Source: Novilysobacter antarcticus (GTDB lineage: Bacteria > Pseudomonadota > Gammaproteobacteria > Xanthomonadales > Xanthomonadaceae). Taken from it: 64,000 bases of DNA. How positions within the stretch are numbered: the stretch's first letter is position 1; every line of letters starts with the position of its first letter. Position numbers and translations under genes: made by a program. The notes beneath the pieces were generated by a model. The model did not search any database and was not told the DNA's origin. It worked only from the letters and a program-made list of their open reading frames with translations. Positions 1 to 64,000 of this stretch are shown here, piece after piece. The stretch lies in assembly GCF_019802285.1 (NCBI RefSeq), contig NZ_JAIEUJ010000002.1:62001-126000 (forward strand), written 5' to 3'.

Positions 1-395
1 TCGCGTGTCAGCCCGATGCCGAACAACGCGTCCACCACCACATCGACGGGCGGCAGCGGCGCTTCCGCGCCGAGCAGTTCACCGCCTGCTTCGATGTATT
101 CATGCCTCGCCCGGCGGCATTCGGCGGTTCGCGGCTCGTGGTCCGGGAGACAGACGACGGACACCTCGCGATCGGATGCCCGCGCCAGCGTCGCCAGCAC
201 GTAACCGTCGCCGCCGTTGTTGCCAGGCCCGCAAACGACCAGTAGCGACTGCGCTTGCGGCCAGTGCTCCAGGACCACCTGCCAGGCGGCGCGACCGGCA
301 CGGCGCATCAGTTCGAACGGATCGCCAAGCCGAACGGCGGCGCGCTGTTCGATTTCCCGCAAGGCATCGCTGGTGAGGAGGACGGCAGGCGACAT
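1..395 (-). CDS. nnr: NAD(P)H-hydrate epimerase, N-terminal part (cut by window edge)
   Basis: YjeF_N-type epimerase that repairs damaged NAD(P)HX, normally fused to or working with an ADP-dependent dehydratase. Only about 131 residues lie inside the window. The protein starts MSPAVLLTSDALREIE and contains the nucleotide-binding loop CGPGNNGGDGYV and the strand VDVVVDALFGIGL, both typical of this family. The ATG at 395-393 sits exactly six bases after a TAGAAT -10 box on the minus strand, so the message is probably leaderless. It is divergent from queG, a common arrangement. Whether the C-terminal dehydratase domain is present cannot be seen. Confidence 0.9.
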   Translation of the reverse strand, partial: MSPAVLLTSDALREIEQRAAVRLGDPFELMRRAGRAAWQVVLEHWPQAQSLLVVCGPGNNGGDGYVLATLARASDREVSVVCLPDHEPRTAECRRARHEYIEAGGELLGAEAPLPPVDVVVDALFGIGLTR

Positions 396-401
396 GCGGC
401 G

Positions 402-407
402 ATTCTA
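402..407 (-). promoter_or_regulatory. -10 box of nnr, leaderless type
   Basis: Read on the minus strand this is TAGAAT followed by CGCCGC and then the nnr ATG. A six-base gap places the predicted transcription start on the A of the ATG. The same layout recurs upstream of the DUF502 gene at 9227. No good -35 element is visible. Confidence 0.5.
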
Positions 408-411
408 TACT
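406..411 (+). promoter_or_regulatory. -10 box of queG
   Basis: TATACT lies nine bases before the GTG at 421, so transcription would begin about three bases before that codon. This supports GTG 421 rather than the upstream ATG at 394 as the queG start. It overlaps the nnr -10 box on the other strand, so the two genes share a very compact divergent promoter. Confidence 0.45.
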
Positions 412-420
412 TACAGAGCC

Positions 421-1545
421 GTGACCCCTCCCTCCCGCCCCTCCACACCGCCCAGCAGCGTGACGCCGTCGCGCGATTCCCGCGGGCACGCCGACCCTGC
501 GGCGCTCGCACTGCGCATCCGTGAACTGGCCGCGGAATTCGGGTTCCAGCGCTGCGGCATCAGCGGCATCGAGCTGGGCGAGGACGAGGGGCATCTTCGC
601 GACTGGCTGGAAAAGGGCCTGTACGGGTCGATGGAATGGATGGCCCGTCACGGCGAGAAGCGCTCGCGCCCGGCCGAGCTCGTCCCCGGAACCTTGCGCG
701 TTGTGTCGGTGGGTCTGGATTACGGGCGCCGCGACGACACCGAGACGTGGCAGACTCTGGCCGATGGCGAGCGCGCCTATGTCGCCCGCTACGCCTTGGG
801 TCGCGACTACCACAAACTGATGCGCCAACGCCTGCAGAGGTTGGCCGACCGCGTCGCTGAACTGGTCGGGCCGTTCGGCCACCGCGTGTTCGTGGATTCC
901 GCCCCGGTGTTGGAGCGCGCGCTCGCCCGCAATGCCGGTCTGGGCTGGATCGGCAAGCACACCTGCCTGATCGACCGCGACGGCGGTTCTTGGTTCTTCC
1001 TCGGCGAGATCTACCTGGACCTGCCGCTGCCCGTCGACGAACCGGCCACGTCGCACTGCGGAACCTGTTCGCGCTGCATCGATGTCTGCCCGACGCAGGC
1101 GATCATCGCGCCCTACCGGCTTGATGCACGGCGGTGCATTTCGTACCTGACCATCGAGAACGACGGGCCGATCCCGCTGGAATTCCGCGAGCCGATCGGC
1201 AATCGGATCTTCGGCTGCGATGACTGCCAACTGGTGTGCCCGTGGAACAAGTTCGCCAAGCGCAGCGACGAGCCCGACTTTCGTGCCCGCAACAACCTGG
1301 ACGAGGCCAGTCTGGCGGACCTGTTCGCGTGGACGGAGGCGGAGTTCCTGGAACGAACCGAGGGCTCGGCGATCCGCCGCAGCGGGTATCGCCGCTGGCT
1401 GCGCAACATCGCCGTCGCACTTGGTAACGCACCTACAACCGCACAAGTGCTGACGGCACTGGAGTCACGTCAGGACATCGATGACGACCTCGTGCGCGAA
1501 CACGTGACGTGGGCATTGCAGCGCCATCGCGAGCGCGGCGGCTGA
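421..1545 (+). CDS. queG: Epoxyqueuosine reductase
   Basis: Catalyses the last step of queuosine synthesis, reducing epoxyqueuosine in tRNA with a cobalamin cofactor and two [4Fe-4S] clusters. Visible marks are the central GWIGKHTCLI segment, the ferredoxin-like cysteine cluster CGTCSRCIDVCP, the following RRCISYL cysteine and the second cluster FGCDDCQLVCPWNKF, in the order expected for the family. Length is 374 residues from GTG 421, close to the usual 350-380. Other in-frame starts are ATG 394, which would overlap nnr, and GTG 460; GTG 421 was chosen because of the -10 box just upstream. The C-terminal HEAT-like part (GYRRWLRNIAVALGN) is present. Confidence 0.95.
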   Translation: MTPPSRPSTPPSSVTPSRDSRGHADPAALALRIRELAAEFGFQRCGISGIELGEDEGHLRDWLEKGLYGSMEWMARHGEKRSRPAELVPGTLRVVSVGLDYGRRDDTETWQTLADGERAYVARYALGRDYHKLMRQRLQRLADRVAELVGPFGHRVFVDSAPVLERALARNAGLGWIGKHTCLIDRDGGSWFFLGEIYLDLPLPVDEPATSHCGTCSRCIDVCPTQAIIAPYRLDARRCISYLTIENDGPIPLEFREPIGNRIFGCDDCQLVCPWNKFAKRSDEPDFRARNNLDEASLADLFAWTEAEFLERTEGSAIRRSGYRRWLRNIAVALGNAPTTAQVLTALESRQDIDDDLVREHVTWALQRHRERGG

Positions 1546-1556
1546 GGTGAACGAGC

Positions 1557-1652
1557 GCGGTACCCGCAGACCTTCCGGGCGAATGTCCCCCGGCGCCCTC
1601 CTCCGGCGGGTACCTCCTCCTTTATTTCGCCCCGAAGGTCTACGGGTACCGC
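1557..1652 (-). repeat. Structured repeat copy A (long hairpin, conserved core)
   Basis: Arms 1557-1575 and 1634-1652 pair at 18 of 19 positions. Read on the minus strand the interior carries GAAATAAAGGAGGAGG (1628-1613) and GCCGGGGGACATTCGC (1594-1579). Both 16-base motifs occur identically in copy B, which lies in the opposite orientation. The single arm mismatch (C1567/A1642) would be a G-U pair in RNA read from the minus strand. I see no ORF in it. Confidence 0.75.
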
Positions 1653-1726
1653 TGCAAGATCGCACGCGTACGCAGGCAGCGAGCTCGCGGGTTTACGCTT
1701 CTACAACCACCGCGCGCTGCAACAAC

Positions 1727-1815
1727 GGGAGCGAATGCCGTTGGGGAGAAATAAAGGAGGAGGCACCGGCTGTATCGGTGCCGGGGGACATTCGCACCCA
1801 ATGGCACTCGCTCCC
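1727..1815 (+). repeat. Structured repeat copy B (inverted relative to copy A)
   Basis: Arms 1727-1745 and 1797-1815 pair at 18 of 19 positions, counting one G-U. The arm sequence is unrelated to that of copy A, but the interior holds the same two exact 16-base motifs (1748-1763 and 1780-1795). An inner 7-bp hairpin GGCACCG/CGGTGCC lies between them. Conserved core with different but still pairing arms points to selection on structure. Together the two copies fill most of the gap between queG and panD; between them (1653-1726) I see nothing recognisable. Confidence 0.75.
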
Positions 1816-1859
1816 GGTGCCCCGCCATCCCGGCGCATAACGCGACCGGATCGGAGGGA

Positions 1860-2240
1860 TCACGCCGCTTGGGCGGGGATCGAATCGTTGGTGTGGGTCA
1901 TCGCGTTTTCGGCATCGACGTAAACCAGGGTCGGCTTGAACTGCGCCGCCTGGGCTTCGTCGAACTGCGCATAGGCGCAGATAATCACCAGGTCGCCCGG
2001 CTTGGCGCAGTGCGCCGCGGCGCCGTTGACCGAGATGATTCCGCTGCCTTCCTCGGCGCGGATCGCGTAGGTCACGAAGCGATGGCCGGAGTTGATGTTG
2101 TAGATGTGGATCTGTTCGTATTCGCGAATGCCGGAAATGTCCAGAAGCCGGCCGTCAATCGCACACGAGCCTTCGTAATGCAGCTCGGCATGGGTGACGG
2201 TGGCCCGATGGATCTTGGCCTTGAGCAGGTTCAATTGCAT
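1860..2240 (-). CDS. panD: Aspartate 1-decarboxylase proenzyme
   Basis: Makes beta-alanine for pantothenate synthesis. The 126-residue protein starts [18 protein letters not shown] and has the self-cleavage site Gly24-Ser25 in YEGSCAID, where the pyruvoyl group forms. The segment [19 protein letters not shown] is the conserved body of the family. It is the last gene of the minus-strand pcnB-folK-panB-panC-panD run, about 96 bases after panC. Confidence 0.97.
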
Positions 2241-2336
2241 GGTTCAAAAACTCCGACCGAACGGCAGCTGCGTGTGGAGATGTGAGTTTATCAGGGGATG
2301 GCGCACTGCAGCATGAGCGGCGACAAAACGCTGTGT

Positions 2337-3185
2337 CTAGCGCTCAAACTCGATGTTGTCGATCAACCGCGTGCTTCCCAGCCGCGCCGCCGCCAAGGCC
2401 ACCAGCGGCCCCGCCGCGTCAGCGTCGGCCGCACTCAGATCCGGATGATGGATTGCCACGTAGTCGACCGCAAAGCCCGCCCCGGCAAGTTGCGCCGCCG
2501 CATCCTTCTCGGCCGCGCGCAAAGACATACCCGCCATCACAGCCTCGCGCGTGTCTTGCAAACTTCGGTGGATCGCGGCCGCCGTCTGCCGATCCGAAGG
2601 AGACAGATACTGGTTGCGTGAGCTCATCGCCAGTCCGTCGGCCTCGCGGATGATCGGCGCAGCAACCAGTTCAATGGGAAATGCCAGATCGCGGACCATG
2701 TAGCGGATCACCGCCAATTGCTGGTAATCCTTGCGTCCGAAAACCGCGACGTCCGCCTGCACCTGGTTGAAAAGCCGGGCGACGACCGTGGTCACGCCGT
2801 CGAAATGGCCCGGACGGTGGGCACCCTCGAGGACGGCCGTCACGCCCGGCACCCGGATTTCCACGACGCCTTGCGTGCCGTGCGGATACATCGTCTCCAC
2901 CGAGGGCAGCCACATCGCGTCGGCGCCCGCTTCCTCCAGCGCAGTCATGTCGGCCTCGACCGTGCGCGGATACCGCTCGTAATCCTCCCCCGGACCGAAC
3001 TGGGTCGGGTTGACGAACACACTGGCGACGACGCGATCAGCGTGTTCGCGGGCGAGCCGGACCAGCGACTGGTGGCCGGCATGCAGGTTACCCATCGTGG
3101 GCACGAAGCCCACGCGCAGGCCCGCCTGTTTCCAGCCAAGCACACGCTCGCGCAACAGCGCAAGTTCGGAAATGGTCTCGATCAT
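2337..3185 (-). CDS. panC: Pantothenate synthetase
   Basis: ATP-dependent condensation of pantoate with beta-alanine. The 282-residue protein shows the nucleotidyltransferase signature FVPTMGNLHAGHQSLV near residue 30 (HAGH standing for HxGH), the FVNPTQFGPGEDYERYPRT segment, FGRKDYQQLAVI and the SSRNQYLS loop, all diagnostic for PanC. It lies between panB and panD on the same strand, so one operon supplies both precursors and their joining enzyme. The start ATG at 3185 is 36 bases after the panB stop. Confidence 0.97.
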   Translation of the reverse strand: MIETISELALLRERVLGWKQAGLRVGFVPTMGNLHAGHQSLVRLAREHADRVVASVFVNPTQFGPGEDYERYPRTVEADMTALEEAGADAMWLPSVETMYPHGTQGVVEIRVPGVTAVLEGAHRPGHFDGVTTVVARLFNQVQADVAVFGRKDYQQLAVIRYMVRDLAFPIELVAAPIIREADGLAMSSRNQYLSPSDRQTAAAIHRSLQDTREAVMAGMSLRAAEKDAAAQLAGAGFAVDYVAIHHPDLSAADADAAGPLVALAAARLGSTRLIDNIEFER

Positions 3186-3221
3186 CGGATTCTCGGCCGC
3201 GGAAAGAACGGTATGGGTGGC

Positions 3222-4049
3222 TCAGGCGTAGGAGTGTTCCGGGCCGGGGAAGTCACCGTCCCGCACAGCGGTAGCAAATGCCTGCATCGCCCCGACCACC
3301 GAGCCACCTTCGACCAGGAAGTCCTTGACGAACTTGGGCCGACGTTGCCCACCGGCCAGGCCGAGCATGTCGTGCAGCACCAGGACCTGGCCATCGCACT
3401 GCGGGCCGGCACCGATGCCGATGGTGGGAATCTCCAGCGCGGTGCTGATCGTGCTGGCGACGGCGCTCGGCACGCATTCCAGCACCAGCAACTCCGCGCC
3501 TGCATCGGCAACGGCGCGGGCGTCGTCCAGCAGCTTGGCAGCGGCTGTTTCGTCGCGACCCTGCACCCGGTAGCCGCCAAGGCGCAATACCGACTGCGGG
3601 GTCAGGCCCAGGTGTGCGCAGACCGGAATCTCGCGCTCGACCAGATAGCGTATGACCTCAAGTTTCGGCCCGGCACCTTCGATCTTGACCATCGCGGCGC
3701 CGGCCTGCAGGAAGCGGGTCGCCGCATCCAGTGCGCGGGTCGGCGAGGCATCGGACTGGAACGGCATGTCGGCCACCAGCAGCGCGGTCTGCAGGCCTCG
3801 GGCAACGCAGGAGGTGTGGTAGGCGATGTCGTCCACGGTGACAGGCAAGGTGCTGGCCTGACCCTGCACCACCATGCCCAGCGAATCGCCGATCAGCACC
3901 AGGTCGATTCCGGCTGCTTCGACTGCACGCGCGAAGCCTGCGTCATAGCAGGTCAGCATGACCAGTTTCCGGCCGTCCACCTTGGCCGCGCGCAGCATCG
4001 GCACGGTCCAGGGTTTGCGCTCAACAGGGGATGAGGGGGAGGTATACAT
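3222..4049 (-). CDS. panB: 3-methyl-2-oxobutanoate hydroxymethyltransferase
   Basis: Transfers the hydroxymethyl group from methylene-tetrahydrofolate to ketoisovalerate, the first committed step to pantothenate. Conserved parts visible are [14 protein letters not shown], the metal-binding [11 protein letters not shown], the substrate segment MVKIEGAG and [14 protein letters not shown]. At 275 residues it is the usual length. It follows folK, which makes a folate precursor, fitting its need for a folate cofactor. The N-terminus has about 16 extra residues ([17 protein letters not shown]) before the conserved region. Confidence 0.97.
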
Positions 4050-4065
4050 GGCTCAGTGCTCGTAG

Positions 4066-4590
4066 TCAGTCGCGCGGGGGTGCGGCGGTTGTACACGGTA
4101 GCGCCTGGATGTCGTCGCAGGCCAACCCGGCCAACGCATCGGCCGCGCGTCCGATGCCGGGGATGGTGGCATCGGGGGCAATTTCCAACAGTGGCAGCAA
4201 CGCAAAGGCGCGCTCGTGCAGGTGCGGGTGAGGCACCGTCAGGCCGGGCTCGTCGACCACGCGATCGCCGTACAGCAGCAGGTCCAGATCGAGCGTTCGC
4301 GGCCCCCAGCGGTCGCTGCCATCGTCCAGGCGGACGCGGCCCGCTTCGCGTTCGATCTCCAGCAGAGCGCGGAGCAGCGCCTGTGGAGGCAGCTCGGTGC
4401 GCAGCATGCCCACCGCATTGAGGAAGTCCGGCTGATCGGTCATGCCCCAGGCGGGCGTGCGATACAGCCGCGAGGTGGCGAGAACCTCCGTGCGGGGAAT
4501 GCCGCCCAAGGCCGCGAACGCCTCGCGCATGATCGCCGCGCTATCACCCAGGTTGCTGCCCAGGCCAACGAAGGCAACGCTTGCGGTCAT
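4066..4590 (-). CDS. folK: 2-amino-4-hydroxy-6-hydroxymethyldihydropteridine diphosphokinase
   Basis: Pyrophosphorylates the pterin precursor of folate. The 174-residue protein has the start AFVGLGSNLGDS, the substrate-binding RLYRTPAWGMTDQPDFLNAV and the signature DRWGPRTLDLDLLLYGD, which contains the two magnesium-binding aspartates. Its ATG overlaps the pcnB stop in an ATGA arrangement (4587-4590), so the two are translationally coupled. Confidence 0.97.
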   Translation of the reverse strand: MTASVAFVGLGSNLGDSAAIMREAFAALGGIPRTEVLATSRLYRTPAWGMTDQPDFLNAVGMLRTELPPQALLRALLEIEREAGRVRLDDGSDRWGPRTLDLDLLLYGDRVVDEPGLTVPHPHLHERAFALLPLLEIAPDATIPGIGRAADALAGLACDDIQALPCTTAAPPRD

Positions 4591-5924
4591 TCGCCGGCGG
4601 CTGCAGTGGGCCTGCGGCTGCGGCGGCGCGGACGCCGCGGTGCGTCGTCGTCGGAGTCCTGATCATCGCGCGGCCGCGGACTGGGCTGGCCCGGCCCCAT
4701 GCCGACCAGCTCCTGTTGCTCGCGCCAGAACGCGACGTCCTCGGCGTGTTCGTCAGAAGCGGCCAGGCGCAGGCTGAGGAAGTCGAACGCGGCGCGGAAG
4801 CGGGGATGGCCGAGCATCCGCGACACGCGCTTGCCCTGACGGAGCGAGAAGCGGGACTGCAGCAGCCAGATTTCCTGCATCGGAATGGAGAACCGGCGCG
4901 GCAGCGCGACCGTGGACAACTGGCGCACGGTGACGCGGTCGGCGGCCCGTCGCTGCGCGTCGACGGGCTGCACGCCCTGTGCCTGTAACGCGATCAGGGC
5001 CCGGCAGTACGCAGGCCACAGCAGCAGGGCGAACAGGAATGCCGGCGATACGGGCTCGTCGTTGGCGACGCGCTCATCGGTGCCGCGCAATCCATCGATC
5101 ACCACGCTGCGCAACGCGCCGCTGCGGTTGGCCGTCAATGCCGCCGCGGTATCCGGGAACAACGCCGGCAGCAGGCCGCGGGCCTCAAGGCCGATAAAGC
5201 TCTCCACCGCGTGTCCGGAAAGGAACAGCTTCAGGCATTCCTCGAACAGGCGCGCCGGTGCCGCCTCCGACAGCAGGTGCGCCAGCTGCGGAATCGGCTC
5301 AGCCGTGGCCGGCTCGATCTCAAAACCCAACTTGGCCGCCAGCCGGACCGCCCGCAGCATGCGTACCGGATCTTCGCGGTAACGTGTTTCCGGATCGCCG
5401 ATCAACCGCATCAGACGGTTTTGCACGTCCTCGAAACCGCCGGTGTAGTCGCGCACGGAGAAGTCTTCGATCGTGTAATAGAGGGCGTTGGCGGTGAAGT
5501 CGCGCCGCACGGCGTCGTCCTCGATGGTGCCGTAGACGTTGTCACGCAACAGCCTTCCGCCCTCGTGCTGCTCACGGTCGCCACTGCCATCGTCGGTATT
5601 GGCGCGGAATGTCGCCACCTCGATGATCTCGCGACCGAACACCACGTGCGCCAGGCGGAATCGGCGGCCGATCAGGCGGCAGTTGCGGAACAGCTGCTTG
5701 ACCTCCTCCGGCGTCGCGCTGGTGGCAACGTCGAAATCCTTGGGCTGGCGTCCGGCCAGGAGGTCGCGAACGGCGCCTCCCACCAGATAGGCGGAGAAGC
5801 CGCCGTCGCGCAACCGGTACAGCACCCGCAGCGCATTGGGACTGATGTCCTTGCGGGAAACGTTGTGCTGGTCGCGCGGGATGATCCGCAGTTCGGGCTT
5901 GGAAGGTGGGTTTTGTTCAGGCAT
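4587..5924 (-). CDS. pcnB: Poly(A) polymerase I
   Basis: Class II nucleotidyltransferase that adds poly(A) tails to RNA and promotes decay. The head domain has YLVGGAVRDLLAGRQPKDFDVATSA, with the metal-binding DFD pair, and RRFRLAHVVFG, the RRFxLAHV motif that separates bacterial poly(A) polymerases from CCA-adding enzymes. The tail from about residue 400 is basic and disordered (RRPRRRSRRPTAAAGE), a usual RNA-binding end. At 445 residues it is typical. First gene of the folK-panBCD operon. Confidence 0.95.
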   Translation of the reverse strand: MPEQNPPSKPELRIIPRDQHNVSRKDISPNALRVLYRLRDGGFSAYLVGGAVRDLLAGRQPKDFDVATSATPEEVKQLFRNCRLIGRRFRLAHVVFGREIIEVATFRANTDDGSGDREQHEGGRLLRDNVYGTIEDDAVRRDFTANALYYTIEDFSVRDYTGGFEDVQNRLMRLIGDPETRYREDPVRMLRAVRLAAKLGFEIEPATAEPIPQLAHLLSEAAPARLFEECLKLFLSGHAVESFIGLEARGLLPALFPDTAAALTANRSGALRSVVIDGLRGTDERVANDEPVSPAFLFALLLWPAYCRALIALQAQGVQPVDAQRRAADRVTVRQLSTVALPRRFSIPMQEIWLLQSRFSLRQGKRVSRMLGHPRFRAAFDFLSLRLAASDEHAEDVAFWREQQELVGMGPGQPSPRPRDDQDSDDDAPRRPRRRSRRPTAAAGE

Positions 5925-5965
5925 CAGGCGGGCTTCGCCGCTTTGGGAATTTCGCAGGATACCAG

Positions 5966-5994
5966 TTGCCGGGATGATCAGCCGTCTCTATACT
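5966..5994 (+). promoter_or_regulatory. Sigma-70-type promoter of tRNA-Glu
   Basis: TTGCCG (5966-5971) and TATACT (5989-5994) are separated by exactly 17 bases and lie about 38 bases before the mature tRNA. The predicted start near 6001 leaves a roughly 30-base leader for processing. Confidence 0.65.
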
Positions 5995-6031
5995 GTGCGG
6001 CCACGCAACGGTGAGAGTCCGGCGTGGATCT

Positions 6032-6107
6032 GCTCCCTTCGTCTAGAGGCCTAGGACGTGGCCCTCTCACGGCTAAAACACGAGTTCGAATCTCGTAGGG
6101 AGCACCA
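6032..6107 (+). tRNA. tRNA-Glu (anticodon CTC)
   Basis: The 76-base sequence folds as a full cloverleaf. Acceptor arm GCTCCCT pairs with AGGGAGC. The D arm GTCTAGAGGCCTAGGAC is the usual glutamate form. The anticodon loop CTCTCAC reads CTC. The T arm ACGAG/CTCGT holds TTCGAAT, and the 3' CCA is encoded. CTC reads only GAG, so a second glutamate tRNA (TTC) must be elsewhere in the genome. Confidence 0.96.
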
Positions 6108-6113
6108 TCTACC

Positions 6114-6148
6114 GAAAGCCCGCGCATCGCTGCGCGGGCTTTCTTTTT
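6114..6148 (+). terminator. Intrinsic terminator of tRNA-Glu
   Basis: A perfect 13-bp stem GAAAGCCCGCGCA/TGCGCGGGCTTTC with a four-base TCGC loop is followed by a run of T residues, just after the encoded CCA. Confidence 0.9.
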
Positions 6149-6201
6149 GGCCGGCGCCGGCGCGGATGCATTCCATTCGCCGAAGTCCGCGCGGCGCTCG
6201 C

Positions 6202-6207
6202 TACAAT
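6202..6207 (+). promoter_or_regulatory. Candidate -10 box of fdxA
   Basis: TACAAT lies 38 bases before the fdxA ATG. A weak TTCGCC at 6177 could be a -35 element at 19-base spacing. Confidence 0.35.
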
Positions 6208-6245
6208 CGTTGCGAACCATCCTTTGGAATACGGGAATACGCGTC

Positions 6246-6569
6246 ATGACCTTCGTCGTCACCGAGAGCTGCATCAAGTGCAAATACACCGATTGCGTCG
6301 AGGTGTGCCCGGTCGACTGCTTCCATGAAGGTCCCAACTTCCTGGTCATCAATCCCGAGGAATGCATCGACTGCACGCTGTGCGAGCCAGAATGCCCGGT
6401 CAGTGCGATCTACCCCGAGGACGACGTGCCGCGCGGCCAGGAGGTGTACGTCGCACTCAATGCGGAGCTGGCGGCACTGTGGCCGATCATCTCCACGCGC
6501 AAGGACCCACCGCCCGATGCGGCCGAGTGGGACGACAAGACCGGAAAACTACCGCTGCTGGAGCGCTGA
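6246..6569 (+). CDS. fdxA: Seven-iron ferredoxin FdxA
   Basis: Small electron carrier (107 residues) of the Azotobacter FdI type with one [3Fe-4S] and one [4Fe-4S] cluster. The two cysteine motifs are [17 protein letters not shown] near residue 9 and [20 protein letters not shown] near residue 40. The first keeps the spacing that gives a 3Fe or 4Fe site. The highly conserved start [17 protein letters not shown] fixes ATG 6246. It stands alone between the tRNA terminator and the DUF4442 gene, with its own likely promoter. Confidence 0.96.
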
Positions 6570-6650
6570 CACCGACCGGTTCGCTCCGCGGCACTTGAAT
6601 GTACGCCTGCGTATGGCAGGCTGGCCGCCCCTCGTTGACCTGCCCCGCCC

Positions 6651-7136
6651 ATGAAAGCCGGCCTGCTTCGCCACGTTCTCAACCTCTGGCCCCCGTTCCT
6701 GTTCAGCGGCGTCCACGTCACCCGTCTGGACACGGACTACCGCCACGCGCGGGTCGAGCTGCGCATGCGGCCCTGGAACCGCAACTATGTGCGGACCCAT
6801 TTCGGCGGCAGCCTCTTTGCGATGACCGATCCGTTCTGGATGCTGCTGGTGATGCAGTCACTGGGTCGCGATTACATCGTCTGGGACAAGGCCGGCGAAA
6901 TCGAATTCGTCAAACCCGGCCGTGGCACTGTGCGCGCGAGCTTTGATCTGGAGGAGGACGCGCTGAACGAATTGCGCCAGGCCACCGCCGACGGCGCCAA
7001 GGTCCTGTGCTGGTTCGACACCGATGTGATCGACGCCGCTGGCGATGTCGTTGCCCGCGTCCGCAAGCAGCTGTATGTACGGCGCAAGCGTGATGCGCAT
7101 CGCGGCCGCGGCGTCGAGCTGGACACGCCCCGATAA
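6651..7136 (+). CDS. DUF4442 hot-dog-fold protein
   Basis: A 161-residue protein of the DUF4442 family, related to hot-dog-fold thioesterases. The conserved block is WNRNYVRTHFGGSLFAMTDPFW, where the family places the putative active-site region, followed by the strand WDKAGEIEFVKPGRGTV. A role in acyl-CoA or acyl-ACP hydrolysis is inferred from the fold only; the substrate is unknown. It stands alone, 81 bases after fdxA and just before the kinase gene on the same strand. Confidence 0.8.
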   Translation: MKAGLLRHVLNLWPPFLFSGVHVTRLDTDYRHARVELRMRPWNRNYVRTHFGGSLFAMTDPFWMLLVMQSLGRDYIVWDKAGEIEFVKPGRGTVRASFDLEEDALNELRQATADGAKVLCWFDTDVIDAAGDVVARVRKQLYVRRKRDAHRGRGVELDTPR

Positions 7137-7180
7137 CCCGAACCGGGGGTATGCTCTCGGATTCGCGACAGGGGGCCGCG

Positions 7181-9172
7181 ATGACAGGCGCGAATTACAT
7201 CGACGACGAGCATCCACTGCCGGAAATCCGGGGCTATCGACTGCTTCGGGTGCTCAATCGTGGAGGAATGTCGACCGTGTATCTGGCCGAGCAGATCGCG
7301 CCATCGCGTGAGGTCGCCATCAAGGTCATGGCGCCCAACGCGCTGTCGGACGAAGTCAGCCGGCGCCGGTTCGAAAACGAGGTCCGTACGATTGCGCGCC
7401 TTGAGCATCCCCACGTGGTGCGCATCCACGAATTGGGCCGGACCGCTGACGGGCTGCCCTACTACACGATGCCGTATCTCGCGCGGGGCCATCTGGGCCA
7501 GCGCAGCTTCCTGCGCGACGACGGCAGGCCGGACGAGCCCCGCATCATCGCCACCTTGCGGATACTGCTGTCCGCGCTGGAATATGCCCACGGCCGCGGC
7601 GTCGTCCACCGCGATGTGAAAGCGGAAAACGTCCTGTTCGGTGACACCGAGCAGCCGTTGCTGGCCGATTTCGGCATCGCGCTGCGTCGGGGGTTTGGCC
7701 CGAGGGTGACCGCCACCGGCCTGGCGGTGGGCAGCACGGCCTACATGGCCCCTGAGCAGGCACGTGGCGAGGACGTGGACGGGCGCGCCGATCTCTACAG
7801 CCTGGGCGTGCTGGCCTGGGAAATGCTGACCGGGCGCCTGCCCTACGAAGCCGGGGATGCGCTGGCGATGGCGGTGATGCACGCGCAGAACCCGATTCCC
7901 AAGCTACCCGCACACCTGCGTCATTGGCAGCGGTTCATGAACCGGGCGCTCGCCAAGCAACCAGCCCACCGTTTTGCCGACACCGGCCAGATGGCGGCCA
8001 TGCTCGACCAGGTCGAGCGCCGTGGCCGCTGGCCCCGCGCCACGCTGGGGCGGGATCGCCTGGTACGCGTTTTGTCCCGTGTCCCGGGTCGCGTCTGGGT
8101 GGTCGCTGGCATCGTAGCCATCCTGGGGATGGCCCTGCAACTGGGTAGCAAGGACCCGGCTGTCGAAGAGGCTGAGCGGGCGGCCCAGAGGCTCGTTGAC
8201 GAGGCGACCCGCGACGATCCGATCCCCGCGATGCTGGAGCCGTTGCCGGAAGCACCGTTGCAGATCGCCCTCGACAAGGCCAGACAACAGATCGCCCAGA
8301 ACCGGCTGACAACACCGGACGACGACAATGCGTTCTCCACGCTCATGGCCGCCTGGGCCAGCAACCCGGAAGATCCCGCGGTGGCAGCGCTGGTGGACGC
8401 CCTGACGGCGGCTCTGGGGAAATCCGCGTTGGCCAATCTGGCTGAGGGCCGCGACGAACAAGCCAGCCGGCAGATAGAACGCATCCGGCTGCTCGGCACC
8501 GAGACCGCGAGTCTGGAATCTGCCGCACAGCTGCGTTTGAGCGAGGCCATCGAAAAGACCCTGGACGCACGCATTGCACGGGCGGCCGACCGCCTGGATA
8601 GTTCTGCGGCCACGGCAATCGCGGCTTTGGCGGCTCCGATGGGTCTGGCGCCGGCGACGGTTCGCAGGTTGCAGGCGCGCGCCGCTGCAGTACCGACCGG
8701 CTCTGGGCCAGGGGCCGGCACCAACACCGTTGTTGTAGCGCTGGCAACCAAGCCGGTAAGCCGCGATGAGTACGCCGCGTTTGCCGAGGCGACGGGACGC
8801 AAACCTGCGCGGTGCCGGGAGCGCTCATCGCTGCTGCGCGTACTGGCGCCGCGTGACTGGCGTGCACCGGGTTTTGAGCAGCAGGGCGCCGACCCGGTGC
8901 TTTGCGTGTCCATCGCCGATGCCCAGGCCTACGCGGAGTGGCTGCAGAAGCAGACCGGCCGCGCCTACCGGCTGCCGACGATCGTGGAATCCAGGTCAAT
9001 CGCTCCGCAGATAAGCGGTCGCGAAATCTCCCTCTGGCAGCTCGACTGCGGCGAGGGGTGCCAGGAACGCGCAGTCCTCGGTGAGTCCTGGCGCAAGCCG
9101 GAGGGCAAGCGGGTCCTTGATGCCGAGCGCGGCTACGACGATGTAGGGTTCCGCCTGCTGCGCGATCCTTGA
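7181..9172 (+). CDS. Ser/Thr protein kinase with C-terminal sulfatase-modifying-factor-like domain
   Basis: Membrane-anchored eukaryotic-type kinase of 663 residues. The cytoplasmic kinase domain (about 17-285) has the glycine loop LNRGGMSTVYL, the ATP lysine in EVAIKVM (K48), HRDVKAENVLF (D145), DFG (D163) and YMAPEQ. One membrane segment follows (304-322). A helical spacer leads to an FGE/SUMF1-like domain from about 520 to the end, which includes NTVVVALATKPVSRDEYAAF, YRLPTIVESRS and GFRLLRDP. Similar kinase-FGE fusions occur as type VI secretion kinases (PpkA type), but no secretion genes are near. ATG 7181 was chosen because CAGGGGG lies five bases upstream; ATG 7151 is the alternative. 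Confidence 0.88.
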   Translation: MTGANYIDDEHPLPEIRGYRLLRVLNRGGMSTVYLAEQIAPSREVAIKVMAPNALSDEVSRRRFENEVRTIARLEHPHVVRIHELGRTADGLPYYTMPYLARGHLGQRSFLRDDGRPDEPRIIATLRILLSALEYAHGRGVVHRDVKAENVLFGDTEQPLLADFGIALRRGFGPRVTATGLAVGSTAYMAPEQARGEDVDGRADLYSLGVLAWEMLTGRLPYEAGDALAMAVMHAQNPIPKLPAHLRHWQRFMNRALAKQPAHRFADTGQMAAMLDQVERRGRWPRATLGRDRLVRVLSRVPGRVWVVAGIVAILGMALQLGSKDPAVEEAERAAQRLVDEATRDDPIPAMLEPLPEAPLQIALDKARQQIAQNRLTTPDDDNAFSTLMAAWASNPEDPAVAALVDALTAALGKSALANLAEGRDEQASRQIERIRLLGTETASLESAAQLRLSEAIEKTLDARIARAADRLDSSAATAIAALAAPMGLAPATVRRLQARAAAVPTGSGPGAGTNTVVVALATKPVSRDEYAAFAEATGRKPARCRERSSLLRVLAPRDWRAPGFEQQGADPVLCVSIADAQAYAEWLQKQTGRAYRLPTIVESRSIAPQISGREISLWQLDCGEGCQERAVLGESWRKPEGKRVLDAERGYDDVGFRLLRDP

Positions 9173-9226
9173 GCCACACGCTGATCCGAACAGGCCGGGG
9201 CGCATCTCAACGCGGAGCCTGACGTC

Positions 9227-9232
9227 TACAAT
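9227..9232 (+). promoter_or_regulatory. -10 box giving a leaderless DUF502 message
   Basis: TACAAT is followed by CGCCGC and then the ATG at 9239, the same layout as the nnr promoter. The predicted transcription start coincides with the start codon, and there is no ribosome-binding site upstream. Confidence 0.5.
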
Positions 9233-9238
9233 CGCCGC

Positions 9239-9934
9239 ATGCGAACCCCCACCCTGCAACGACTGTTCCTCACCGGCCTGCTGACCCTGCTGCCCCTTTG
9301 GTTGACCCTGATCGTGGTCAGGTTTGTGTTCTCCCTGCTGTCGGACATCAGCCGACCGATCACCGGCCCCATATTGCAGCGCCTCGCCAGCGTGGATCCT
9401 CAGGCGCTGGGCTGGCTGACCGACTCCTGGGTGCAGACCCTGCTCGCGCTGGTCGCCACCTTGCTGCTGATCCTCTTCACCGGCGCGATGTCACGTCGGG
9501 TCTTCGGCCAGCAGCTGCTGCGCTGGATCGAGACCCTGATCGGGCGGGTGCCTTTCGCCAACACCATCTACGGCAGCGCGCGGCAGCTGCTGAACATCCT
9601 GCAAACCAAGCCCGGTGGCACCCAGCGCGTGGTCCTGATCGATTTCCCGCACGACCAGATGAAATCGGTGGGGTTCGTGACCCGTGTGCTGCGCGAGCAA
9701 GGGACCGGTCGCGAGCTCGCCGCGGTCTATGTACCGACCACGCCCAACCCGACCTCCGGTTATCTGGAAATCGTACCGATCGAGAAACTGACGCCGACCG
9801 ACTGGAGTGTCGATCAGGCGATGGGCTTCATCATCTCCGGCGGCGCCATTTCGCCGGACAACATTCCTTTCTCTGCACCGGGCAAGGCGACTCCGCCACC
9901 CCCACCGCCGCCTGCCGAGCCAGCCACCAGCTGA
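9239..9934 (+). CDS. DUF502 family membrane protein
   Basis: A 231-residue inner-membrane protein of the DUF502 family, function unknown. Two hydrophobic segments are clear: about 7-32 (LFLTGLLTLLPLWLTLIVV) and 65-85 (LLALVATLLLILFTGAM). The conserved parts are RWIETLIGRVPFANTIYGSARQLL and YVPTTPNPTSGYLEIVP. The C-terminus ends in a proline run (TPPPPPPPAEP). It precedes the DUF885 lipoprotein by 28 bases. Confidence 0.85.
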   Translation: MRTPTLQRLFLTGLLTLLPLWLTLIVVRFVFSLLSDISRPITGPILQRLASVDPQALGWLTDSWVQTLLALVATLLLILFTGAMSRRVFGQQLLRWIETLIGRVPFANTIYGSARQLLNILQTKPGGTQRVVLIDFPHDQMKSVGFVTRVLREQGTGRELAAVYVPTTPNPTSGYLEIVPIEKLTPTDWSVDQAMGFIISGGAISPDNIPFSAPGKATPPPPPPPAEPATS

Positions 9935-9962
9935 TCCCGACATCCACTGCCTGGAGACCGAT

Positions 9963-11786
<1,824 letters not shown>

Positions 11787-11816
11787 GCAAGCTGCGAAGC
11801 GGATGGGAACGCGGGC

Positions 11817-12509
11817 CTAGGGCCCGTCATTGGAGTAGATCCGCAGCCCTTCCTCACGGTGATGAAGCCGCAGGAATCCGGCGCGGTCAAAGACCGCGGC
11901 GTGGACGGGGTTGGCGTAGGCAATGATGATCCGCCGCGGCGCGGCTTCATGCGCAGCCTGCAAAGCGGCGAGCACCTTGCGCATCACCACCGCATCGAAG
12001 GGGTTGTAGAAATAGCAGAACAGATTGCCGGGTGGTGGCCGATAGGCTGCCGCGTCCATGCACAGCAGTTCGATTGAACCGGCCGTCGGGTCGCGGGCGG
12101 CAAAGGCGGTGATGTTGGCCACTCCATCGGCGTGCAGCGAGGCAAACAGCTCGATTCCCACGACGCGTCGAAAACCAAGGCGTGCGGCAAGCACCAGTGC
12201 ACGTCCCTTGCCGGCGCCGTAATCGATGAAGGTGTACCCGGCCGCATCGAACGGCTGCGCGGCGCGGATCAGGCGGCGGAACTTGGGAAACGCCAGTGGC
12301 GCGTAGAAGACGGCATTGCTCCGGTGCTCGCAATCCGACGCCGAGGCTGCCGAATCGGCGACATCGACCTGCCCGGTGGTATCGATGCCCAGCTCGCGAT
12401 CCAGCGTCGCCTCGCGGATGCCGCGCAGCCACAAAGGGACCTTGGCTGCCACCCCGAACACGCCGTCAATCCGGACCTGGCGTATTACCTTGCGCACGAA
12501 AGTCTGCAC
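11817..12509 (-). CDS. Class I SAM-dependent methyltransferase
   Basis: A 230-residue protein with a Rossmann-type SAM site: YTFIDYGAGKGRALVLAARLGFRRVVGIEL at about residues 90-120, then LFCYFYNPFDAVVM. The substrate is unknown; the family is often annotated only as a methyltransferase. The GTG at 12509 lies two bases after the stop of the GNAT gene on the same strand, so it is the third gene of a FemAB-GNAT-methyltransferase run. A longer frame reaches ATG 12584 inside the upstream gene and is less likely. Confidence 0.75.
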   Translation of the reverse strand: MQTFVRKVIRQVRIDGVFGVAAKVPLWLRGIREATLDRELGIDTTGQVDVADSAASASDCEHRSNAVFYAPLAFPKFRRLIRAAQPFDAAGYTFIDYGAGKGRALVLAARLGFRRVVGIELFASLHADGVANITAFAARDPTAGSIELLCMDAAAYRPPPGNLFCYFYNPFDAVVMRKVLAALQAAHEAAPRRIIIAYANPVHAAVFDRAGFLRLHHREEGLRIYSNDGP

Positions 12510-12511
12510 GC

Positions 12512-13597
12512 TCAGCCGTCCTGATCGAGCATAGTGACATGCAGCTGGGCGGCCTCTTCCGGCAGCCGCTGCGGGTTGAGCCACAGGCCAATCAACGGCT
12601 GCTCACTGCGGGGCACGAACCCCTCGGCCCGCCATCCGGCCATCGCCGGGTCCGATGCGGTCAACAGCAGGTGGACCGCGCTGCAACCCTGCTTGTCGGC
12701 CGCGGCAATCAGAGCGCGAATCAATGGGCGACCGATGCCGATCATCGCGTCGGTGGACCAGTAGTCCATTACCGTCAACGGCCCGCCCTGCCCTTCGCCC
12801 TCCTCACAGGCGAACCAGGCGCGCAGCCGACCGTCCTTTCCGGAGACCAGCAGGTAGTGCGCGCGCCCCGCCGGCGGGGTATCGAAGCGCCACCGCAGCA
12901 GCGCGTGGTCGCGCACGCTGGTCAGTGCCTGTGTGTGCAGCGCCTCGCGCCAGAGTGCGTCCATGCGCTCATCGCTGGCGTGCACCCACTGCGACTGCAG
13001 CTCCGAAAACAGGCCGTCGGCAGCCCCAGTCCGCAGACGCTTGCCCATGTCGATCAGCAAGCCAGAGGGTGATGCGAGAAAGGCCGGCATTCGGCGCCGG
13101 AGATACTCGCCGTGTCGCAGCACCCTGGCGTGCCGAACCAGTGTCCCCAGGACATGGAACCCGGCCCGCTTGCTGACCGCCACGGCGCTTGGCCGGGGCA
13201 GTCCGTACAACAGGTCGAAGCGTCCGCGCGCGGCGTCGATCAGACTCTCCTGCAGCATCAATGCGGGCCCGAGCGAGCGATGCTTCTCATCGACCGCGAA
13301 GTGGGCGACCACGCCGGCGCGAATGGGGCGACCCCTGCACAGGAAAGGCCGGGGGCCGGCACCAATGACGCCGACCAGCGCACCGGTCGGCAGATGCCGC
13401 AACAGCTGGATGATCGGCGGACCGTATCGGTTCTCCCGATAGAAGTGATCGAACTTCGCCCTCTGGATGTCCCGCGGGCCGAAATGGTCCTGCCAGACCT
13501 CGAGGATTTCCTCGCGATCGTGCAACACGTCGCCGGGTTGCGTTGCGTAGACGGGCGGCTCCCCTGTCGGCACCCCCGCTTCCTGCAAAGCGCTCAC
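12512..13597 (-). CDS. GNAT-type N-acyltransferase (paralogue of the one at 38302)
   Basis: A 361-residue protein with two acyltransferase-like halves. The first contains VVAHFAVDEKHRSLGPALML, resembling the acetyl-CoA loop region, and FDLLYGLPRPSAVAV. It is clearly paralogous to the product of 38302-39387: the blocks EHRSLGPA, YGLPR, RAGF/L, VLRHG.YL and RRMPA appear in both in the same order. The start GTG overlaps the stop of the upstream FemAB-like gene (GTGA at 13597-13594). Acceptor unknown; a part in surface polysaccharide decoration is inferred from the paralogue's place in the exopolysaccharide cluster. Confidence 0.75.
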   Translation of the reverse strand: MSALQEAGVPTGEPPVYATQPGDVLHDREEILEVWQDHFGPRDIQRAKFDHFYRENRYGPPIIQLLRHLPTGALVGVIGAGPRPFLCRGRPIRAGVVAHFAVDEKHRSLGPALMLQESLIDAARGRFDLLYGLPRPSAVAVSKRAGFHVLGTLVRHARVLRHGEYLRRRMPAFLASPSGLLIDMGKRLRTGAADGLFSELQSQWVHASDERMDALWREALHTQALTSVRDHALLRWRFDTPPAGRAHYLLVSGKDGRLRAWFACEEGEGQGGPLTVMDYWSTDAMIGIGRPLIRALIAAADKQGCSAVHLLLTASDPAMAGWRAEGFVPRSEQPLIGLWLNPQRLPEEAAQLHVTMLDQDG

Positions 13598-14712
13598 GAC
13601 GTCGGGACCGCGCGCCGGCGTACGAAAGCCTGCATCAGTCGCGCGCCGTGGCCCAGAAGCATGCGATGAAACCGGTTGTTGCGCAGGATCGCAAAGTCGC
13701 CAAGCACGCACTCGCCCGACCACAGGCCGGGAAACATCGTGTTGTCGGCCACGGTGCACGAATCCACCGCCTTGAGCTGGGGATGGACCTCACGCAGGTG
13801 GTGCATCTGGTACAGCTCGATCAGGACCCCGGGGGAAAAGCGCGCGTAGGCCTCGTCGTAGGCGATCTTGAAGGTGAAAGCCTGGCTACCTGCGAGGAAG
13901 TTGCACTTCATTGCGATCGGCTTGCCGTCCAATTCGAGCGCAAGCATGTGCAACTGGTCGCGCGCATGGGCCTGGCAACAGACGGCGATGAAGAAATCAC
14001 GATCGCTGGTGGCCATGGCCGTCCCCTCGCGTCCCTTCCAGCCACTGGCCTCCACCTCGAGGAACCGCTCGATCCACGCCATCGGGTCGTCGCCGGTTTC
14101 CATCCTGCGATACGCAACCGCACCCTCCTCTGCCAGCCGGCGCTCCTTGCGTCGAAAGCCACTGCGCTGCTTGGCGGACATGTATTCCGGGTCGTCCGGG
14201 ATGTCCAGGCGGTACATCGCCCGCGTCCAGCGGGTCTGCCGGGCCAACAGCTGCGTGTGATGTGCGCTGATGCTCGCCTCCAGCGCAGCGGCAATCGGGC
14301 CGTCCATGCGGATGTTGACCAGCTCCAGGATGCCGCTTGGCGCGCGCCGGCTGGCACACCAGTCCAACAGGCCGGCGATCGCCTCCTCGACGTGGTCGCG
14401 ATGGACCAGTGGTGCGGCCAGGAACGTGTAGTCATGCGTCCACGAGCGCAAGTTGCGCAGCGGCAGCCGCTTGAAACGCGCGCGCGGAGTCAGTGGCAAC
14501 ACGCAGATCAGCTGTCCCGAAGCGCTGTGGATCAGGACCAGCAGCAACGGTTCGGTGGTCAGGAACTCCAGCGTGAGCCGCAGATACCAGCTTTCATAAA
14601 ACGGGTTGGGCTCGACAGCGTTGAACGCCAGCCGGTCGATCTCCGCCGCCAGAACATCGTCCAGCACCCCCACCTGCAAGCAACGCACAGTTGCCGGGGA
14701 AGGCACAGTCAT
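13594..14712 (-). CDS. FemAB-like acyltransferase
   Basis: A 372-residue protein of the GNAT/FemAB-like fold seen near polysaccharide genes. Marks are the basic helix SAKQRSGFRRKERRLAE and the C-terminal acyltransferase core LHMLALELDGKPIAMKCNFLAG followed by FSPGVLIELYQMHHL. Enzymes of this group transfer acyl or aminoacyl groups; the substrate is not predictable here. ATG 14712 was chosen as the start of the conserved region (MTVPSPATVRCLQV); the frame is open further up to 14976 without family resemblance. First gene of a three-gene run with the GNAT and methyltransferase. Confidence 0.75.
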   Translation of the reverse strand: MTVPSPATVRCLQVGVLDDVLAAEIDRLAFNAVEPNPFYESWYLRLTLEFLTTEPLLLVLIHSASGQLICVLPLTPRARFKRLPLRNLRSWTHDYTFLAAPLVHRDHVEEAIAGLLDWCASRRAPSGILELVNIRMDGPIAAALEASISAHHTQLLARQTRWTRAMYRLDIPDDPEYMSAKQRSGFRRKERRLAEEGAVAYRRMETGDDPMAWIERFLEVEASGWKGREGTAMATSDRDFFIAVCCQAHARDQLHMLALELDGKPIAMKCNFLAGSQAFTFKIAYDEAYARFSPGVLIELYQMHHLREVHPQLKAVDSCTVADNTMFPGLWSGECVLGDFAILRNNRFHRMLLGHGARLMQAFVRRRAVPTS

Positions 14713-15005
14713 GACTTTTCCGCCGCTTCGGTCGCGGCAACCCTGGACACCCAAACGTACATGCCATCTCCTGCGCGTTATGGCCCTCGCTGGCGGTGTT
14801 GTCAGCGAACTATCCATACAGAATCTGAAACGGCAGATACGGCGCAACGCGGACGCGGGAGGCTCACCCGAAAAAGCAAAGTAGCCGAGCGGCCGGAGAC
14901 TGAAACGCCCAAACGCAAACGACCCGGAGGTTATCCAGGTCGTTTGCTGAAACCGGGGCGCATCGGCCGGAATCATCCGATCGATGCGCCGTTACGCGCT
15001 TTGGT
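14713..15005. other. Gap between rhlE and the FemAB-like gene
   Basis: 293 bases without a credible gene. It holds the rhlE-side hairpin at 14915-14947. The part nearer 14713 must contain the promoter of the FemAB-GNAT-methyltransferase run, but no convincing box stands out. Confidence 0.5.
14915..14947 (-). terminator. Possible terminator hairpin downstream of rhlE
   Basis: A perfect 10-bp inverted repeat GCAAACGACC/GGTCGTTTGC with a 13-base loop lies about 60 bases after the rhlE stop. In the direction of rhlE it is followed by GTTTGGGCGTTTC, only a weak T tract, so termination is plausible but not certain. Confidence 0.5.
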
Positions 15006-16346
15006 TCAGGCGGTGGAACCGTCGCGGAACGAACCGCGACCGCCACGGGCACCCGGACCCGCCGAACGCTGACGCGGCCCACCGGCGTGCGCGTGACGCG
15101 GCGCAGCCTGGCCGTGCGGACGTGCGGCGCGCGGGCTGCTGTTGCGGGGCGGACGACCGGCGCCGGCGTTGTTTCGCGGGTTTGGAATCGCCACGTCGAG
15201 GCGGATCGGACGGCTGGGCTCGTAACCCGGCACTACTACCATCTCCACGTCCTTCTTCAGCACGTGCTGGATCTGGCGCAACAGACCACCCTCGTCGTGC
15301 GAGACCAGCGACAGCGCCTCACCGGTGGAGCCGTTGCGGCCGGTACGGCCGATCCGGTGCACATAGTCCTCGGCCACCATCGGCAGGTCGAAGTTGATCA
15401 CCAGCGGCAGGTCGGGGATGTCCAGGCCGCGGGCGGCAACGTCGGTCGCCACCAGCACCCGGGCACGGTTGCCCTTGAAGTCGCGCAGGGCTTTCTGGCG
15501 CTGCGCCTGGCTCTTGTTGCCGTGGATGGCGACCGAGCGCAGGCCGGCGGCCTCGAGCTGCTCGGCGAGACGGTTGCAGCCGTGCTTGGTCCGACCGAAC
15601 ACCAGCACCTGGTCACCCGGGCGCTTGGCGATGATGTCGATCAGCAGGTCGCGCTTGCGGCCCGAATCAACCGGATGGGCGATGTGGCTGATGGTCTGGG
15701 CGATCGCGTTGTTGGTGGCGACCTGGACCTGCTTGGGGTCACGCATGAACTGCAGCGCGAGCTGCTTGAGCTGGGCCTCGAAGGTGGCCGAGAACAGCAG
15801 CGTCTGCCGCTCGGCCGGCACGCGGCCGAGGATGCGCTTGATCGCCGGCAGGAAGCCCATGTCGAGCATGCGGTCGGCCTCATCCAGCACCAGCACTTCG
15901 ATCTCGTCAAGCTTCACGGTGCCGCGCTCGATGTGGTCGATCAGGCGGCCCGGAGTCGCCACGATCACGTCGACGCCGCGGCGCAGGTTTTCCACCTGCG
16001 GGCCCATGCCGGCGCCACCGAAGATCGTGCAGAAATTCATCCGCAGGTGCTTGGCATAGCTGCGCAGGCTGTCGTTGACCTGCACGGCCAACTCGCGGGT
16101 CGGCACCAGGATCAAGGCGCGCGGCTTGCGCGAACCGTTGGGGCCGGTCTGCTTGGACAGGCGGTTGAGCAGCGGCAGGCCGAACGCGGCGGTCTTGCCA
16201 GTACCGGTCTGGGCACCGCCGAGCAGGTCGTTGCCGGCCATGATCAGCGGGATGGCCTGGACCTGGATCGGGGTCGGGCTGGTGTAGCCCTGTTCGGCAA
16301 GCGCGCGCAGCAATGCAGGCGCAAGGCCGAGGTTTTCAAAAGACAT
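15006..16346 (-). CDS. rhlE: DEAD-box ATP-dependent RNA helicase, RhlE type
   Basis: A 446-residue RNA helicase. It has the Q motif region [21 protein letters not shown], Walker [36 protein letters not shown] in [15 protein letters not shown] in [18 protein letters not shown] and the [10 protein letters not shown] motif VI. After about residue 370 the tail is rich in Gly, Arg, Pro and His ([13 protein letters not shown]), a typical RNA-binding end. GGAG eight bases upstream supports ATG 16346. The long leader with a strong hairpin suggests post-transcriptional control, as expected for cold-induced helicases. Confidence 0.95.
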
Positions 16347-16390
16347 GTTGTAGCTCCGAATAAAAAAACAGCACACAAATGCGGTAAAGA

Positions 16391-16451
16391 CCCGGAGCGT
16401 TCCCTGTAACCGCGCTGCGAGCATTGTTGTGACGGCACAGGATGCTCCGGG
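16391..16451 (-). promoter_or_regulatory. Hairpin in the rhlE leader
   Basis: CCCGGAGC (16391-16398) pairs with GCTCCGGG (16444-16451). Inside it CCTGT (16403-16407) pairs with ACAGG (16437-16441) across a small internal loop. On the rhlE strand it is followed after about 22 bases by a run of seven T (16368-16362), then the ribosome-binding site. It could be a cold-responsive or attenuating leader. Confidence 0.45.
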
Positions 16452-16808
16452 CCGTGTCGGCGCGACGAAAGACGTGCGGGATATTCGCACCGGACCACGC
16501 CTTTGGGCGGGGGGTCTTGGCCAATTGGCCAACCCGTGCGAGGGCATACCTGGGAAACGTGACCCTTGCGGGCAGGCAGCCGTGCGCTGAACAGGGGAAG
16601 CTTACGGGAAAATCCGCGCTTATACCAACTCGAGTGCCTCATCGTTCATTTCCACGCGCTCCAACCGGCCCAAACATCAAGCGTTTGCGTCGATACCATG
16701 ACCTCCTACACGCCTCCCCGACGCTCGCGAGGTCTACTGTCGGCCGTGACCGGCTTCGAACGACGTACCTTCGGGGCTGCCATTTCAATGCCAACGCCGG
16801 AGCCTTAC
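16452..16808. other. Divergent gap between rhlE leader and M13 peptidase
   Basis: About 360 bases with no gene. It carries the rhlE promoter region and the leader of the M13 peptidase gene. In-frame ATGs at 16566, 16698 and 16788 precede the chosen GTG 16809 but encode no family-like sequence and have no ribosome-binding site. Confidence 0.4.
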
Positions 16809-18950
16809 GTGAGCCAGACCAAATCGAACGCCTTCAAACCCCGTGTGCTGTTGCTGAGCCTGGCCATCGCGACCGCCGTGTCCGCCTGTTCGTCCCCGGA
16901 CTCCTCCAAGGACGCTTCCAAGGACGCGGCGCGAGCCGCTACGACCTCCAACGGCGAACCCGCCGTCGCAACCCTGACCCTTGACGAGAGCAGCCTGCCG
17001 CCCGTCAACCGCTTCCAGATTTCCGACCTCGATAAGTCCAAGGACGCATGCGCCGATTTCGGCAGTTACGTCAACGGCACCTGGTTGGCTGCCAACCCGA
17101 TTCCCGGAGACCGCACCAGCTGGGGCGCCTTCGAGATGCTGTCGGAGCGCTCCACCGCCGCCCAGCGCCAGCTCGCCGAGCAGGCCGCGGCCGACAAGAA
17201 CGCCACCGGCGTGGAGGCCATCGTCGGCAATTTCTGGGCCACCGGCATGGACGAACAGACGATCAACGCCCAGGGCATCAAGCCGATCCAGTCGCGTCTG
17301 GACGCCATCGCGGCCCTGGATGACCAGCAGAAGATCGCCGACTACCTGCGTACCAGCGCGGCGAAGGGCGAGAACTTCCTGTTTGGCTTCGGTGCCGAGG
17401 CCGACTTCAAGGCCTCCGACATGAACATCGCCTACGCCGCCCAGGGCGGCCTGGGCCTGCCGGACAAAATCTATTACGTGGACGCCGACAAGGCCGACAA
17501 GCTCGCCGCCTACCAGGACCACGTCGCCAAGGTGCTGGAGCTGTCGGGCATCGACGCCGCCCAGGCCGCGGAGCAGGCCAGGCAGGTGGTCGCGTTCGAG
17601 ACGCGCCTGGCCAAGGCCTCCAAATCCAGCGAGGAGATGTCGCGCGACGTCTCGCTGTTCTACAACCCGATGTCACCGGCGGAGGCCGACAAGCTGACGC
17701 CCAATTTCCCGTGGACGACGTTCTTCGAGTCGCAGGGCGTAGCGACACCGAAGATGTTCTCCCTGGCCATCCCCGCCTTCCATGAGGAGGTCAGCAAGAT
17801 GCTGGCCGACGTGCCCGCCGAGCAGTGGCAGGCCTACCTGCGCTTCCACACCGTGGACGGCGCGTCGCCTTACCTGTCGGACGCGTTCGTGCAGGAGAAC
17901 TTCAACTTCTACAGCAAGGCCATGCGCGGCCAGGCGGAGATGAAGGAGCGCGGCAAGCGCGTGCTCGACACCATCGAGAACGAGGCCGGCGAGGCGCTGG
18001 GGCAGCTGTACGTGAAGGTCGCTTTCCCGGCGGAGTCCAAGGCTCAGATGGAGCGCCTGGTGGGCAACCTCAGCGACGCACTGAAGGTCCACCTGGAAGG
18101 CCTGGACTGGATGAGCGACGAGACCAAGGCCAAGGCCATGGAGAAATGGGCGAGCTTCACCCCCAAAATCGGCTTCCCCGACAAGTGGCGCGACTGGAGC
18201 GGACTGAAGACCAGCCGCGACAGCTATATCGAAAACGTCATGGCCGCCAACGAGTTCAACTACAAGTGGAACCTGTCCAAGGTCGGCAAGCCCGTGGACA
18301 AGACCGAATGGGGCATGAGCCCGCAGACGGTCAACGCCTACTACAATCCGCTGGCCAACGAAATCGTGTTCCCGGCCGCGATCCTGCAGCCGCCCTTCTT
18401 CGATCCTGAAGCGACCGACGAGATGAACTATGGCGGCATCGGCGCGGTGATCGGCCACGAGATGATCCACGGTTACGACGACCAGGGCAGCCGCTTCGGA
18501 CCCACCGGCAACTTCGAGAACTGGTGGACGGATGCCGACACCAAGGGCTTCCAGGGCCGCACCGACAAGCTGATCGCCCAGTTCAACGGCTATGAAGCCA
18601 TGCCCGGCAAACACGTCAACGGCAAGCTGACCCTGGGCGAGAACATCGCCGACCTGGGCGGCCTGGCCGTCGCCTACGACGCGATGAAGAAAGCCACCGC
18701 CGGCAAGGACGACCCGATGACCGACGGCATGACGCGTGACCAGCGCTTTTTTGCCAACTGGGCGACGGTATGGCGCCGCAACTTCACCGACGACGAGCTC
18801 AAGGTCCGGCTGGCAACCGACCCGCACGCGCCGGCAAACTTCCGTGCCATCGGTGCGCCTTCGAACATGCCGCAATTCGCCGCGGCGTTCGAGTGCAAGC
18901 CCGGCCAACCGATGGTCCGCGCCAAGGACCAGCAGGTGGTGATCTGGTAA
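16809..18950 (+). CDS. M13 family zinc metallopeptidase, lipoprotein (neprilysin/PepO-like)
   Basis: Secreted endopeptidase of 713 residues. The signal peptide KPRVLLLSLAIATAVSAC ends in a lipobox, so it is anchored as a lipoprotein. The catalytic domain has VIGHEMIHGYDDQGS (HExxH), ENIADLGGLAVAYDA with the third zinc ligand, and NAYYNPLANEIVFPAAILQPPFF, the M13 substrate-binding NAYY segment. Length fits the family. GTG 16809 was chosen because GGAG lies seven bases upstream and the signal peptide follows; ATG 16788 or 16698 are alternatives. Followed by a strong terminator. Confidence 0.93.
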   Translation: MSQTKSNAFKPRVLLLSLAIATAVSACSSPDSSKDASKDAARAATTSNGEPAVATLTLDESSLPPVNRFQISDLDKSKDACADFGSYVNGTWLAANPIPGDRTSWGAFEMLSERSTAAQRQLAEQAAADKNATGVEAIVGNFWATGMDEQTINAQGIKPIQSRLDAIAALDDQQKIADYLRTSAAKGENFLFGFGAEADFKASDMNIAYAAQGGLGLPDKIYYVDADKADKLAAYQDHVAKVLELSGIDAAQAAEQARQVVAFETRLAKASKSSEEMSRDVSLFYNPMSPAEADKLTPNFPWTTFFESQGVATPKMFSLAIPAFHEEVSKMLADVPAEQWQAYLRFHTVDGASPYLSDAFVQENFNFYSKAMRGQAEMKERGKRVLDTIENEAGEALGQLYVKVAFPAESKAQMERLVGNLSDALKVHLEGLDWMSDETKAKAMEKWASFTPKIGFPDKWRDWSGLKTSRDSYIENVMAANEFNYKWNLSKVGKPVDKTEWGMSPQTVNAYYNPLANEIVFPAAILQPPFFDPEATDEMNYGGIGAVIGHEMIHGYDDQGSRFGPTGNFENWWTDADTKGFQGRTDKLIAQFNGYEAMPGKHVNGKLTLGENIADLGGLAVAYDAMKKATAGKDDPMTDGMTRDQRFFANWATVWRRNFTDDELKVRLATDPHAPANFRAIGAPSNMPQFAAAFECKPGQPMVRAKDQQVVIW

Positions 18951-18997
18951 TCATCCCACCGCGGGGTTGCGCATAAACCGGCCAGTCGATGGCCAGC

Positions 18998-19032
18998 AAA
19001 AGGCCCGGATCGATTCCGGGCCTTTTGTTGTT
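18998..19032 (+). terminator. Intrinsic terminator after the M13 peptidase
   Basis: AAAAGGCCCGGA/TCCGGGCCTTTT forms a perfect 12-bp stem with a TCGAT loop, followed by GTTGTT. The A-rich 5' side could also let it work in the other direction. Confidence 0.9.
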
Positions 19033-19061
19033 ACCGTAGTCCGCCGCCCCACCCTGTCGCC

Positions 19062-20399
19062 ATGAACTCCCCAGCACCCGATCACGTCCTCACCCCGAGC
19101 CAGCTCAACACCCTGGCACGCGACCTGCTGGAAGGCGCATTCCCGCTGGTCTGGATCGAGGCGGAGTTGGGCAACGTGGCCCGTCCTTCGTCGGGGCACC
19201 TGTATTTCACCTTGAAGGACTCTCGCGCGCAGGTGCGTTGCGCGATGTTCAAGCCCAAGAGCACGTGGCTGAAGTTCGTCCCCCGCGAAGGCATGAAAGT
19301 GCTCGCTCGGGGACGGCTGACGTTGTACGAGGCGCGCGGCGAGTACCAGATGGTCCTGGACCACATGGAGGAAGCCGGCGAAGGCGCGCTGCGTAGGGCC
19401 TTCGAGGAGCTCAAGGCGCGCCTGCAGGCGGAAGGCCTGTTCGAGCAGGAGCGCAAGCGCGCGCTGCCGCCCTACCCCGCCCGGATCGGCATCATCACCT
19501 CGCCCAGCGGCGCGGCGGTCCGGGACGTGGTGAGCGTTCTGGCACGCCGCTTTCCGCTGGTCCAGGCCGATGTGCTGCCCGTCCAGGTACAGGGCAGCGC
19601 TGCCGCCGGGCAGATCACCGCGATGCTGAACAGCGCGGCTGGGTCGGGTCGCTACGACATCCTCGTACTCGCCCGCGGTGGGGGCTCGCTGGAGGACCTG
19701 TGGGCGTTCAATGACGAGCAACTGGCGCGCGCGATTGCCGCATGCACGGTGCCTGTGGTCTCCGCGGTCGGCCATGAAACCGACTTCAGCCTGTCCGATT
19801 TCGTCGCCGACGTGCGCGCGCCGACACCCTCGGTCGCGGCCGAGTTGCTGGTGCCCTCACGCGAGGACGTCAGCCGCCACCTTCGGGCGCTGGAAACCCG
19901 CTTGGGCAGCCTGCAGTCGCTGCACCTGCGCCATGCGATGCAGCGGACCGACCGCGCCGCGCTGCGCTTGAACGCCATGCGGCCGCGGTCCCGGCTCGAC
20001 CTGCTGCACCGGCGTCAGGCCGAGGCGATGCGGCGGTTGGACGATGTCCTGCGACGCCGCCTGGGCGACTCACATGTGCGCCTACGGCATGCTGAAGCGG
20101 TCCTGCGCATGCACCATCCGCAAAGAAGAATCCAGCAGCTCAGCGAGCGTCTGGCGGCACTGGCAACGCGCCCGCAGGCAGCCGTTGCGCGGCGCATGGC
20201 CAACGACGCACTCGCGCTGCGGGGGCTCGCCCGTTCGCTGGAGGCGGTGAGCCCGCTGGCGACGGTGGCTCGCGGCTACGCCATCGTTCGCCACGAGGAC
20301 GGCCGGGTGGTGCGCAGCGTTCTCGACGCAGCCCCGGGGGACGGACTCCAGTTGCAGCTCGGCGATGGCCGGTTGCGGGTGCGGGTGGAGTCCTCCTGA
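19062..20399 (+). CDS. xseA: Exodeoxyribonuclease VII large subunit
   Basis: Catalytic subunit of single-strand exonuclease VII, which works with the small subunit XseB (not in the window). The N-terminal OB-fold is seen in [21 protein letters not shown], and the catalytic region in [49 protein letters not shown] and [12 protein letters not shown]. Then follow about 130 residues of arginine-rich coiled coil. The 445-residue length is normal. It is convergent with bamC across a 19-base gap. Confidence 0.97.
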
Positions 20400-20418
20400 C
20401 GTCCGCAATTGGCCGCGG

Positions 20419-20931
20419 TTACTGCCCGCCGACTGCTGCCTTGAGTGTCTCCAGCAACTGGTCGGCCGACGCCTCGCTGGCCGGAGTCGCACGCGGGTTG
20501 AGCGTGGATACCGTCGATCCGCCGGCAGCCGTGTTGACCCGGACCAGGAAGTTCGCGTCCTGATAGGTGAGGTCGAACACACCCAGGGTCTTGGCCCGGT
20601 TGACGATGGCAACCCCGTCGATGGCAGAAAGTGCCTTGTCGATGCGATCGAACGCGGCGTCGCGACCCTCGGCCATGTTGAACCCGGCACTTGCGCTTGA
20701 ATCTGACTTGGGGGTGCTCACCGTCTGCGACGCGGTGACCGACCCCACCGGCGCCTCACCTGTCGCTCCCTCACCCGCCATGACGAGATCCGGCGGCACC
20801 TCAAGCGGGCGCGTCTGTGCCGTATACAGCGAGTTGTCCTTGCGCAGCCAACTGCAACCGGACATTGCAACCAGGCCAACAAGGAGAACGCCAGCGATCG
20901 CGGCGCGGGACATCGGAACGGTGGAACGCAT
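20419..20931 (-). CDS. bamC: BamC-like outer-membrane assembly lipoprotein (short form)
   Basis: A 170-residue lipoprotein with signal AAIAGVLLVGLVAMSGCSWLRKD (lipobox SGC) and an unstructured stretch TRPLEVPPDLV, the segment that in BamC contacts BamD. One helix-grip-like domain follows (AFDRIDKALSAIDGVAIVNRAKTLGVFDLTY). E. coli BamC is about twice as long with two such domains, so this is a short form. Its place 13 bases after dapA matches the dapA-bamC pair of other gammaproteobacteria and is the strongest support for the name. Confidence 0.75.
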   Translation of the reverse strand: MRSTVPMSRAAIAGVLLVGLVAMSGCSWLRKDNSLYTAQTRPLEVPPDLVMAGEGATGEAPVGSVTASQTVSTPKSDSSASAGFNMAEGRDAAFDRIDKALSAIDGVAIVNRAKTLGVFDLTYQDANFLVRVNTAAGGSTVSTLNPRATPASEASADQLLETLKAAVGGQ

Positions 20932-20944
20932 GGGAATCTCCAGG

Positions 20945-21850
20945 TCAGCCAGCGACGTCAGCGTCACAGGCAAGTTCAAGTTCACGGACCGCTGCGGCAA
21001 CCGCAACGGCCGCATCATGGTGGGCTGCAGAAAGTGGCAGCAAGGGCAGGCGCAGACCGGTCCCGATCTGCTGGCGCGCGAGCAGCGCCTTGACCGGAAT
21101 CGGATTGGATTCGACGCCCAGAAATGCGTAGATGTCCGCCATCCGCGAGCTCCAGCCGGAAGCCGCGTCGCTTTTGCCATTGCGGGCAAGTTCGCACAGG
21201 CGCCGGAATGCGCGCGGAACGACGTTGGAAGCGACAGAGATCACGCCGTCGGCGCCAGCGAGCATCGCCCGGCAGGCGGTCGCGTCATCACCGGAGAGAA
21301 CGACGAAATCGTCGGCGCGATATGCCAGCAATGCCTGCATCCGCTGCGGCTCGCTGGACGCCTCCTTGATACCGACGATGCGCGGATGGCCGGCGAGTTG
21401 GGCGACCGTATCGGGCAGCATGTCCACCCCGGTGCGGCCGGGGACGTTGTAGAGCAGGATCGGCAGCGCGCCGTCATCGGCGACAGCGCGATAGTGCGCG
21501 ACCAGACCCGGCTGGGTGGGACGCACATACGCAGGGGTCACCACCAGCGCCGCGTCGGCGCCCAGCGCCGCGGCACGGCGGGTCTGCTCGATGGTCTTGG
21601 CGGTGGCGGAGTGCCCGGTGCCGGCGATCACCGGCACCCGCCCGCCGACTCGCTCGACCGCCATGCGCAGCAGCACGTCGAACTCGGAATCAAACAGCGC
21701 CGCGGCCTCGCCGGTCGAGCCGGCGACCACAAGCGCCTCGGTGCCGCCGTCCAGCTGCAGATCGATGAAGCGTGCCCACGCATCCAGATCCAGCTCGCCG
21801 TCGACGTCGAATGGGGTTGCCAGTGCGGTGATGCTGCCGGAAAGTCGCAA
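20945..21850 (-). CDS. dapA: 4-hydroxy-tetrahydrodipicolinate synthase
   Basis: First committed enzyme of lysine and diaminopimelate synthesis, condensing pyruvate with aspartate semialdehyde. A 301-residue aldolase barrel with [20 protein letters not shown], the catalytic tyrosine in [13 protein letters not shown] and the Schiff-base lysine in VGIKEASSE. No ATG or GTG lies near the conserved start; the TTG at 21850 (encoding [11 protein letters not shown]) was chosen. The open frame up to 22060 overlaps the divergent gcvR region and looks unlike the family. Confidence 0.95.
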
Positions 21851-22047
21851 GTCGGGGGCCTTGTGCGGTGGAGGTGCTGGGGTGTGGGTTATCGCGCGGG
21901 GTGACGTGCCGATGTTACTTGCGGCGCGAAAGCACGGGCAAGTATGCTGCCTGCAGCCCCGCTCCGCTCGCGGAACGCGGTTCAGCTCCCGGCGACGCGC
22001 GGTTGCGCACCGGACCGGAGCCAGTCCCCACATTTGCAGGCGAAGCC

Positions 22048-22608
22048 TTGACCGATCCAATCCCCCGGCCGTCGCCGAACGAAAACCACCTCCTGATCAA
22101 CGCCTATTCGACGCATCCGGACTCTCCCTTGTTGCCGGTCTCGCGGCGGATCACCGAAAGCGGCTGCAACCTGGTCGATGCGCGACTGTCCACCGTCGGC
22201 CGGGATGTCTCGGTCACGGCCCTGGCGATGGGCTCGTGGGACGCGATCGCCAAGCTGGAAGCGATGCTGACCCGGCTGGAGCGCGAGGACAGCATCAAGC
22301 TGATCTGGTACCGCACCGGCGAGAAAGAAGCCCAGTCCGACCTGCTGCCCTACATCGTCGAGGTCGTGGCCGCCGACAAGCCCGGGATCACCTTCCAGCT
22401 GGCTGATTTCTTCGATCGCCAGGGCATCAGCATCGAAAGCCTGCATTGCACCCGCTATCGGGCGATGCAGACCGGCGCGGACATGTTCTCCGCGCAGATC
22501 ACCATCGGCGTGCCGGCCAGCATGCATATTGCGGCCCTGCGCGATGACTTCCTGGAGTTCTGCGACCACCTCAACCTGGACGCGATCCTGGACCCGATGA
22601 AGTTCTGA
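22048..22608 (+). CDS. gcvR: Glycine cleavage system regulator GcvR (double ACT domain)
   Basis: A 186-residue protein with two ACT-like domains ([22 protein letters not shown] and [22 protein letters not shown]). In E. coli GcvR binds GcvA and represses the glycine cleavage operon when glycine is low. It sits between divergent dapA and bcp exactly as in E. coli, which supports the name. The start is inferred as TTG 22048 ([16 protein letters not shown]), because the upstream part of the frame is low-complexity and lies in the dapA promoter region. Confidence 0.85.
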
Positions 22609-22620
22609 GGAGACCCGTTG

Positions 22621-23100
22621 ATGCTCGACACCGGTGACGCCGTTCCCGCCGATCTCCCGCTGGCGCTGTCCAGTGGCGATACCACCACCCTCGCCGACTA
22701 CCGTGGCCAATGGCTGGTGCTGTACTTCTACCCCAAGGACCACACGCCGGGTTGCACCACCGAGAGCCGCGACTTCACCGCGCTGCTGCCTCAGTTCGAG
22801 GCGGCCGGCGCGCGCATCCTGGGCGTCTCCCGTGACTCGGTGAAAACCCACCAGAACTTCATCGCCAAGCAGGAACTGGGTTTTGCACTGGTCAGCGATG
22901 CCGACGAGGCGCTGTGCAACGCTTTCGGGGTCATCCGGGAGAAGAACATGTACGGCCGCAAGGTGATGGGCATCGTGCGCAGCACGTACCTGATCGACCC
23001 TGATGGCGTGATCGCGCACGTGTGGCAGCCGGTGAAGGTGCCGGGCCACGCCCAGGCGGTGCTGGATGTACTGCTGACGCACGCCGAGACGGGATCCTGA
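22621..23100 (+). CDS. bcp: Thioredoxin-dependent peroxiredoxin, Bcp/PrxQ type
   Basis: Reduces hydrogen peroxide and organic peroxides. The 159-residue protein has the active-site motif YPKDHTPGCTTESRDF with peroxidatic Cys45. The usual Bcp resolving cysteine five residues later is missing (Arg50 stands there). The only other cysteine is Cys99 in EALCNAFGV, so this may be a one-cysteine enzyme or use a different partner. It is preceded by GGAGACCC and follows gcvR by 12 bases. A TTG three bases earlier is a less likely start. Confidence 0.93.
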   Translation: MLDTGDAVPADLPLALSSGDTTTLADYRGQWLVLYFYPKDHTPGCTTESRDFTALLPQFEAAGARILGVSRDSVKTHQNFIAKQELGFALVSDADEALCNAFGVIREKNMYGRKVMGIVRSTYLIDPDGVIAHVWQPVKVPGHAQAVLDVLLTHAETGS

Positions 23101-23143
23101 CGGCGCGCAACCCCCAACCATTGAACGCGCTGCGGAGTTTGCG

Positions 23144-24541
23144 ATGACCGGAAGCAAGCGGATCTACGTGCTGGATACCAACGTGCTGATGCACGACCCC
23201 ACGGCGCTGTACAAGTTCCAGGAGCACGACGTCTACCTCCCGATGCAGGTGATCGAGGAGCTGGACGCCGGCAAGAAGGGCACCACCGACGCCAGCCGCA
23301 ACGCGCGCCAGGTCAGCCGTTTCCTCAACGAGCTGGTCGAAGCTGCCGGTACCGAGAAGATCGCCACCGGCATCCCGCTGACCCCGCCGGGCGGCCTGCA
23401 GTTGCGGGGCCAGACCAGCGCTGGCTGCCTGCGCTTCCAGACCGACAACTTCGATGCCGGCAAGCGCTTTGGCGCGGTGGTTCCCGACAACGCGATCCTC
23501 GGCGCTATCCTGGCCCTGCAGGAAGCCGAGCCCGCGGCCAACGTGGTGTTCGTGTCCAAGGACATCAACCTGCGGATCAAGTCGGCGATCGCCGGGATCG
23601 TATCGGAGGATTACGAAAACGACCGCGCGCTGGATGATTTCAGCCTGCTCTACACCGGCGCCACCGAGCTGCCGGCAGACTTCTGGCGGCGCCATGGCAA
23701 GGACCTGCGCTCATGGACGGATCGCGGCCACACTTACTACGAGGTCAACCGGATCGAGGGCGACAGCTGGTATCCCAACCAGTTCCTGTACCTTCCCGGC
23801 GATGACGACACCGAGCTGAGGGTGACCTCGGTCGGCGAGCACAGCGTGATCCTGCGGATCGTCGATGACTACCGCCACGTCCAGCACGCGGTTTGGGGGA
23901 TCACCGCGCGCAACCGCGAGCAAAACTTCGCCCTGAACGCGCTGATGGACCCGGAGATCGACTTCGTCACCCTGCTGGGCACGGCCGGCACCGGCAAGAC
24001 GCTGCTCGCGCTGGCCGCGGGACTGGCGCAGACCATGGACCAGCAGCGCTACCGCGAGATCATCATGACCCGCGCCACGGTAAGCGTCGGCGAGGACATC
24101 GGCTTCCTGCCCGGTACCGAGGAGGAGAAGATGACGCCGTGGATGGGCGCGCTGACCGACAACCTGGAAGTGCTCACCCACAACCAGTCCGGCGGCAGCT
24201 GGGGCCGGGCGGCAACCAACGACCTGCTGGCGAGCCGGATCAAGATCCGCGCCCTGAACTTCATGCGCGGCCGCACGTTTCTGAGCCGCTGGCTGATCCT
24301 GGACGAGGCGCAGAACCTGACGCCCAAGCAGATGAAGACGCTGATCACCCGCGCCGGCCCTGGCACCAAGATCATCTGCCTGGGCAACGTCGAGCAGATC
24401 GACACGCCCTACCTCACCGAGACCACGTCCGGACTGACCTACGCGGTCGACCGGTTCAAAGACTGGCCGCACAGTGCGCACGTAACGCTGCGCCGCGGCG
24501 AGCGCTCACGCCTGGCCGACTACGCCTCCGAGGTGCTCTGA
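23144..24541 (+). CDS. PIN-PhoH family ATPase
   Basis: A 465-residue two-domain protein. An N-terminal PIN-type nuclease domain (IYVLDTNVLMHDP, with the first acidic residue at D11) is followed by a PhoH-type P-loop ATPase with Walker A LLGTAGTGKTLLAL near residue 275, Walker B RWLILDEAQNLTPKQMKTL and GPGTKIICLGN. The PIN-PhoH combination is known in bacteria as a putative RNA helicase-ribonuclease. The last 22 bases overlap the convergent SulP gene. Confidence 0.92.
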   Translation: MTGSKRIYVLDTNVLMHDPTALYKFQEHDVYLPMQVIEELDAGKKGTTDASRNARQVSRFLNELVEAAGTEKIATGIPLTPPGGLQLRGQTSAGCLRFQTDNFDAGKRFGAVVPDNAILGAILALQEAEPAANVVFVSKDINLRIKSAIAGIVSEDYENDRALDDFSLLYTGATELPADFWRRHGKDLRSWTDRGHTYYEVNRIEGDSWYPNQFLYLPGDDDTELRVTSVGEHSVILRIVDDYRHVQHAVWGITARNREQNFALNALMDPEIDFVTLLGTAGTGKTLLALAAGLAQTMDQQRYREIIMTRATVSVGEDIGFLPGTEEEKMTPWMGALTDNLEVLTHNQSGGSWGRAATNDLLASRIKIRALNFMRGRTFLSRWLILDEAQNLTPKQMKTLITRAGPGTKIICLGNVEQIDTPYLTETTSGLTYAVDRFKDWPHSAHVTLRRGERSRLADYASEVL

Positions 24542-26205
24542 GGCGGGAGCGCTGCGTTGTCGGCGCGCTCGCGCTCCACGTATGCGAGCGCTTCACCCAG
24601 ATCGGCGAAATAGCTGGCCGGGTCGGCGCGACTGACGATCCCGGCACGGACCAGCTTGCGCAGCACGCGCAGGCTGGCGCCACACAGCAGGATGCGCACG
24701 CCCTTTTTCGCCTGCGCCTGGATCGTCGTATCCAGCCGCTTCAGGCCGGTCGCGTCCAGCAACGGCACCCGATCCAGCCGCAGGACGAGGAACTCGGGCG
24801 CATCGCGGCTCCAGGACAATGCGCGATCCAGCGACTCCACCGAGCCGAAGAAGAACGGCCCGTTGATCGAATACACCATCACGCCTGACGGCAGCTGCTC
24901 GACGCCCAGCCGAGCCAGTTCCGCGCGCAGCGAATGCGGGTCCTGCTCCAGCACCTCGACGGAAGACGACATGCGGCGCACGAACTGGAACATGGCCAGG
25001 ATCACGCCGATGTTCACCGCCACCACCAGGTCGGTAAAGATGGTCAGTGTGAAGGTGATCAGCAGGATGACCATGTCCGCGCGGGGTGCGCGGCGCACCA
25101 TGCGCACGAAGCGGCCCGCCTCGCTCATGTTCCAGGCAACGACGAACAGGATCGCCGCCAGCGCCGCCAGCGGCACCTTTCCGGCGTAGGGAGCGATCAC
25201 CAGCAGCACGAGTACCAGCGTGATGGAGTGGACGATGCCGGCCAGCGGGCTGGTGGCGCCGTTGCGGAAGTTGGTCGCGGTACGGGCCAGCGCCCCGGTC
25301 GCGGCGATGCCGCCAAACAGGGGCGAGACGATGTTGGCCACGCCCTGCCCGATCAGTTCCTGGTTGGAGTTGTGCCGTGTGCCGGCCATGCCGTCGGCAA
25401 CCACTGCCGAGAGCAACGACTCGATCGCCCCCAACATCGCGATGGTGAAGGCGGCCGGCAGCAGCATGGTGATCTGATCGAAGCTCATCTCCGGCCAACG
25501 GAAGGAAGGCAATGTGCGCGGTATGGCCCCGTAGGCCGACTCGATGGTTGCAACGCCGGGCAACGTGAACGCCGTTGTCAGTACCGTCGCCGCTATCATC
25601 GCCAGCAAAGGCCCGGGCACCTTGGACAGGCCGGGAACGCGTGGCCCCAGAAGCACCAGCGCCAAGCTCCCCAACCCGATAAGCGTGGTGGGCCAATGCA
25701 GCTGCGGGAACGACTGCAGCAGGACGAAGGTCTTCTGATAAAACGCCTCACCTTCCGGTGCCGGCAGGCCGAAGAAATACTGCCACTGGCCGACCCAGAT
25801 GATCACCGCGATACCGGCAGTGAAACCCACGATCACCGGGTCGGAGATGTAGCGGATCACCGATCCCAGCCGTGCCAGACCCATCAGCACCAGGATCACG
25901 CCTGCCATCAGCGTCGCCACCAGCAGACCTTCCACGCCGAACTGGGCGACCACGCCGGCGAGGATGACGATGAAGGCGCCGGTCGGACCGGCAATCTGGA
26001 TACGGGTGCCACCGAAGATCGACACCAGCAGCCCGGCGATGATCGCGGTGTACAACCCCTGCTCGGGCTTGACGCCCGACGCGATCGCGAACGCCATCGC
26101 CAACGGCAAGGCAACGATGCCCACGATGACCCCGGCGACGATATTGGGCAGCCATTGGGCGCGCTTGAACAAGCCGGCGCGATAACTCTCGACCAGTGCG
26201 ATCAT
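24520..26205 (-). CDS. SulP family inorganic anion transporter with STAS domain
   Basis: A 561-residue inner-membrane transporter of the SLC26/SulP family (sulfate, bicarbonate or related anions). It opens with a helix and GVIVGIVALPLAMAFAIASG, the first transport motif, then shows FGGTRIQIAGPTGAFIVI and many hydrophobic helices. A cytoplasmic STAS domain lies at about 430-545 (SINGPFFFGSVESLDRAL, LRLDRVPLLDATGLKRL). ATG 26205 (MIALVESYRAGLF) fits the family start better than ATG 26256. The substrate cannot be read from sequence, and no carbonic anhydrase or sulfate gene is adjacent. Confidence 0.93.
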   Translation of the reverse strand: MIALVESYRAGLFKRAQWLPNIVAGVIVGIVALPLAMAFAIASGVKPEQGLYTAIIAGLLVSIFGGTRIQIAGPTGAFIVILAGVVAQFGVEGLLVATLMAGVILVLMGLARLGSVIRYISDPVIVGFTAGIAVIIWVGQWQYFFGLPAPEGEAFYQKTFVLLQSFPQLHWPTTLIGLGSLALVLLGPRVPGLSKVPGPLLAMIAATVLTTAFTLPGVATIESAYGAIPRTLPSFRWPEMSFDQITMLLPAAFTIAMLGAIESLLSAVVADGMAGTRHNSNQELIGQGVANIVSPLFGGIAATGALARTATNFRNGATSPLAGIVHSITLVLVLLVIAPYAGKVPLAALAAILFVVAWNMSEAGRFVRMVRRAPRADMVILLITFTLTIFTDLVVAVNIGVILAMFQFVRRMSSSVEVLEQDPHSLRAELARLGVEQLPSGVMVYSINGPFFFGSVESLDRALSWSRDAPEFLVLRLDRVPLLDATGLKRLDTTIQAQAKKGVRILLCGASLRVLRKLVRAGIVSRADPASYFADLGEALAYVERERADNAALPPQSTSEA

Positions 26206-26340
26206 GCCGGCGGCATCCAGAAGCAATCGTTTCGAATCAAGACCGCGACTTCCCAAGGATGGAACCCGGGACGAATTCTACGCTACCGGTTTTCGCTCGA
26301 TGGTATCGTCGCGTGCCCTTCCGCTGCTCTGACCACGCCC

Positions 26341-27165
26341 ATGAATTCCTCCCAGGTTGTCTGCGCCCTGACCATCGCCGGCTCCGACTCCGGTGGCGGT
26401 GCAGGCATCCAGGCCGACCTGAAGACGTTCGCGGCCCACCGCGTGCACGGGTTGAGCGCCATCGCGGCGCTCACCGCGCAGCACACCCGCGGGGTGACCG
26501 CGGTGCATGTCCCCGACACGGGCTTCCTGCGCGCACAGATCGATGCCTGTTTCGACGACTTCCGGATCGGCGCGGTGAAGCTGGGCATGCTGGCCAGCGC
26601 CGAGGTCATCCTCGCCGCTGCCGATGCGCTGGAGCACTATCGACCCGCGCACGTGGTCCTGGACCCGGTAATGGTGGCAACCTCGGGCGCACGCCTGCTA
26701 GAACCGGCGGCACTGGCGGCCCTGCGTGAGCGCTTGCTGCCACTTGCCACGCTGCTCACCCCCAACCTGCCCGAGGCGGAGTTGCTGCTCGGGCATCCGG
26801 TGACCACCCAAGCTGCGATGCAGGAAGCCTGCCGCAGCCTGCTGGCCGCCGGTGCGCGCGCCGTGCTGCTGAAGGGCGGTCATCTGGAAGACGGTGGCGA
26901 TGTCATCGACCTGCTGGCCACGTCCGCGGATGCCGCCATCGAGTCGATCCGGCACCCGCGCCTGGACCTTGAAGCGCATGGCACCGGTTGCACCCTGGCC
27001 TCGGCCATTGCCGCCAACCTGGCGCTGGGCTCGGATCTCTCGACTGCGTGCCGGGACGCGTCCGATTACGTCCACCGGGCGCTGCTGGGCGGCTACCGTC
27101 CAGGCCGCGCCGACATGGTGGTGCTGGACCACTTCGGTGCCGGGGCATCCGGCACGGCGCGCTGA
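26341..27165 (+). CDS. thiD: Hydroxymethylpyrimidine/phosphomethylpyrimidine kinase
   Basis: Phosphorylates HMP and HMP-P in thiamine synthesis. The 274-residue ribokinase-like protein has [58 protein letters not shown] and the anion-hole motif [17 protein letters not shown] 26341 is the family start; the same frame runs open far upstream as antisense of the SulP gene and is not coding there. No thiamine riboswitch was recognised in the 135-base gap upstream. Confidence 0.96.
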
Positions 27166-27206
27166 TTTTGCCTGCAAGCCGGAGCCCGCACGCAGGCACG
27201 TTGCCG

Positions 27207-28034
27207 GTGCAGCAACTCGAGGCCGTCGCAGCGGACGGTCATCGCTGGGAACTTCAGGCGGTGATCCCCGAGAACCCGACTGCCCGGCTTTTGTGGCTGC
27301 CTGCGCTAGGCGTTTCGGCGAGGCATTACCTGCCCTTGGCGCAGGCGCTGGCAGCGCGCGGCGTAGGGGTGTTCCTGCATGAGTGGCGCGGGCACGGCAG
27401 CAGCAGCCTCCGCGCCGGACGCGACTGCAACTGGGGCTATCGCGAAATACTGGAACTCGACCTGCCCGGCAGTGAGGCGGTCATGGCAAGCACGCTGGGA
27501 GCGGGCATGACACGGATCATGGGCGGCCACAGTCTGGGCGGACAGCTGGCGTGCTGTCGGGTGGCTTTGCATCCCGCCGCCGCGGCGCAGGTCTGGTTGG
27601 TTGGCAGTGGAGCGCCTTGGTGGCGGGCGTTCCCCGCGCCGGTGCGTTGGTGGCTGCTGGTCGCCGATCCCCTCCTGCCCTGGCTGGCGCGGATCAATGG
27701 CAAGCTGCCGGGTCGACGCATCGGTTTCGGTGGTCGCGAGGCACGCGGGCTGATCGTGGACTGGGCGCGCACCGCAAGGACGGGGCGCTACGCGGCTGAA
27801 GGACTGGATGCCGACCTGGAGGACGCACTCGCCTGCGCCTCACCCGCAATCCGTGGAGTGGTGCTGGCCGATGATTGGTACGCGCCGGAAAGCTCGCTGA
27901 ACTTTCTGCTCGGCAAGATGCCGCAGGCAAACATTTCGGTGACAACGCTGGACGACGCTGACCTGGGCATCGGTGCGGACCACTTCAAATGGATGAAGCA
28001 ACCGGATGCGGTGGCCCCTGCGTTACTGGGCTGA
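27207..28034 (+). CDS. Alpha/beta hydrolase
   Basis: A 275-residue serine-hydrolase-like protein with the nucleophile elbow GGHSLGGQLACC, the preceding LPALGVSARHYLPLAQAL and a late GIGADHFKWMKQP that could supply the catalytic histidine. Substrate unknown. The start is uncertain: GTG 27207 has AGGC at fair spacing, while TTG 27168 and TTG 27201 are alternatives. It follows thiD closely, and its last 50 bases overlap the convergent galE. Confidence 0.8.
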   Translation: MQQLEAVAADGHRWELQAVIPENPTARLLWLPALGVSARHYLPLAQALAARGVGVFLHEWRGHGSSSLRAGRDCNWGYREILELDLPGSEAVMASTLGAGMTRIMGGHSLGGQLACCRVALHPAAAAQVWLVGSGAPWWRAFPAPVRWWLLVADPLLPWLARINGKLPGRRIGFGGREARGLIVDWARTARTGRYAAEGLDADLEDALACASPAIRGVVLADDWYAPESSLNFLLGKMPQANISVTTLDDADLGIGADHFKWMKQPDAVAPALLG

Positions 28035-29145
28035 CCTGCAGTACTGGGCACCCTGCCTCCTCCGCAACCGGCGTTGCATCCCCAAGGGTAATACCTGAAG
28101 CCAGAACGCCCTCCGCGTGGCTGGCCACTTCAGGCACGGCGTAGCCATGCGGATTCATCCGCTGCCAACGCCACGTGTCCTCGCACATCGCGTCCACGCC
28201 CAGCTCGGCCCTCCAGCCCAGCAACTCCAGAGCGAGGCCGGGGTCGGCGTAGACCTCCGCCACGTCCCCCACACGCCGGTCAACGATCCGGTAGGGAACC
28301 CGCCGGCCGGACGCGCGCTCGAATGCCTTGACCAGCTCGAGAACGCTGATGCCACGCCCGGTACCCAGATTGATCGTCGCGCTGCGGTCCTCGCGCAGCA
28401 TGAACTCCAGCGCGTCGGCGTGGGCGCGGGCCAGGTCCATGACGTGGATGTAGTCGCGCACGCCAGTGCCATCGATGGTCGGCCAGTCGCCGCCGTACAC
28501 GGCCAGCCGCTTGCGCCGACCCACTGCCACCTGCGAGATATAGGGCATCAGGTTGCTCGGCTCACCGCCGGGGTCCTCGCCGATGCGTCCGGACGGATGC
28601 GCTCCTACCGGGTTGAAGTAACGCAGGTTGACCGCGCGGAAGTCCGGATCGTGCTGGCAAAGGTCCTCGATCAGCTGCTCCGTTACCAGCTTGCTGCGTC
28701 CGTACGGATTGGTCACCCGCAGCGGTGCGTCCTCGCGGACAGGCACCGAGTCGGGGTCGCCGTAAACGGTGGCCGATGAGCTGAACACCAGGCGGCCCAC
28801 GCCGGCGTCACGCATCGCCTGGAGCAGGTGGATCGTCCCGCAGATGTTGTTGTCGAAATAGGCCAGTGGTCGCGCGCAGGACTCGCCCACCGCCTTGAGC
28901 GCGGCGAAGTGGACCACGGCGTCGAAACGCGGGCCGGCGAACAGGCTGCCGACGGCATGGCGATCGCGCAGGTCCACGCGGTGGCACAGCGGCGTTTTGC
29001 CGAGGATCTCACCCAGACGTTGCAGCACGATCGGCGAGCTGTTGACAAAACTGTCGGCGATCACGAGCTCGTGGCCGCGTTCGGCGAGTACCGCACAGGT
29101 GTGGCTTCCGATGTAGCCGGCGCCGCCGCAGACAAGGATCCGCAT
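27985..29145 (-). CDS. galE: UDP-glucose 4-epimerase with unusual C-terminal extension
   Basis: Interconverts UDP-glucose and UDP-galactose, a sugar nucleotide supply step for the adjacent polysaccharide locus. It has the NAD loop GGAGYIGSHT, catalytic SSSATVYG and YGRSK, RYFNPVGAHPSGRIGEDP and the family's end CEDTWRWQRMNPHGY. Standard GalE stops there at about 338 residues; this one continues for 51 more (AVPEVASHAEGVLASG onward), reading 50 bases into the convergent hydrolase gene. The extension looks like recent read-through of a lost stop rather than a domain. Divergent from the export genes. Confidence 0.95.
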   Translation of the reverse strand: MRILVCGGAGYIGSHTCAVLAERGHELVIADSFVNSSPIVLQRLGEILGKTPLCHRVDLRDRHAVGSLFAGPRFDAVVHFAALKAVGESCARPLAYFDNNICGTIHLLQAMRDAGVGRLVFSSSATVYGDPDSVPVREDAPLRVTNPYGRSKLVTEQLIEDLCQHDPDFRAVNLRYFNPVGAHPSGRIGEDPGGEPSNLMPYISQVAVGRRKRLAVYGGDWPTIDGTGVRDYIHVMDLARAHADALEFMLREDRSATINLGTGRGISVLELVKAFERASGRRVPYRIVDRRVGDVAEVYADPGLALELLGWRAELGVDAMCEDTWRWQRMNPHGYAVPEVASHAEGVLASGITLGDATPVAEEAGCPVLQVSPVTQGPPHPVASSI

Positions 29146-29272
29146 CGGGACTTCCTGGAATCAGTGACAGATACCCGGACCAACGCGATTCCCCGCCGAT
29201 AGCGGCTACGGATGACCGCTTCGCAGCCGCCCGGACGCCCCGTTCCGCGGCCGCCGCAGTGTGATGACCTGC

Positions 29273-29289
29273 CTGGCGCGTGATTGGCG
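29273..29289 (+). promoter_or_regulatory. Candidate sigma-54 promoter of the exopolysaccharide export operon
   Basis: CTGGCGCGTGATTGGCG has GG at 29275-29276 and GC at 29287-29288, the invariant -24/-12 pairs at the required 10-base spacing. It matches most of the CTGGCAC...TTGC consensus, with four deviations. The predicted start near 29300 falls just before a GGGGA ribosome-binding site and the ATG at 29314. Exosortase-A type loci are known to be controlled through sigma-54 (PrsK/PrsR), which makes the match relevant; no PrsR is in the window. Confidence 0.4.
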
Positions 29290-29313
29290 TTATTGCTGGA
29301 TAACGGGGACTTT

Positions 29314-29946
29314 ATGGAAATTCACATGAAAATCGTTCGATACGTTGCTTTCCTGCTGCTGGTCGCCGTCGTCTCTGCCTGCGCCTCGGGGAGGGGCACC
29401 CTCGACCCGCCGCCGGAACGCACCCAGGCCGCCGTCGACGACTACCTGATCGGCGTCGATGACATCGTCCAGGTCACGGTCTGGCGCAACCCCGAGCTCG
29501 GCGTGACCGCACCGGTTCGCCCGGACGGCAAGATCTCCGTTCCGCTGGTCGGGGACGTGGTCGCCGGGGGGCGCACCTCGGCTGCGGTGGCAGCGGACAT
29601 TCAGGAAAAACTCGCCGACTTTGTACGGACTCCGCAGGTAGCAGTGATCCTGACCGAGTTGCGCAGCCACGAATATCTTTCCCGCGTGCGGGTCACCGGA
29701 GCGGTCCGCCAGCCAGTCTCGATCCCGTACCGGCAGGGCATGACCGTGCTGGACGCGGTGCTGGCCGCGGGCGGCACCACCGAATTTGCCGCTGCCGACC
29801 GCGCCGACCTGTACCGGAAGAACGGTGACGACTCCAGTTCGGCGCACGCGGTGAATCTGGACCGCATCCTCAATCACGGCGATCTATCGACCAACTACCG
29901 GGTGGCACCGGGCGACATCATCACCGTTCCGGAACGTACCTTCTGA
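29314..29946 (+). CDS. Polysaccharide export lipoprotein (Wza-like, short form)
   Basis: Outer-membrane-associated export protein of 210 residues. The lipoprotein signal MKIVRYVAFLLLVAVVSAC is followed by the polysaccharide export domain (DYLIGVDDIVQVTVWRNPELG, VRPDGKISVPLVGDVVAGG) and an SLBB domain (VTGAVRQPVSIPYRQGMTVLDAVLAAGG). It is much shorter than E. coli Wza and resembles the short export proteins of exosortase-A loci. ATG 29314 has GGGGA five bases upstream; ATG 29326 with GGAA is an equal alternative. It overlaps the next gene by one base. Confidence 0.92.
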   Translation: MEIHMKIVRYVAFLLLVAVVSACASGRGTLDPPPERTQAAVDDYLIGVDDIVQVTVWRNPELGVTAPVRPDGKISVPLVGDVVAGGRTSAAVAADIQEKLADFVRTPQVAVILTELRSHEYLSRVRVTGAVRQPVSIPYRQGMTVLDAVLAAGGTTEFAAADRADLYRKNGDDSSSAHAVNLDRILNHGDLSTNYRVAPGDIITVPERTF

Positions 29947-31529
29947 TGGCCACTCACGCACTCCCCGGTCCTGGTGGCCCATCGGTCCCGGGCAAGCCCC
30001 GCGACCTGACCCCCCAGGAACTGATACCGGTCCTGCTCAGGGAGGCGCGCAAACGCCTGGTGCCCCTGGTCTCGATCTTCGCCGCGGTCGCCCTGCTGAC
30101 ACTGTTGGTCGGAGTGTTCGTCATCCCGCGGAACTACTCGGCTTCGGTGACCATCCTGGCCAAGGACAGCGACATCATCCAGCCACTGCTGGAAGGTCGC
30201 GCCGTGTCCACGGGAGTGGCCGACCGCGCCGGCATGGCGCGCCAGATCCTCTTCAGCCGCAAGATCCTCGAGCAGATCCTCGCCATCGGCAACTGGAAAG
30301 AGGCCAACCCCAATCCTGTGGAACAGGAGCGCCTGATGGAGGAGATCCGCAAGCGCACCCTGATCGACAGCCCGCGACCGGACCTGGTGCAGATCACCTA
30401 CCAGGACCGCGACCCGCAGCGGGCGTTCGACGTGACGGAGGCGTTCGGCTCGATGCTCATCACCGAGGCACTGGCCACCAAGGCACGCGAGAGCCGCGAC
30501 GCCTACGAGTTCATCGACAGCCAAGTCAGTGCGTACCACGCCAAACTCACCGGCGCGGAGAACAACCTGCAGCAATACCGGTCCGAGAACGTCGACGCGC
30601 AACCCGGCAGTGCGACCGACGTGAACGCGCGGATCGTCTCGCTGCGCAACCAGGTCGAACAGACCCGCATGACCATGCAGGAGCAGCAGTCGCTGGGCGC
30701 GTCGCTGAGCTCCCAGCTGTCGGGGGAATCCGCGGTGTCGCGCGCGCAGACGCGCGAGAACCTGCTGAGCAGCCAGTACATGGAACTGCAGGCCGAGCGT
30801 GACCGGCTGATGCTGAGCTTCACCGAGCAGCATCCCGACGTGGTTCGGGTGACTCTGCAGATGCAGGACATCCAGCAGAATCTGGCACGCGCGCAGACGC
30901 GGGTCGATCCGCCGCTGCCGGGTATCGAGTCTGCCGAAGCCCAGGCCAATCCGCTCTACCGCGAGCTGCGCAGCCAGTTGGCGCTGGCCCGCCGTGAGGG
31001 CGCCGCGGCGGGTTCACGACTCAGCGCAGCGCAATCAATGTTGGCGGAAGAGCTGGACCGCAGCCGGCGCATCGCTGCCTCCGAGGGTGCGCTGGCGGAG
31101 CTGACCCGCGATTACGAGGTCAACCGGGAGATCTACCAGGATCTGCTGCGGCGGCGCGAGAACGCGCGGGTATCGATGGGCCTGGACGAGGCCAACCGCG
31201 GGCTGACCCTGAAGATCCAGGACCCCGCGATCATGCCCTTGCGGCCCTCGGGGATGCGCCTGATGCACATCGCCGCAGCGGGGCTGCTGCTGGCGATCGT
31301 GCTGCCGATGGCGCTGGTCTTCCTGTTGGCACGCTTTGATCCTCGGATCCGGTCGGCACGCCTGATCGAGGCACAGAGCCGCTTCCCCCTTCTGACCACC
31401 ATTCCCGCGTATGCGACACCCCGGGAGCGTCGTCATGAGCTCTACGGAAAGCTGGGCAGCGTGACCATGATCCTGATCGTGGTGCTCGCCTACGTCGCCA
31501 CCTACGCCTTGAAGATGTCCCACGCATGA
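29946..31529 (+). CDS. Chain-length determinant (Wzz/GNVR, exosortase-A-locus type)
   Basis: A 527-residue inner-membrane protein that sets polysaccharide chain length. Membrane segments lie near residues 41-60 (VSIFAAVALLTLLVGVFVIP) and 440-460 (IAAAGLLLAIVLPMALVFLL), and a third lies at the end (MILIVVLAYVATYAL). The large periplasmic part is a long coiled coil (about 170-400), with the GNVR-like end ELTRDYEVNREIYQDLLRRRENARVSMG. The C-terminal position of the third helix and the coiled coil fit the chain-length proteins of exosortase-linked loci. Confidence 0.9.
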   Translation: MATHALPGPGGPSVPGKPRDLTPQELIPVLLREARKRLVPLVSIFAAVALLTLLVGVFVIPRNYSASVTILAKDSDIIQPLLEGRAVSTGVADRAGMARQILFSRKILEQILAIGNWKEANPNPVEQERLMEEIRKRTLIDSPRPDLVQITYQDRDPQRAFDVTEAFGSMLITEALATKARESRDAYEFIDSQVSAYHAKLTGAENNLQQYRSENVDAQPGSATDVNARIVSLRNQVEQTRMTMQEQQSLGASLSSQLSGESAVSRAQTRENLLSSQYMELQAERDRLMLSFTEQHPDVVRVTLQMQDIQQNLARAQTRVDPPLPGIESAEAQANPLYRELRSQLALARREGAAAGSRLSAAQSMLAEELDRSRRIAASEGALAELTRDYEVNREIYQDLLRRRENARVSMGLDEANRGLTLKIQDPAIMPLRPSGMRLMHIAAAGLLLAIVLPMALVFLLARFDPRIRSARLIEAQSRFPLLTTIPAYATPRERRHELYGKLGSVTMILIVVLAYVATYALKMSHA

Positions 31530-31536
31530 GACCGCG

Positions 31537-32304
31537 ATGAATCTTATCGACACTCCGGAACCGCCCGTGAAACGAACCCAGGAGCTTGCTTCCCCCTCCC
31601 ACGGCGACGACGCGGAGTCGCGTTCGCTGCACCGAGTCCGCGAGGTGGCGCCGCTGAGCCCGCGGGCGCTGGAAGACCGCAGGCTGATCCATCGCCAGGA
31701 CTCGGCACGGGTCCAGGCGGACGCCTTCCGCGACCTGCGCACACGCCTGCTGACCCTCGGGGGCAAGCAGAACTTCGTCACCCTGGTGGTGCCGGTCGGC
31801 CACGGCTGTGGGGGCAGTTTCGTAGCGCGCAACCTTGCGCTCGCCTTTGCGTTCGACGAGATCAAGACCGCGCTGCTGGTGGATTGCGACGCCCTCCATC
31901 CCAGCCAGCACACCGTCATGGGCGTCAACCCCGTCAACGGCGGGCTGATGGATTACCTGCGCGACAGCAGCAACGGGCTGCAGCAGATCCAGTACCCGAC
32001 CGGCATCCCGCGCATGCACCTGATTCCGAACGGGGGAAGGCATGAGATCTCCGGCGAGTACTTCACCTCCCCGCGCGCCCGGACGATGATCGACTCGCTG
32101 CGCGGAAGCAATCCGGATCGCTACATCATCCTGGACGGGCCGTCGGTGCTGAACTCGCCCGATGCACGGATCCTCTCGGAGCTTGCCGACCTGGTGGTCC
32201 TGGTGGCCGGATACGGCAAGGTGACCATGAAGAACATCGAGGAGGCGGCGGCGAACTTCGACCCCGCAAAACTCGCTGGAATCGTCTTCAATGACCTGCC
32301 CTGA
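31537..32304 (+). CDS. CpsD-like tyrosine-kinase-family protein with degenerate P-loop
   Basis: A 255-residue MinD/CpsD-like protein, normally the cytoplasmic kinase partner of the chain-length determinant just upstream. The Walker A region reads PVGHGCGGSFVARNLA (86-101): aligned with the family's GEGKS/T, the lysine is Gly93. The Walker A' region is TALLVDCDALHPSQH, keeping the aspartates, and DRYIILDGPSVLNSPDA stands for Walker B. There is no C-terminal tyrosine cluster; it ends FNDLP. It may therefore be a regulator rather than an active kinase. It overlaps the barrel gene by 14 bases. Confidence 0.85.
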   Translation: MNLIDTPEPPVKRTQELASPSHGDDAESRSLHRVREVAPLSPRALEDRRLIHRQDSARVQADAFRDLRTRLLTLGGKQNFVTLVVPVGHGCGGSFVARNLALAFAFDEIKTALLVDCDALHPSQHTVMGVNPVNGGLMDYLRDSSNGLQQIQYPTGIPRMHLIPNGGRHEISGEYFTSPRARTMIDSLRGSNPDRYIILDGPSVLNSPDARILSELADLVVLVAGYGKVTMKNIEEAAANFDPAKLAGIVFNDLP

Positions 32305-33640
32305 CGACTCCTTGCTGGCCGACAGGACGGGCCCGGGCAACCGTGTCCGCAGCAAGGCGTGCATCCCGGCAATCACGACGGCCCTGCTGGCCGCGATGTC
32401 CGGCAACACCGACGCGGCCCGGGTCGACTACGCAATTGACACCGGCGTCGAACACGACGACAACGTGCGAGTGGAGGCGGTCAACCCGGCCTCCGAACTG
32501 ACCTGGCGCACCGGCCTTGGCTTTCTTGCCACCGAATCCAACTCGACCATCCAGGCAAGCGTCAACGGCCGCGTCGATTACCGGGCATTCACTGACAACG
32601 CCTACGACAACACCTTGGAAGGCGTGCTCGACGGCCGACTGAATTGGGTGGTGTTGCCCGATCGCTTGAGCTTCACCCTCGACGAGCGTCTCCAACTGGA
32701 GGCTATTGACCGCTTCGCGGCCGATTCGCCGGACAACCGCCAGCAGATCAACGTCGTGTCGCTGGGTCCGAACCTGTTCTTCAATGTCGGTCAGACCATG
32801 CGCGGCCAGATCGAAGCCCGCTACATCGATACCCATGCCGAAGTCACTCCCCAGTTCAACTCACAGCGCCTCGGCGTGGCGCTGCGGGCGATCAAGGATC
32901 TCGGCCCGTCCAGTGCACTCTCCATCAACGCGCAAACGCAGGATGTCAACTTCGACGACGATCTGCTTTCCCTGGACTACAAGCGCAACGATCTGTACGC
33001 CCGCTATGAACGCACCTTCCCCAACTTCGATTTCGGCGTTGATGTCGGCTACTCGCACCTGAACTATCGCGATGCCGACGATCGCTCCAATCCGCTGGTC
33101 CGCGCGCAACTGGCGTGGCGGCCGAGCCACCGCAGCCGTCTCACTCTGTTTGCTGCCAACCAGTTCGCCGATGCCGCCTACACCGCCATCAGCGACGTTG
33201 GCACCACGTCCATCCCGGAACGGGTGTTGATCGACGGCCGGACCATCACCGCCGCAATCTATGAGGAGAAGCGGGTCGCTTTGGGCTACGACTACCGCGG
33301 AGAACGGGCAACGTTCGCGGTTGCGCCGTACGCGCAGAAAATCGACTACCCCGACCCGCTCAACGACGACGAGGACAACCGCGGCGTGACGATCGGATTC
33401 GACTACCGCCTGCGTCCGACCCTGATGCTCACCTCCTATCTGAATTTCGAACGGGTCCAGTACCAGCAGAGCGATCGCACCGACGACACACGCCACCTGA
33501 GCCTTGGGCTGGACAAGCAGTGGTCACGGCACTGGAGCACGGGGCTGAGCTATTACCGCTACGAGCGCACCAGCGATCTGGCCACCGCCGAAGCCAAGCA
33601 GAACGTCTGGTACCTGAGCATCACCTACCGCAACCGGTAG
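32291..33640 (+). CDS. Outer-membrane beta-barrel protein of the polysaccharide export set
   Basis: A 449-residue protein with a signal-like start (ACIPAITTALLAAMSGNTDAARV) and then repeated amphipathic strands rich in aromatic girdle residues (LGVALRAIKDLGPSSALSI, DLYARYERTFPNFDFGVDVG), ending SYYRYERTSD...WYLSITYRNR, a typical barrel end. It resembles the outer-membrane proteins annotated as PEP-CTERM-system associated. It probably forms or assists the outer-membrane route for the polymer. Its ATG lies inside the end of the preceding gene. Confidence 0.8.
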   Translation: MTCPDDSLLADRTGPGNRVRSKACIPAITTALLAAMSGNTDAARVDYAIDTGVEHDDNVRVEAVNPASELTWRTGLGFLATESNSTIQASVNGRVDYRAFTDNAYDNTLEGVLDGRLNWVVLPDRLSFTLDERLQLEAIDRFAADSPDNRQQINVVSLGPNLFFNVGQTMRGQIEARYIDTHAEVTPQFNSQRLGVALRAIKDLGPSSALSINAQTQDVNFDDDLLSLDYKRNDLYARYERTFPNFDFGVDVGYSHLNYRDADDRSNPLVRAQLAWRPSHRSRLTLFAANQFADAAYTAISDVGTTSIPERVLIDGRTITAAIYEEKRVALGYDYRGERATFAVAPYAQKIDYPDPLNDDEDNRGVTIGFDYRLRPTLMLTSYLNFERVQYQQSDRTDDTRHLSLGLDKQWSRHWSTGLSYYRYERTSDLATAEAKQNVWYLSITYRNR

Positions 33641-33684
33641 ACGCGATCGCCACTGGCCCAGACCCACCACCAGGATCGAACACG

Positions 33685-34509
33685 ATGGAAACGTTTGCCT
33701 CGCTTCGCCATTGGGCGCGCAACTCTCCGCACCCCACGGCGGCGACCTTGCGCGACCTGCGCCAGCGCGGTCGTCGTTTCACCCTGCCCGCTCCGCGCGC
33801 GGTATTGCTGCCGTACCTGTGGTTGTTTCTTGCACTACGCTCGATCGTGTTCTTCGTGCGCCGGGTACTGATCGCCGAACCCCTGTTCAAGGCGTATTGC
33901 ACGCGCGTCGGCAAGGGCGTCACCACGGGCATATTCGTGCCCTGGGTGCATGGCAGCGGAGAGCTGTTGGTGGGCGACCATGTCCATGTCAGCGGCAAGT
34001 TGAGCATCCACTTTGCCGCCAGCTTCGTGGAGCGACCGCGGCTGGTGATCGGAGACCACACGGACCTGTCGCACGATGTCATGTTCGTCGTCGGCCGCGA
34101 AATCCGGCTCGGCTCCCATGTGCAGGTTGCCGGTGGAGTCTCCTTCCGCGACTCCGGTGGCCACCCGGTCGATCCGGGGCAGCGTCAGGCCGGAGCGGCC
34201 CCCGACCTGGCCGACGTCAAACCCGTGGTGGTCCACGACAACGTGTGGATCGGCACCGGCGTGCTGGTGATGCCCGGTACCGAGATCGGTGAAGGCAGCA
34301 TCGTGTCCGCGCACGCGGTCGTGTCCGGCGTGATCCATCCCTACACGGTGGTCGCCGGCAATCCAGCGCGGCGAATCGGGATGCTGACGCCACCGCCGGG
34401 CCGGGAGCACCTGGTGCCCGCGCCACCGGCCGCCAGGGCAACCGCCACAAGCGCAGCGGCCGCCGCCACTACGGCGCCCGGCTGTCCGTCATCCGCGCAA
34501 TCGACGTAA
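33685..34509 (+). CDS. Left-handed beta-helix acyltransferase (hexapeptide family)
   Basis: A 274-residue O- or N-acetyltransferase. After a hydrophobic N-terminal stretch (VLLPYLWLFLALRSIVFFV, about residues 40-58) come hexapeptide turns: GELLVGDHVHVSGKLSIHF, RLVIGDHTDLSHDVMFV, and NVWIGTGVLVMPGTEIGEGSIVSAHAVVSG, ending VVAGNPARRIG, the usual cap of galactoside/colanic acid type enzymes. The last 35 residues are low-complexity Ala/Thr/Pro. It likely acetylates the polysaccharide repeat unit. Last gene of the plus-strand export block. Confidence 0.85.
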   Translation: METFASLRHWARNSPHPTAATLRDLRQRGRRFTLPAPRAVLLPYLWLFLALRSIVFFVRRVLIAEPLFKAYCTRVGKGVTTGIFVPWVHGSGELLVGDHVHVSGKLSIHFAASFVERPRLVIGDHTDLSHDVMFVVGREIRLGSHVQVAGGVSFRDSGGHPVDPGQRQAGAAPDLADVKPVVVHDNVWIGTGVLVMPGTEIGEGSIVSAHAVVSGVIHPYTVVAGNPARRIGMLTPPPGREHLVPAPPAARATATSAAAAATTAPGCPSSAQST

Positions 34510-34573
34510 CAGGCACGTCATCGTCGGAGCCCGGCACTGCGGCATGGCGCGCGTGGCCTTTCGCGGCCCAACC

Positions 34574-35809
34574 TCAGACCAGCGCTTCCACCACGTCGGG
34601 ATGACCGAGGAAGCCGCGCGGACTCGCGCTGCGGCCGTAGGCGCCGGATTGGAAGACCACCACCAGATCCCCAACCTGCGCGACCGCCAGGTCCATCCGG
34701 TCGGCCAGCAGGTCCAATGGCGTGCACAGCGGTCCCACGACGCTGGCGACCTCTCGCGCGCCGGTGCGGGCGTTGATCGCTACCGGGTAGTTCCTGCGCA
34801 GTACCTGGCCGAAATTGCCCGACGCGGCGAGGTGGTGGTGCATGCCGCCGTCGACAACGAGGAACACCTGGCCCCGGGACAGCTTGCGGTCAACCACGCG
34901 GGTGACATAAAGCCCCGCCTCTCCTACCAGGTACCGCCCCAGTTCGATGACCAGATTCGCGCCGGGCATGTCGGTTTGCGCGCGTTGGGCCAGGGTGGCG
35001 AGGTTGTCGGCCACTGGCGCCAGGTCCAGCGGTGACTCCCCGGCCGTGTACGGAATGCCGAAGCCGCCACCCAGGTTCAAGCTGCGCATCGGGGCAGGCA
35101 GCACGTCCTGCCACTCCAGTGCCTGCTCGTAGCTGCGTGTCTGGGCCTCGACGATGGCTGCCTGGCGCAGGTTCTGCGAGCCGGCGAACATGTGGAAGCC
35201 CTCGAAGGCCAGGCCGGCGGCGGCGATCTCGCCCAGCAGCTCGGGCACCAGCTCGGAATCGACGCCGAACTGACGCGCCCCGCCGCTCATCTTCATCCCT
35301 GACGCTTTCAGCTCGAACGGCAGGTTCACGCGCACTGCCACCCGTGCCGGGCGCCCGTGGTCCTCGCTGGCGCGGGCCAGGATCGCGACCTCACGGAAGG
35401 ACTCGATATTCACCAGGATGCCTGCCGCGCTCGCCTGCCGGAGTTCATCCTCGGACTTGCCGGGTCCCGCAAAGCTGATGTGTTCAGCGGCCATGCCCGA
35501 ATCCAGCGCCACCCGCAGCTCGCCGGCAGAGGCCACGTCGATGCCATCGACGAGACCCGCCATGTGGCAGACCAGCGCCGGCATCGGGTTGGCCTTCATC
35601 GCGTAATGGATGTGAACCTGCGGCGGCAGCTGCGCGCGCAGGGCCGATGCCCGCTCGCTGAGGGCGGCGCGGTCGTACAGGTAACAGGGCGTGCCACCGA
35701 CGGCGCTGACCACCCGCGACAACGGCTGGTCACCGGCCAGCAGCAACTCGCCGTCGCTGTCGCGTGGCCACTGATCCGCTGGATTGTATTTCCCCCCGGT
35801 CCCCGTCAT
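34574..35809 (-). CDS. PLP-dependent amino acid decarboxylase (exosortase-A-locus type)
   Basis: Fold type III decarboxylase (411 residues) related to diaminopimelate and ornithine decarboxylases. The PLP lysine is in HIHYAMKANPMP (K72), the phosphate loop is NLGGGFGIPY, and the active-site cysteine segment is VVGPLCTPLDLLADRM. A subfamily of such enzymes occurs next to an acyl-AMP ligase and a carrier protein in exosortase-A loci, and those genes are in this same operon. The substrate is unknown. The ATG overlaps the glycosyltransferase stop (ATGA at 35809-35806). Last gene of the operon. Confidence 0.9.
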   Translation of the reverse strand: MTGTGGKYNPADQWPRDSDGELLLAGDQPLSRVVSAVGGTPCYLYDRAALSERASALRAQLPPQVHIHYAMKANPMPALVCHMAGLVDGIDVASAGELRVALDSGMAAEHISFAGPGKSEDELRQASAAGILVNIESFREVAILARASEDHGRPARVAVRVNLPFELKASGMKMSGGARQFGVDSELVPELLGEIAAAGLAFEGFHMFAGSQNLRQAAIVEAQTRSYEQALEWQDVLPAPMRSLNLGGGFGIPYTAGESPLDLAPVADNLATLAQRAQTDMPGANLVIELGRYLVGEAGLYVTRVVDRKLSRGQVFLVVDGGMHHHLAASGNFGQVLRRNYPVAINARTGAREVASVVGPLCTPLDLLADRMDLAVAQVGDLVVVFQSGAYGRSASPRGFLGHPDVVEALV

Positions 35810-37020
35810 GAAGGCAACGCCTTGCGGGCCAGAGCGGTATGGAAATCCAGCAGATCGGAGATGTTGTGCTGCCACTGCCGGTTGGCCGCGACGTAGGCGC
35901 GGGCATTCGCGCCCACTCGGGCCAGTCCGGCGACGTCGTTGCTGTGGGCAACAACCCGCTCGACGGCGGCGTCGAGGTCGCCCGCCTTGAACATCCACCC
36001 GGTCTGGTCCTCCACCAGTACCTCCCGGATCGGCTCGAAGTCCGGAGCCACCGGCGGGATGCCGCACGCCATGAACTCGAACAGTTTGACTGGTGAGGTG
36101 TAATCGCCGGCACTTGGCAGGATCGCCATGTCCATCGCCGCTAGCAGTCCCGGGACCTCATCGTGCGGGACCCGACCGGTCAACACCACCTGCGACCCGA
36201 GCGCGTGGGTGTCGACAAACTCCCTCAGCGCCGGATAGGTGGCGCCGTCACCCACCAGCAGCAGCTTCAGGTGCGGCGCCTCGGCGAGCCGGTCGGCGAT
36301 GCGATGCACGAACGCGTCAATGGCGTGCCAAGGCACGAACGCGCCCAGGTACCCACAGACGACGTGCCCCTCCAGTCCCAGGCGCGCACGCGCCTCCTCG
36401 CGCTGGGCCGGGGTAAAGGTGAACTTGTCGATGTTGGCCGCATTCGGGGTGACGATGGCCGGGGCGATCGCCCCGTGCGCCGACCGCGCGCGGTCGCGGA
36501 ACACCCCCGAAACGAACACCAGTCCCGAAGCGTTGCGCAGGACCCAGCCCTCGATGGCCATGGCCACCTTTTGGAAGAACAGGGGCCGGACGCGTTCCAC
36601 TGTCGCCGAATCGTTGACCTCCAGGATGATCGGGATGCCGCGTTTGCGGGCGATCCGGATCGACTCGAACATGAACAACGAATAGCGCTCGTAGATGAAG
36701 TCCACGCCGGGGTTGCGCCGCAACCACGCGCGCAGGCGCCAGCCCGCCACAAGGTTGTAGGCGAGTTCCACCATCTCGAACAACGGCTCGGGCAGGCGGG
36801 TGACCGCACCCATCCACGGCTTCACCTGGCGGGTAGGCGACATGGCCTTGGGCGATGAATACGGATCCGCGCCGGGCAGCGAAATGATGTCGACATCCAC
36901 CCCTTCGGCGCGCAGCGCATCGGTGATGCCGCGGATGTGCACGCCTTCCACGGCCTTGCCCTGCGTGCGGTGGTGATAGAGCACGCTACGCGCGCGCGGC
37001 CGGGTGTCGCCATCAGGCAT
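35806..37020 (-). CDS. Glycosyltransferase family 4
   Basis: A 404-residue retaining glycosyltransferase with two Rossmann-like halves. Donor-site marks are CGYLGAFVPWHAID, LKLLLVGDGATYPALREF and SPVKLFEFMACGIPPVAPD, with the E of the EX7E motif around KLFEFMACG. It adds one sugar to the repeat unit on its lipid carrier at the inner membrane. ATG 37020 has a strong GAAGGA seven bases upstream. ATG 37071 overlaps the stop of the FemAB-like gene in an ATGA arrangement and is also possible, adding 17 residues. Confidence 0.88.
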   Translation of the reverse strand: MPDGDTRPRARSVLYHHRTQGKAVEGVHIRGITDALRAEGVDVDIISLPGADPYSSPKAMSPTRQVKPWMGAVTRLPEPLFEMVELAYNLVAGWRLRAWLRRNPGVDFIYERYSLFMFESIRIARKRGIPIILEVNDSATVERVRPLFFQKVAMAIEGWVLRNASGLVFVSGVFRDRARSAHGAIAPAIVTPNAANIDKFTFTPAQREEARARLGLEGHVVCGYLGAFVPWHAIDAFVHRIADRLAEAPHLKLLLVGDGATYPALREFVDTHALGSQVVLTGRVPHDEVPGLLAAMDMAILPSAGDYTSPVKLFEFMACGIPPVAPDFEPIREVLVEDQTGWMFKAGDLDAAVERVVAHSNDVAGLARVGANARAYVAANRQWQHNISDLLDFHTALARKALPS

Positions 37021-37067
37021 GGTCATTTCCTTCTCGACAATGTGCATTTCGTTGGGCATCGCATGGT

Positions 37068-38309
37068 TCATTCCCCCCGCTGCCCGGCATCGGCGGCCAG
37101 CGCACGCGCCAGCGGCACACCAAAGGTGTTCTTGCCCAGCACCCTCGCTACCAGGCGCTCGCCGGACATGCGCGCGCCGTGGCGGCGGATATCGACCCAG
37201 TGCAGCCTGCGGGCGTCGGTGGCCAGGCGCCGCTTGTACTCCTGGGCGCCGGCAAGGAAGTCGAAATGGCTCCACCCCTCCCGCAGAGCCTGCTCGATCG
37301 TGGCGTGCAGCGCGGCAAGTCCCGGGCGGTCATGCTTGGGCAGCGCGCCGTAGTTCAGGCCGCTGTTGTAGTAGTAGATGCGATCGCGCCACGCCAGGTT
37401 GTAGACATAGCCGACGGTGAGCGGACCCGCGCTGACCCGGGTCATCCGGGTGAAACCCGTGGCCGCGCCGGCCCCCACCAGCGAGCGATGGAACCGGCAG
37501 AAGAACGGGCTCGAAAATGATCCCGGCTTGCCCTTGCTGTTCCAGTAACTGGTGTGCAGGGCAGCCATTTCTTCCAGCCAGGCCAGCGCGGTGGAGGCAT
37601 CCTCGGCGACCTCCGCATGCAACTCTCCGTGGGCGCCGTAGCCGCGCCGGGTCTGGTTGAGCGATCCGCGGATGTTCGCCCCCAGACTGGCGTGATAGCT
37701 CCTGCCCTCCGCCCGCAGCGCCGCCAGGTCGACGAAGTACGACGGGCGCGCATCCACACTCGCCGCATCCAGACTTGCAGGCAACGCAGAGACAATGGCG
37801 TCGGCGTGCGCGGTGGCGCTGATCCTGAGCCGTCGCCAGCCCCTTCCCAAGCGCCTGATCGCTTCGAACAGCGCCTTGTAGCCTGCGGTTTCCGCACCCG
37901 TGCGCACCAGCAGCCCGGCGTATTCGATGGTGACCTGATCGATGCTCGCGTCGCCGGTTTCCTGCACCAGCAGTGAGTGACTGCCAAACAGCCTGCCCAC
38001 GCCGCGCTCCGGCGCCTTGAACAGAAGAGCCAGCGCAAACACCCCCGACTCGTCGCAGGCGCGGAACACCAGCGGGCGGCACGTGGCTGGCAGCAACGCC
38101 AGCCAGGTCGATACCCAGGACCAGGAGGTGAACGGGGACGCGTCCGCCCGCGACTCCAGCCGGATCCAGTCCGCCGCCAGCCCCGGGTAGGCGTCGACCG
38201 CCACCAGTTCCGCACGTACCGCCGATTGGGCGTTTGCGCCCGACACCGCGACGGGCAAAAGACGGCTGGCCGTCAACATCTCCATGCCTGCGTCATCCCC
38301 CTTATCCAT
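37068..38309 (-). CDS. FemAB/GNAT-like acyltransferase
   Basis: A 413-residue protein with the polysaccharide-locus FemAB/GNAT-like fold. The first half has SPFTSWSWVSTWLALLP and RPLVFRACDESGVFALALL, the second NIRGSLNQTRRGYGAHGELH and DRIYYYNSGLNYGALPKHDRPGLAALHATIEQAL, the usual conserved end with FDFLAGAQEYKRRLAT. Such enzymes transfer acyl or aminoacyl groups, here perhaps from the carrier proteins in the cluster (inference). The ATG overlaps the GNAT stop by eight bases; ATG 38285 is an alternative. Pairs with the GNAT as at 12512-14712. Confidence 0.8.
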   Translation of the reverse strand: MDKGDDAGMEMLTASRLLPVAVSGANAQSAVRAELVAVDAYPGLAADWIRLESRADASPFTSWSWVSTWLALLPATCRPLVFRACDESGVFALALLFKAPERGVGRLFGSHSLLVQETGDASIDQVTIEYAGLLVRTGAETAGYKALFEAIRRLGRGWRRLRISATAHADAIVSALPASLDAASVDARPSYFVDLAALRAEGRSYHASLGANIRGSLNQTRRGYGAHGELHAEVAEDASTALAWLEEMAALHTSYWNSKGKPGSFSSPFFCRFHRSLVGAGAATGFTRMTRVSAGPLTVGYVYNLAWRDRIYYYNSGLNYGALPKHDRPGLAALHATIEQALREGWSHFDFLAGAQEYKRRLATDARRLHWVDIRRHGARMSGERLVARVLGKNTFGVPLARALAADAGQRGE

Positions 38310-39387
38310 CCAGGTCGATATTCGTGAAGTGCAGGTCCGGCGAGCCCGCTGTGGACAGCTCGCGATTCAGCCAGCGACCGAATATCCGTTGCTTCCCGCG
38401 CTCGACGAAACCCGCCAATCGCCACGAGTCCATGCCGCCATCCGGCACGCAGACATGGATGCTGATAGCCGAGTAGCCCTCGCTGCGTGCATGGCGAACC
38501 AGCGCCTCCACCAGCTCCAGGGCCGGGCGTCCACCGCTGTCCGCGGACCAGAAATCCTGGACATCCAGCGTGTGCGGCCATTTTGGATCGACCTCGCAGG
38601 CGAACCAGGCCAGCGCATCGCCGCTTCGGGCGTCGCTGACCATCACGTAGCGGGTACTGGGATCAGCGGACCGGTCGAACCGCCAGCCCAGCATCCGGGT
38701 ATCGCGCGTTGCGGTCAGCGCCATGCCCGGACCAGAGCGCGCCCAGATCTCGTCCATCCGACCGTCTGCGGCGTGGGTCCATTCGACTTTCAGCCCTGAG
38801 CGCGAGGACGTCTCGCGCATGCTATCCACAAGGTCCACGGCCCAGCCGGCGAGCTGCGCCAGCGGAGCCAGCAGAGCCGGCATCCGGCGCGCCAGGTAGC
38901 GGCCATGGCGCAACACTTTCACGTGGCGCTCCATGACACCCACCGGCCTCAGTCCGGCGCGTTTGAGCGCCGCGTCCGCACCCTCGCTGTTGCGCGGCAG
39001 GCCATAGATGAAGTCGAAACGATGCTTCCCGTCCGCCAACAACGCCTCCAGCAGCATCACGGCCGGTCCCAGCGAGCGGTGCTCGGCGTCGATCGCCAAA
39101 TGCGACACCACGCCCACGCGGATGCGGTCGTCACCCAGGCTCATCACCCGCGGCGCGAGCAACGCAACGCCCACCTTGCGGCGGCTGCGCCCGTCCTCGA
39201 GGAAGCGCAACGCGGGCTCGCCAAACGGCGAGCGGTCAAACAGCGCATCAAAGCGTTGCCCGTGCACGTCGTCGGGTCCACTGAGGTTGTCGCGCCAGGC
39301 CTGAATGGTCGCGTTGCGTGCCTCGGCGATGCCGTCAGCCTCACCGATCAGGTAGTGCGGTTCGGCGACGGCGCATTCAACGCGCAT
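38302..39387 (-). CDS. GNAT-type N-acyltransferase (paralogue of the one at 12512)
   Basis: A 361-residue protein whose first half holds VVSHLAIDAEHRSLGPAVMLLEALL and FDFIYGLPRNSEGADAALKRAGL, and whose second half ends in SISIHVCVPDGGMDSWRLAGF. It matches the outlying gene at 12512-13597 block by block and has the same length (361 residues), so one is a duplicate of the other. AAGGA directly precedes ATG 39387, and the start overlaps the end of the NAD-synthase-like gene. An N-acylation role on a sugar or amino acid is inferred. Confidence 0.78.
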   Translation of the reverse strand: MRVECAVAEPHYLIGEADGIAEARNATIQAWRDNLSGPDDVHGQRFDALFDRSPFGEPALRFLEDGRSRRKVGVALLAPRVMSLGDDRIRVGVVSHLAIDAEHRSLGPAVMLLEALLADGKHRFDFIYGLPRNSEGADAALKRAGLRPVGVMERHVKVLRHGRYLARRMPALLAPLAQLAGWAVDLVDSMRETSSRSGLKVEWTHAADGRMDEIWARSGPGMALTATRDTRMLGWRFDRSADPSTRYVMVSDARSGDALAWFACEVDPKWPHTLDVQDFWSADSGGRPALELVEALVRHARSEGYSAISIHVCVPDGGMDSWRLAGFVERGKQRIFGRWLNRELSTAGSPDLHFTNIDLDG

Positions 39388-40399
39388 GTCCTTGCTCCGC
39401 AACCCGGTCTTCCACCAGCGTTGGCCCCTGCCACGCGTCGCCCACCAGGATCGGTGGCTCATGCAGGTATCGCGTGGTGCGGCGCTTGTTGTCGATGTCG
39501 GCGTAGATCGACTCGGCCCGTGCGCGGTCGATGCCCAGCGCGTCGGCCAGCTGAGCCGCCGGGTAACCGTGGTCACGCGCCCACAAGGCGAGATCCATTT
39601 GCCGGTACGGCAAGGCAAAGTAGAACTCGTCCTGGCCCTGGGCGAGGCTGTAGGTGTCGGTAGTGGGCACGACGTTGCAGACCCGTTCGGGCAGGCCCAG
39701 GTGCCGTGCCATTGCGTAGACCTGGGACTTGTACAGGTGCGCGATGGGCTTGATGTCCGCCGAGCCGTCCCCGTTCTTGACGAAGAAACCCTGGTCGTAT
39801 TCGAGATGGTTGGGCGTGCCGACCACCGCGTAGTTGAGCCGGTCAGCGTGGTAGTACTCCAGGGTCTTGCGGATGCGCTGCTTGAAATTGGTCGCGGCAA
39901 CGATCTGCAGGTATTCGGACAGGCCGAGCGTGCGCTCGTGGACCTCTCCATCCGGTGACTCGGCGACCAGCTTGAAGACGTTGACGCGACCTTCGGTGCC
40001 ACCGTCGATCGCGATCTTGAAGCGCCAGTCTTCCGCGAACGCAGGCAGCGCGCGGCGCACGGCGGCGTCGCGCTCGGAGTAGCAGCCGATTGCCTCCAGC
40101 GCAGGTGCGATATCGACCGTCAGGGTGCGGATGCCCAGGTGTGTGGCGAGTATCCCGGCACGAAGTGCGCTGTCGTCGTTGGAATCGCGCTCCGGCAGGA
40201 TCAGCGCGAAGACCCGGTCCGGCCCCAGTGCACGGACAGCCAACGCGGCGCAGCATGAGGAATCGATGCCACCGGAGATCGCCACCACCAGTCCACGCTT
40301 GTGCAACACGCGCGCAGTGGCATCGCGCACGCGCGTGGCGATGCGATCCGCCTCCCGCTCCAGGTCGAGTTCGAGCACATCAAAGTCCAGCGCTTTCAT
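39377..40399 (-). CDS. nadE: NAD(+) synthase-like ATP pyrophosphatase
   Basis: A 340-residue protein with the P-loop VAISGGIDSSCCAALAV (42-48) and the NadE-type segment VVGTPNHLEYDQGFFVKNGDGSADIKPIAHLYKSQVY, so it is close to ammonia-dependent NAD synthases. No glutaminase domain is present. In this operon, between an acyl-AMP ligase and acyltransferases, it may instead be an amide-forming enzyme on a polymer precursor; this is inference. A second, housekeeping NadE elsewhere in the genome would favour that. Both gene ends overlap their neighbours. Confidence 0.75.
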   Translation of the reverse strand: MKALDFDVLELDLEREADRIATRVRDATARVLHKRGLVVAISGGIDSSCCAALAVRALGPDRVFALILPERDSNDDSALRAGILATHLGIRTLTVDIAPALEAIGCYSERDAAVRRALPAFAEDWRFKIAIDGGTEGRVNVFKLVAESPDGEVHERTLGLSEYLQIVAATNFKQRIRKTLEYYHADRLNYAVVGTPNHLEYDQGFFVKNGDGSADIKPIAHLYKSQVYAMARHLGLPERVCNVVPTTDTYSLAQGQDEFYFALPYRQMDLALWARDHGYPAAQLADALGIDRARAESIYADIDNKRRTTRYLHEPPILVGDAWQGPTLVEDRVAEQGHAR

Positions 40400-41928
40400 T
40401 GCAACTCCTGCATGGCTGACGGTTCGGTCAACAGGACACGACGGACCTTGCCGGACGCCGTCCGTGGCAATGTCGCTATGAACTCCACATGGCGGGGGAC
40501 CTTGTAGGTCGCCAGGCGCCTGCGGCAATGGGCCCGCACCAGATTGGCGTCCAGCGGCGGATCGCCGGAGGCCACGATGAACACCTTGACCACCTGCCCC
40601 AGCGTCGGCTCGTCGACCCCGACAACGGCCGCGTCGATCACCCCCGGCAACTCGAACAGCACCTCTTCCACGTCCAGTGGGTGCACGCGATGTGCGCCGG
40701 TCTTGATCATGTCGCTGCGGCGCCCGTCCAGGTAGAGATACCCCTCACCATCGAGATGGCCCATATCCCCGGTGCGAAGCCAGCCGTCGCGCAACACCAG
40801 GGCGGTGGCAGCCGGGTCATTCCAATACCCGGCCATGACGTTCGCGCCGCGCACCCACACCTCGCCCGCAGTACCTGCGGGGACACTGGCGCCGGCGTCG
40901 TCGCGCACCTCGATGCTGACCCCGCGGATCGCCTTCCCCGCCGAGCCGGGCTTGTCGTCCAGGCGCTCTGGCGGCAGCCACGCAAGGCGTGCCGTCGCTT
41001 CGGTCTGTCCGTACATGACGAACAGCCGCGCCTGCGGAATGGCATTGCGCAGTCGCTTGATGAGCGTGGGTGCCATCGCACCGCCGGCCTGGGTCAGGTA
41101 GCGCAGCGAGGACAGGTCGCGTCCGGCCAGCACCGCGCGGTCCAGCAGCAGCGAAAATGTCGATGCCACCCCGGGGAAGCCGGTGACCCGCTCACGCTCC
41201 ATCAGATCGGCGACCATCTCCGGAAACACGAGGTTCGGCTGCAGCACCAGGCGGCCACCCGCTGCCAGGTGCGTGTGCAGCACCGAGGCACCGTAGGAGT
41301 AGTAGAACGGCAGCACCGACACCGCGCTGTCCTCTCGCGTCAACGCCAGGTACTCGATGATGGCGTCGGTGTTGGCCACCACGTTGGCGTGGGTCAGGGT
41401 CACGCCCTTGGGCGCACCGGTGGTGCCTGAGGTGTACAGGAGGGTCGCGACAGGCTGGAAGATGTGCGCCGCAGATGCCACCGGCGCGGATTCGACGGCA
41501 TCCTGCCAGTTGATGCCGCCCGTGGGCTCCTCACCCGCACCTGTGACAACGCGTTGCAGCGTGACCCCGGCCTCGGCGAGTGCCAATGCGATCTCGGTGT
41601 TGTCGGCCTCGTGGACCAGCAGCGTCGCCCCCGAATGCCGAAGCCAGGCGCCCAGTTCGCGTCCGCGTGCCTGTGCGTTCAACGGCACCGCCACGCACCC
41701 GGCCAGCCAACTGCCGTAGCACGCCACCACTGCTTCAAGACAGTTGGGAAGGACGATGGCGATGCGCTCGCCCGCGCCGAGACCCTGAGCATGCAGGAAA
41801 CCGGCAAATCCCTTTACACGCGCCGCGAGCTCCGCGTAGTCGATCCGGCGATCGCCATCAACGATCGCACCCAGCCGCGGATGGGTTCGGGCAGTGACGA
41901 GCAGCCGGGATGCCAGCGATTTCGTCAT
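40396..41928 (-). CDS. Acyl-AMP ligase (exosortase-A-locus type)
   Basis: AMP-forming acyl ligase of 510 residues. It has the P-loop LLYTSGTTGAPKGVTLTH, the adenine motif MYGQTEATARLAWLPPE, TGDMGHLDGEGYLYLDGR and the catalytic lysine in PRTASGKVRRVLL. The preceding gene is an acyl carrier protein joined by an ATGA overlap, so it probably loads an acyl group onto that carrier. A close paralogue lies at 62875-64000 (same WLPPE.L signature). ATG 41937 is an alternative start. Confidence 0.9.
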   Translation of the reverse strand: MTKSLASRLLVTARTHPRLGAIVDGDRRIDYAELAARVKGFAGFLHAQGLGAGERIAIVLPNCLEAVVACYGSWLAGCVAVPLNAQARGRELGAWLRHSGATLLVHEADNTEIALALAEAGVTLQRVVTGAGEEPTGGINWQDAVESAPVASAAHIFQPVATLLYTSGTTGAPKGVTLTHANVVANTDAIIEYLALTREDSAVSVLPFYYSYGASVLHTHLAAGGRLVLQPNLVFPEMVADLMERERVTGFPGVASTFSLLLDRAVLAGRDLSSLRYLTQAGGAMAPTLIKRLRNAIPQARLFVMYGQTEATARLAWLPPERLDDKPGSAGKAIRGVSIEVRDDAGASVPAGTAGEVWVRGANVMAGYWNDPAATALVLRDGWLRTGDMGHLDGEGYLYLDGRRSDMIKTGAHRVHPLDVEEVLFELPGVIDAAVVGVDEPTLGQVVKVFIVASGDPPLDANLVRAHCRRRLATYKVPRHVEFIATLPRTASGKVRRVLLTEPSAMQELQ

Positions 41929-42182
41929 ACCACGCACGCTGCCATTTTTCGCGCCATGAACGCGCTGATCATGTCGATCGAATCGAAATTGGCCGGGATC
42001 ATTTCCGCGGCTTCAACGCGGATGCCGTAGGTGCCTTCCAGGAACTCGACGAGCTCCAGGATCCCGGTCGAGTCCACGACGCCCCCGCGGATAAGCGATG
42101 CGTCATCGGCCAGCGCCGCGGCATCCTCGGTGAAGAGGTAATTGCCGAGGATGAAAGGCTTGATCGTCTTCTTGAAGTCCAT
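41925..42182 (-). CDS. Acyl carrier protein (first of two)
   Basis: An 85-residue carrier protein with the phosphopantetheine site at Ser38 in GGVVDSTGILELVEFLE, followed by helix GIRVEAAEMIPANFDSIDMI. Its stop overlaps the ligase start, so ligase and carrier are made together. It is not the housekeeping fatty-acid ACP: the sequence differs (DST instead of DSL) and no fab genes are near. It likely carries the group that the ligase activates and the FemAB/GNAT enzymes transfer. Confidence 0.88.
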   Translation of the reverse strand: MDFKKTIKPFILGNYLFTEDAAALADDASLIRGGVVDSTGILELVEFLEGTYGIRVEAAEMIPANFDSIDMISAFMARKMAACVV

Positions 42183-42278
42183 CGCAGTCGTTGCTTCCCA
42201 GCATCAGATACCAGTTAGAACGGCAACCCCGGCGACAACCGGCCGGGACACCTCGACGCACGGGCTTGCGCGCCTTCG

Positions 42279-43535
42279 CTAGCGACCAGACGCCCTGAAG
42301 CCCGCCAGCACCCGCGTGCACGCATCCAGGGTGTCGACGGCAACGTCGTGCCAACCGCGACGCATCGAGGCGGCCATTGCAGCCCGGTCCCAGTCGGCGT
42401 CCAGAGCGACCTCCAGGGCGCGCTCCAGGGCGGCGGGATCACGCGGGGACACGAGCAGGCCATTGCCTTTGCGCACAATCTCGCCTGCCCCACCCACGTC
42501 GCTGACCACGACCGGGCAGCCGCACGCGATGGCCTCGACGACCACGTTGGGGTAGCCCTCCGACCAGCTCGGCAAGGTCAGCACATCCGAAGCGCCAATC
42601 CATTCCGCGACACCCGTCGGCTCCATGCCACCGGGCAGATACACCTGCGCTTCGATGCCATGGGCCCGCAGCAGCTCTGGCAGCTGCCGTCGCATCACAC
42701 CATCACCGACCAGGGCCAATCGCGCGCGCGGATCGCGCCCGGCGATGGCGGCGAATGCCTGCAGCAGTTCCATCAGCCCCTTGGACTCGACGAACCGGCC
42801 GACATACACCAACAGCCGCACGTCAGCGTCCACTCCCAGCTGCGCGCGCATCGCGGCACGCTCGCGCGGGTGGAACACCGCGGTGTCGATCCCGTTGACG
42901 ATCGTGCGCACCTTGGCCGGGTGGGCACCAAACGTCTCGATGGCGGCGGCCCGCATCGCCTCGCTGACCGTCAGCACCTGATCCGCGCCGGCGAGGACCT
43001 TGCGCGTGAGGTGGGCGTTGATACCGGACCGCACGTGGATGTCGGAGCCTCGCGCACCGACGATGCACGGAACTCCCAGCCGCCGCGAAGCACGGAGGGC
43101 GGCATAGCCATCGGGATAGACCCAGTACGCGAGGACCAGATCGGGCCGGAACGCGCGCAGGCGCGGGATCAGGGCGTGGCCGCCAACCATGCCGTTGGTT
43201 GCCCGCGATACGCCGGGGATGCCCGGGTAGGTGTAGGGCTCCAGGTCGATGCCATCCAGGGTGTAGTCCGGGCCGACCTCGCCGTGCAGGAAGCTGCGCG
43301 GGGCAAGCCCGGGCAGGCGCAGGTAGCGCACCTGGGGCAGAAACACCCGCACCGTCGCCAGGCGGCTGAGCGCGCGGGCGGTCTCGTGGATGTAGCGGCC
43401 GCGCGTCTTGTCGTAGGGCACCGGCAGTATCGGGGTCACCAGCGCGATCCGCAGCGGCACGCCGTCGTCGACGCCATCGGGTGCCGCCGCTCGTGGCGAC
43501 AGTGCCGTATCAGAGGAAGGCCCGAGCCCGTTCAT
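42279..43535 (-). CDS. Glycosyltransferase family 4
   Basis: A 418-residue GT4 enzyme. N-terminal half: LRIALVTPILPVPYDKTRGRYIHETA, then GARGSDIHVRSG. C-terminal donor half: LLVYVGRFVESKGLMELLQAF, LALVGDGVMRRQLPELL and SEGYPNVVVEAIACGCPVVVSD (EX7E). It probably transfers one sugar of the repeat unit. ATG 43535 overlaps the stop of the O-antigen-ligase-like gene (ATGA). Confidence 0.9.
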   Translation of the reverse strand: MNGLGPSSDTALSPRAAAPDGVDDGVPLRIALVTPILPVPYDKTRGRYIHETARALSRLATVRVFLPQVRYLRLPGLAPRSFLHGEVGPDYTLDGIDLEPYTYPGIPGVSRATNGMVGGHALIPRLRAFRPDLVLAYWVYPDGYAALRASRRLGVPCIVGARGSDIHVRSGINAHLTRKVLAGADQVLTVSEAMRAAAIETFGAHPAKVRTIVNGIDTAVFHPRERAAMRAQLGVDADVRLLVYVGRFVESKGLMELLQAFAAIAGRDPRARLALVGDGVMRRQLPELLRAHGIEAQVYLPGGMEPTGVAEWIGASDVLTLPSWSEGYPNVVVEAIACGCPVVVSDVGGAGEIVRKGNGLLVSPRDPAALERALEVALDADWDRAAMAASMRRGWHDVAVDTLDACTRVLAGFRASGR

Positions 43536-44803
43536 GACATCGCCAGCAGTACTTTCAGCAGCCCGTAGAAGCCCACGACCGCCACGCACGCCAGCACCAG
43601 CCAGCGCAGCAGGTCCTGGCCAAGATTGAACGGCACCACGTCGGGGAAACGCTCACGCACGGCGGTGAAATGCGCCACCACCACGGCACTGAGCAGGTAC
43701 GGCAGCATCACGTAGCTGCGGCTGAGGAAGAACGCGGTGGCCGCATACCCGACCAGCGACACCAGCAGTGTCATCGCGATGGCGCGATCGCGTCGCCATT
43801 CAATGACGTCATCGTCGTCGGACAACTCCGGGGCGTGGCGGAGGATCCGCACCATCATCCAGAAGCAGTAACCCAGGAAGGAGAACCACAGAAAGAACCC
43901 GATGAATCCGTTCTCGGCCAGCACGAGGATCAGTGAGTTGTGTGCGGTGAGCTCGTTGTATTCGGTGAACCGGTCCGTGCCGACGCCCATCACCGGGTGG
44001 GCAATGAACATCTGCATGCCTTCGTACCAGGCTTCCACGCGACCGGTGGCGGAACGTTCCTGCACGTCGAGCTGGTCCAGACGCGACGGCAGGAGTTTCA
44101 GCAGCGTCAGGCACACCGCGGCCATGACGCCTGCGGTAACCGGGCCACGGCGCTGCCAGAGATACGCGCCGCTCATCACCACCAGGGCCAACAGTGATCC
44201 GCGCGAGTTGGTCAGCAATATCCCGTATAGCAGCAAAGCCGTGCCGCCCAGCCAGACCAGACGCCGCAGGCCGAGCAGGCCACCGCGGCTGCTCAGGTAA
44301 AGCGCCATCGGCACGCAGATCACGAACAGCATGCCGAGGTCATTGGGGTCACTGAAGATGCCCAGGTACTGGATCCGCCCGTCGTCGATCAGTGGCATCC
44401 CGGTCCAGCCCAGCCCGGTCGCGGACTGCTTGATGCCGTGGACCGCCAGCAACATGGCGCAGGCGGTGAACACGCCGATGACAAACACCACCCTTTTGCG
44501 GGTCAGCGCGGTGTTGGCCAGCAGCACGAACGCGACCAGGGTGGGCGCAAACACGTTGAAGTGCTCCAGCGCGCCGCCACTCCAGCCATTGACCGCAATC
44601 GACAGGCTGGTGACCAGCAGGAACAGCGCCAGGAGAAGGTACTGGGGCTCGTCGAAACGCTTGTGTCGGGACGGCAGCCACGCCACCAGCGCCGTGATCA
44701 ATGCGATCGGCAGGAAAGGAACGCCCGCCTGCGCCCACTGCGGATACTCCTGCGGCCGCACCAGGACCAGCACCAGGTAAATCACGATGAAAATGAAAGG
44801 CAT
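43532..44803 (-). CDS. O-antigen ligase/polymerase-like membrane protein
   Basis: A 423-residue protein with about ten to twelve hydrophobic helices, beginning MPFIFIVIYLVLVLVRPQEYPQW. The loop GMQMFIAHPVMGVGTDRFTEYNELTAHNSLILVLAENGFIG carries the HPxxGVG...HN signature of O-antigen ligases and Wzy polymerases. The opening VRPQEY resembles the ligase-like proteins of exosortase-A loci. It is the only polymerase/ligase candidate in the window and probably polymerises the repeat units in the periplasm. Confidence 0.88.
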   Translation of the reverse strand: MPFIFIVIYLVLVLVRPQEYPQWAQAGVPFLPIALITALVAWLPSRHKRFDEPQYLLLALFLLVTSLSIAVNGWSGGALEHFNVFAPTLVAFVLLANTALTRKRVVFVIGVFTACAMLLAVHGIKQSATGLGWTGMPLIDDGRIQYLGIFSDPNDLGMLFVICVPMALYLSSRGGLLGLRRLVWLGGTALLLYGILLTNSRGSLLALVVMSGAYLWQRRGPVTAGVMAAVCLTLLKLLPSRLDQLDVQERSATGRVEAWYEGMQMFIAHPVMGVGTDRFTEYNELTAHNSLILVLAENGFIGFFLWFSFLGYCFWMMVRILRHAPELSDDDDVIEWRRDRAIAMTLLVSLVGYAATAFFLSRSYVMLPYLLSAVVVAHFTAVRERFPDVVPFNLGQDLLRWLVLACVAVVGFYGLLKVLLAMS

Positions 44804-44927
44804 CAAGATCCGGCATCTCCCCCAGAGCCATCGATCCGCAGACCACACGGCCGTGCCGCAGTGAAGCGGGCTTGTTGCAACACGCTCCTCGACACGGACA
44901 GACAACGCGAGACGCGCGCGAAGGGGG

Positions 44928-46046
44928 TCACCACAGGTGCAGCGTCCGCCGACGCACGAAGGCCACCGTTGCCTGGGCGGAATAAAGATTCATGTGCACG
45001 AACGCGACCAGCATCCGCACCGGCCACCACGCCGCGAGCCGTGGCAATGCGGGCGCCACCGCTACCACCACGATGACCAGTCCGGCAGCGACCAGACAGG
45101 CCAGGTAGAAGGGGTGCTTGGAGGCCAGCAAGCACGCGGCCAGCAGCATCAACACCATCGCCCACGGCGCGACCAGTCGCAGCAGCTTGTGGCAGAGGAA
45201 GCGGAACCAGATCGGGTTCTGCAGCGGGTTGACCAGCCACGGAGCGAGTTGCACCAGCTGCAGATTGCCAGCGAGCGTGCGGACCTTGCGCACGCGCTCA
45301 TCGCCGGCCGAGGCGGACGCGTGGTCCCATGCCCGCGCCCCCGGCTCGAACACTACCCGCCTGTGCGCCCGGACCACCTGCATCGGAACCAGAACATCAT
45401 CCAGCACGGTGCCCTCGGGGATCGGTCGGAACAGTTCCCTGCGCACCGCATACAGCGCGCCGCTGACGCCCACGACCGACCCGCTGCGGCTCTCCGCCTG
45501 CCGGATTGCTTTTTCGTAACGCCAATACGCGTCCACGCTGGCGGCAAACCCGGTGTCGGGATGCTCGAAACGCAACTCGCCGCCCACGGCGCCCACCGCG
45601 GGGTCTGCCAGACACGCCACCAGCGCGCCCAGCGCCTCCTCTTCGATACGTTGGCGCACGTCCACCATCAGCAGGATGTCGCCGGTGGCCACCGACACCG
45701 CGTCGTTGAGGCAGGCGGCCTTGCCGCGACGCTGGTCAAACTCCAGCACCCGCACCCGCGGCGAGCCGACGGTACGACACGCCTCGGCAGAATTGTCGGT
45801 ACAACCGTCGCACGCCACCACCACATCAAGCAGCGCCGCCGGGTAGGCCATCGCCAGCAGGTTGTGCAACTTCGCTCCGACTCGCGCTTCGCCGTCATGC
45901 ACACAAAGGATTGCCGTGACGGTGGGGGTGACATCGGCGCGCGCCACCGGTTTCGGCCGCAGCGTCGCCCACACCCGCACCCACACCGGATATCCCGCAT
46001 AGGTAAACGCGACCAGCGCCGCGCAGCCCCAGAAGACAACGCTCAT
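44928..46046 (-). CDS. Membrane glycosyltransferase family 2
   Basis: A 372-residue GT2 enzyme with one N-terminal membrane segment (VVFWGCAALVAFTYAGYPV) and two or more at the C-terminus (LVAPWAMVLMLLAACLL, CLVAAGLVIVVVAVAPAL). The GT-A domain shows TVTAILCVHDGEARVGAKL, DVVVACDGCTDNSAE, GKAACLNDAV, LLMVDVRQRIEEEAL where the usual DxD is DVR, and the acceptor-site VLDDVLVPMQVV (standing for the ED motif). Likely adds a sugar on the cytoplasmic face. It lies between the flippase and the ligase-like gene. Confidence 0.88.
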   Translation of the reverse strand: MSVVFWGCAALVAFTYAGYPVWVRVWATLRPKPVARADVTPTVTAILCVHDGEARVGAKLHNLLAMAYPAALLDVVVACDGCTDNSAEACRTVGSPRVRVLEFDQRRGKAACLNDAVSVATGDILLMVDVRQRIEEEALGALVACLADPAVGAVGGELRFEHPDTGFAASVDAYWRYEKAIRQAESRSGSVVGVSGALYAVRRELFRPIPEGTVLDDVLVPMQVVRAHRRVVFEPGARAWDHASASAGDERVRKVRTLAGNLQLVQLAPWLVNPLQNPIWFRFLCHKLLRLVAPWAMVLMLLAACLLASKHPFYLACLVAAGLVIVVVAVAPALPRLAAWWPVRMLVAFVHMNLYSAQATVAFVRRRTLHLW

Positions 46047-46061
46047 CGTCGCCGCCTCCGT

Positions 46062-47630
46062 TCAGTGCTCATCGGGCAGCCTGTCAGCCCAGCGCCGGAT
46101 GGGAGCCGCCACGCGATCGTGGATGCGCGGGTATTGGGCCAGGAACCCCAGCAGCAGCGATGCATCGGGCCCACGCCAGGCGCCAAAAGCGAGACTGCAG
46201 GCAGCAAAGACCACTGCGTAGACGATCCCTGCGACCCAACCGATCCACTGCTCCGAAACCACGGCCATCGGCACGGCGGCGACCCCGGCGGCGACCACGG
46301 CGGCGGCCAGCAGACGGCCCAGTTCACGCAGCGGCAGACGCATGTCCATCATCCGCGAGATGCCGCCGGCAATGGCGATGAAAACGATCAGGCGCGATCC
46401 GGTATGCGCCGCCACCGCGCCCATCAGTCCGTACCTGGGCACCAATGCAAACGCCAGCGCTGCCGTGATCCCGAGCGACACCAGGACGAAGACCACCCGG
46501 ATCCGCTGGTTATCGGTCGTGGAAAGAAGCGCGTGCAGCGCGGACTCGGCCAGGGTCAGCCCGGTGACACCGATCATGATCTGGAACGGAAGGATCACGC
46601 CGGTATAGGCGTCCCCATAGAGCAGACTGACCGCTGGCGCAGCAACCAGCACGCCAACCCCGCCAATCAACAAACCGATGAACGAGTAATAGCGCATCGC
46701 GCTGGCCATGATCCGCCCGGCGCGCTGGTCGCGTCCTTCGCCAAACGCGTGCGCCATCATCGGCATCAGTACCGTGGACAGGCCCGCGGACAGCATCTCG
46801 ATGCCGCCCCGGGTCAGGGCCCCGGCAATCGCAAAGTAGCCGACCGCAGCGGCGCCCACCAGGTCGTTCAGCAGCCAGGTCTCGATGGACTTGTTGTTGA
46901 AGGCGTAGGCCGTGGTCAGGATCACCGTCCAGAACAGGTGCGGGCGCAACCGGCCCAGCAACTCCGGAGGCAGGGGCGCGCGCGTGGGGCCCAGGTCGCC
47001 CGCGCGCAACAGCAATCGCGAGGACAGCGCGTAACCGGCGCTGGTGGCGGCGAACAACGCCATGTAGGCGATCAATCCGGCGCCCGTCTGCATCAGTAGC
47101 AGCACGGCGATCATGTTGATCACGCTCATCACCACCGATGAGGTCGCCTCGACGCCGTAGCGCCCATATCCCTTGCCAACGGACGCGTCGAACATGAAGA
47201 GTGCCTTGGGCACCGCTGCCGCCAGCGTCAGCGCGACAAAGACCCGGGCGCGGTCTTCCCAGCCGGCTGGCATGACGAACGGAACCAAGGCCGCGAATGC
47301 GACCGCAATCAGCACCAGGCACGCGTACTGGCGACGCCGCGCCCAGCCATGCACGGCGCGCGCCGTTTCCGGCGACTGTCGCCCCAGGCTCTCGGAGATG
47401 AAGCGCAGCGCGGTTGCATTCAGGCCGTTGTTGCCAACCATGATCAGCAGGCCCACCAGCCAGACCACGTAGGAGTACCGCCCAAAATCGTCCGGCCCCA
47501 AGGCGCGCGCGACAATGATGCTGGCCAGCAACCCGAGTGCGTAGGTCACGTAGGTTGAACCCATCACCAACATGGCGCCGCGGATGGCGGCGAGACCGCT
47601 GAACTGGTGATTGATCTGTTCTGACGCCAC
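46062..47630 (-). CDS. Wzx-type polysaccharide flippase
   Basis: A 522-residue MATE/PST-like membrane protein with twelve or more hydrophobic helices, beginning AAIRGAMLVMGSTYVTYALGLLASIIVARALGP, the usual flippase start. It moves lipid-linked repeat units across the inner membrane for polymerisation, indicating a Wzx/Wzy-type route. The start codon is GTG at 47630. First gene of the eleven-gene minus-strand operon, whose promoter lies in the 175-base gap shared with the divergent methyltransferase. Confidence 0.9.
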   Translation of the reverse strand: MASEQINHQFSGLAAIRGAMLVMGSTYVTYALGLLASIIVARALGPDDFGRYSYVVWLVGLLIMVGNNGLNATALRFISESLGRQSPETARAVHGWARRRQYACLVLIAVAFAALVPFVMPAGWEDRARVFVALTLAAAVPKALFMFDASVGKGYGRYGVEATSSVVMSVINMIAVLLLMQTGAGLIAYMALFAATSAGYALSSRLLLRAGDLGPTRAPLPPELLGRLRPHLFWTVILTTAYAFNNKSIETWLLNDLVGAAAVGYFAIAGALTRGGIEMLSAGLSTVLMPMMAHAFGEGRDQRAGRIMASAMRYYSFIGLLIGGVGVLVAAPAVSLLYGDAYTGVILPFQIMIGVTGLTLAESALHALLSTTDNQRIRVVFVLVSLGITAALAFALVPRYGLMGAVAAHTGSRLIVFIAIAGGISRMMDMRLPLRELGRLLAAAVVAAGVAAVPMAVVSEQWIGWVAGIVYAVVFAACSLAFGAWRGPDASLLLGFLAQYPRIHDRVAAPIRRWADRLPDEH

Positions 47631-47805
47631 AGGGTTTTATCGCAATCTGGCGAAGGCTACTGGGGCAAACGCATAGCGGTACCCCTGTCGGCCAAGCGGC
47701 CTTTCCCGCGGCAGGCCGGAAACTCCCCTGCAGTCCGTTTGCTTGTGTATGCACGCGGCGGCCCTGGCCGACGCAAAACAGCGTCCCCAACCTGTGGAGT
47801 GCGGA

Positions 47806-48600
47806 TTGAACAGTGATGCCTACCGGACTGCGGCCGTGGTTCGCGATTTTGCCAGCCGTTCCGCACTGACCCCGGCGGAGGTCGCCGCGCTCGGTGAGGT
47901 CTGGCCGTTGGTCCGCGGCGACGTGCTTGACGTTGGCGTCGGCGGCGGACGGACCACCGGGTATCTTCTGGGCGTCGCCCGCAGCTATCGCGCACTCGAT
48001 ATCTCCGACGCGATGATCGCCGCATGCCGCAACCGGTTTCCGGACGTCGATACCCACATCGGCGATGCAAGGACCCTGGAGGGTCATGAAAACGGCAGTT
48101 ACGACCTGGTCCTGTTCTCGTTCAACGGCATCGATTACGTCGAGTTTCACGAGCGCGCCTCGGTGTTGGCGGCGTTCATGCGGGTGCTCCGCCCGGGCGG
48201 AGCACTGGTCTATTCCTCGCACAACCTGCGGGTCCTGGGTGGCCGTTTGCCTCCGCTGTCGCGAGCGCATGTGCTCCGGACTGCCAATCCATTGCGGCTG
48301 GCCGTTCGCGTCGGTCGCGCGATTGCCTCCAGCGCGCGTCGCGCGCGCAACAGACGGCGGCTTGCACACAGGCAGGTCATGGGCGAGTCCTTCGCAGTGG
48401 TCAATGACGAGGCGTACGAGCACTCCCTGCTGACGGTGTATGTCGACCCGGACCACGAGCGGGCAAGTCTGAATGCGGCAGGCTTCACCGACGTTACTGC
48501 GATCGACCTGGTCGGCCGCCGAAACCCGGCCGCGTTTGATGACCCGTGGATCTACTACGTCGCCCGCAAACCTGCCGCCGGCGCCTTCGTCCCCGCGTGA
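47806..48600 (+). CDS. Class I SAM-dependent methyltransferase
   Basis: A 264-residue methyltransferase with SAM motif I DVLDVGVGGGRTTGYLLG, the acidic residue after strand 2 in YRALDISDAMI, and motif LVLFSFNGIDYVEFHERAS. RVLRPGGALVYSSHN is the conserved post-motif. It likely methylates a sugar or other part of the polymer. The TTG at 47806 has GGAG six bases upstream; ATG 47749 and GTG 47794 are alternatives. Its stop overlaps the next gene's GTG (GTGA). Confidence 0.85.
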   Translation: MNSDAYRTAAVVRDFASRSALTPAEVAALGEVWPLVRGDVLDVGVGGGRTTGYLLGVARSYRALDISDAMIAACRNRFPDVDTHIGDARTLEGHENGSYDLVLFSFNGIDYVEFHERASVLAAFMRVLRPGGALVYSSHNLRVLGGRLPPLSRAHVLRTANPLRLAVRVGRAIASSARRARNRRRLAHRQVMGESFAVVNDEAYEHSLLTVYVDPDHERASLNAAGFTDVTAIDLVGRRNPAAFDDPWIYYVARKPAAGAFVPA

Positions 48601-49787
48601 CCGTCATCAATCTGCCAACCGCCCCGGAGATCAAGCGCGATGAACGCGCCGCAACGGCGGCAAGACCGCGGGACACGGGCATCGTCCACGTCGTGGACTG
48701 CCTGGAAATGGGCGGGCTGGAGCGTGTCGTCACCGATCTGGCGATCGAGCAGGCCCGCTGCGGACACCGGGTCTTCGTCTTCAGCATCACCGGCAGCGGA
48801 AGCTTCGCCGCCGAGTTGGAGTCGGCCGGCGTAGCGGTCGTGGTCGGCGACAAGCGGCGTGCCTTCGACACCCGGGTGATTCGCGCCCTGCGACGCGCCG
48901 TGATCGATTGCGACGCCGATATCGTCCACACCCACAACTTCGTACCCAACTACTACGCCGCCATCGCCCTGGCCTGGCCTTCCGGCCGGCGCCGCGTGCT
49001 GGTCAACACCTGCCACAACATGGGGTCACGACTGTCCAACCGTCGCCTGCGCTGGCTGTACCGCCTTTCCCTGCCGTGGACCGCGCGGGTGGCCATGGTG
49101 GGAGCCCAGGTCCAGGACCATTTCGTCGGCTCCGGCATGGTCCGCGCGCAGCGGGCACAGGTGCTGCTCAATGGCATCCCCACCAGGCGATTCGCCAGTG
49201 GCGCGGAGGCACGCCGCGCCGCGCGCACGATTCTGGGAGTGGCGCCGGACGCCATGCTGGTCGGCGCGGTGGGCAGGCTGGTCGCGCTCAAGCACCACCG
49301 CCTATTGCTGGAGTTGATGCCCGCCCTGGCCGCGGCCTGCCCGGCCGTCGAGCTGGTCCTGCTCGGAGACGGCCCCTTGCGCGCGGAGCTGGAAGCACTG
49401 GCCGACTCGCTGTCCATCCGCGGGCGCGTGCACTTCCTCGGCGCACGCGCGAATGTCGCCCAGCTTCTGCCAGCGCTGGATGTATTCGCGTTGCCATCGT
49501 TGACCGAGGGACTGTCGATTGCGCTGCTCGAGGCCGGCGCTGCCGGACTCGCGATCGTGGCAACGGCGGTGGGCGGCAACCCGGAAATTGTCTCCGACGG
49601 GCGCACCGGCCTTCTGGTCCCGCCCGATGATCGCGAGGCGACGCGCGAAGCCCTGGAAGCACTGCTCCACGACGACGCTTTGCGAACGCGTCTGGGCAGC
49701 GCCGCAAGGGAATGGGTCTGCGCGAACGCCTCGATCGAGGCGATGCGACGCAGCCACGACACGTTCTACGCGGCCGCCCGTGCCTAG
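48597..49787 (+). CDS. Glycosyltransferase family 4
   Basis: A 396-residue GT4 enzyme. HVVDCLEMGGLERVVTDLA is the N-terminal glycine-loop region of the polysaccharide-locus type. The C-terminal half has LVGAVGRLVALKHHRLLLEL, ELVLLGDGPLRAELEAL and LTEGLSIALLEAGAAGLAIVAT, where the EX7E glutamates are visible. The GTG at 48597 overlaps the methyltransferase stop. Its 3' end overlaps the convergent epimerase by four bases. Confidence 0.9.
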   Translation: MTVINLPTAPEIKRDERAATAARPRDTGIVHVVDCLEMGGLERVVTDLAIEQARCGHRVFVFSITGSGSFAAELESAGVAVVVGDKRRAFDTRVIRALRRAVIDCDADIVHTHNFVPNYYAAIALAWPSGRRRVLVNTCHNMGSRLSNRRLRWLYRLSLPWTARVAMVGAQVQDHFVGSGMVRAQRAQVLLNGIPTRRFASGAEARRAARTILGVAPDAMLVGAVGRLVALKHHRLLLELMPALAAACPAVELVLLGDGPLRAELEALADSLSIRGRVHFLGARANVAQLLPALDVFALPSLTEGLSIALLEAGAAGLAIVATAVGGNPEIVSDGRTGLLVPPDDREATREALEALLHDDALRTRLGSAAREWVCANASIEAMRRSHDTFYAAARA

Positions 49788-50791
49788 TCCATGCGCTGCG
49801 AAAAATAATCGAAGGTGCGTTGTAGACCGTCGCCGGTGGTGACCCGCGGCTGCCAACCCAGGCGCTTGAGGGCAGCGTTGGGATAGCGGAAGTCGCGGTA
49901 CATCGAGCGGACCACGTACGGCGTGAACACCGCCGGCAACTGGCCCCTGGATGCCTTGTTGTAGCGCACCAGCAACCTGGAGCCGAGCAGGAACAGCCAG
50001 TACGGAACAGGAAACACCCGCAAGCGCTCCACGTTGTCCCGATACCCGCGCAGGTAGGTGCTGCAGCTGGGCAGCTCGTCGTCGACCACGTTGTAGGCAT
50101 GGCCATCGACACCGGCCACCGCCGCCCGCGCGATCGCATCGGCACAGTTCTCGACGTAGGTCAGTGGCAGGGTCGCTTTGCGTCCCAGGTTGAAGAACAG
50201 GCCCAGCGCGCGAATGCCGACGCGCGATGACAGCGCGCCGCCGCCCGGCCCGTAGATCACCCCGGGTCGCAGCACCACGGTCTGGAAACCAAAACGTTCG
50301 CGGTACTCCTCCAGCAGGTGCTCCTGACGCGTCTTCGCGTAGGCGTACGGCCCCTTGTCGATCCCGACTGTTTCGACGGCCACCGACTCGTCGTGCATCG
50401 CAGTGTCGGCAAGCGGCTCGGTGCGATAGACGGAGAACGAACTGACGAGCACGATCCGCCCCACTCCGGCCGCACCAGCTGCATCCAGGAGGTTGCGTGT
50501 CCCCACCACGGTATTGGCGAACATGTCGGCCGGACTGCCGCGCATTCCCGCCGCCGCATGCACCACGCAATCCACATCCGCCACCAAGCCGGTAGCGTCC
50601 GGGGCGTACAGCAGGTTGCCCAGCACCACTTCGATGCGCGCATCCGGGTGGGCTTGCTTCAGCTGCGTGACAAAGTCCTCCGGCGCGGAGTGGCGGAAGT
50701 GGAGCTTGAGAACCGCGACATCCTCCGCAAGAAGGCTCCGCGCCAGGTGTCGGCCAAGAAACCCGCCCGCTCCCGTCAGCAGCACCCTCAT
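49784..50791 (-). CDS. NAD-dependent sugar epimerase/dehydratase
   Basis: An extended short-chain dehydrogenase (335 residues) with the NAD loop VLLTGAGGFLGRHLA, catalytic serine region VLVSSFSVY and YAYAKTRQE (YxxxK). It resembles NAD-dependent epimerases acting on nucleotide sugars. The exact substrate is unknown. The ATG overlaps the stop of the oxidoreductase gene (ATGA at 50791-50788), so the two probably act in one route to a modified sugar. Confidence 0.88.
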   Translation of the reverse strand: MRVLLTGAGGFLGRHLARSLLAEDVAVLKLHFRHSAPEDFVTQLKQAHPDARIEVVLGNLLYAPDATGLVADVDCVVHAAAGMRGSPADMFANTVVGTRNLLDAAGAAGVGRIVLVSSFSVYRTEPLADTAMHDESVAVETVGIDKGPYAYAKTRQEHLLEEYRERFGFQTVVLRPGVIYGPGGGALSSRVGIRALGLFFNLGRKATLPLTYVENCADAIARAAVAGVDGHAYNVVDDELPSCSTYLRGYRDNVERLRVFPVPYWLFLLGSRLLVRYNKASRGQLPAVFTPYVVRSMYRDFRYPNAALKRLGWQPRVTTGDGLQRTFDYFSQRMD

Positions 50792-51858
50792 GCGCGCACC
50801 TCCAGCGCCACCACGATGGCATCGATCATCCTTGCCACGCGCAGGATCTCCTCGTGCGGTACCGGGTCCACGCCGTTGTCTTCAATGGCGGCGTAGAACT
50901 GCTCCAGCAACACCCGCATGCATTGGAAGTAGTGGGACTCGTAGCGCCCGAACGCCGCCACGTTGCGCAGCGCGTTGCCACCAAAGCGCGACGCCTGCAC
51001 CCACGGTGGGAACAACCGGCCGAGCGCGCTGGGTTGGGTCTGACGGGCCGCACGCACCAGGGTCCGGCACGAGTAGTCCAACTCGACCGTGTCGTGACTG
51101 CCATACACCTTCAACGTGTGCGCAACCGGGCGCGCGTGCGAGCTGACAATGCCGCTCGCGGTCACGCCGTTGCCGCCGCACAGCATGAACCGCAATTCGT
51201 CGGGCATCGCGTCGATCGCCTCGTTGCCGCTCGCCGGTCGTCGTCGCAGACCGATCGCCTGCACCGTGAAATCGTCATCGAAGTGGGCCACCAGCTTGGC
51301 CAGGACATGGTCCAGCACGTTGTGGAACAGCTTGCCGGGCAGCCGATGGACCCAGTGCATCGGGTCGGACATCACTGCCGTGCCGTAGTCACCGGCGAGG
51401 TTGTAGCCGAACGCGGTCTCCAGGTGGACGACGCTGCCAAGCGTGCCGGCGTCGAGCAGGTCGCGCAGGCCCAATGCGGGCGACTCGAAGTTGTACAGGT
51501 AGTTGACACTGACCCGCTTGCCGGCGACCCGCGCCGCCGCAAGGATCTGCGCAGCCCCCTTTGCATCGGGTGCGAACGGCTTTTCGACAAAGACGTGGCA
51601 GCCCATTTCCAGGGCGGCACAAGCCAGCGCGACGTGCGAATCCGGCGGCGTGGCCAGGTGCACCACGTCCAGGCGCTCCTCGCGGACCATCCGGGCGAAG
51701 TCGGTATGACGGGTAAGCCCCGGCCAGCGCTGCGCGAACTGCTCCACCATCAGCGGCTCGCGGTCGCACGCCGCGACCAGCTCTGCCCTGGCCACGGTCT
51801 GCAGTTGTTCTGCGTGGCCATCGGCAATCTTGCCGCAGCCCACGATCCCCACCCTCAT
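50788..51858 (-). CDS. Gfo/Idh/MocA family oxidoreductase
   Basis: A 356-residue NAD(P)-dependent oxidoreductase with the nucleotide loop VGIVGCGKIADGH and the family's catalytic lysine in HVFVEKPFAPD. The C-terminal sheet domain follows with VHLETAFGYNLAGDYG and MHWVHRLPGKLFHNVLDH. Enzymes of this family oxidise or reduce nucleotide sugars in polysaccharide pathways. Between the fusion protein and the epimerase, it probably makes an unusual sugar precursor. Confidence 0.88.
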   Translation of the reverse strand: MRVGIVGCGKIADGHAEQLQTVARAELVAACDREPLMVEQFAQRWPGLTRHTDFARMVREERLDVVHLATPPDSHVALACAALEMGCHVFVEKPFAPDAKGAAQILAAARVAGKRVSVNYLYNFESPALGLRDLLDAGTLGSVVHLETAFGYNLAGDYGTAVMSDPMHWVHRLPGKLFHNVLDHVLAKLVAHFDDDFTVQAIGLRRRPASGNEAIDAMPDELRFMLCGGNGVTASGIVSSHARPVAHTLKVYGSHDTVELDYSCRTLVRAARQTQPSALGRLFPPWVQASRFGGNALRNVAAFGRYESHYFQCMRVLLEQFYAAIEDNGVDPVPHEEILRVARMIDAIVVALEVRA

Positions 51859-51900
51859 GCGGACGATCCCCTTGCTTCGGTTCCCGGTGCGCGTCGGCTG

Positions 51901-54678
51901 TCAGCTGACGAAGGCATTGCGCTCCTCGGTGCCTGACGCGCCGGCCCTCGTTTGTGTTTCCTGGCAGTGGTTGATGCCGTAGGCGGGTCGTGGAATATCG
52001 AAATCGCGATAGCCACCCGGGTTCCCGGACAGCCCGCACTCCGCCGCCTTGATGATGTTGTAGGTCTCGCGTGCGCTGACGTAGTGGAGTTTCCAGTGCT
52101 CGCCATCGTTGTAGCGCGACTCCATGTACGTGTACGCCTCGTCCATCGCGCTGCCCAGCAAGGTATCCATGTCCACCTCCTCGGCGCCGTGCGTGTGCAC
52201 CTTGACAATGATCCACTCCGGCCGCCCGGCGACATGGATCCCGGTCTTGACCCAACCGTCGATACGTTCGGGCGTGGGCGGGCTGCCGGCACGCACATCG
52301 GCGTTTTCGATGCGCGGAAAGATGCCGAACTTGCGGTCCTTCCACCGCAAGCCCAGCGGCCCCTGGATGATCATCAGGTCGCCTTCCGCAACCCCGCCCG
52401 TCCGCACCCGCACGCCGGTGTCATGGGACTTGCTCCGGGTCGGATCGCCCTTGGCGTAGTAGATGCTGTTGATGGTTCGCGTCTGGCACGGATCCGGCGC
52501 TGCCGGCAGGGTGAAATCCGCATAGCAGCCCTGCTCGCGCAGGATGACCAGCTCGTTGCTGACTCCGCAATGGCGACCGCTGGGGTGGGAATTGTCCAAC
52601 GCCCAGTTGCCGTGGATGAACGCCCAGCGCGGCTGGCCGGAAAACGGGTCGCGGGGCAGCGCATCGTGACGTCGGGCAAGCACTTCGGTGAACCCGGACA
52701 GCTTCTCGCGCAGCCCTACCTCGGTATCGTCGTCGTGATGCAGGTGGATCTCGATCTCGCCCAGTCCCTGTCGGCAAAGCTCCACCAGTGCATCGATGTG
52801 CTCGGGCCGGTACTCCTCCTCCGGGTAGAAGAAGGTATGCACGGGCGGCCGGCCGTCGGAATCACGGTGCGGGCCACACAGCGTTGGCAGGTCGCGGCTC
52901 CAGCGTGCGACACGGGCGCGTTCAACCGCCAGGCCCGGACTCTGCCAGCCCGGTTCGTAGTGATCGACAAAACAGAACAGCAGATGCCGGGTGGTGCCTG
53001 CCGCAACCGGCTCGCGCCAGTCTTGGCGCAGGTACGCCCACAGCCAGCCGGTGACGTTGCGCTTGCGGATCAGTAGTACCCCGTAGGCAATCGCCCCCAG
53101 CATCAACACCAGCGCGGCAATCCAGGGCGCCATGGATAGCCAGCGGCGTTGCTTGGCTGGCAGGGCTTTCGCGAATGGCGCCAGGGCGAGAAGCGGTGAC
53201 CCGGCGGCGGTGCTTCCTGCCGACTCACTCGGACGCAGGGTCATCGGAACCACACCCACCGTGGCAGGCGCGACGCTTTGGAACGCGCCGATGGTGTACG
53301 GCGGTGTCCGTTTGGCGCCCTCGATGTCATCGCTGATGTCCGCCACGATGGTGCCCGCTCCGACCGCGGGGCTCCCCGCCAGAGGCTTGCCATCGTCGGC
53401 CAACGGAAAAACGGCAAGCAGACTGTCGCCATCAGAGCCGGTCGTCCTGCGCCATTGCGACAATGAGCCTGCGGACGCCGGCAGTAATCCGGGCCCCGCG
53501 CGGTTGTCCACAAAGCGGCAGCCGGCGTCCTCGAACCCGTTCCAGTTGCTGCCCGGCGAGCCCTCCAGCCCCAGCAGCCCGCCCAGCTCATCGGATCGCC
53601 GGATCTCGATGCAGCGACCGCCCTGCATCCGCACCAGGTTGTTGAGCACTCGCGGATTGACGCTGGGCGGGCGCCCCACGTGCGAGCCCCAGTCCTGGAA
53701 ACTGATGCCGAAATAGAGCGCCGCGTGGCCGACCCGGGCCGCGTCGATGATCGTGTTGTTGGCGACGACCGCATCCTTCGCCGCGTACAGCCCGATACCC
53801 GCGTAGGCGGTGTTGCGGACCACGTTGTTGCGCACGATCCCCCGGATCGATTCGTAGTAGCGCGGGTTCTTGCTGATGTCGAAGTACTCCGGGCTGGTAT
53901 CAAAACCCACCAGGATTCCGGCGACGCCCGTGTTTTCGATCCGGTTACGCTGAATGACCACGTCCGCCGCGCCGCCTTTGAAGTACAGGCCGGTGGTCGC
54001 GATGCCGTGGATCCAGCTGTCCTCCACCAGCATCGAGGAGCCGTTGACGTTGTCGATGCCGTCGGCGTTCATGTCGTCGGTCGGCGTACCCGGCGGATAG
54101 ATCAAACCGGTGTTGCGGATCTCGGTGCGTCGTACCGTCACGTTGTTCGACTGTGGCGTGATCTTGATGCCATCGCGGCCGGTATCGCGGATCAGCAGGT
54201 CCTCAAGGAGGATGTTGGACGCACCGGTGTTGCCCTCGGCGTCGCCCTGGGACCAGTTGGTCTGCATCATCACCCCGTACACGCCGCCACCACTGATCTC
54301 GAGGTTTCTCAGCGTGCTGCCCGACGCTGACGGGTCGATCTGGATGGTCACACTGTCGGGTGTGTGGATGTCGCAGTGCACATGCGCGCGCTCGCCGGGA
54401 TAGGACTGCAGGGTGAGCGGTACCCGCAGGCGCACATCGCATTCGTTGTAGGTGTTGTCGCCCGGCGGTCCGCGCAGCACGATCGTGTCGCCTGCCCGGG
54501 CGATGCCTTCGTTCTGCGCCAACAGGTGCTTGATGGTGCGGAATGGCGACTGCAAACGTCCGTCGCCGGTGGTGTCGCTGCCGGTCGTGGACACGAACCA
54601 TTCCGCCGCAAGAGCCGGCTGGGCAAGCAGACTGGACAGGCAGACCAGCCCGGACAACAGGGCGCGCAAGCGGCGCAT
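51901..54678 (-). CDS. Secreted beta-helix protein fused to a deacetylase-like domain
   Basis: A 925-residue protein of unusual layout. Signal peptide MRRLRALLSGLVCLSSLLAQPALA, then a right-handed parallel beta-helix (about 40-470) with repeated NxIxxxG-type turns such as NILLEDLLIRDTGRDGIKI, NVTVRRTEIRNTG and VIQRNRIENTGVAGILVG. A linker, one membrane helix (519-537, MAPWIAALVLMLGAIAYGVLL) followed by RKR, and a C-terminal domain (565-900) follow. The last has FVDHYEPGW, EIHLHHDDDTEVG and FIHGNWALDN, resembling polysaccharide deacetylase-like enzymes. By the positive-inside rule the last domain is cytoplasmic. ATG 54795 with GAGG six bases upstream is an alternative start. Confidence 0.78.
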   Translation of the reverse strand: MRRLRALLSGLVCLSSLLAQPALAAEWFVSTTGSDTTGDGRLQSPFRTIKHLLAQNEGIARAGDTIVLRGPPGDNTYNECDVRLRVPLTLQSYPGERAHVHCDIHTPDSVTIQIDPSASGSTLRNLEISGGGVYGVMMQTNWSQGDAEGNTGASNILLEDLLIRDTGRDGIKITPQSNNVTVRRTEIRNTGLIYPPGTPTDDMNADGIDNVNGSSMLVEDSWIHGIATTGLYFKGGAADVVIQRNRIENTGVAGILVGFDTSPEYFDISKNPRYYESIRGIVRNNVVRNTAYAGIGLYAAKDAVVANNTIIDAARVGHAALYFGISFQDWGSHVGRPPSVNPRVLNNLVRMQGGRCIEIRRSDELGGLLGLEGSPGSNWNGFEDAGCRFVDNRAGPGLLPASAGSLSQWRRTTGSDGDSLLAVFPLADDGKPLAGSPAVGAGTIVADISDDIEGAKRTPPYTIGAFQSVAPATVGVVPMTLRPSESAGSTAAGSPLLALAPFAKALPAKQRRWLSMAPWIAALVLMLGAIAYGVLLIRKRNVTGWLWAYLRQDWREPVAAGTTRHLLFCFVDHYEPGWQSPGLAVERARVARWSRDLPTLCGPHRDSDGRPPVHTFFYPEEEYRPEHIDALVELCRQGLGEIEIHLHHDDDTEVGLREKLSGFTEVLARRHDALPRDPFSGQPRWAFIHGNWALDNSHPSGRHCGVSNELVILREQGCYADFTLPAAPDPCQTRTINSIYYAKGDPTRSKSHDTGVRVRTGGVAEGDLMIIQGPLGLRWKDRKFGIFPRIENADVRAGSPPTPERIDGWVKTGIHVAGRPEWIIVKVHTHGAEEVDMDTLLGSAMDEAYTYMESRYNDGEHWKLHYVSARETYNIIKAAECGLSGNPGGYRDFDIPRPAYGINHCQETQTRAGASGTEERNAFVS

Positions 54679-54931
54679 TGGCCGGATGCCGGAGCGGCTG
54701 GAGTCGCGGCCCGGTCTGCCGGTTCTCGGCGGCGGGAGCGGGGTCGGGAGTCTCTGCGCCTTGTGCATGATTTCTACAACGGCGATTGCCGCCATTCCCG
54801 GCCTCGCCCGGCCGCGTGCGTGTCACAGGCGAGCAGCGGTTGCCGGTATCCCTGCGTTTCGCCGTTGTTCTCCATGACGACAATCCAATTCGCAACAGAC
54901 CCGGACCGTCGCGCATGGCCTAGAGGGTGAA
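54679..54931. other. Divergent promoter gap between the fusion gene and the deacetylase operon
   Basis: About 250 bases that may include up to 39 codons of an extended N-terminus of the fusion gene. Both divergent transcripts must start here. I see no convincing -35/-10 pair or sigma-54 site. Confidence 0.4.
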
Positions 54932-55966
54932 ATGGGGAAGAAGACAAAGACGGCAAGACTGCTTGCGGCACCCGGCCTGCGCCGGGTGTTGTCGACTGCG
55001 CTTCCGTGGGAGGGGGTGCTCATCCTCAACTACCATCGGGTGGGCGATGGCAGCCGGTCGATCCACGACCGCGATCTATGGAGCGCGTCCAGCGAGGCGT
55101 TCGACGCCCAGCTGGCGTTCCTCAAGACCCACAGTGACGTCATCGGGCTGGACGACATAGAGTCCGCGCTTTCGCGGCGGGGCAGCCGCCATGTCGCAAT
55201 CACCTTTGACGACGGCTATCTGGACAACTACGAGCTGGCCTACCCGCTGCTGCGCAAGCATCGTCTTCCCGCTGCCTTTTTCATCGCTACCGGGTTCATC
55301 GACGAGCCCTGCCTGCCGTGGTGGGATGAGATCGCCATGCTGGTCCGCACCACCACCGTGGGACAGCTGGATCTTCCCGAATGGATACCCGGTCCGCTGC
55401 TGCTGCGCCCCGGCGAGCGTGCCGGCGTGATCCGTGCATTGCTCAGCGCCTACAAGGCGGCGCCTGGCGAGGAGGCGGCCCGCTTGCTCGACAGCCTGCG
55501 CGAACAGGCGCGGTGCGGATCCAACGTCGCGCCCGTCGCAAAGCACTGGATGGACTGGAAGATGATCCGCGACATGGCCGCAAACGGCATGACCATCGGC
55601 GGCCACACCGTCCACCATCCTGTCCTGTCCCGACGCTCGCTGGCGCAACAGCGCGCGGAAATCTCCGGCTGCGCGGCGCGGCTGCGTGCGGAACTGGGCC
55701 AAACGATGGACTACTTCGCCTACCCGGTTGGCAGCCCGGACGCATTTGATGAGCGCACCCGTCAGTGCCTGCAGGACGCCGGCGTACGACTGGCGTTCTC
55801 CTACTACGGCGGAATCGCCACCCGCAACTCGCCCCGCTACGACATCCCGCGGGTCGCCGTCGCGGCACGGATGGAAAACCACCTGTTCCGGGCGATGGCG
55901 GCACTTCCCCAGTTTTTCTGCCGCAGGAGCGATGGCCTCGCGGAAAGTGTGGAACCATCGCTATGA
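54932..55966 (+). CDS. Polysaccharide deacetylase (NodB family)
   Basis: A 344-residue carbohydrate esterase 4-like protein. The NodB motifs are present: VLILNYHRVGDG near residue 33, TFDDGYLDNY with the catalytic and metal aspartates D93 and D94, and GGHTVHHPVLSRRS with the metal-binding HxxxH. FAYPVGSPDAF follows. It removes acetyl groups from N-acetyl sugars of the polymer or its precursor. No signal peptide is clear, so it may act in the cytoplasm. Its stop overlaps the ATG of the J-domain gene. Confidence 0.92.
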   Translation: MGKKTKTARLLAAPGLRRVLSTALPWEGVLILNYHRVGDGSRSIHDRDLWSASSEAFDAQLAFLKTHSDVIGLDDIESALSRRGSRHVAITFDDGYLDNYELAYPLLRKHRLPAAFFIATGFIDEPCLPWWDEIAMLVRTTTVGQLDLPEWIPGPLLLRPGERAGVIRALLSAYKAAPGEEAARLLDSLREQARCGSNVAPVAKHWMDWKMIRDMAANGMTIGGHTVHHPVLSRRSLAQQRAEISGCAARLRAELGQTMDYFAYPVGSPDAFDERTRQCLQDAGVRLAFSYYGGIATRNSPRYDIPRVAVAARMENHLFRAMAALPQFFCRRSDGLAESVEPSL

Positions 55967-56730
55967 ACTGCGATACGGACTTCCTGCAGCTGTATCGGCA
56001 GTTGCGAATACAGCCCGGCTGCAGCCTGCCGGCGTTCAAGCAGGCCTACCGACGGCGGGTGCGTGAACTGCATCCGGACCGGATGTCGGGCGCACAGGAC
56101 AGTTCGGAAAGGCTCAAGGAATTGAACCTGGACTACGCAGCGGCACTCGCGTTCCATCGGCACTATGGCCGGCTTCCCGGAGCGGTTCCCGAATCACGGG
56201 CGCGTTTTTCCCCGCCACCACCCAGGTCCGAGCGAACGGTGCAAATCCGCCGGCGTCCACGGTCTTCGATTCCCTACGACCCGCCCAACCGCTGGCTTTT
56301 GCTGGTGTTCAGCCTGGTGGCGGTCATTCCGCTGTACACCCTGCTCCCCAGCCAGGGCATCGACGCCACCAGGACCGCACCTGAGGCATCCGTCGCTTTC
56401 GGCAATCCGGCGGGAATCGCGCCGACCTTCATCGAGCTGGGCATGGAACCAGACAGCGTCTCTGCGCTTCTGGGTCCGCCGGTCATCAACGCCGACGATG
56501 CGGAGCACTGGTTCTACGGGCCTTCCTGGATCCGTTTCGAGTGCGGCGAGGTGGTGGAATGGCACAGCTCGGTGCTGCGTCCGCTGCCGGTAGCCGATTC
56601 GCGCCGGGCTTCCCTGACCCGGGATCGCCCGCCCGAGCGGCGGGCCAGGCGGTGCACGGCAAAGCCGCGGCGTGCCTCCAGCTCCCGACCGGCCGACGCA
56701 CTCGTCGCGCCTCGCTCCGGGGTCGCCTGA
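55963..56730 (+). CDS. J-domain membrane protein with BamE-like C-terminal domain
   Basis: A 255-residue protein. Residues 1-70 form a J domain with the HPD motif at 37-39 (VRELHPDRMSG), the part that stimulates DnaK. One membrane helix follows (111-128, WLLLVFSLVAVIPLYTLL). The part at 157-205 (IELGMEPDSVSALLGPP, AEHWFYGPSWIRFECGEVVEW) resembles the SmpA/OmlA/BamE fold. The tail is basic. The N-terminus in the cytoplasm would recruit DnaK at the membrane, and the rest would face the periplasm. It is coupled by ATGA to the deacetylase and precedes the amidotransferase by two bases. Role unknown. Confidence 0.75.
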   Translation: MNCDTDFLQLYRQLRIQPGCSLPAFKQAYRRRVRELHPDRMSGAQDSSERLKELNLDYAAALAFHRHYGRLPGAVPESRARFSPPPPRSERTVQIRRRPRSSIPYDPPNRWLLLVFSLVAVIPLYTLLPSQGIDATRTAPEASVAFGNPAGIAPTFIELGMEPDSVSALLGPPVINADDAEHWFYGPSWIRFECGEVVEWHSSVLRPLPVADSRRASLTRDRPPERRARRCTAKPRRASSSRPADALVAPRSGVA

Positions 56731-56732
56731 GC

Positions 56733-58724
56733 ATGTGCGGCCTGGCCGGATACCTCGGTCACCCGGCGGGCATCGGGGAGGAGCGCGCGACCCTCGAGGC
56801 GATGATCGGCACGCTGCGGCACCGCGGGCCGGACGGATTCGGCTTCCATCTGGATGCGGGCATCGGCCTCGCCCACGCCCGCCTGTCGATCATCGACATG
56901 GCCACCGGCGCGCAGCCGATCCACAACCCCGGACGCACCGTGTGGACCGTGTTCAACGGCGAGATCTTCAACTACCTCGAGCTGCGCGAGGAGCTGGAAG
57001 CAAAGGGGCATCGCTTCTACACCCGCTCCGACACCGAAGTGATCGTGCATCTCTACGACCGCTACGGCGATGACTTCGTCCAGCATCTCAACGGCCAGTT
57101 CGCCATCGCGCTGTGGGACGCAACGCGGCAGCGACTGGTCCTCGCCCGCGACCGCTTCGGCATCCGCCCGCTGTACTACACCCGGGCCCGCAACGCGCTG
57201 TGGTTCGCCTCCGAGATGAAGGCGCTGTTCGCCGCCGTCCCGGAGCAAGCGCGGCTGTGCCCGCGCGGCTTGATCCAGACCTTCAGCTACTGGGCGCCAC
57301 TGGATCCCGATACCGCCTACGAGGACGTCTACAGCCTGCCGCCGGGCCATCTGATGACCGTCGAAGCGGACGGTCGCAACACCGTTCGCCGCTACTGGGA
57401 CTGGGATTTCCCGGATGCCCGGCAAGCCGGTAAGCCGCCCGAATGGCGAAACATCGATGAGGCTGCAGCGGAGCTGCGCGAGCGTCTGATCGCCGCCATC
57501 CGCCTGCAGTTGCGCGCGGACGTCCCGGTCGGCGCCTATCTCAGCGGTGGTCTGGACTCCTCGGGCATCGTCGCCCTGATCCGCACCTTCACCGACACCC
57601 CGGTGCGCACCTTCTCGGTCGCCTTCGACCAGCCCGAGTTCGACGAGAGCGCCCATCAACAGGCGATGGTGCGCCACCTGGGCACCGAGCACAGCACGCT
57701 TCGCGTGGGCGCGGCTGACATCGGCGCGGCGTTCCCGCGCTTCGTGGCCCACACCGAGACCCCGGTCCTGCGCACCGCCGGCGTACCGTTGATGCTGCTC
57801 GCCAAAATGGTCCGCGAGCAGTGCTACAAGGTGGTGCTTACCGGCGAAGGTGCCGATGAGGTGTTCGGCGGCTACGACCTGTTCAAGGAAGCCAAGGTGC
57901 GTCGATTCTGGGCCCGTCAGCCGGAATCCAGATTGCGTCCCAGGCTGCTCGGTCGTCTGTACGGCTATCTGGAAAACTCCCCCGCGGCCAACCCGGCCCT
58001 GGCAGCGGCGTTCTTCGGCCAGGGACTGCAGCACATTGATCGCCCCGTGTTTGCCCACGTTCCGCGATGGACCACCTCGCAAAGGGCGCTGTCCTTCCTG
58101 TCGCCCGAGCTGCGTGCCGCTGCCGGGAACTGGGATGCCCTCGCCTTCGCCGAATCCCACCTGCCGGAAAACATCATGGACTGGGCTCCGCTCGCCCGCG
58201 ACCAGTACGTGGAGGCCAAGACCCTGCTCGCCGGCTACCTCCTTTCCAGCCAGGGCGATCGAGCGGCAACCGCGCATTCCATCGAAGGCCGCTTTCCGTA
58301 CCTGGACCACACCGTGGTCGAGTTTGCCAACCGCCTGCCACCGGCGTGGAAGATCCAGGGGCTCACCGAGAAGGCCATCCTGCGCAAGGCACTGGGCGAC
58401 CTGCTCCCCGCCGATATCGCGTCGCGCACCAAACAGCCCTACCGCGCACCCGACAGCCAGAGCTTCTTCGTCAACGGCCAGCCACTGGACTATGTCCAGG
58501 CGCTGTTCGACCCGGCCCATCTGCGCGCCACGGGTTTGTTCGATAGCGCCGCAGTGTCGCGGCTGTTTGCCAAGGCGCGCGCGGGCAAGGTCACCGGCTT
58601 CGCCGACAACCAGGCCTTCGTCGGCATCCTGTCGACTCTGCTGCTGGACCAGCAGCGGCCACGCGGTCACGAACCCGAGTGGAAGCCGCAAAACGATCGT
58701 TCCCACTACCCACTAACCGCGTGA
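56733..58724 (+). CDS. asnB: Glutamine-hydrolysing asparagine synthase-like amidotransferase
   Basis: A 663-residue AsnB-family enzyme. The glutaminase half begins MCGLAGYLGHPAG with catalytic Cys2 and has RHRGPDGFG, ARLSIIDMATG, VFNGEIFNYLELR and SDTEVIVHLYD. The synthetase half has the PPi loop GAYLSGGLDSSGIVAL and VLTGEGADEVFGGYDLF. Such amidotransferases are regular members of exosortase-A polysaccharide loci, where the acceptor is thought to be a polysaccharide component or side group. The ATG lies two bases after the J-domain gene stop. Confidence 0.93.
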   Translation: MCGLAGYLGHPAGIGEERATLEAMIGTLRHRGPDGFGFHLDAGIGLAHARLSIIDMATGAQPIHNPGRTVWTVFNGEIFNYLELREELEAKGHRFYTRSDTEVIVHLYDRYGDDFVQHLNGQFAIALWDATRQRLVLARDRFGIRPLYYTRARNALWFASEMKALFAAVPEQARLCPRGLIQTFSYWAPLDPDTAYEDVYSLPPGHLMTVEADGRNTVRRYWDWDFPDARQAGKPPEWRNIDEAAAELRERLIAAIRLQLRADVPVGAYLSGGLDSSGIVALIRTFTDTPVRTFSVAFDQPEFDESAHQQAMVRHLGTEHSTLRVGAADIGAAFPRFVAHTETPVLRTAGVPLMLLAKMVREQCYKVVLTGEGADEVFGGYDLFKEAKVRRFWARQPESRLRPRLLGRLYGYLENSPAANPALAAAFFGQGLQHIDRPVFAHVPRWTTSQRALSFLSPELRAAAGNWDALAFAESHLPENIMDWAPLARDQYVEAKTLLAGYLLSSQGDRAATAHSIEGRFPYLDHTVVEFANRLPPAWKIQGLTEKAILRKALGDLLPADIASRTKQPYRAPDSQSFFVNGQPLDYVQALFDPAHLRATGLFDSAAVSRLFAKARAGKVTGFADNQAFVGILSTLLLDQQRPRGHEPEWKPQNDRSHYPLTA

Positions 58725-58731
58725 AACCACC

Positions 58732-59043
58732 ATGACGACCACAATGACACACAGGGATTCCATCGTTGATCTGCTGCATCGCGCGATCGATTCGATCAAC
58801 GCGCAACTGCCGACTGCAAAGAAGATGGCGAAGTCCCCGGACTTCCCGCTTATCGGCCCCCACAGCAGCGTCGAGTCGCTGACCCTGATGAGCTTCATCG
58901 TGGATGCCGAGGAGCGGATCCACGACGAGCTTGGGGTCGAATTGGTGCTCTCGGACCACATCGGGCTGCCGCTGGAGCAAAACCCGTTCAGGACGCTGGA
59001 CAGCCTCGCCAGCGACCTTGCCATGCGGCTCGATCCGCGTTGA
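58732..59043 (+). CDS. Acyl carrier protein-like (second of two)
   Basis: A 103-residue carrier protein. The probable phosphopantetheine site is Ser49 in GPHSSVESLTLMSFI, with ES instead of the usual DS. The helix VDAEERIHDELGVELVL follows, as in carriers of the FkbH type. It is adjacent to the FkbH-like gene at 59073, the classic partner that loads a glyceryl group onto a carrier protein. It lies seven bases after the amidotransferase stop. Confidence 0.8.
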   Translation: MTTTMTHRDSIVDLLHRAIDSINAQLPTAKKMAKSPDFPLIGPHSSVESLTLMSFIVDAEERIHDELGVELVLSDHIGLPLEQNPFRTLDSLASDLAMRLDPR

Positions 59044-59072
59044 CCGGCAGGCAAGGGAGCAAACGACCAGCC

Positions 59073-60785
59073 ATGCCCGACCAGACCGCCCAGGCCACCC
59101 ACTGCCAGGTGATATCGGACTTCAATGCCCAGATTCTCGTGAACTACCTGGAGGCAGGGTCGCTGGGACCGGAACTTACCGCCGCTGCCGCCCCTTTCGG
59201 CCAGGTTGCGCAGACGCTGCGGGATCCCGACAGTCCGGCCTGGCATCCCATGCCCGATTGCACGGTGCTGTGGACACAGCCGCAAGCCGTGGTTCCGTTG
59301 TTTTCGGAGGTGTTGAGCTTCGGCGATTTCAGCACCCCGGACCTGCTCGCCCAGGTGGACGAATACGCGGCCCTGGTGGCGCGCGCCGCAGAGCGCAGCA
59401 GGATGGTCCTGGTTCCCACCTGGGCGGCGCCCGCGGCGGACCGGGGCTGGGGAATGCTTGATTACCGCAGCGACCTGGGTATCCAGGCCGCACTGCTCCG
59501 CATGAACCTGCGTCTGGCTGAGCGCCTGGAGGCGCACGGCAACGTCTACGTCCTTGATACGCAACGATGGTTGCTTGCCGCCGGGCCACGGGCACATGCG
59601 CCAAAGCTCTGGTTCATGGGCAAGGTGCCGTTCGGCAACGAGGTGTTCGCCGAGGCCGCACGCGACGTTGCCGCCGCAATCACCGCCCTTCGCGGTGGCA
59701 CGCGCAAATTGATCGTGGTCGATCTGGACAACACCCTGTGGGGCGGCGTCGTCGGAGACATTGGCTGGGAGAATCTGCTCCTGGGCGGCCATGACCAGGC
59801 CGGTGAGGCGTTCGTGGAGTTCCAGCAGGCGCTCAAGGCCATGACCCGGCGCGGCATCGTTCTGGCCATCGCCAGCAAGAACACCGAAGCTGTGGCGCTG
59901 GAAGCCATACGAAGTCATCCCGAGATGTGCCTGCGGGCGGAGGACTTTGCCGGGTGGCGGATCAACTGGCAGGACAAGGCGCAGAACATCGCCGATCTCG
60001 CCAGCGAACTGCAGATCGGCCTGCAGTCGGTCGTGTTCCTGGACGACAACCCGGTGGAACGCGAGCGCGTACGCTTGGCCCTGCCCGAGGTCCTGGTGCC
60101 CGAGTGGCCCAAGGACCCGATGCTGTACGCGCAGGCCCTGCGCAAGCTGAACTGCTTCGATGTCCTGCAGCGGACCGGGGAGGATTCGGTGCGGACCGGT
60201 TTCTACCAGGCCCAGCGGCACCGACAAGCGGAGCGACTGGAAGCCGGCGACCTCGAGGCCTGGCTGGAGGGCCTTGCCACCACGGTCGTGGTCGAGCCGG
60301 TATCAAGCGCCAACCTGACCCGGGTCGTCCAGCTGCTCAACAAGACCAACCAGATGAACCTGCGCACCCGCCGCCTGACCGAGCACGAAGCCCGGCAATG
60401 GACCGCGCAACCGGGTAACCACATGTGGGCGTTCCGCGTCAGCGACCGCCTGGGTGATTCGGGCATCACCGGGATCGCCGGTGTCTCGATCGACGGCGAC
60501 ACCTGCACGGTGGCCGACTACGTCCTCAGCTGCAGGGTCATGGGCAGGAAGCTGGAGGAAACGCTGCTCGCGTGGATCGTCGACCGGGCGCGGGAGATGG
60601 GGGCACGCGAAGTGGTCATGGAAGTGCTGCCGACCGCCAAAAATGCCCCGTGCCTCGAGTTCCTGCGCCGGTCCGGGCTGGACGGTCACGCCGAGCCGCG
60701 TTTTGCGTTTTCCACCACCCATGCCTACCCGCTCCCCAAGGCGATCACCCTCGTCCGGGGCAACCCGCAGGACGTGCAGCTATGA
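59073..60785 (+). CDS. FkbH-like HAD-IIIC protein with GNAT-like C-terminus
   Basis: A 570-residue protein. An N-terminal SGNH-like part is followed by a HAD domain with the nucleophile motif LIVVDLDNTLWGGVVGD (D217 and D219), VFLDDNPVERERVR and ASKNTEAVA. A C-terminal acyltransferase-like domain follows (from about residue 400; LLNKTNQMNLRTRRLTEHEA is the family signature). FkbH-type proteins form glyceryl-carrier from 1,3-bisphosphoglycerate (family knowledge). Next to the carrier protein this suggests loading of a three-carbon unit; the substrate here is inferred. A TTG at 59040 overlapping the carrier stop is an alternative start. Confidence 0.88.
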   Translation: MPDQTAQATHCQVISDFNAQILVNYLEAGSLGPELTAAAAPFGQVAQTLRDPDSPAWHPMPDCTVLWTQPQAVVPLFSEVLSFGDFSTPDLLAQVDEYAALVARAAERSRMVLVPTWAAPAADRGWGMLDYRSDLGIQAALLRMNLRLAERLEAHGNVYVLDTQRWLLAAGPRAHAPKLWFMGKVPFGNEVFAEAARDVAAAITALRGGTRKLIVVDLDNTLWGGVVGDIGWENLLLGGHDQAGEAFVEFQQALKAMTRRGIVLAIASKNTEAVALEAIRSHPEMCLRAEDFAGWRINWQDKAQNIADLASELQIGLQSVVFLDDNPVERERVRLALPEVLVPEWPKDPMLYAQALRKLNCFDVLQRTGEDSVRTGFYQAQRHRQAERLEAGDLEAWLEGLATTVVVEPVSSANLTRVVQLLNKTNQMNLRTRRLTEHEARQWTAQPGNHMWAFRVSDRLGDSGITGIAGVSIDGDTCTVADYVLSCRVMGRKLEETLLAWIVDRAREMGAREVVMEVLPTAKNAPCLEFLRRSGLDGHAEPRFAFSTTHAYPLPKAITLVRGNPQDVQL

Positions 60786-61732
60786 ACACGGAAGCCGCAC
60801 TCGCACAGGTCCGGTGGCCGGACGGATACCGCTTCGCTTTTAGTATTTTCGATGACACCGATCGGAGCACGCTAGACAACGCGCCGCCCATATATGCGTT
60901 GTTGCGCGACCTGGGAATGCGAACCACCAAGTCGGTGTGGCCACTGCCGGGCACGCGTGCGCCCAGCGTCGTCGGCGGCTCGACCTGCGGCGATCCCGCC
61001 TATCTGGCCTGGGTGCAGCAGTTGCAGCGCGAAGGCTTCGAAATCGGACTGCACAACGTCACCTTCCACAGCTCCACACGGGAGGAAGTGCGCACCGGCC
61101 TGGAACGGTTTGCGGAATTCTTCGGCCATCCGCCCCGGTCCCTGGCCACCCACACCGACTGCCGCGATGGCATGTACTGGGGCAATGCGCGCGTCAGCAA
61201 CAGCCACCGCCTGCTGTACGACGTCCTGACGCGCTTTCGCCAGCGCGATTTCGGCGGCCATGTCGACGGCGGCCCCCACTTCTGGGGCGACCTTTGCCAG
61301 GCGCAGGTGGACTACGTCCGCAACTTCACCTTTCCCGGATTGAACACCCTCAAATCGTGCCCTTGGATGCCCTATTTCGATCCCGACCGCCCTTGGGCAA
61401 ACGCATGGTTCGCCTCCTCGGAAGGCGCGGATTGCACGCGGTTCAACAACGCCCTCTCGGAGGCCGCGCAGGACGAACTGGTGGAGGAAGGCGGCGCGTG
61501 CATCATGTACACGCATTTCGGCAAGGGGTTCTGCACGGACGGCGCCATCAACCGCCGCTTCGTTGAACTGATGACCCGGCTGTCAGCGCGGGGCGGCTGG
61601 TTCGTCCCGGTCTCTTCCCTGCTCGACCACATCGCCGCCACCCGCGGCGGTGTCCATCCCTTGGCGCGGCACGAGCGCGGCCGGCTTGAGCGTCGCTGGC
61701 TGGCGCACAAGCTCGCCCACGGCACGTCCTGA
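60782..61732 (+). CDS. Polysaccharide deacetylase-like protein
   Basis: A 316-residue protein with the NodB-like aspartates in FAFSIFDDTDRST (D24 and D25) and GLHNVTFHSSTREE, where the histidines are H91 and H96 (HxxxxH rather than the usual HxxxH). The later GGHVDGGPHFWGD and IMYTHFGKGF supply further possible metal ligands. It resembles NodB enzymes, but with altered spacing it may be a non-canonical deacetylase. Its ATG overlaps the FkbH-like stop (ATGA). Confidence 0.78.
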   Translation: MNTEAALAQVRWPDGYRFAFSIFDDTDRSTLDNAPPIYALLRDLGMRTTKSVWPLPGTRAPSVVGGSTCGDPAYLAWVQQLQREGFEIGLHNVTFHSSTREEVRTGLERFAEFFGHPPRSLATHTDCRDGMYWGNARVSNSHRLLYDVLTRFRQRDFGGHVDGGPHFWGDLCQAQVDYVRNFTFPGLNTLKSCPWMPYFDPDRPWANAWFASSEGADCTRFNNALSEAAQDELVEEGGACIMYTHFGKGFCTDGAINRRFVELMTRLSARGGWFVPVSSLLDHIAATRGGVHPLARHERGRLERRWLAHKLAHGTS

Positions 61733-61741
61733 GGTCTGCGG

Positions 61742-62854
61742 GTGGCTATCGAATCCTACGGCGAGCACCACGAGGCGGCGGTCGCCTGCTTCAACCAGCG
61801 CATGCGCGCGGGCGGCTCGGCATTCAAGTTCCCGGCCTCGTGCGACATTCCCTGGCCGCCGAAGTCCCCCGGCCGGCCGACCTACATGGAGGGCTTCGTG
61901 GCGCTTGACGGCGATGTCGTGCGCGGCGGCTACCTGATCAAGCACCAGCCCTTCGCACTCAACGGCACCGTGGTGGAAGACCTCAAGAACCTCCAGCTGC
62001 CCTTGTCGGAGGGAAGCATCGATACCGCGTTCAGTGGCGTGAGCATCGAGATCCTGACCAACGCGATGCGGCGTCACCGGAAGCTGTACGCGCTGGGCAT
62101 GGGAGGGATCCACACCCCGCTCCCCACCGTGCTGGCAAGCATGGGCTGGAGCGCCGAGCTGGTGCCGTTCTTCTTTCGGGTGGTGCGGCCGCCGGCGTTC
62201 CTGCGCAACATCCGCACCCTGCGGGTCACCAACGCACGGCGAAAGGCTCTGGACGTTGCCGCGGCCACCGGGGTTGCGGGGATCGGCATCAAGCTGTTGC
62301 ACAGTGCCCTGGCGAGATCGGCCTGGAGATTCCGGGCGGTCAAGGTGGATGTTGTGGAGCGGTTCGACGACTGGGCCGACGCAATCTGGCGGTCCGCGCT
62401 GGACAGTTACGCATTGATCGCCCTGCGCGATGCGGACGGCTTGAACACCCTGTACCCCACGACCAACCCGAAGCCGATCCGTCTGCGGGTGTCACGTGCA
62501 GGCCGCGACCTCGGCTGGGCCGTCGTTTTCGATACGCGCCTGGTCAACCACAAGCAGTTCGACAACATGCGGCTGGGAACCATCGTCGACTGCCTCGCCC
62601 TCCCGGGAGAAGAAGCTGCGGTGGTCTGCGCCGCCACCCGCCATCTGCGGGCACGTGGCGTCGACCTGATCGTCAGCAACCAGTCCCACGCGGCATGGTG
62701 CAAAGCACTACGTGGCAGCGGATTTCTGCCCGGTCCGTCCAACTACGGGTTCATGGCGTCCAAGGCGCTGGCATCCGCGCTGTCGCCCTGGAAGGAAAAC
62801 CTCAGTCGTGTGCACATGACTCGTGGCGACGGTGACGGTCCCATCCACATCTGA
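61742..62854 (+). CDS. GNAT-like acyltransferase
   Basis: A 370-residue protein of the GNAT-type fold. Features include MAIESYGEHHEAAVACFNQRM, SIEILTNAMRRHRKLYALGMGG, a long middle part with LRVTNARRKALD, and AAVVCAATRHLRARGVDLIVSNQSHAAW at the end. The start is GTG 61742 with GAGG seven bases upstream. It probably transfers an acyl group within the same pathway as the carrier and FkbH genes just upstream. It ends 20 bases from the convergent ligase. Confidence 0.75.
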   Translation: MAIESYGEHHEAAVACFNQRMRAGGSAFKFPASCDIPWPPKSPGRPTYMEGFVALDGDVVRGGYLIKHQPFALNGTVVEDLKNLQLPLSEGSIDTAFSGVSIEILTNAMRRHRKLYALGMGGIHTPLPTVLASMGWSAELVPFFFRVVRPPAFLRNIRTLRVTNARRKALDVAAATGVAGIGIKLLHSALARSAWRFRAVKVDVVERFDDWADAIWRSALDSYALIALRDADGLNTLYPTTNPKPIRLRVSRAGRDLGWAVVFDTRLVNHKQFDNMRLGTIVDCLALPGEEAAVVCAATRHLRARGVDLIVSNQSHAAWCKALRGSGFLPGPSNYGFMASKALASALSPWKENLSRVHMTRGDGDGPIHI

Positions 62855-62874
62855 GCGCCTTCCGTTGCGCCCTG

Positions 62875-64000
62875 CTAGTCCACTTCCGCCGATAGGGCGC
62901 GACCTTCGGCTTCGGCCTGCAGCACGCTGCGGCGGATCTTGCCGGTGCCCGTCTTGGGCAGCGCATCGCGGAACTCCACCTCGCGCGGCACCATGAACTC
63001 CTCCAGATGGGCCCGGCAGTGGCCAATGACCGCTCGCGCATCCATGCCAGGCTGGTCGGTGACCACGATCGCCTTCAGCGATTGGCCGAGCATTTCGTCC
63101 GGCACGCCGACCAGGGCGGCTTCGCGGATGCCCGGCATCGCGTAGAGCACGTTCTCCACCTCCTTCGGGCTGACCTTCTCGCCGCGCGACTTCAGGATCT
63201 CGTCCTTGCGACCCACGAAGTACAGGAATCCCTCGTCATCCATGCGGAACAGGTCACCGGTGTGCAGGACCTTCTCCCATGGGTAGCGCCCCGGCTTGAG
63301 CACCTTGGCCGTCGCCTCCTCGTTGTTCCAGTAGCCCTTCATCACGTGGCCGCCGCGCACGACCAGCTCACCGACCACGCCGGGCGGCACGGCATCGCCC
63401 CGGTCATCGGCCACCCACGCCTGCGTTCCCGGGATCGCGATACCCACGCTGTCGGGCCGGATGGCCAGCTGCTCCGGTGGCAGCCAGGTGCAGCGCTTGG
63501 ACTCGGTCATGCCGTACATCGAGTAGATGCGCGCCTGCGGGAAGACGTCCTGAAGCTGGAGGATATGGGACGGGGGCAGCGCTGCAGCCGTGTTGGTCAG
63601 GAAGCGTACGCTGCGCGCCCATTCGGGATTGAAGTTGCGCAGCTGCACGATCAGCGCCGCCATCGTCGGCACCAGTGGAAAGCCGGTGACCCGCCGCGAC
63701 GCGAGCAGCGGCAGCACCTTTTGCGGAAACGCGAACGACTTCTCCAGCACCAGCGTCGCGCCCATCTTCACGCACATCAGCAGTTGGTACAGACCGTAGT
63801 CGAACGACAGCGGCAGCACGCTCAGGACCACGTCATCGCTGCGCGCCTGCAGGTAGGTGGTGATGGACGTCGCCGCATGCTCGATGTTGGCGTGCGTCAT
63901 CATCACTCCCTTGGGGCGGCCGGTGGAGCCGGAGGTGTAGACCAGCATCGCCAGGTCGATGTCGATGCCAACCGGCGCGGGGGCGCGGTTCGGCGCCGAC
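62875..64000 (-). CDS. Acyl-AMP ligase, C-terminal part (cut by window end)
   Basis: AMP-forming acyl ligase of which about 375 residues are in the window. It has the P-loop LVYTSGSTGRPKGVMMTH, MYGMTESKRCTWLPPEQL, HTGDLFRMDDEGFLYFVGRKDEILKSRGEK and the catalytic lysine in PKTGTGKIRRSVL. It is a close relative of the ligase at 40396-41928. Its N-terminus and start lie beyond 64000 and further genes of the locus probably follow there. Likely partner of one of the two carrier proteins. Confidence 0.9.
   Translation of the reverse strand, partial: SAPNRAPAPVGIDIDLAMLVYTSGSTGRPKGVMMTHANIEHAATSITTYLQARSDDVVLSVLPLSFDYGLYQLLMCVKMGATLVLEKSFAFPQKVLPLLASRRVTGFPLVPTMAALIVQLRNFNPEWARSVRFLTNTAAALPPSHILQLQDVFPQARIYSMYGMTESKRCTWLPPEQLAIRPDSVGIAIPGTQAWVADDRGDAVPPGVVGELVVRGGHVMKGYWNNEEATAKVLKPGRYPWEKVLHTGDLFRMDDEGFLYFVGRKDEILKSRGEKVSPKEVENVLYAMPGIREAALVGVPDEMLGQSLKAIVVTDQPGMDARAVIGHCRAHLEEFMVPREVEFRDALPKTGTGKIRRSVLQAEAEGRALSAEVD

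Follow-up and report, generated by a model that had tools for sequence, protein, structure and literature searches.

Twin hairpins between queG and panD

The window analysed here is a stretch of 64,000 nucleotides from Novilysobacter antarcticus. Near its left end, queG and panD converge on a twin-hairpin element: the gap from the end of queG (1545, +) to panD (1860-2240, -) measures 314 bp and holds both hairpins, A and B. The parts of the locus are given below by coordinates, strand and identity.

469..1545, +: queG (tRNA epoxyqueuosine reductase), left neighbour; TIGR00276, 492 bits; start at 469 trimmed by hand from a longer open reading frame
1557..1652, -: hairpin A (type I end), from folding, motif matches and covariance model; 5' arm 1652-1629, purine core strand 1628-1613, then apical stem-loop, 3' core 1594-1579, 3' arm 1578-1557
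1613..1628, -: GAAATAAAGGAGGAGG of A, whose GAA pairs with TTC of the 3' core
1579..1594, -: GCCGGGGGACATTCGC of A, 3' side of the conserved internal loop
1653..1726, no strand: spacer between hairpins A and B, which in orthologs changes like the near flank
1727..1815, +: hairpin B (type II end), from folding and motif matches; 5' arm 1727-1747, purine core strand 1748-1763, then apical stem-loop, 3' core 1780-1795, 3' arm 1796-1815
1748..1763, +: GAAATAAAGGAGGAGG of B, exact motif match
1780..1795, +: GCCGGGGGACATTCGC of B, exact motif match
1860..2240, -: panD (aspartate 1-decarboxylase), right neighbour; TIGR00223, 154 bits

Beyond its GAA, GAAATAAAGGAGGAGG of A forms mostly the 5' side of the conserved internal loop. 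In the window's own genome, the covariance model matched hairpin A at G000:C2:63559-63650 (-) with 86.1 bits. The original prediction had reported two 16-mers common to A and B, and both are exact in both copies. With up to three mismatches allowed, GAAATAAAGGAGGAGG had 3 matches in the window versus a shuffle mean of 0.08; the loose count of GCCGGGGGACATTCGC (5 versus 2.58 by chance) is within chance, so that for this motif only its two exact copies carry weight. Folding energies of A and B lay below those of nearly all shuffles on both strands (z -4.5 to -7.1). The outer arms, described as completely different, are indeed unlike, with only 2 of 19 (5') and 3 of 19 (3') positions identical between A and B, although the difference is not complete. 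Likewise, pairing at 18 of 19 arm positions is correct for A in Watson-Crick terms and for B only if wobble is counted, as its 19-nt arms form 17 Watson-Crick pairs, one G-T and one A-C.

The same gap varies among relatives. In G198, it carries another pair of inverted repeats, this one of GTAG-type hairpins (GTAGGAGCGGCTTCAGCCGCGA), which marks the gap as a landing place for unrelated repeats. G083, which is without the element here, has a 502-aa open reading frame between queG and panD (L212, 427-1935, -) that we take to resemble glucose-6-phosphate isomerase, and four other genomes of the genus have a similar queG-panD gap of ∼1.6 kb. At L183 and L184 (G133 and G169), the 3' arm of hairpin B is present twice, with an insert of ∼21 alignment columns, giving two candidate pairing partners.

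A dispersed unit of two divergent hairpins

The search for copies across the window's family that had been proposed was run and found dispersed copies. The feature in the window is one copy of a dispersed non-coding unit of ∼230-270 bp, made of two divergent hairpins and a short spacer. Its own genome has 14 known loci of this unit; exact matches there number 14 for GAAATAAAGGAGG and 19 for GGGGGACATTCGC, versus none for the reversed controls. Neighbouring hairpins less than 400 bp apart were divergent, with their 5' arms facing, in 140 of 149 pairs, a set that includes orthologous loci of four species. Among 30 further loci from family f6, taken as Burkholderiaceae, 18 had a neighbouring hairpin (18/18 divergent), 11 were single and one, at a contig edge, had none. 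Hairpins of f6 had a median length of 92 nt and a GC content of 68.5%. In the window's genus, the two ends of the unit differ in their arms, type I resembling A and type II resembling B. A local duplication whose copies drifted apart, the alternative raised at the outset, does not fit, as A and B are the standard type I and type II ends and differ alike at other loci; their arms are unlike because A and B are two ends of one unit.

Two loci depart from this build. At L102 (4982-5687, a Comamonadaceae MAG), five hairpins lie within 700 bp, a local amplification; as a candidate autonomous version with a gene between its hairpins, this locus was rejected, being a run of five hairpins. At L206 (positions 1501 and 1643, G003), a variant pair has GTAAGTAAAGG...GACATGGAG in place of GAA/TTC, which suggests that there may be subfamilies missed by the strict pattern.

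The strict pattern matched 17 of 198 genomes in the window's family (Lysobacteraceae) and four of nine in its genus, for which a BLAST search then gave a fifth carrier, G198. Together with the variant pair of G003, some form of the element is thus present in at least six of the ten genus genomes searched. Named contigs gave at least 117 stretches, mostly from Variovorax, Hydrogenophaga, Ramlibacter, Rhodoferax, Lysobacter and Stenotrophomonas. Matches were found in 6 of 398 genomes of a phylum sample and, with the covariance model, in 6 of 369 genomes of a class sample, where on reading the core was absent in two; G652 and G737, from two other families, were rejected as members and left uncounted because no core was seen in their model matches. 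In family f6, the model matched 151 of 349 genomes and 76 of 141 genera at E 0.001; at most 12 candidates were scored per genome, so per-genome counts are lower bounds. The core was present in 29 of 30 f6 loci that were read. Ten Variovorax genomes, picked as carriers, had 5 to 108 BLAST matches each (at least 43 in eight of the ten), these matches being pieces rather than copies. Three Variovorax plasmid records held the element. A viral origin was rejected: viral records gave one contig, with one hairpin, next to an open reading frame that presumably resembles an AMP-ligase.

Fold and folding strand

To describe the fold across the family, we compared pairing within and between hairpins. Arms of the same hairpin paired with a mean of -45.9 kcal/mol versus -22.0 kcal/mol for arms of different hairpins, and 252 of 270 hairpins lay below the 5th percentile. 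The covariation check proposed for the aligned copies was run on 52 hairpins, picked for diversity and good pairing. The 33-pair structure was formed in 92.8% of cells, compared with 59.9% after shuffling and 36-43% after sliding, and 30 of 33 stem pairs had changes on both sides; none of 500 shuffles came as high. Related sequences can exceed shuffles, and the slid control keeps relatedness. Even core letters that seemed fixed change together, as two of four G217 copies have GGC/GCC in place of GAA/TTC. The claim that changed but still pairing arms reflect a constraint on the fold is therefore borne out by covariation, by compensatory changes between orthologs and by an asymmetry of G-T over A-C, the latter two described below.

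The internal loop has RTMAAGGAGGA (RUMAAGGAGGA in RNA) on its 5' side and GGGGGACA on its 3' side and is nearly invariant, most of its positions being alike in at least 190 of 199 non-redundant hairpins; as the core served to find copies, conserved cores are favoured in this count. Of 227 hairpins, 107 have C(GNA)G as their apical loop, and one has its opposite-strand equivalent. C(GNA)G triloops are very stable in DNA. In the lower stem next to the core, a purine-purine mismatch is frequent in the named-contig set, which is mostly Comamonadaceae (G-A in 81 of 99 at arm position 5), and is absent in the Lysobacteraceae sets.

Mismatch types allowed us to ask which strand folds. As each G-T is an A-C on the opposite strand, a double-stranded DNA site cannot prefer one over the other, so that their ratio separates own-strand folding from double-strand DNA sites by genome sequence alone. 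Read on the purine strand, whole arms held 409 G-T versus 127 A-C pairs (166:95 in Lysobacteraceae and 243:32 in the others; 124 of 373 hairpins dropped as redundant). In the window's genus, A-C pairs are concentrated at position 1 and towards the far end of the stem (positions 24-27), which explains the weaker bias of whole arms. Arm positions 6-22, a range chosen after the position table was seen, had 327 G-T versus 29 A-C in 247 hairpins (2 of 249 dropped for short helices), with an excess in all five classes, and a fresh set of 42 f6 hairpins gave 72 versus 3. Two control sets from quick scripts served as yardsticks only: chance inverted repeats beside GTAG had 96 G-T versus 92 A-C, and T-tailed terminator-like hairpins, which act as RNA, had 38 versus 10. 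A structured operator, one of the readings originally offered, is unlikely, because a double-stranded DNA site would show no strand-specific wobble bias.

Elements lie mostly at gene 3' ends. In the window's genome, nine sites were convergent, five tandem and none divergent (14 loci); in G169, 12 were convergent, one tandem and two divergent among 15 classified, with four more left unclassified; on the named contigs, the numbers were 31, 50 and 7 among 88 classified elements (27 of 115 dropped as lying at an edge, without flanks or overlapping an open reading frame). Background gene pairs were 102 convergent, 372 tandem and 81 divergent of 555, all gene calls for context and neighbour direction coming from an ad hoc codon-usage script. 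The enrichment of convergent sites (9/14, 12/15 and 31/88 versus 102/555) is what would be expected if read-through RNA of the neighbours folded the hairpins, which then protected or ended the mRNA. However, the G-T:A-C ratio was 58:7 in hairpins antisense to both neighbours versus 56:3 in hairpins running with them, and changes in place gave G-U:A-C ratios of 22:2 and 9:1, respectively, a count that leaves out orthologous hairpins with low pairing. As the bias is the same antisense to the neighbours, their read-through does not explain it. Moreover, there was no intrinsic terminator (a stem followed by a T-run) at 1500-1900 of the window, and a simple stabilizer needs no nearly invariant internal loop. 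We thus regard a role as a 3'-end element served by the neighbours' transcripts as improbable.

The GGAGG in the core had been likened to a ribosome-binding site. It is nearly invariant across hairpins, but a translation start is unsupported: in the window copies it has no start codon at the normal distance, and most elements are located where genes end. The window's spacer gave no sigma-70-like promoter, a negative that carries little weight in GC-rich hosts. Either the hairpins are transcribed each on its own, or their own strand acts as single-stranded DNA, where G-T is also better tolerated than A-C as a mismatch. Overall, we favour a folded molecule of the hairpin's own strand, probably RNA.

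Constraint in place, probable mobility and possible function

To see how copies change in place, we compared orthologous hairpins among species. Between G000 and G133 (18 comparisons, 396 pairs), 32 changes were between Watson-Crick and G-U, 2 led to A-C and 15 to other mismatches, and 11 double changes kept Watson-Crick pairing versus 1.4 expected if the two sides were independent. The other five species pairs had 12, 1, 7, 10 and 16 double changes that kept pairing versus 0.4-1.5 expected; 14 of 146 comparisons were dropped from these pair counts for low pairing or shifted register. Across four species, 739 columns from 35 hairpins, a count that leaves out orthologous hairpins with low pairing, held 89 G-U, 12 A-C and 71 other-mismatch states, and 34 of these columns were compensatory. 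When the core was required in both species, it was 98% identical, followed by the apical part (92-95%) and the arms (86-92%), whereas the spacer reached 70-84% and the outer 60 nt 73-83%. When it was required in the reference species only, the contrast between core and flank was smaller: the core was 97-99% identical, the apical part 91-95%, the arms 87-93% and the flank, which lies 30-90 nt out and is partly coding, 85-91%. Here, as many as 10% of core sites failed to align. One complete hairpin only was left at 14 of 66 loci in the four species. The core therefore changes more slowly than the flank, and arm letters change at about the flank rate while preserving pairing.

Pairing kept by compensatory change, together with a slower core, is not expected of dead dispersed repeats. 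Some of the conservation could instead result from gene conversion between copies, which alone would not make the wobble bias. Template switching (quasipalindrome correction), which fixes imperfect palindromes with no selection on a fold, would make the arms of one hairpin match each other, but it predicts no bias towards G-T on one strand, whereas the ratio was 327:29, and it would not slow the change of a non-pairing core. A neutral repeat of this kind is very improbable.

Evidence for movement came from one Variovorax site. Here, the unit is filled in G590, G591 and G597 (L308, L313 and L314), G599 is without most of the left hairpin (L315, partial), G592, G593 and G595 have only a few bases (L309, L310 and L312, empty) and G594 has other sequence (L311). 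The neighbours of the unit in G590 are convergent, one open reading frame ending at 1953 (+) and the other at 2269 (-) of L288. The unit was thus inserted here or cleanly lost. No clear target duplication was seen in the Variovorax flanks, and inverted repeats were limited to the core motifs. At the G083 and G055 sites, no exact element ends could be read off, as the sites are too diverged. In the window's genus, copies are mostly old: for all 14 loci of G000, the loci fetched from G185 and G133 included orthologs that carry the element, as did those fetched from G169 for 13 of 14, and 2 of 19 G169 loci were without a counterpart. From the empty site and the patchy distribution we infer that past mobility spread the unit. 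The original reading of a hairpin mobile element survives, and the unit may be both RNA and mobile.

The suggested link to a transposase or reverse transcriptase was checked in part: no gene recurred in many loci and RAYT was not beside the hairpins. Among 117 contig loci, the largest cluster of open reading frames near copies (25 loci) consisted of the element's own frames, and the next clusters span 7, 6 and 5 loci. RAYT (PF01797) was absent in the carriers G000, G169, G185, G151, G082 and G402 and present in other carriers; the 5' core, with two mismatches allowed, was near none of 12 RAYT-like genes, two of which had just a single short 3' motif nearby. Nine of the ten Variovorax genomes G590-G599 have exactly one match to Y1_Tnp (RAYT-like) and G596 has two; the 5' core adjoined none of them. 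At L173 (3577-5104, a Burkholderiales MAG), two divergent hairpins 1.4 kb apart frame a 347-aa open reading frame, which matched nothing in Pfam, PADLOC or NCBIfam at E 0.01 and had no relative among the loci compared. This frame may belong to an ordinary gene or be what is left of an autonomous form; with neither a family match nor a relative, L173 is a lead and not a parent element.

Could the unit be purely mobile DNA? The hairpins would then be transposon ends for a putative enzyme that reads own-strand single-stranded DNA, the fold would be selected only when the element moves and there would be no host function. Such an element would account for the empty site, the many Variovorax copies, the patchy distribution within the genus, the strand bias that persists where flanking genes run the other way, the C(GNA)G loops (107/227) and the loss of a hairpin at some old loci. 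Yet most fetched copies of the genus are orthologous and still show constrained change in core and pairing, no gene is common to the surroundings of many copies and RAYT shows no linkage. We consider mobile DNA without host function possible, if somewhat unlikely.

Several known repeats share features with the unit. Like REPINs and BIMEs, it is intergenic and mobile, with two inverted hairpins (140/149 divergent). REPs are 20-40 bp long and carry a GTAG or CGTC tag, according to the parts of their descriptions at hand (PMC3733652, PMC3116915). The hairpins here differ from REPs in their length of ∼92 nt, a nearly invariant internal loop, free arms, the lack of a tag and of a link to RAYT. In alignment A1, with 22-nt arms, no arm column outside the core was invariant or nearly so, as a GTAG or CGTC tag at the hairpin foot would be, and the pair table held no family-wide tetramer to position 29. 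With no foot tag, and with RAYT absent in several carriers and not beside the hairpins, we rejected a REP or REPIN with RAYT. MITEs such as ERIC or Correia/NEMIS are non-coding, dispersed, structured and ∼100-260 bp long. The unit resembles them in being inserted and non-coding, with empty sites in relatives (one Variovorax site), but its ends share the loop motif rather than arm sequence, and neither a target duplication nor a parent transposon was seen. Its core is, we assume, unlike the R and L boxes of integron attC sites. All listed Rfam matches for window positions 1400-2000 and ten related loci were below the gathering score, and a search for the core motif letters in the open literature, a scope that subscription papers largely fall outside, gave no related paper.

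We propose a model in which the unit was spread by past mobility and many copies were later kept in place. In each hairpin, the strand with the purine core would act as a folded single-stranded molecule, likeliest an RNA of ∼90 nt, laid out as an outer stem of ∼25 bp of free sequence, an asymmetric internal loop and a short apical stem. The stems would hold the internal loop (RUMAAGGAGGA / GGGGGACA) open as the working part, and this loop would most likely bind a putative trans-acting protein or ribonucleoprotein. Judged from sequence patterns, a folded RNA of the hairpin's own strand, with stems that offer a fixed purine-rich loop to such a factor, seems to us evenly poised between right and wrong. 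The structured RNA of the original prediction survives too. The covarying fold, the own-strand bias, the slower core between orthologs, the divergent arrangement and one insertion site are seen directly, and RNA would be the form preferred over single-stranded DNA. That the molecule is RNA, that a factor binds it and that the host benefits would each follow only indirectly from these patterns. The fuller proposal is more tentative and, taken as a whole, rather doubtful: a widespread class of multicopy structured RNA in Burkholderiaceae and Lysobacteraceae, built of twin divergent ∼90-nt hairpins with the nearly invariant purine-rich loop and spread by transposition. Genomes would then retain dozens of working copies, every one of them transcribed in its own sense and bound by a conserved factor. 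As AAGGAGG complements the 3' end of 16S rRNA, the ribosome is one candidate partner of the loop, and a lead. The several GGA motifs in the loop might instead bind CsrA, the dispersed copies acting as a sink; CsrA was found in 13 of 13 genomes searched from the window's family, whether carriers or not. However, it had no match in the nine other carriers searched (six Variovorax and three f6), so we rejected CsrA as a common partner, and a CsrA sink is hardly credible.

Two further families are close by description. Bor-1 of Bordetella is an intergenic, structured stem-loop family with many copies and a model of 93-117 bp, in the portion of its account consulted (PMC2267715); by description only, our hairpins are likewise intergenic, structured, multicopy and of similar size. 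The beta-proteobacterial repeat element BRE is ∼90 bp long (75-91), usually intergenic and of 69.0% mean GC, with hosts in Bordetella and in Comamonadaceae including Rhodoferax; partial but conserved copies span ∼40-60 bp, and the element is described as tandem and VNTR-like, all from parts of one account (PMC3110155). BRE was found via the small RNA bprJ, seen by Northern blot as a transcript of ∼70 nt opposite to both neighbours (PMC3110155, in part), and bprJ is one of four small RNAs changed in an RNase III mutant, in the part of that report consulted (PMC8386462). Compared with BRE by description, our hairpins are alike in length (median 92 nt), GC (68.5%), host range and core size; unlike the tandem BRE, which we know by description only, they are paired and divergent and have copies in Xanthomonadales. 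As far as its consulted parts go, the BRE account (PMC3110155) describes neither a twin-hairpin architecture nor the internal loop, covarying stems, constraint between orthologs or copies in Lysobacteraceae. Whether BRE and the twin-hairpin family are the same is about even, on a comparison of descriptions. If they are, transcription of this family already has a precedent in bprJ. Should the working form be RNA, many environmental bacteria would carry dozens of copies per genome, together with a putative partner.
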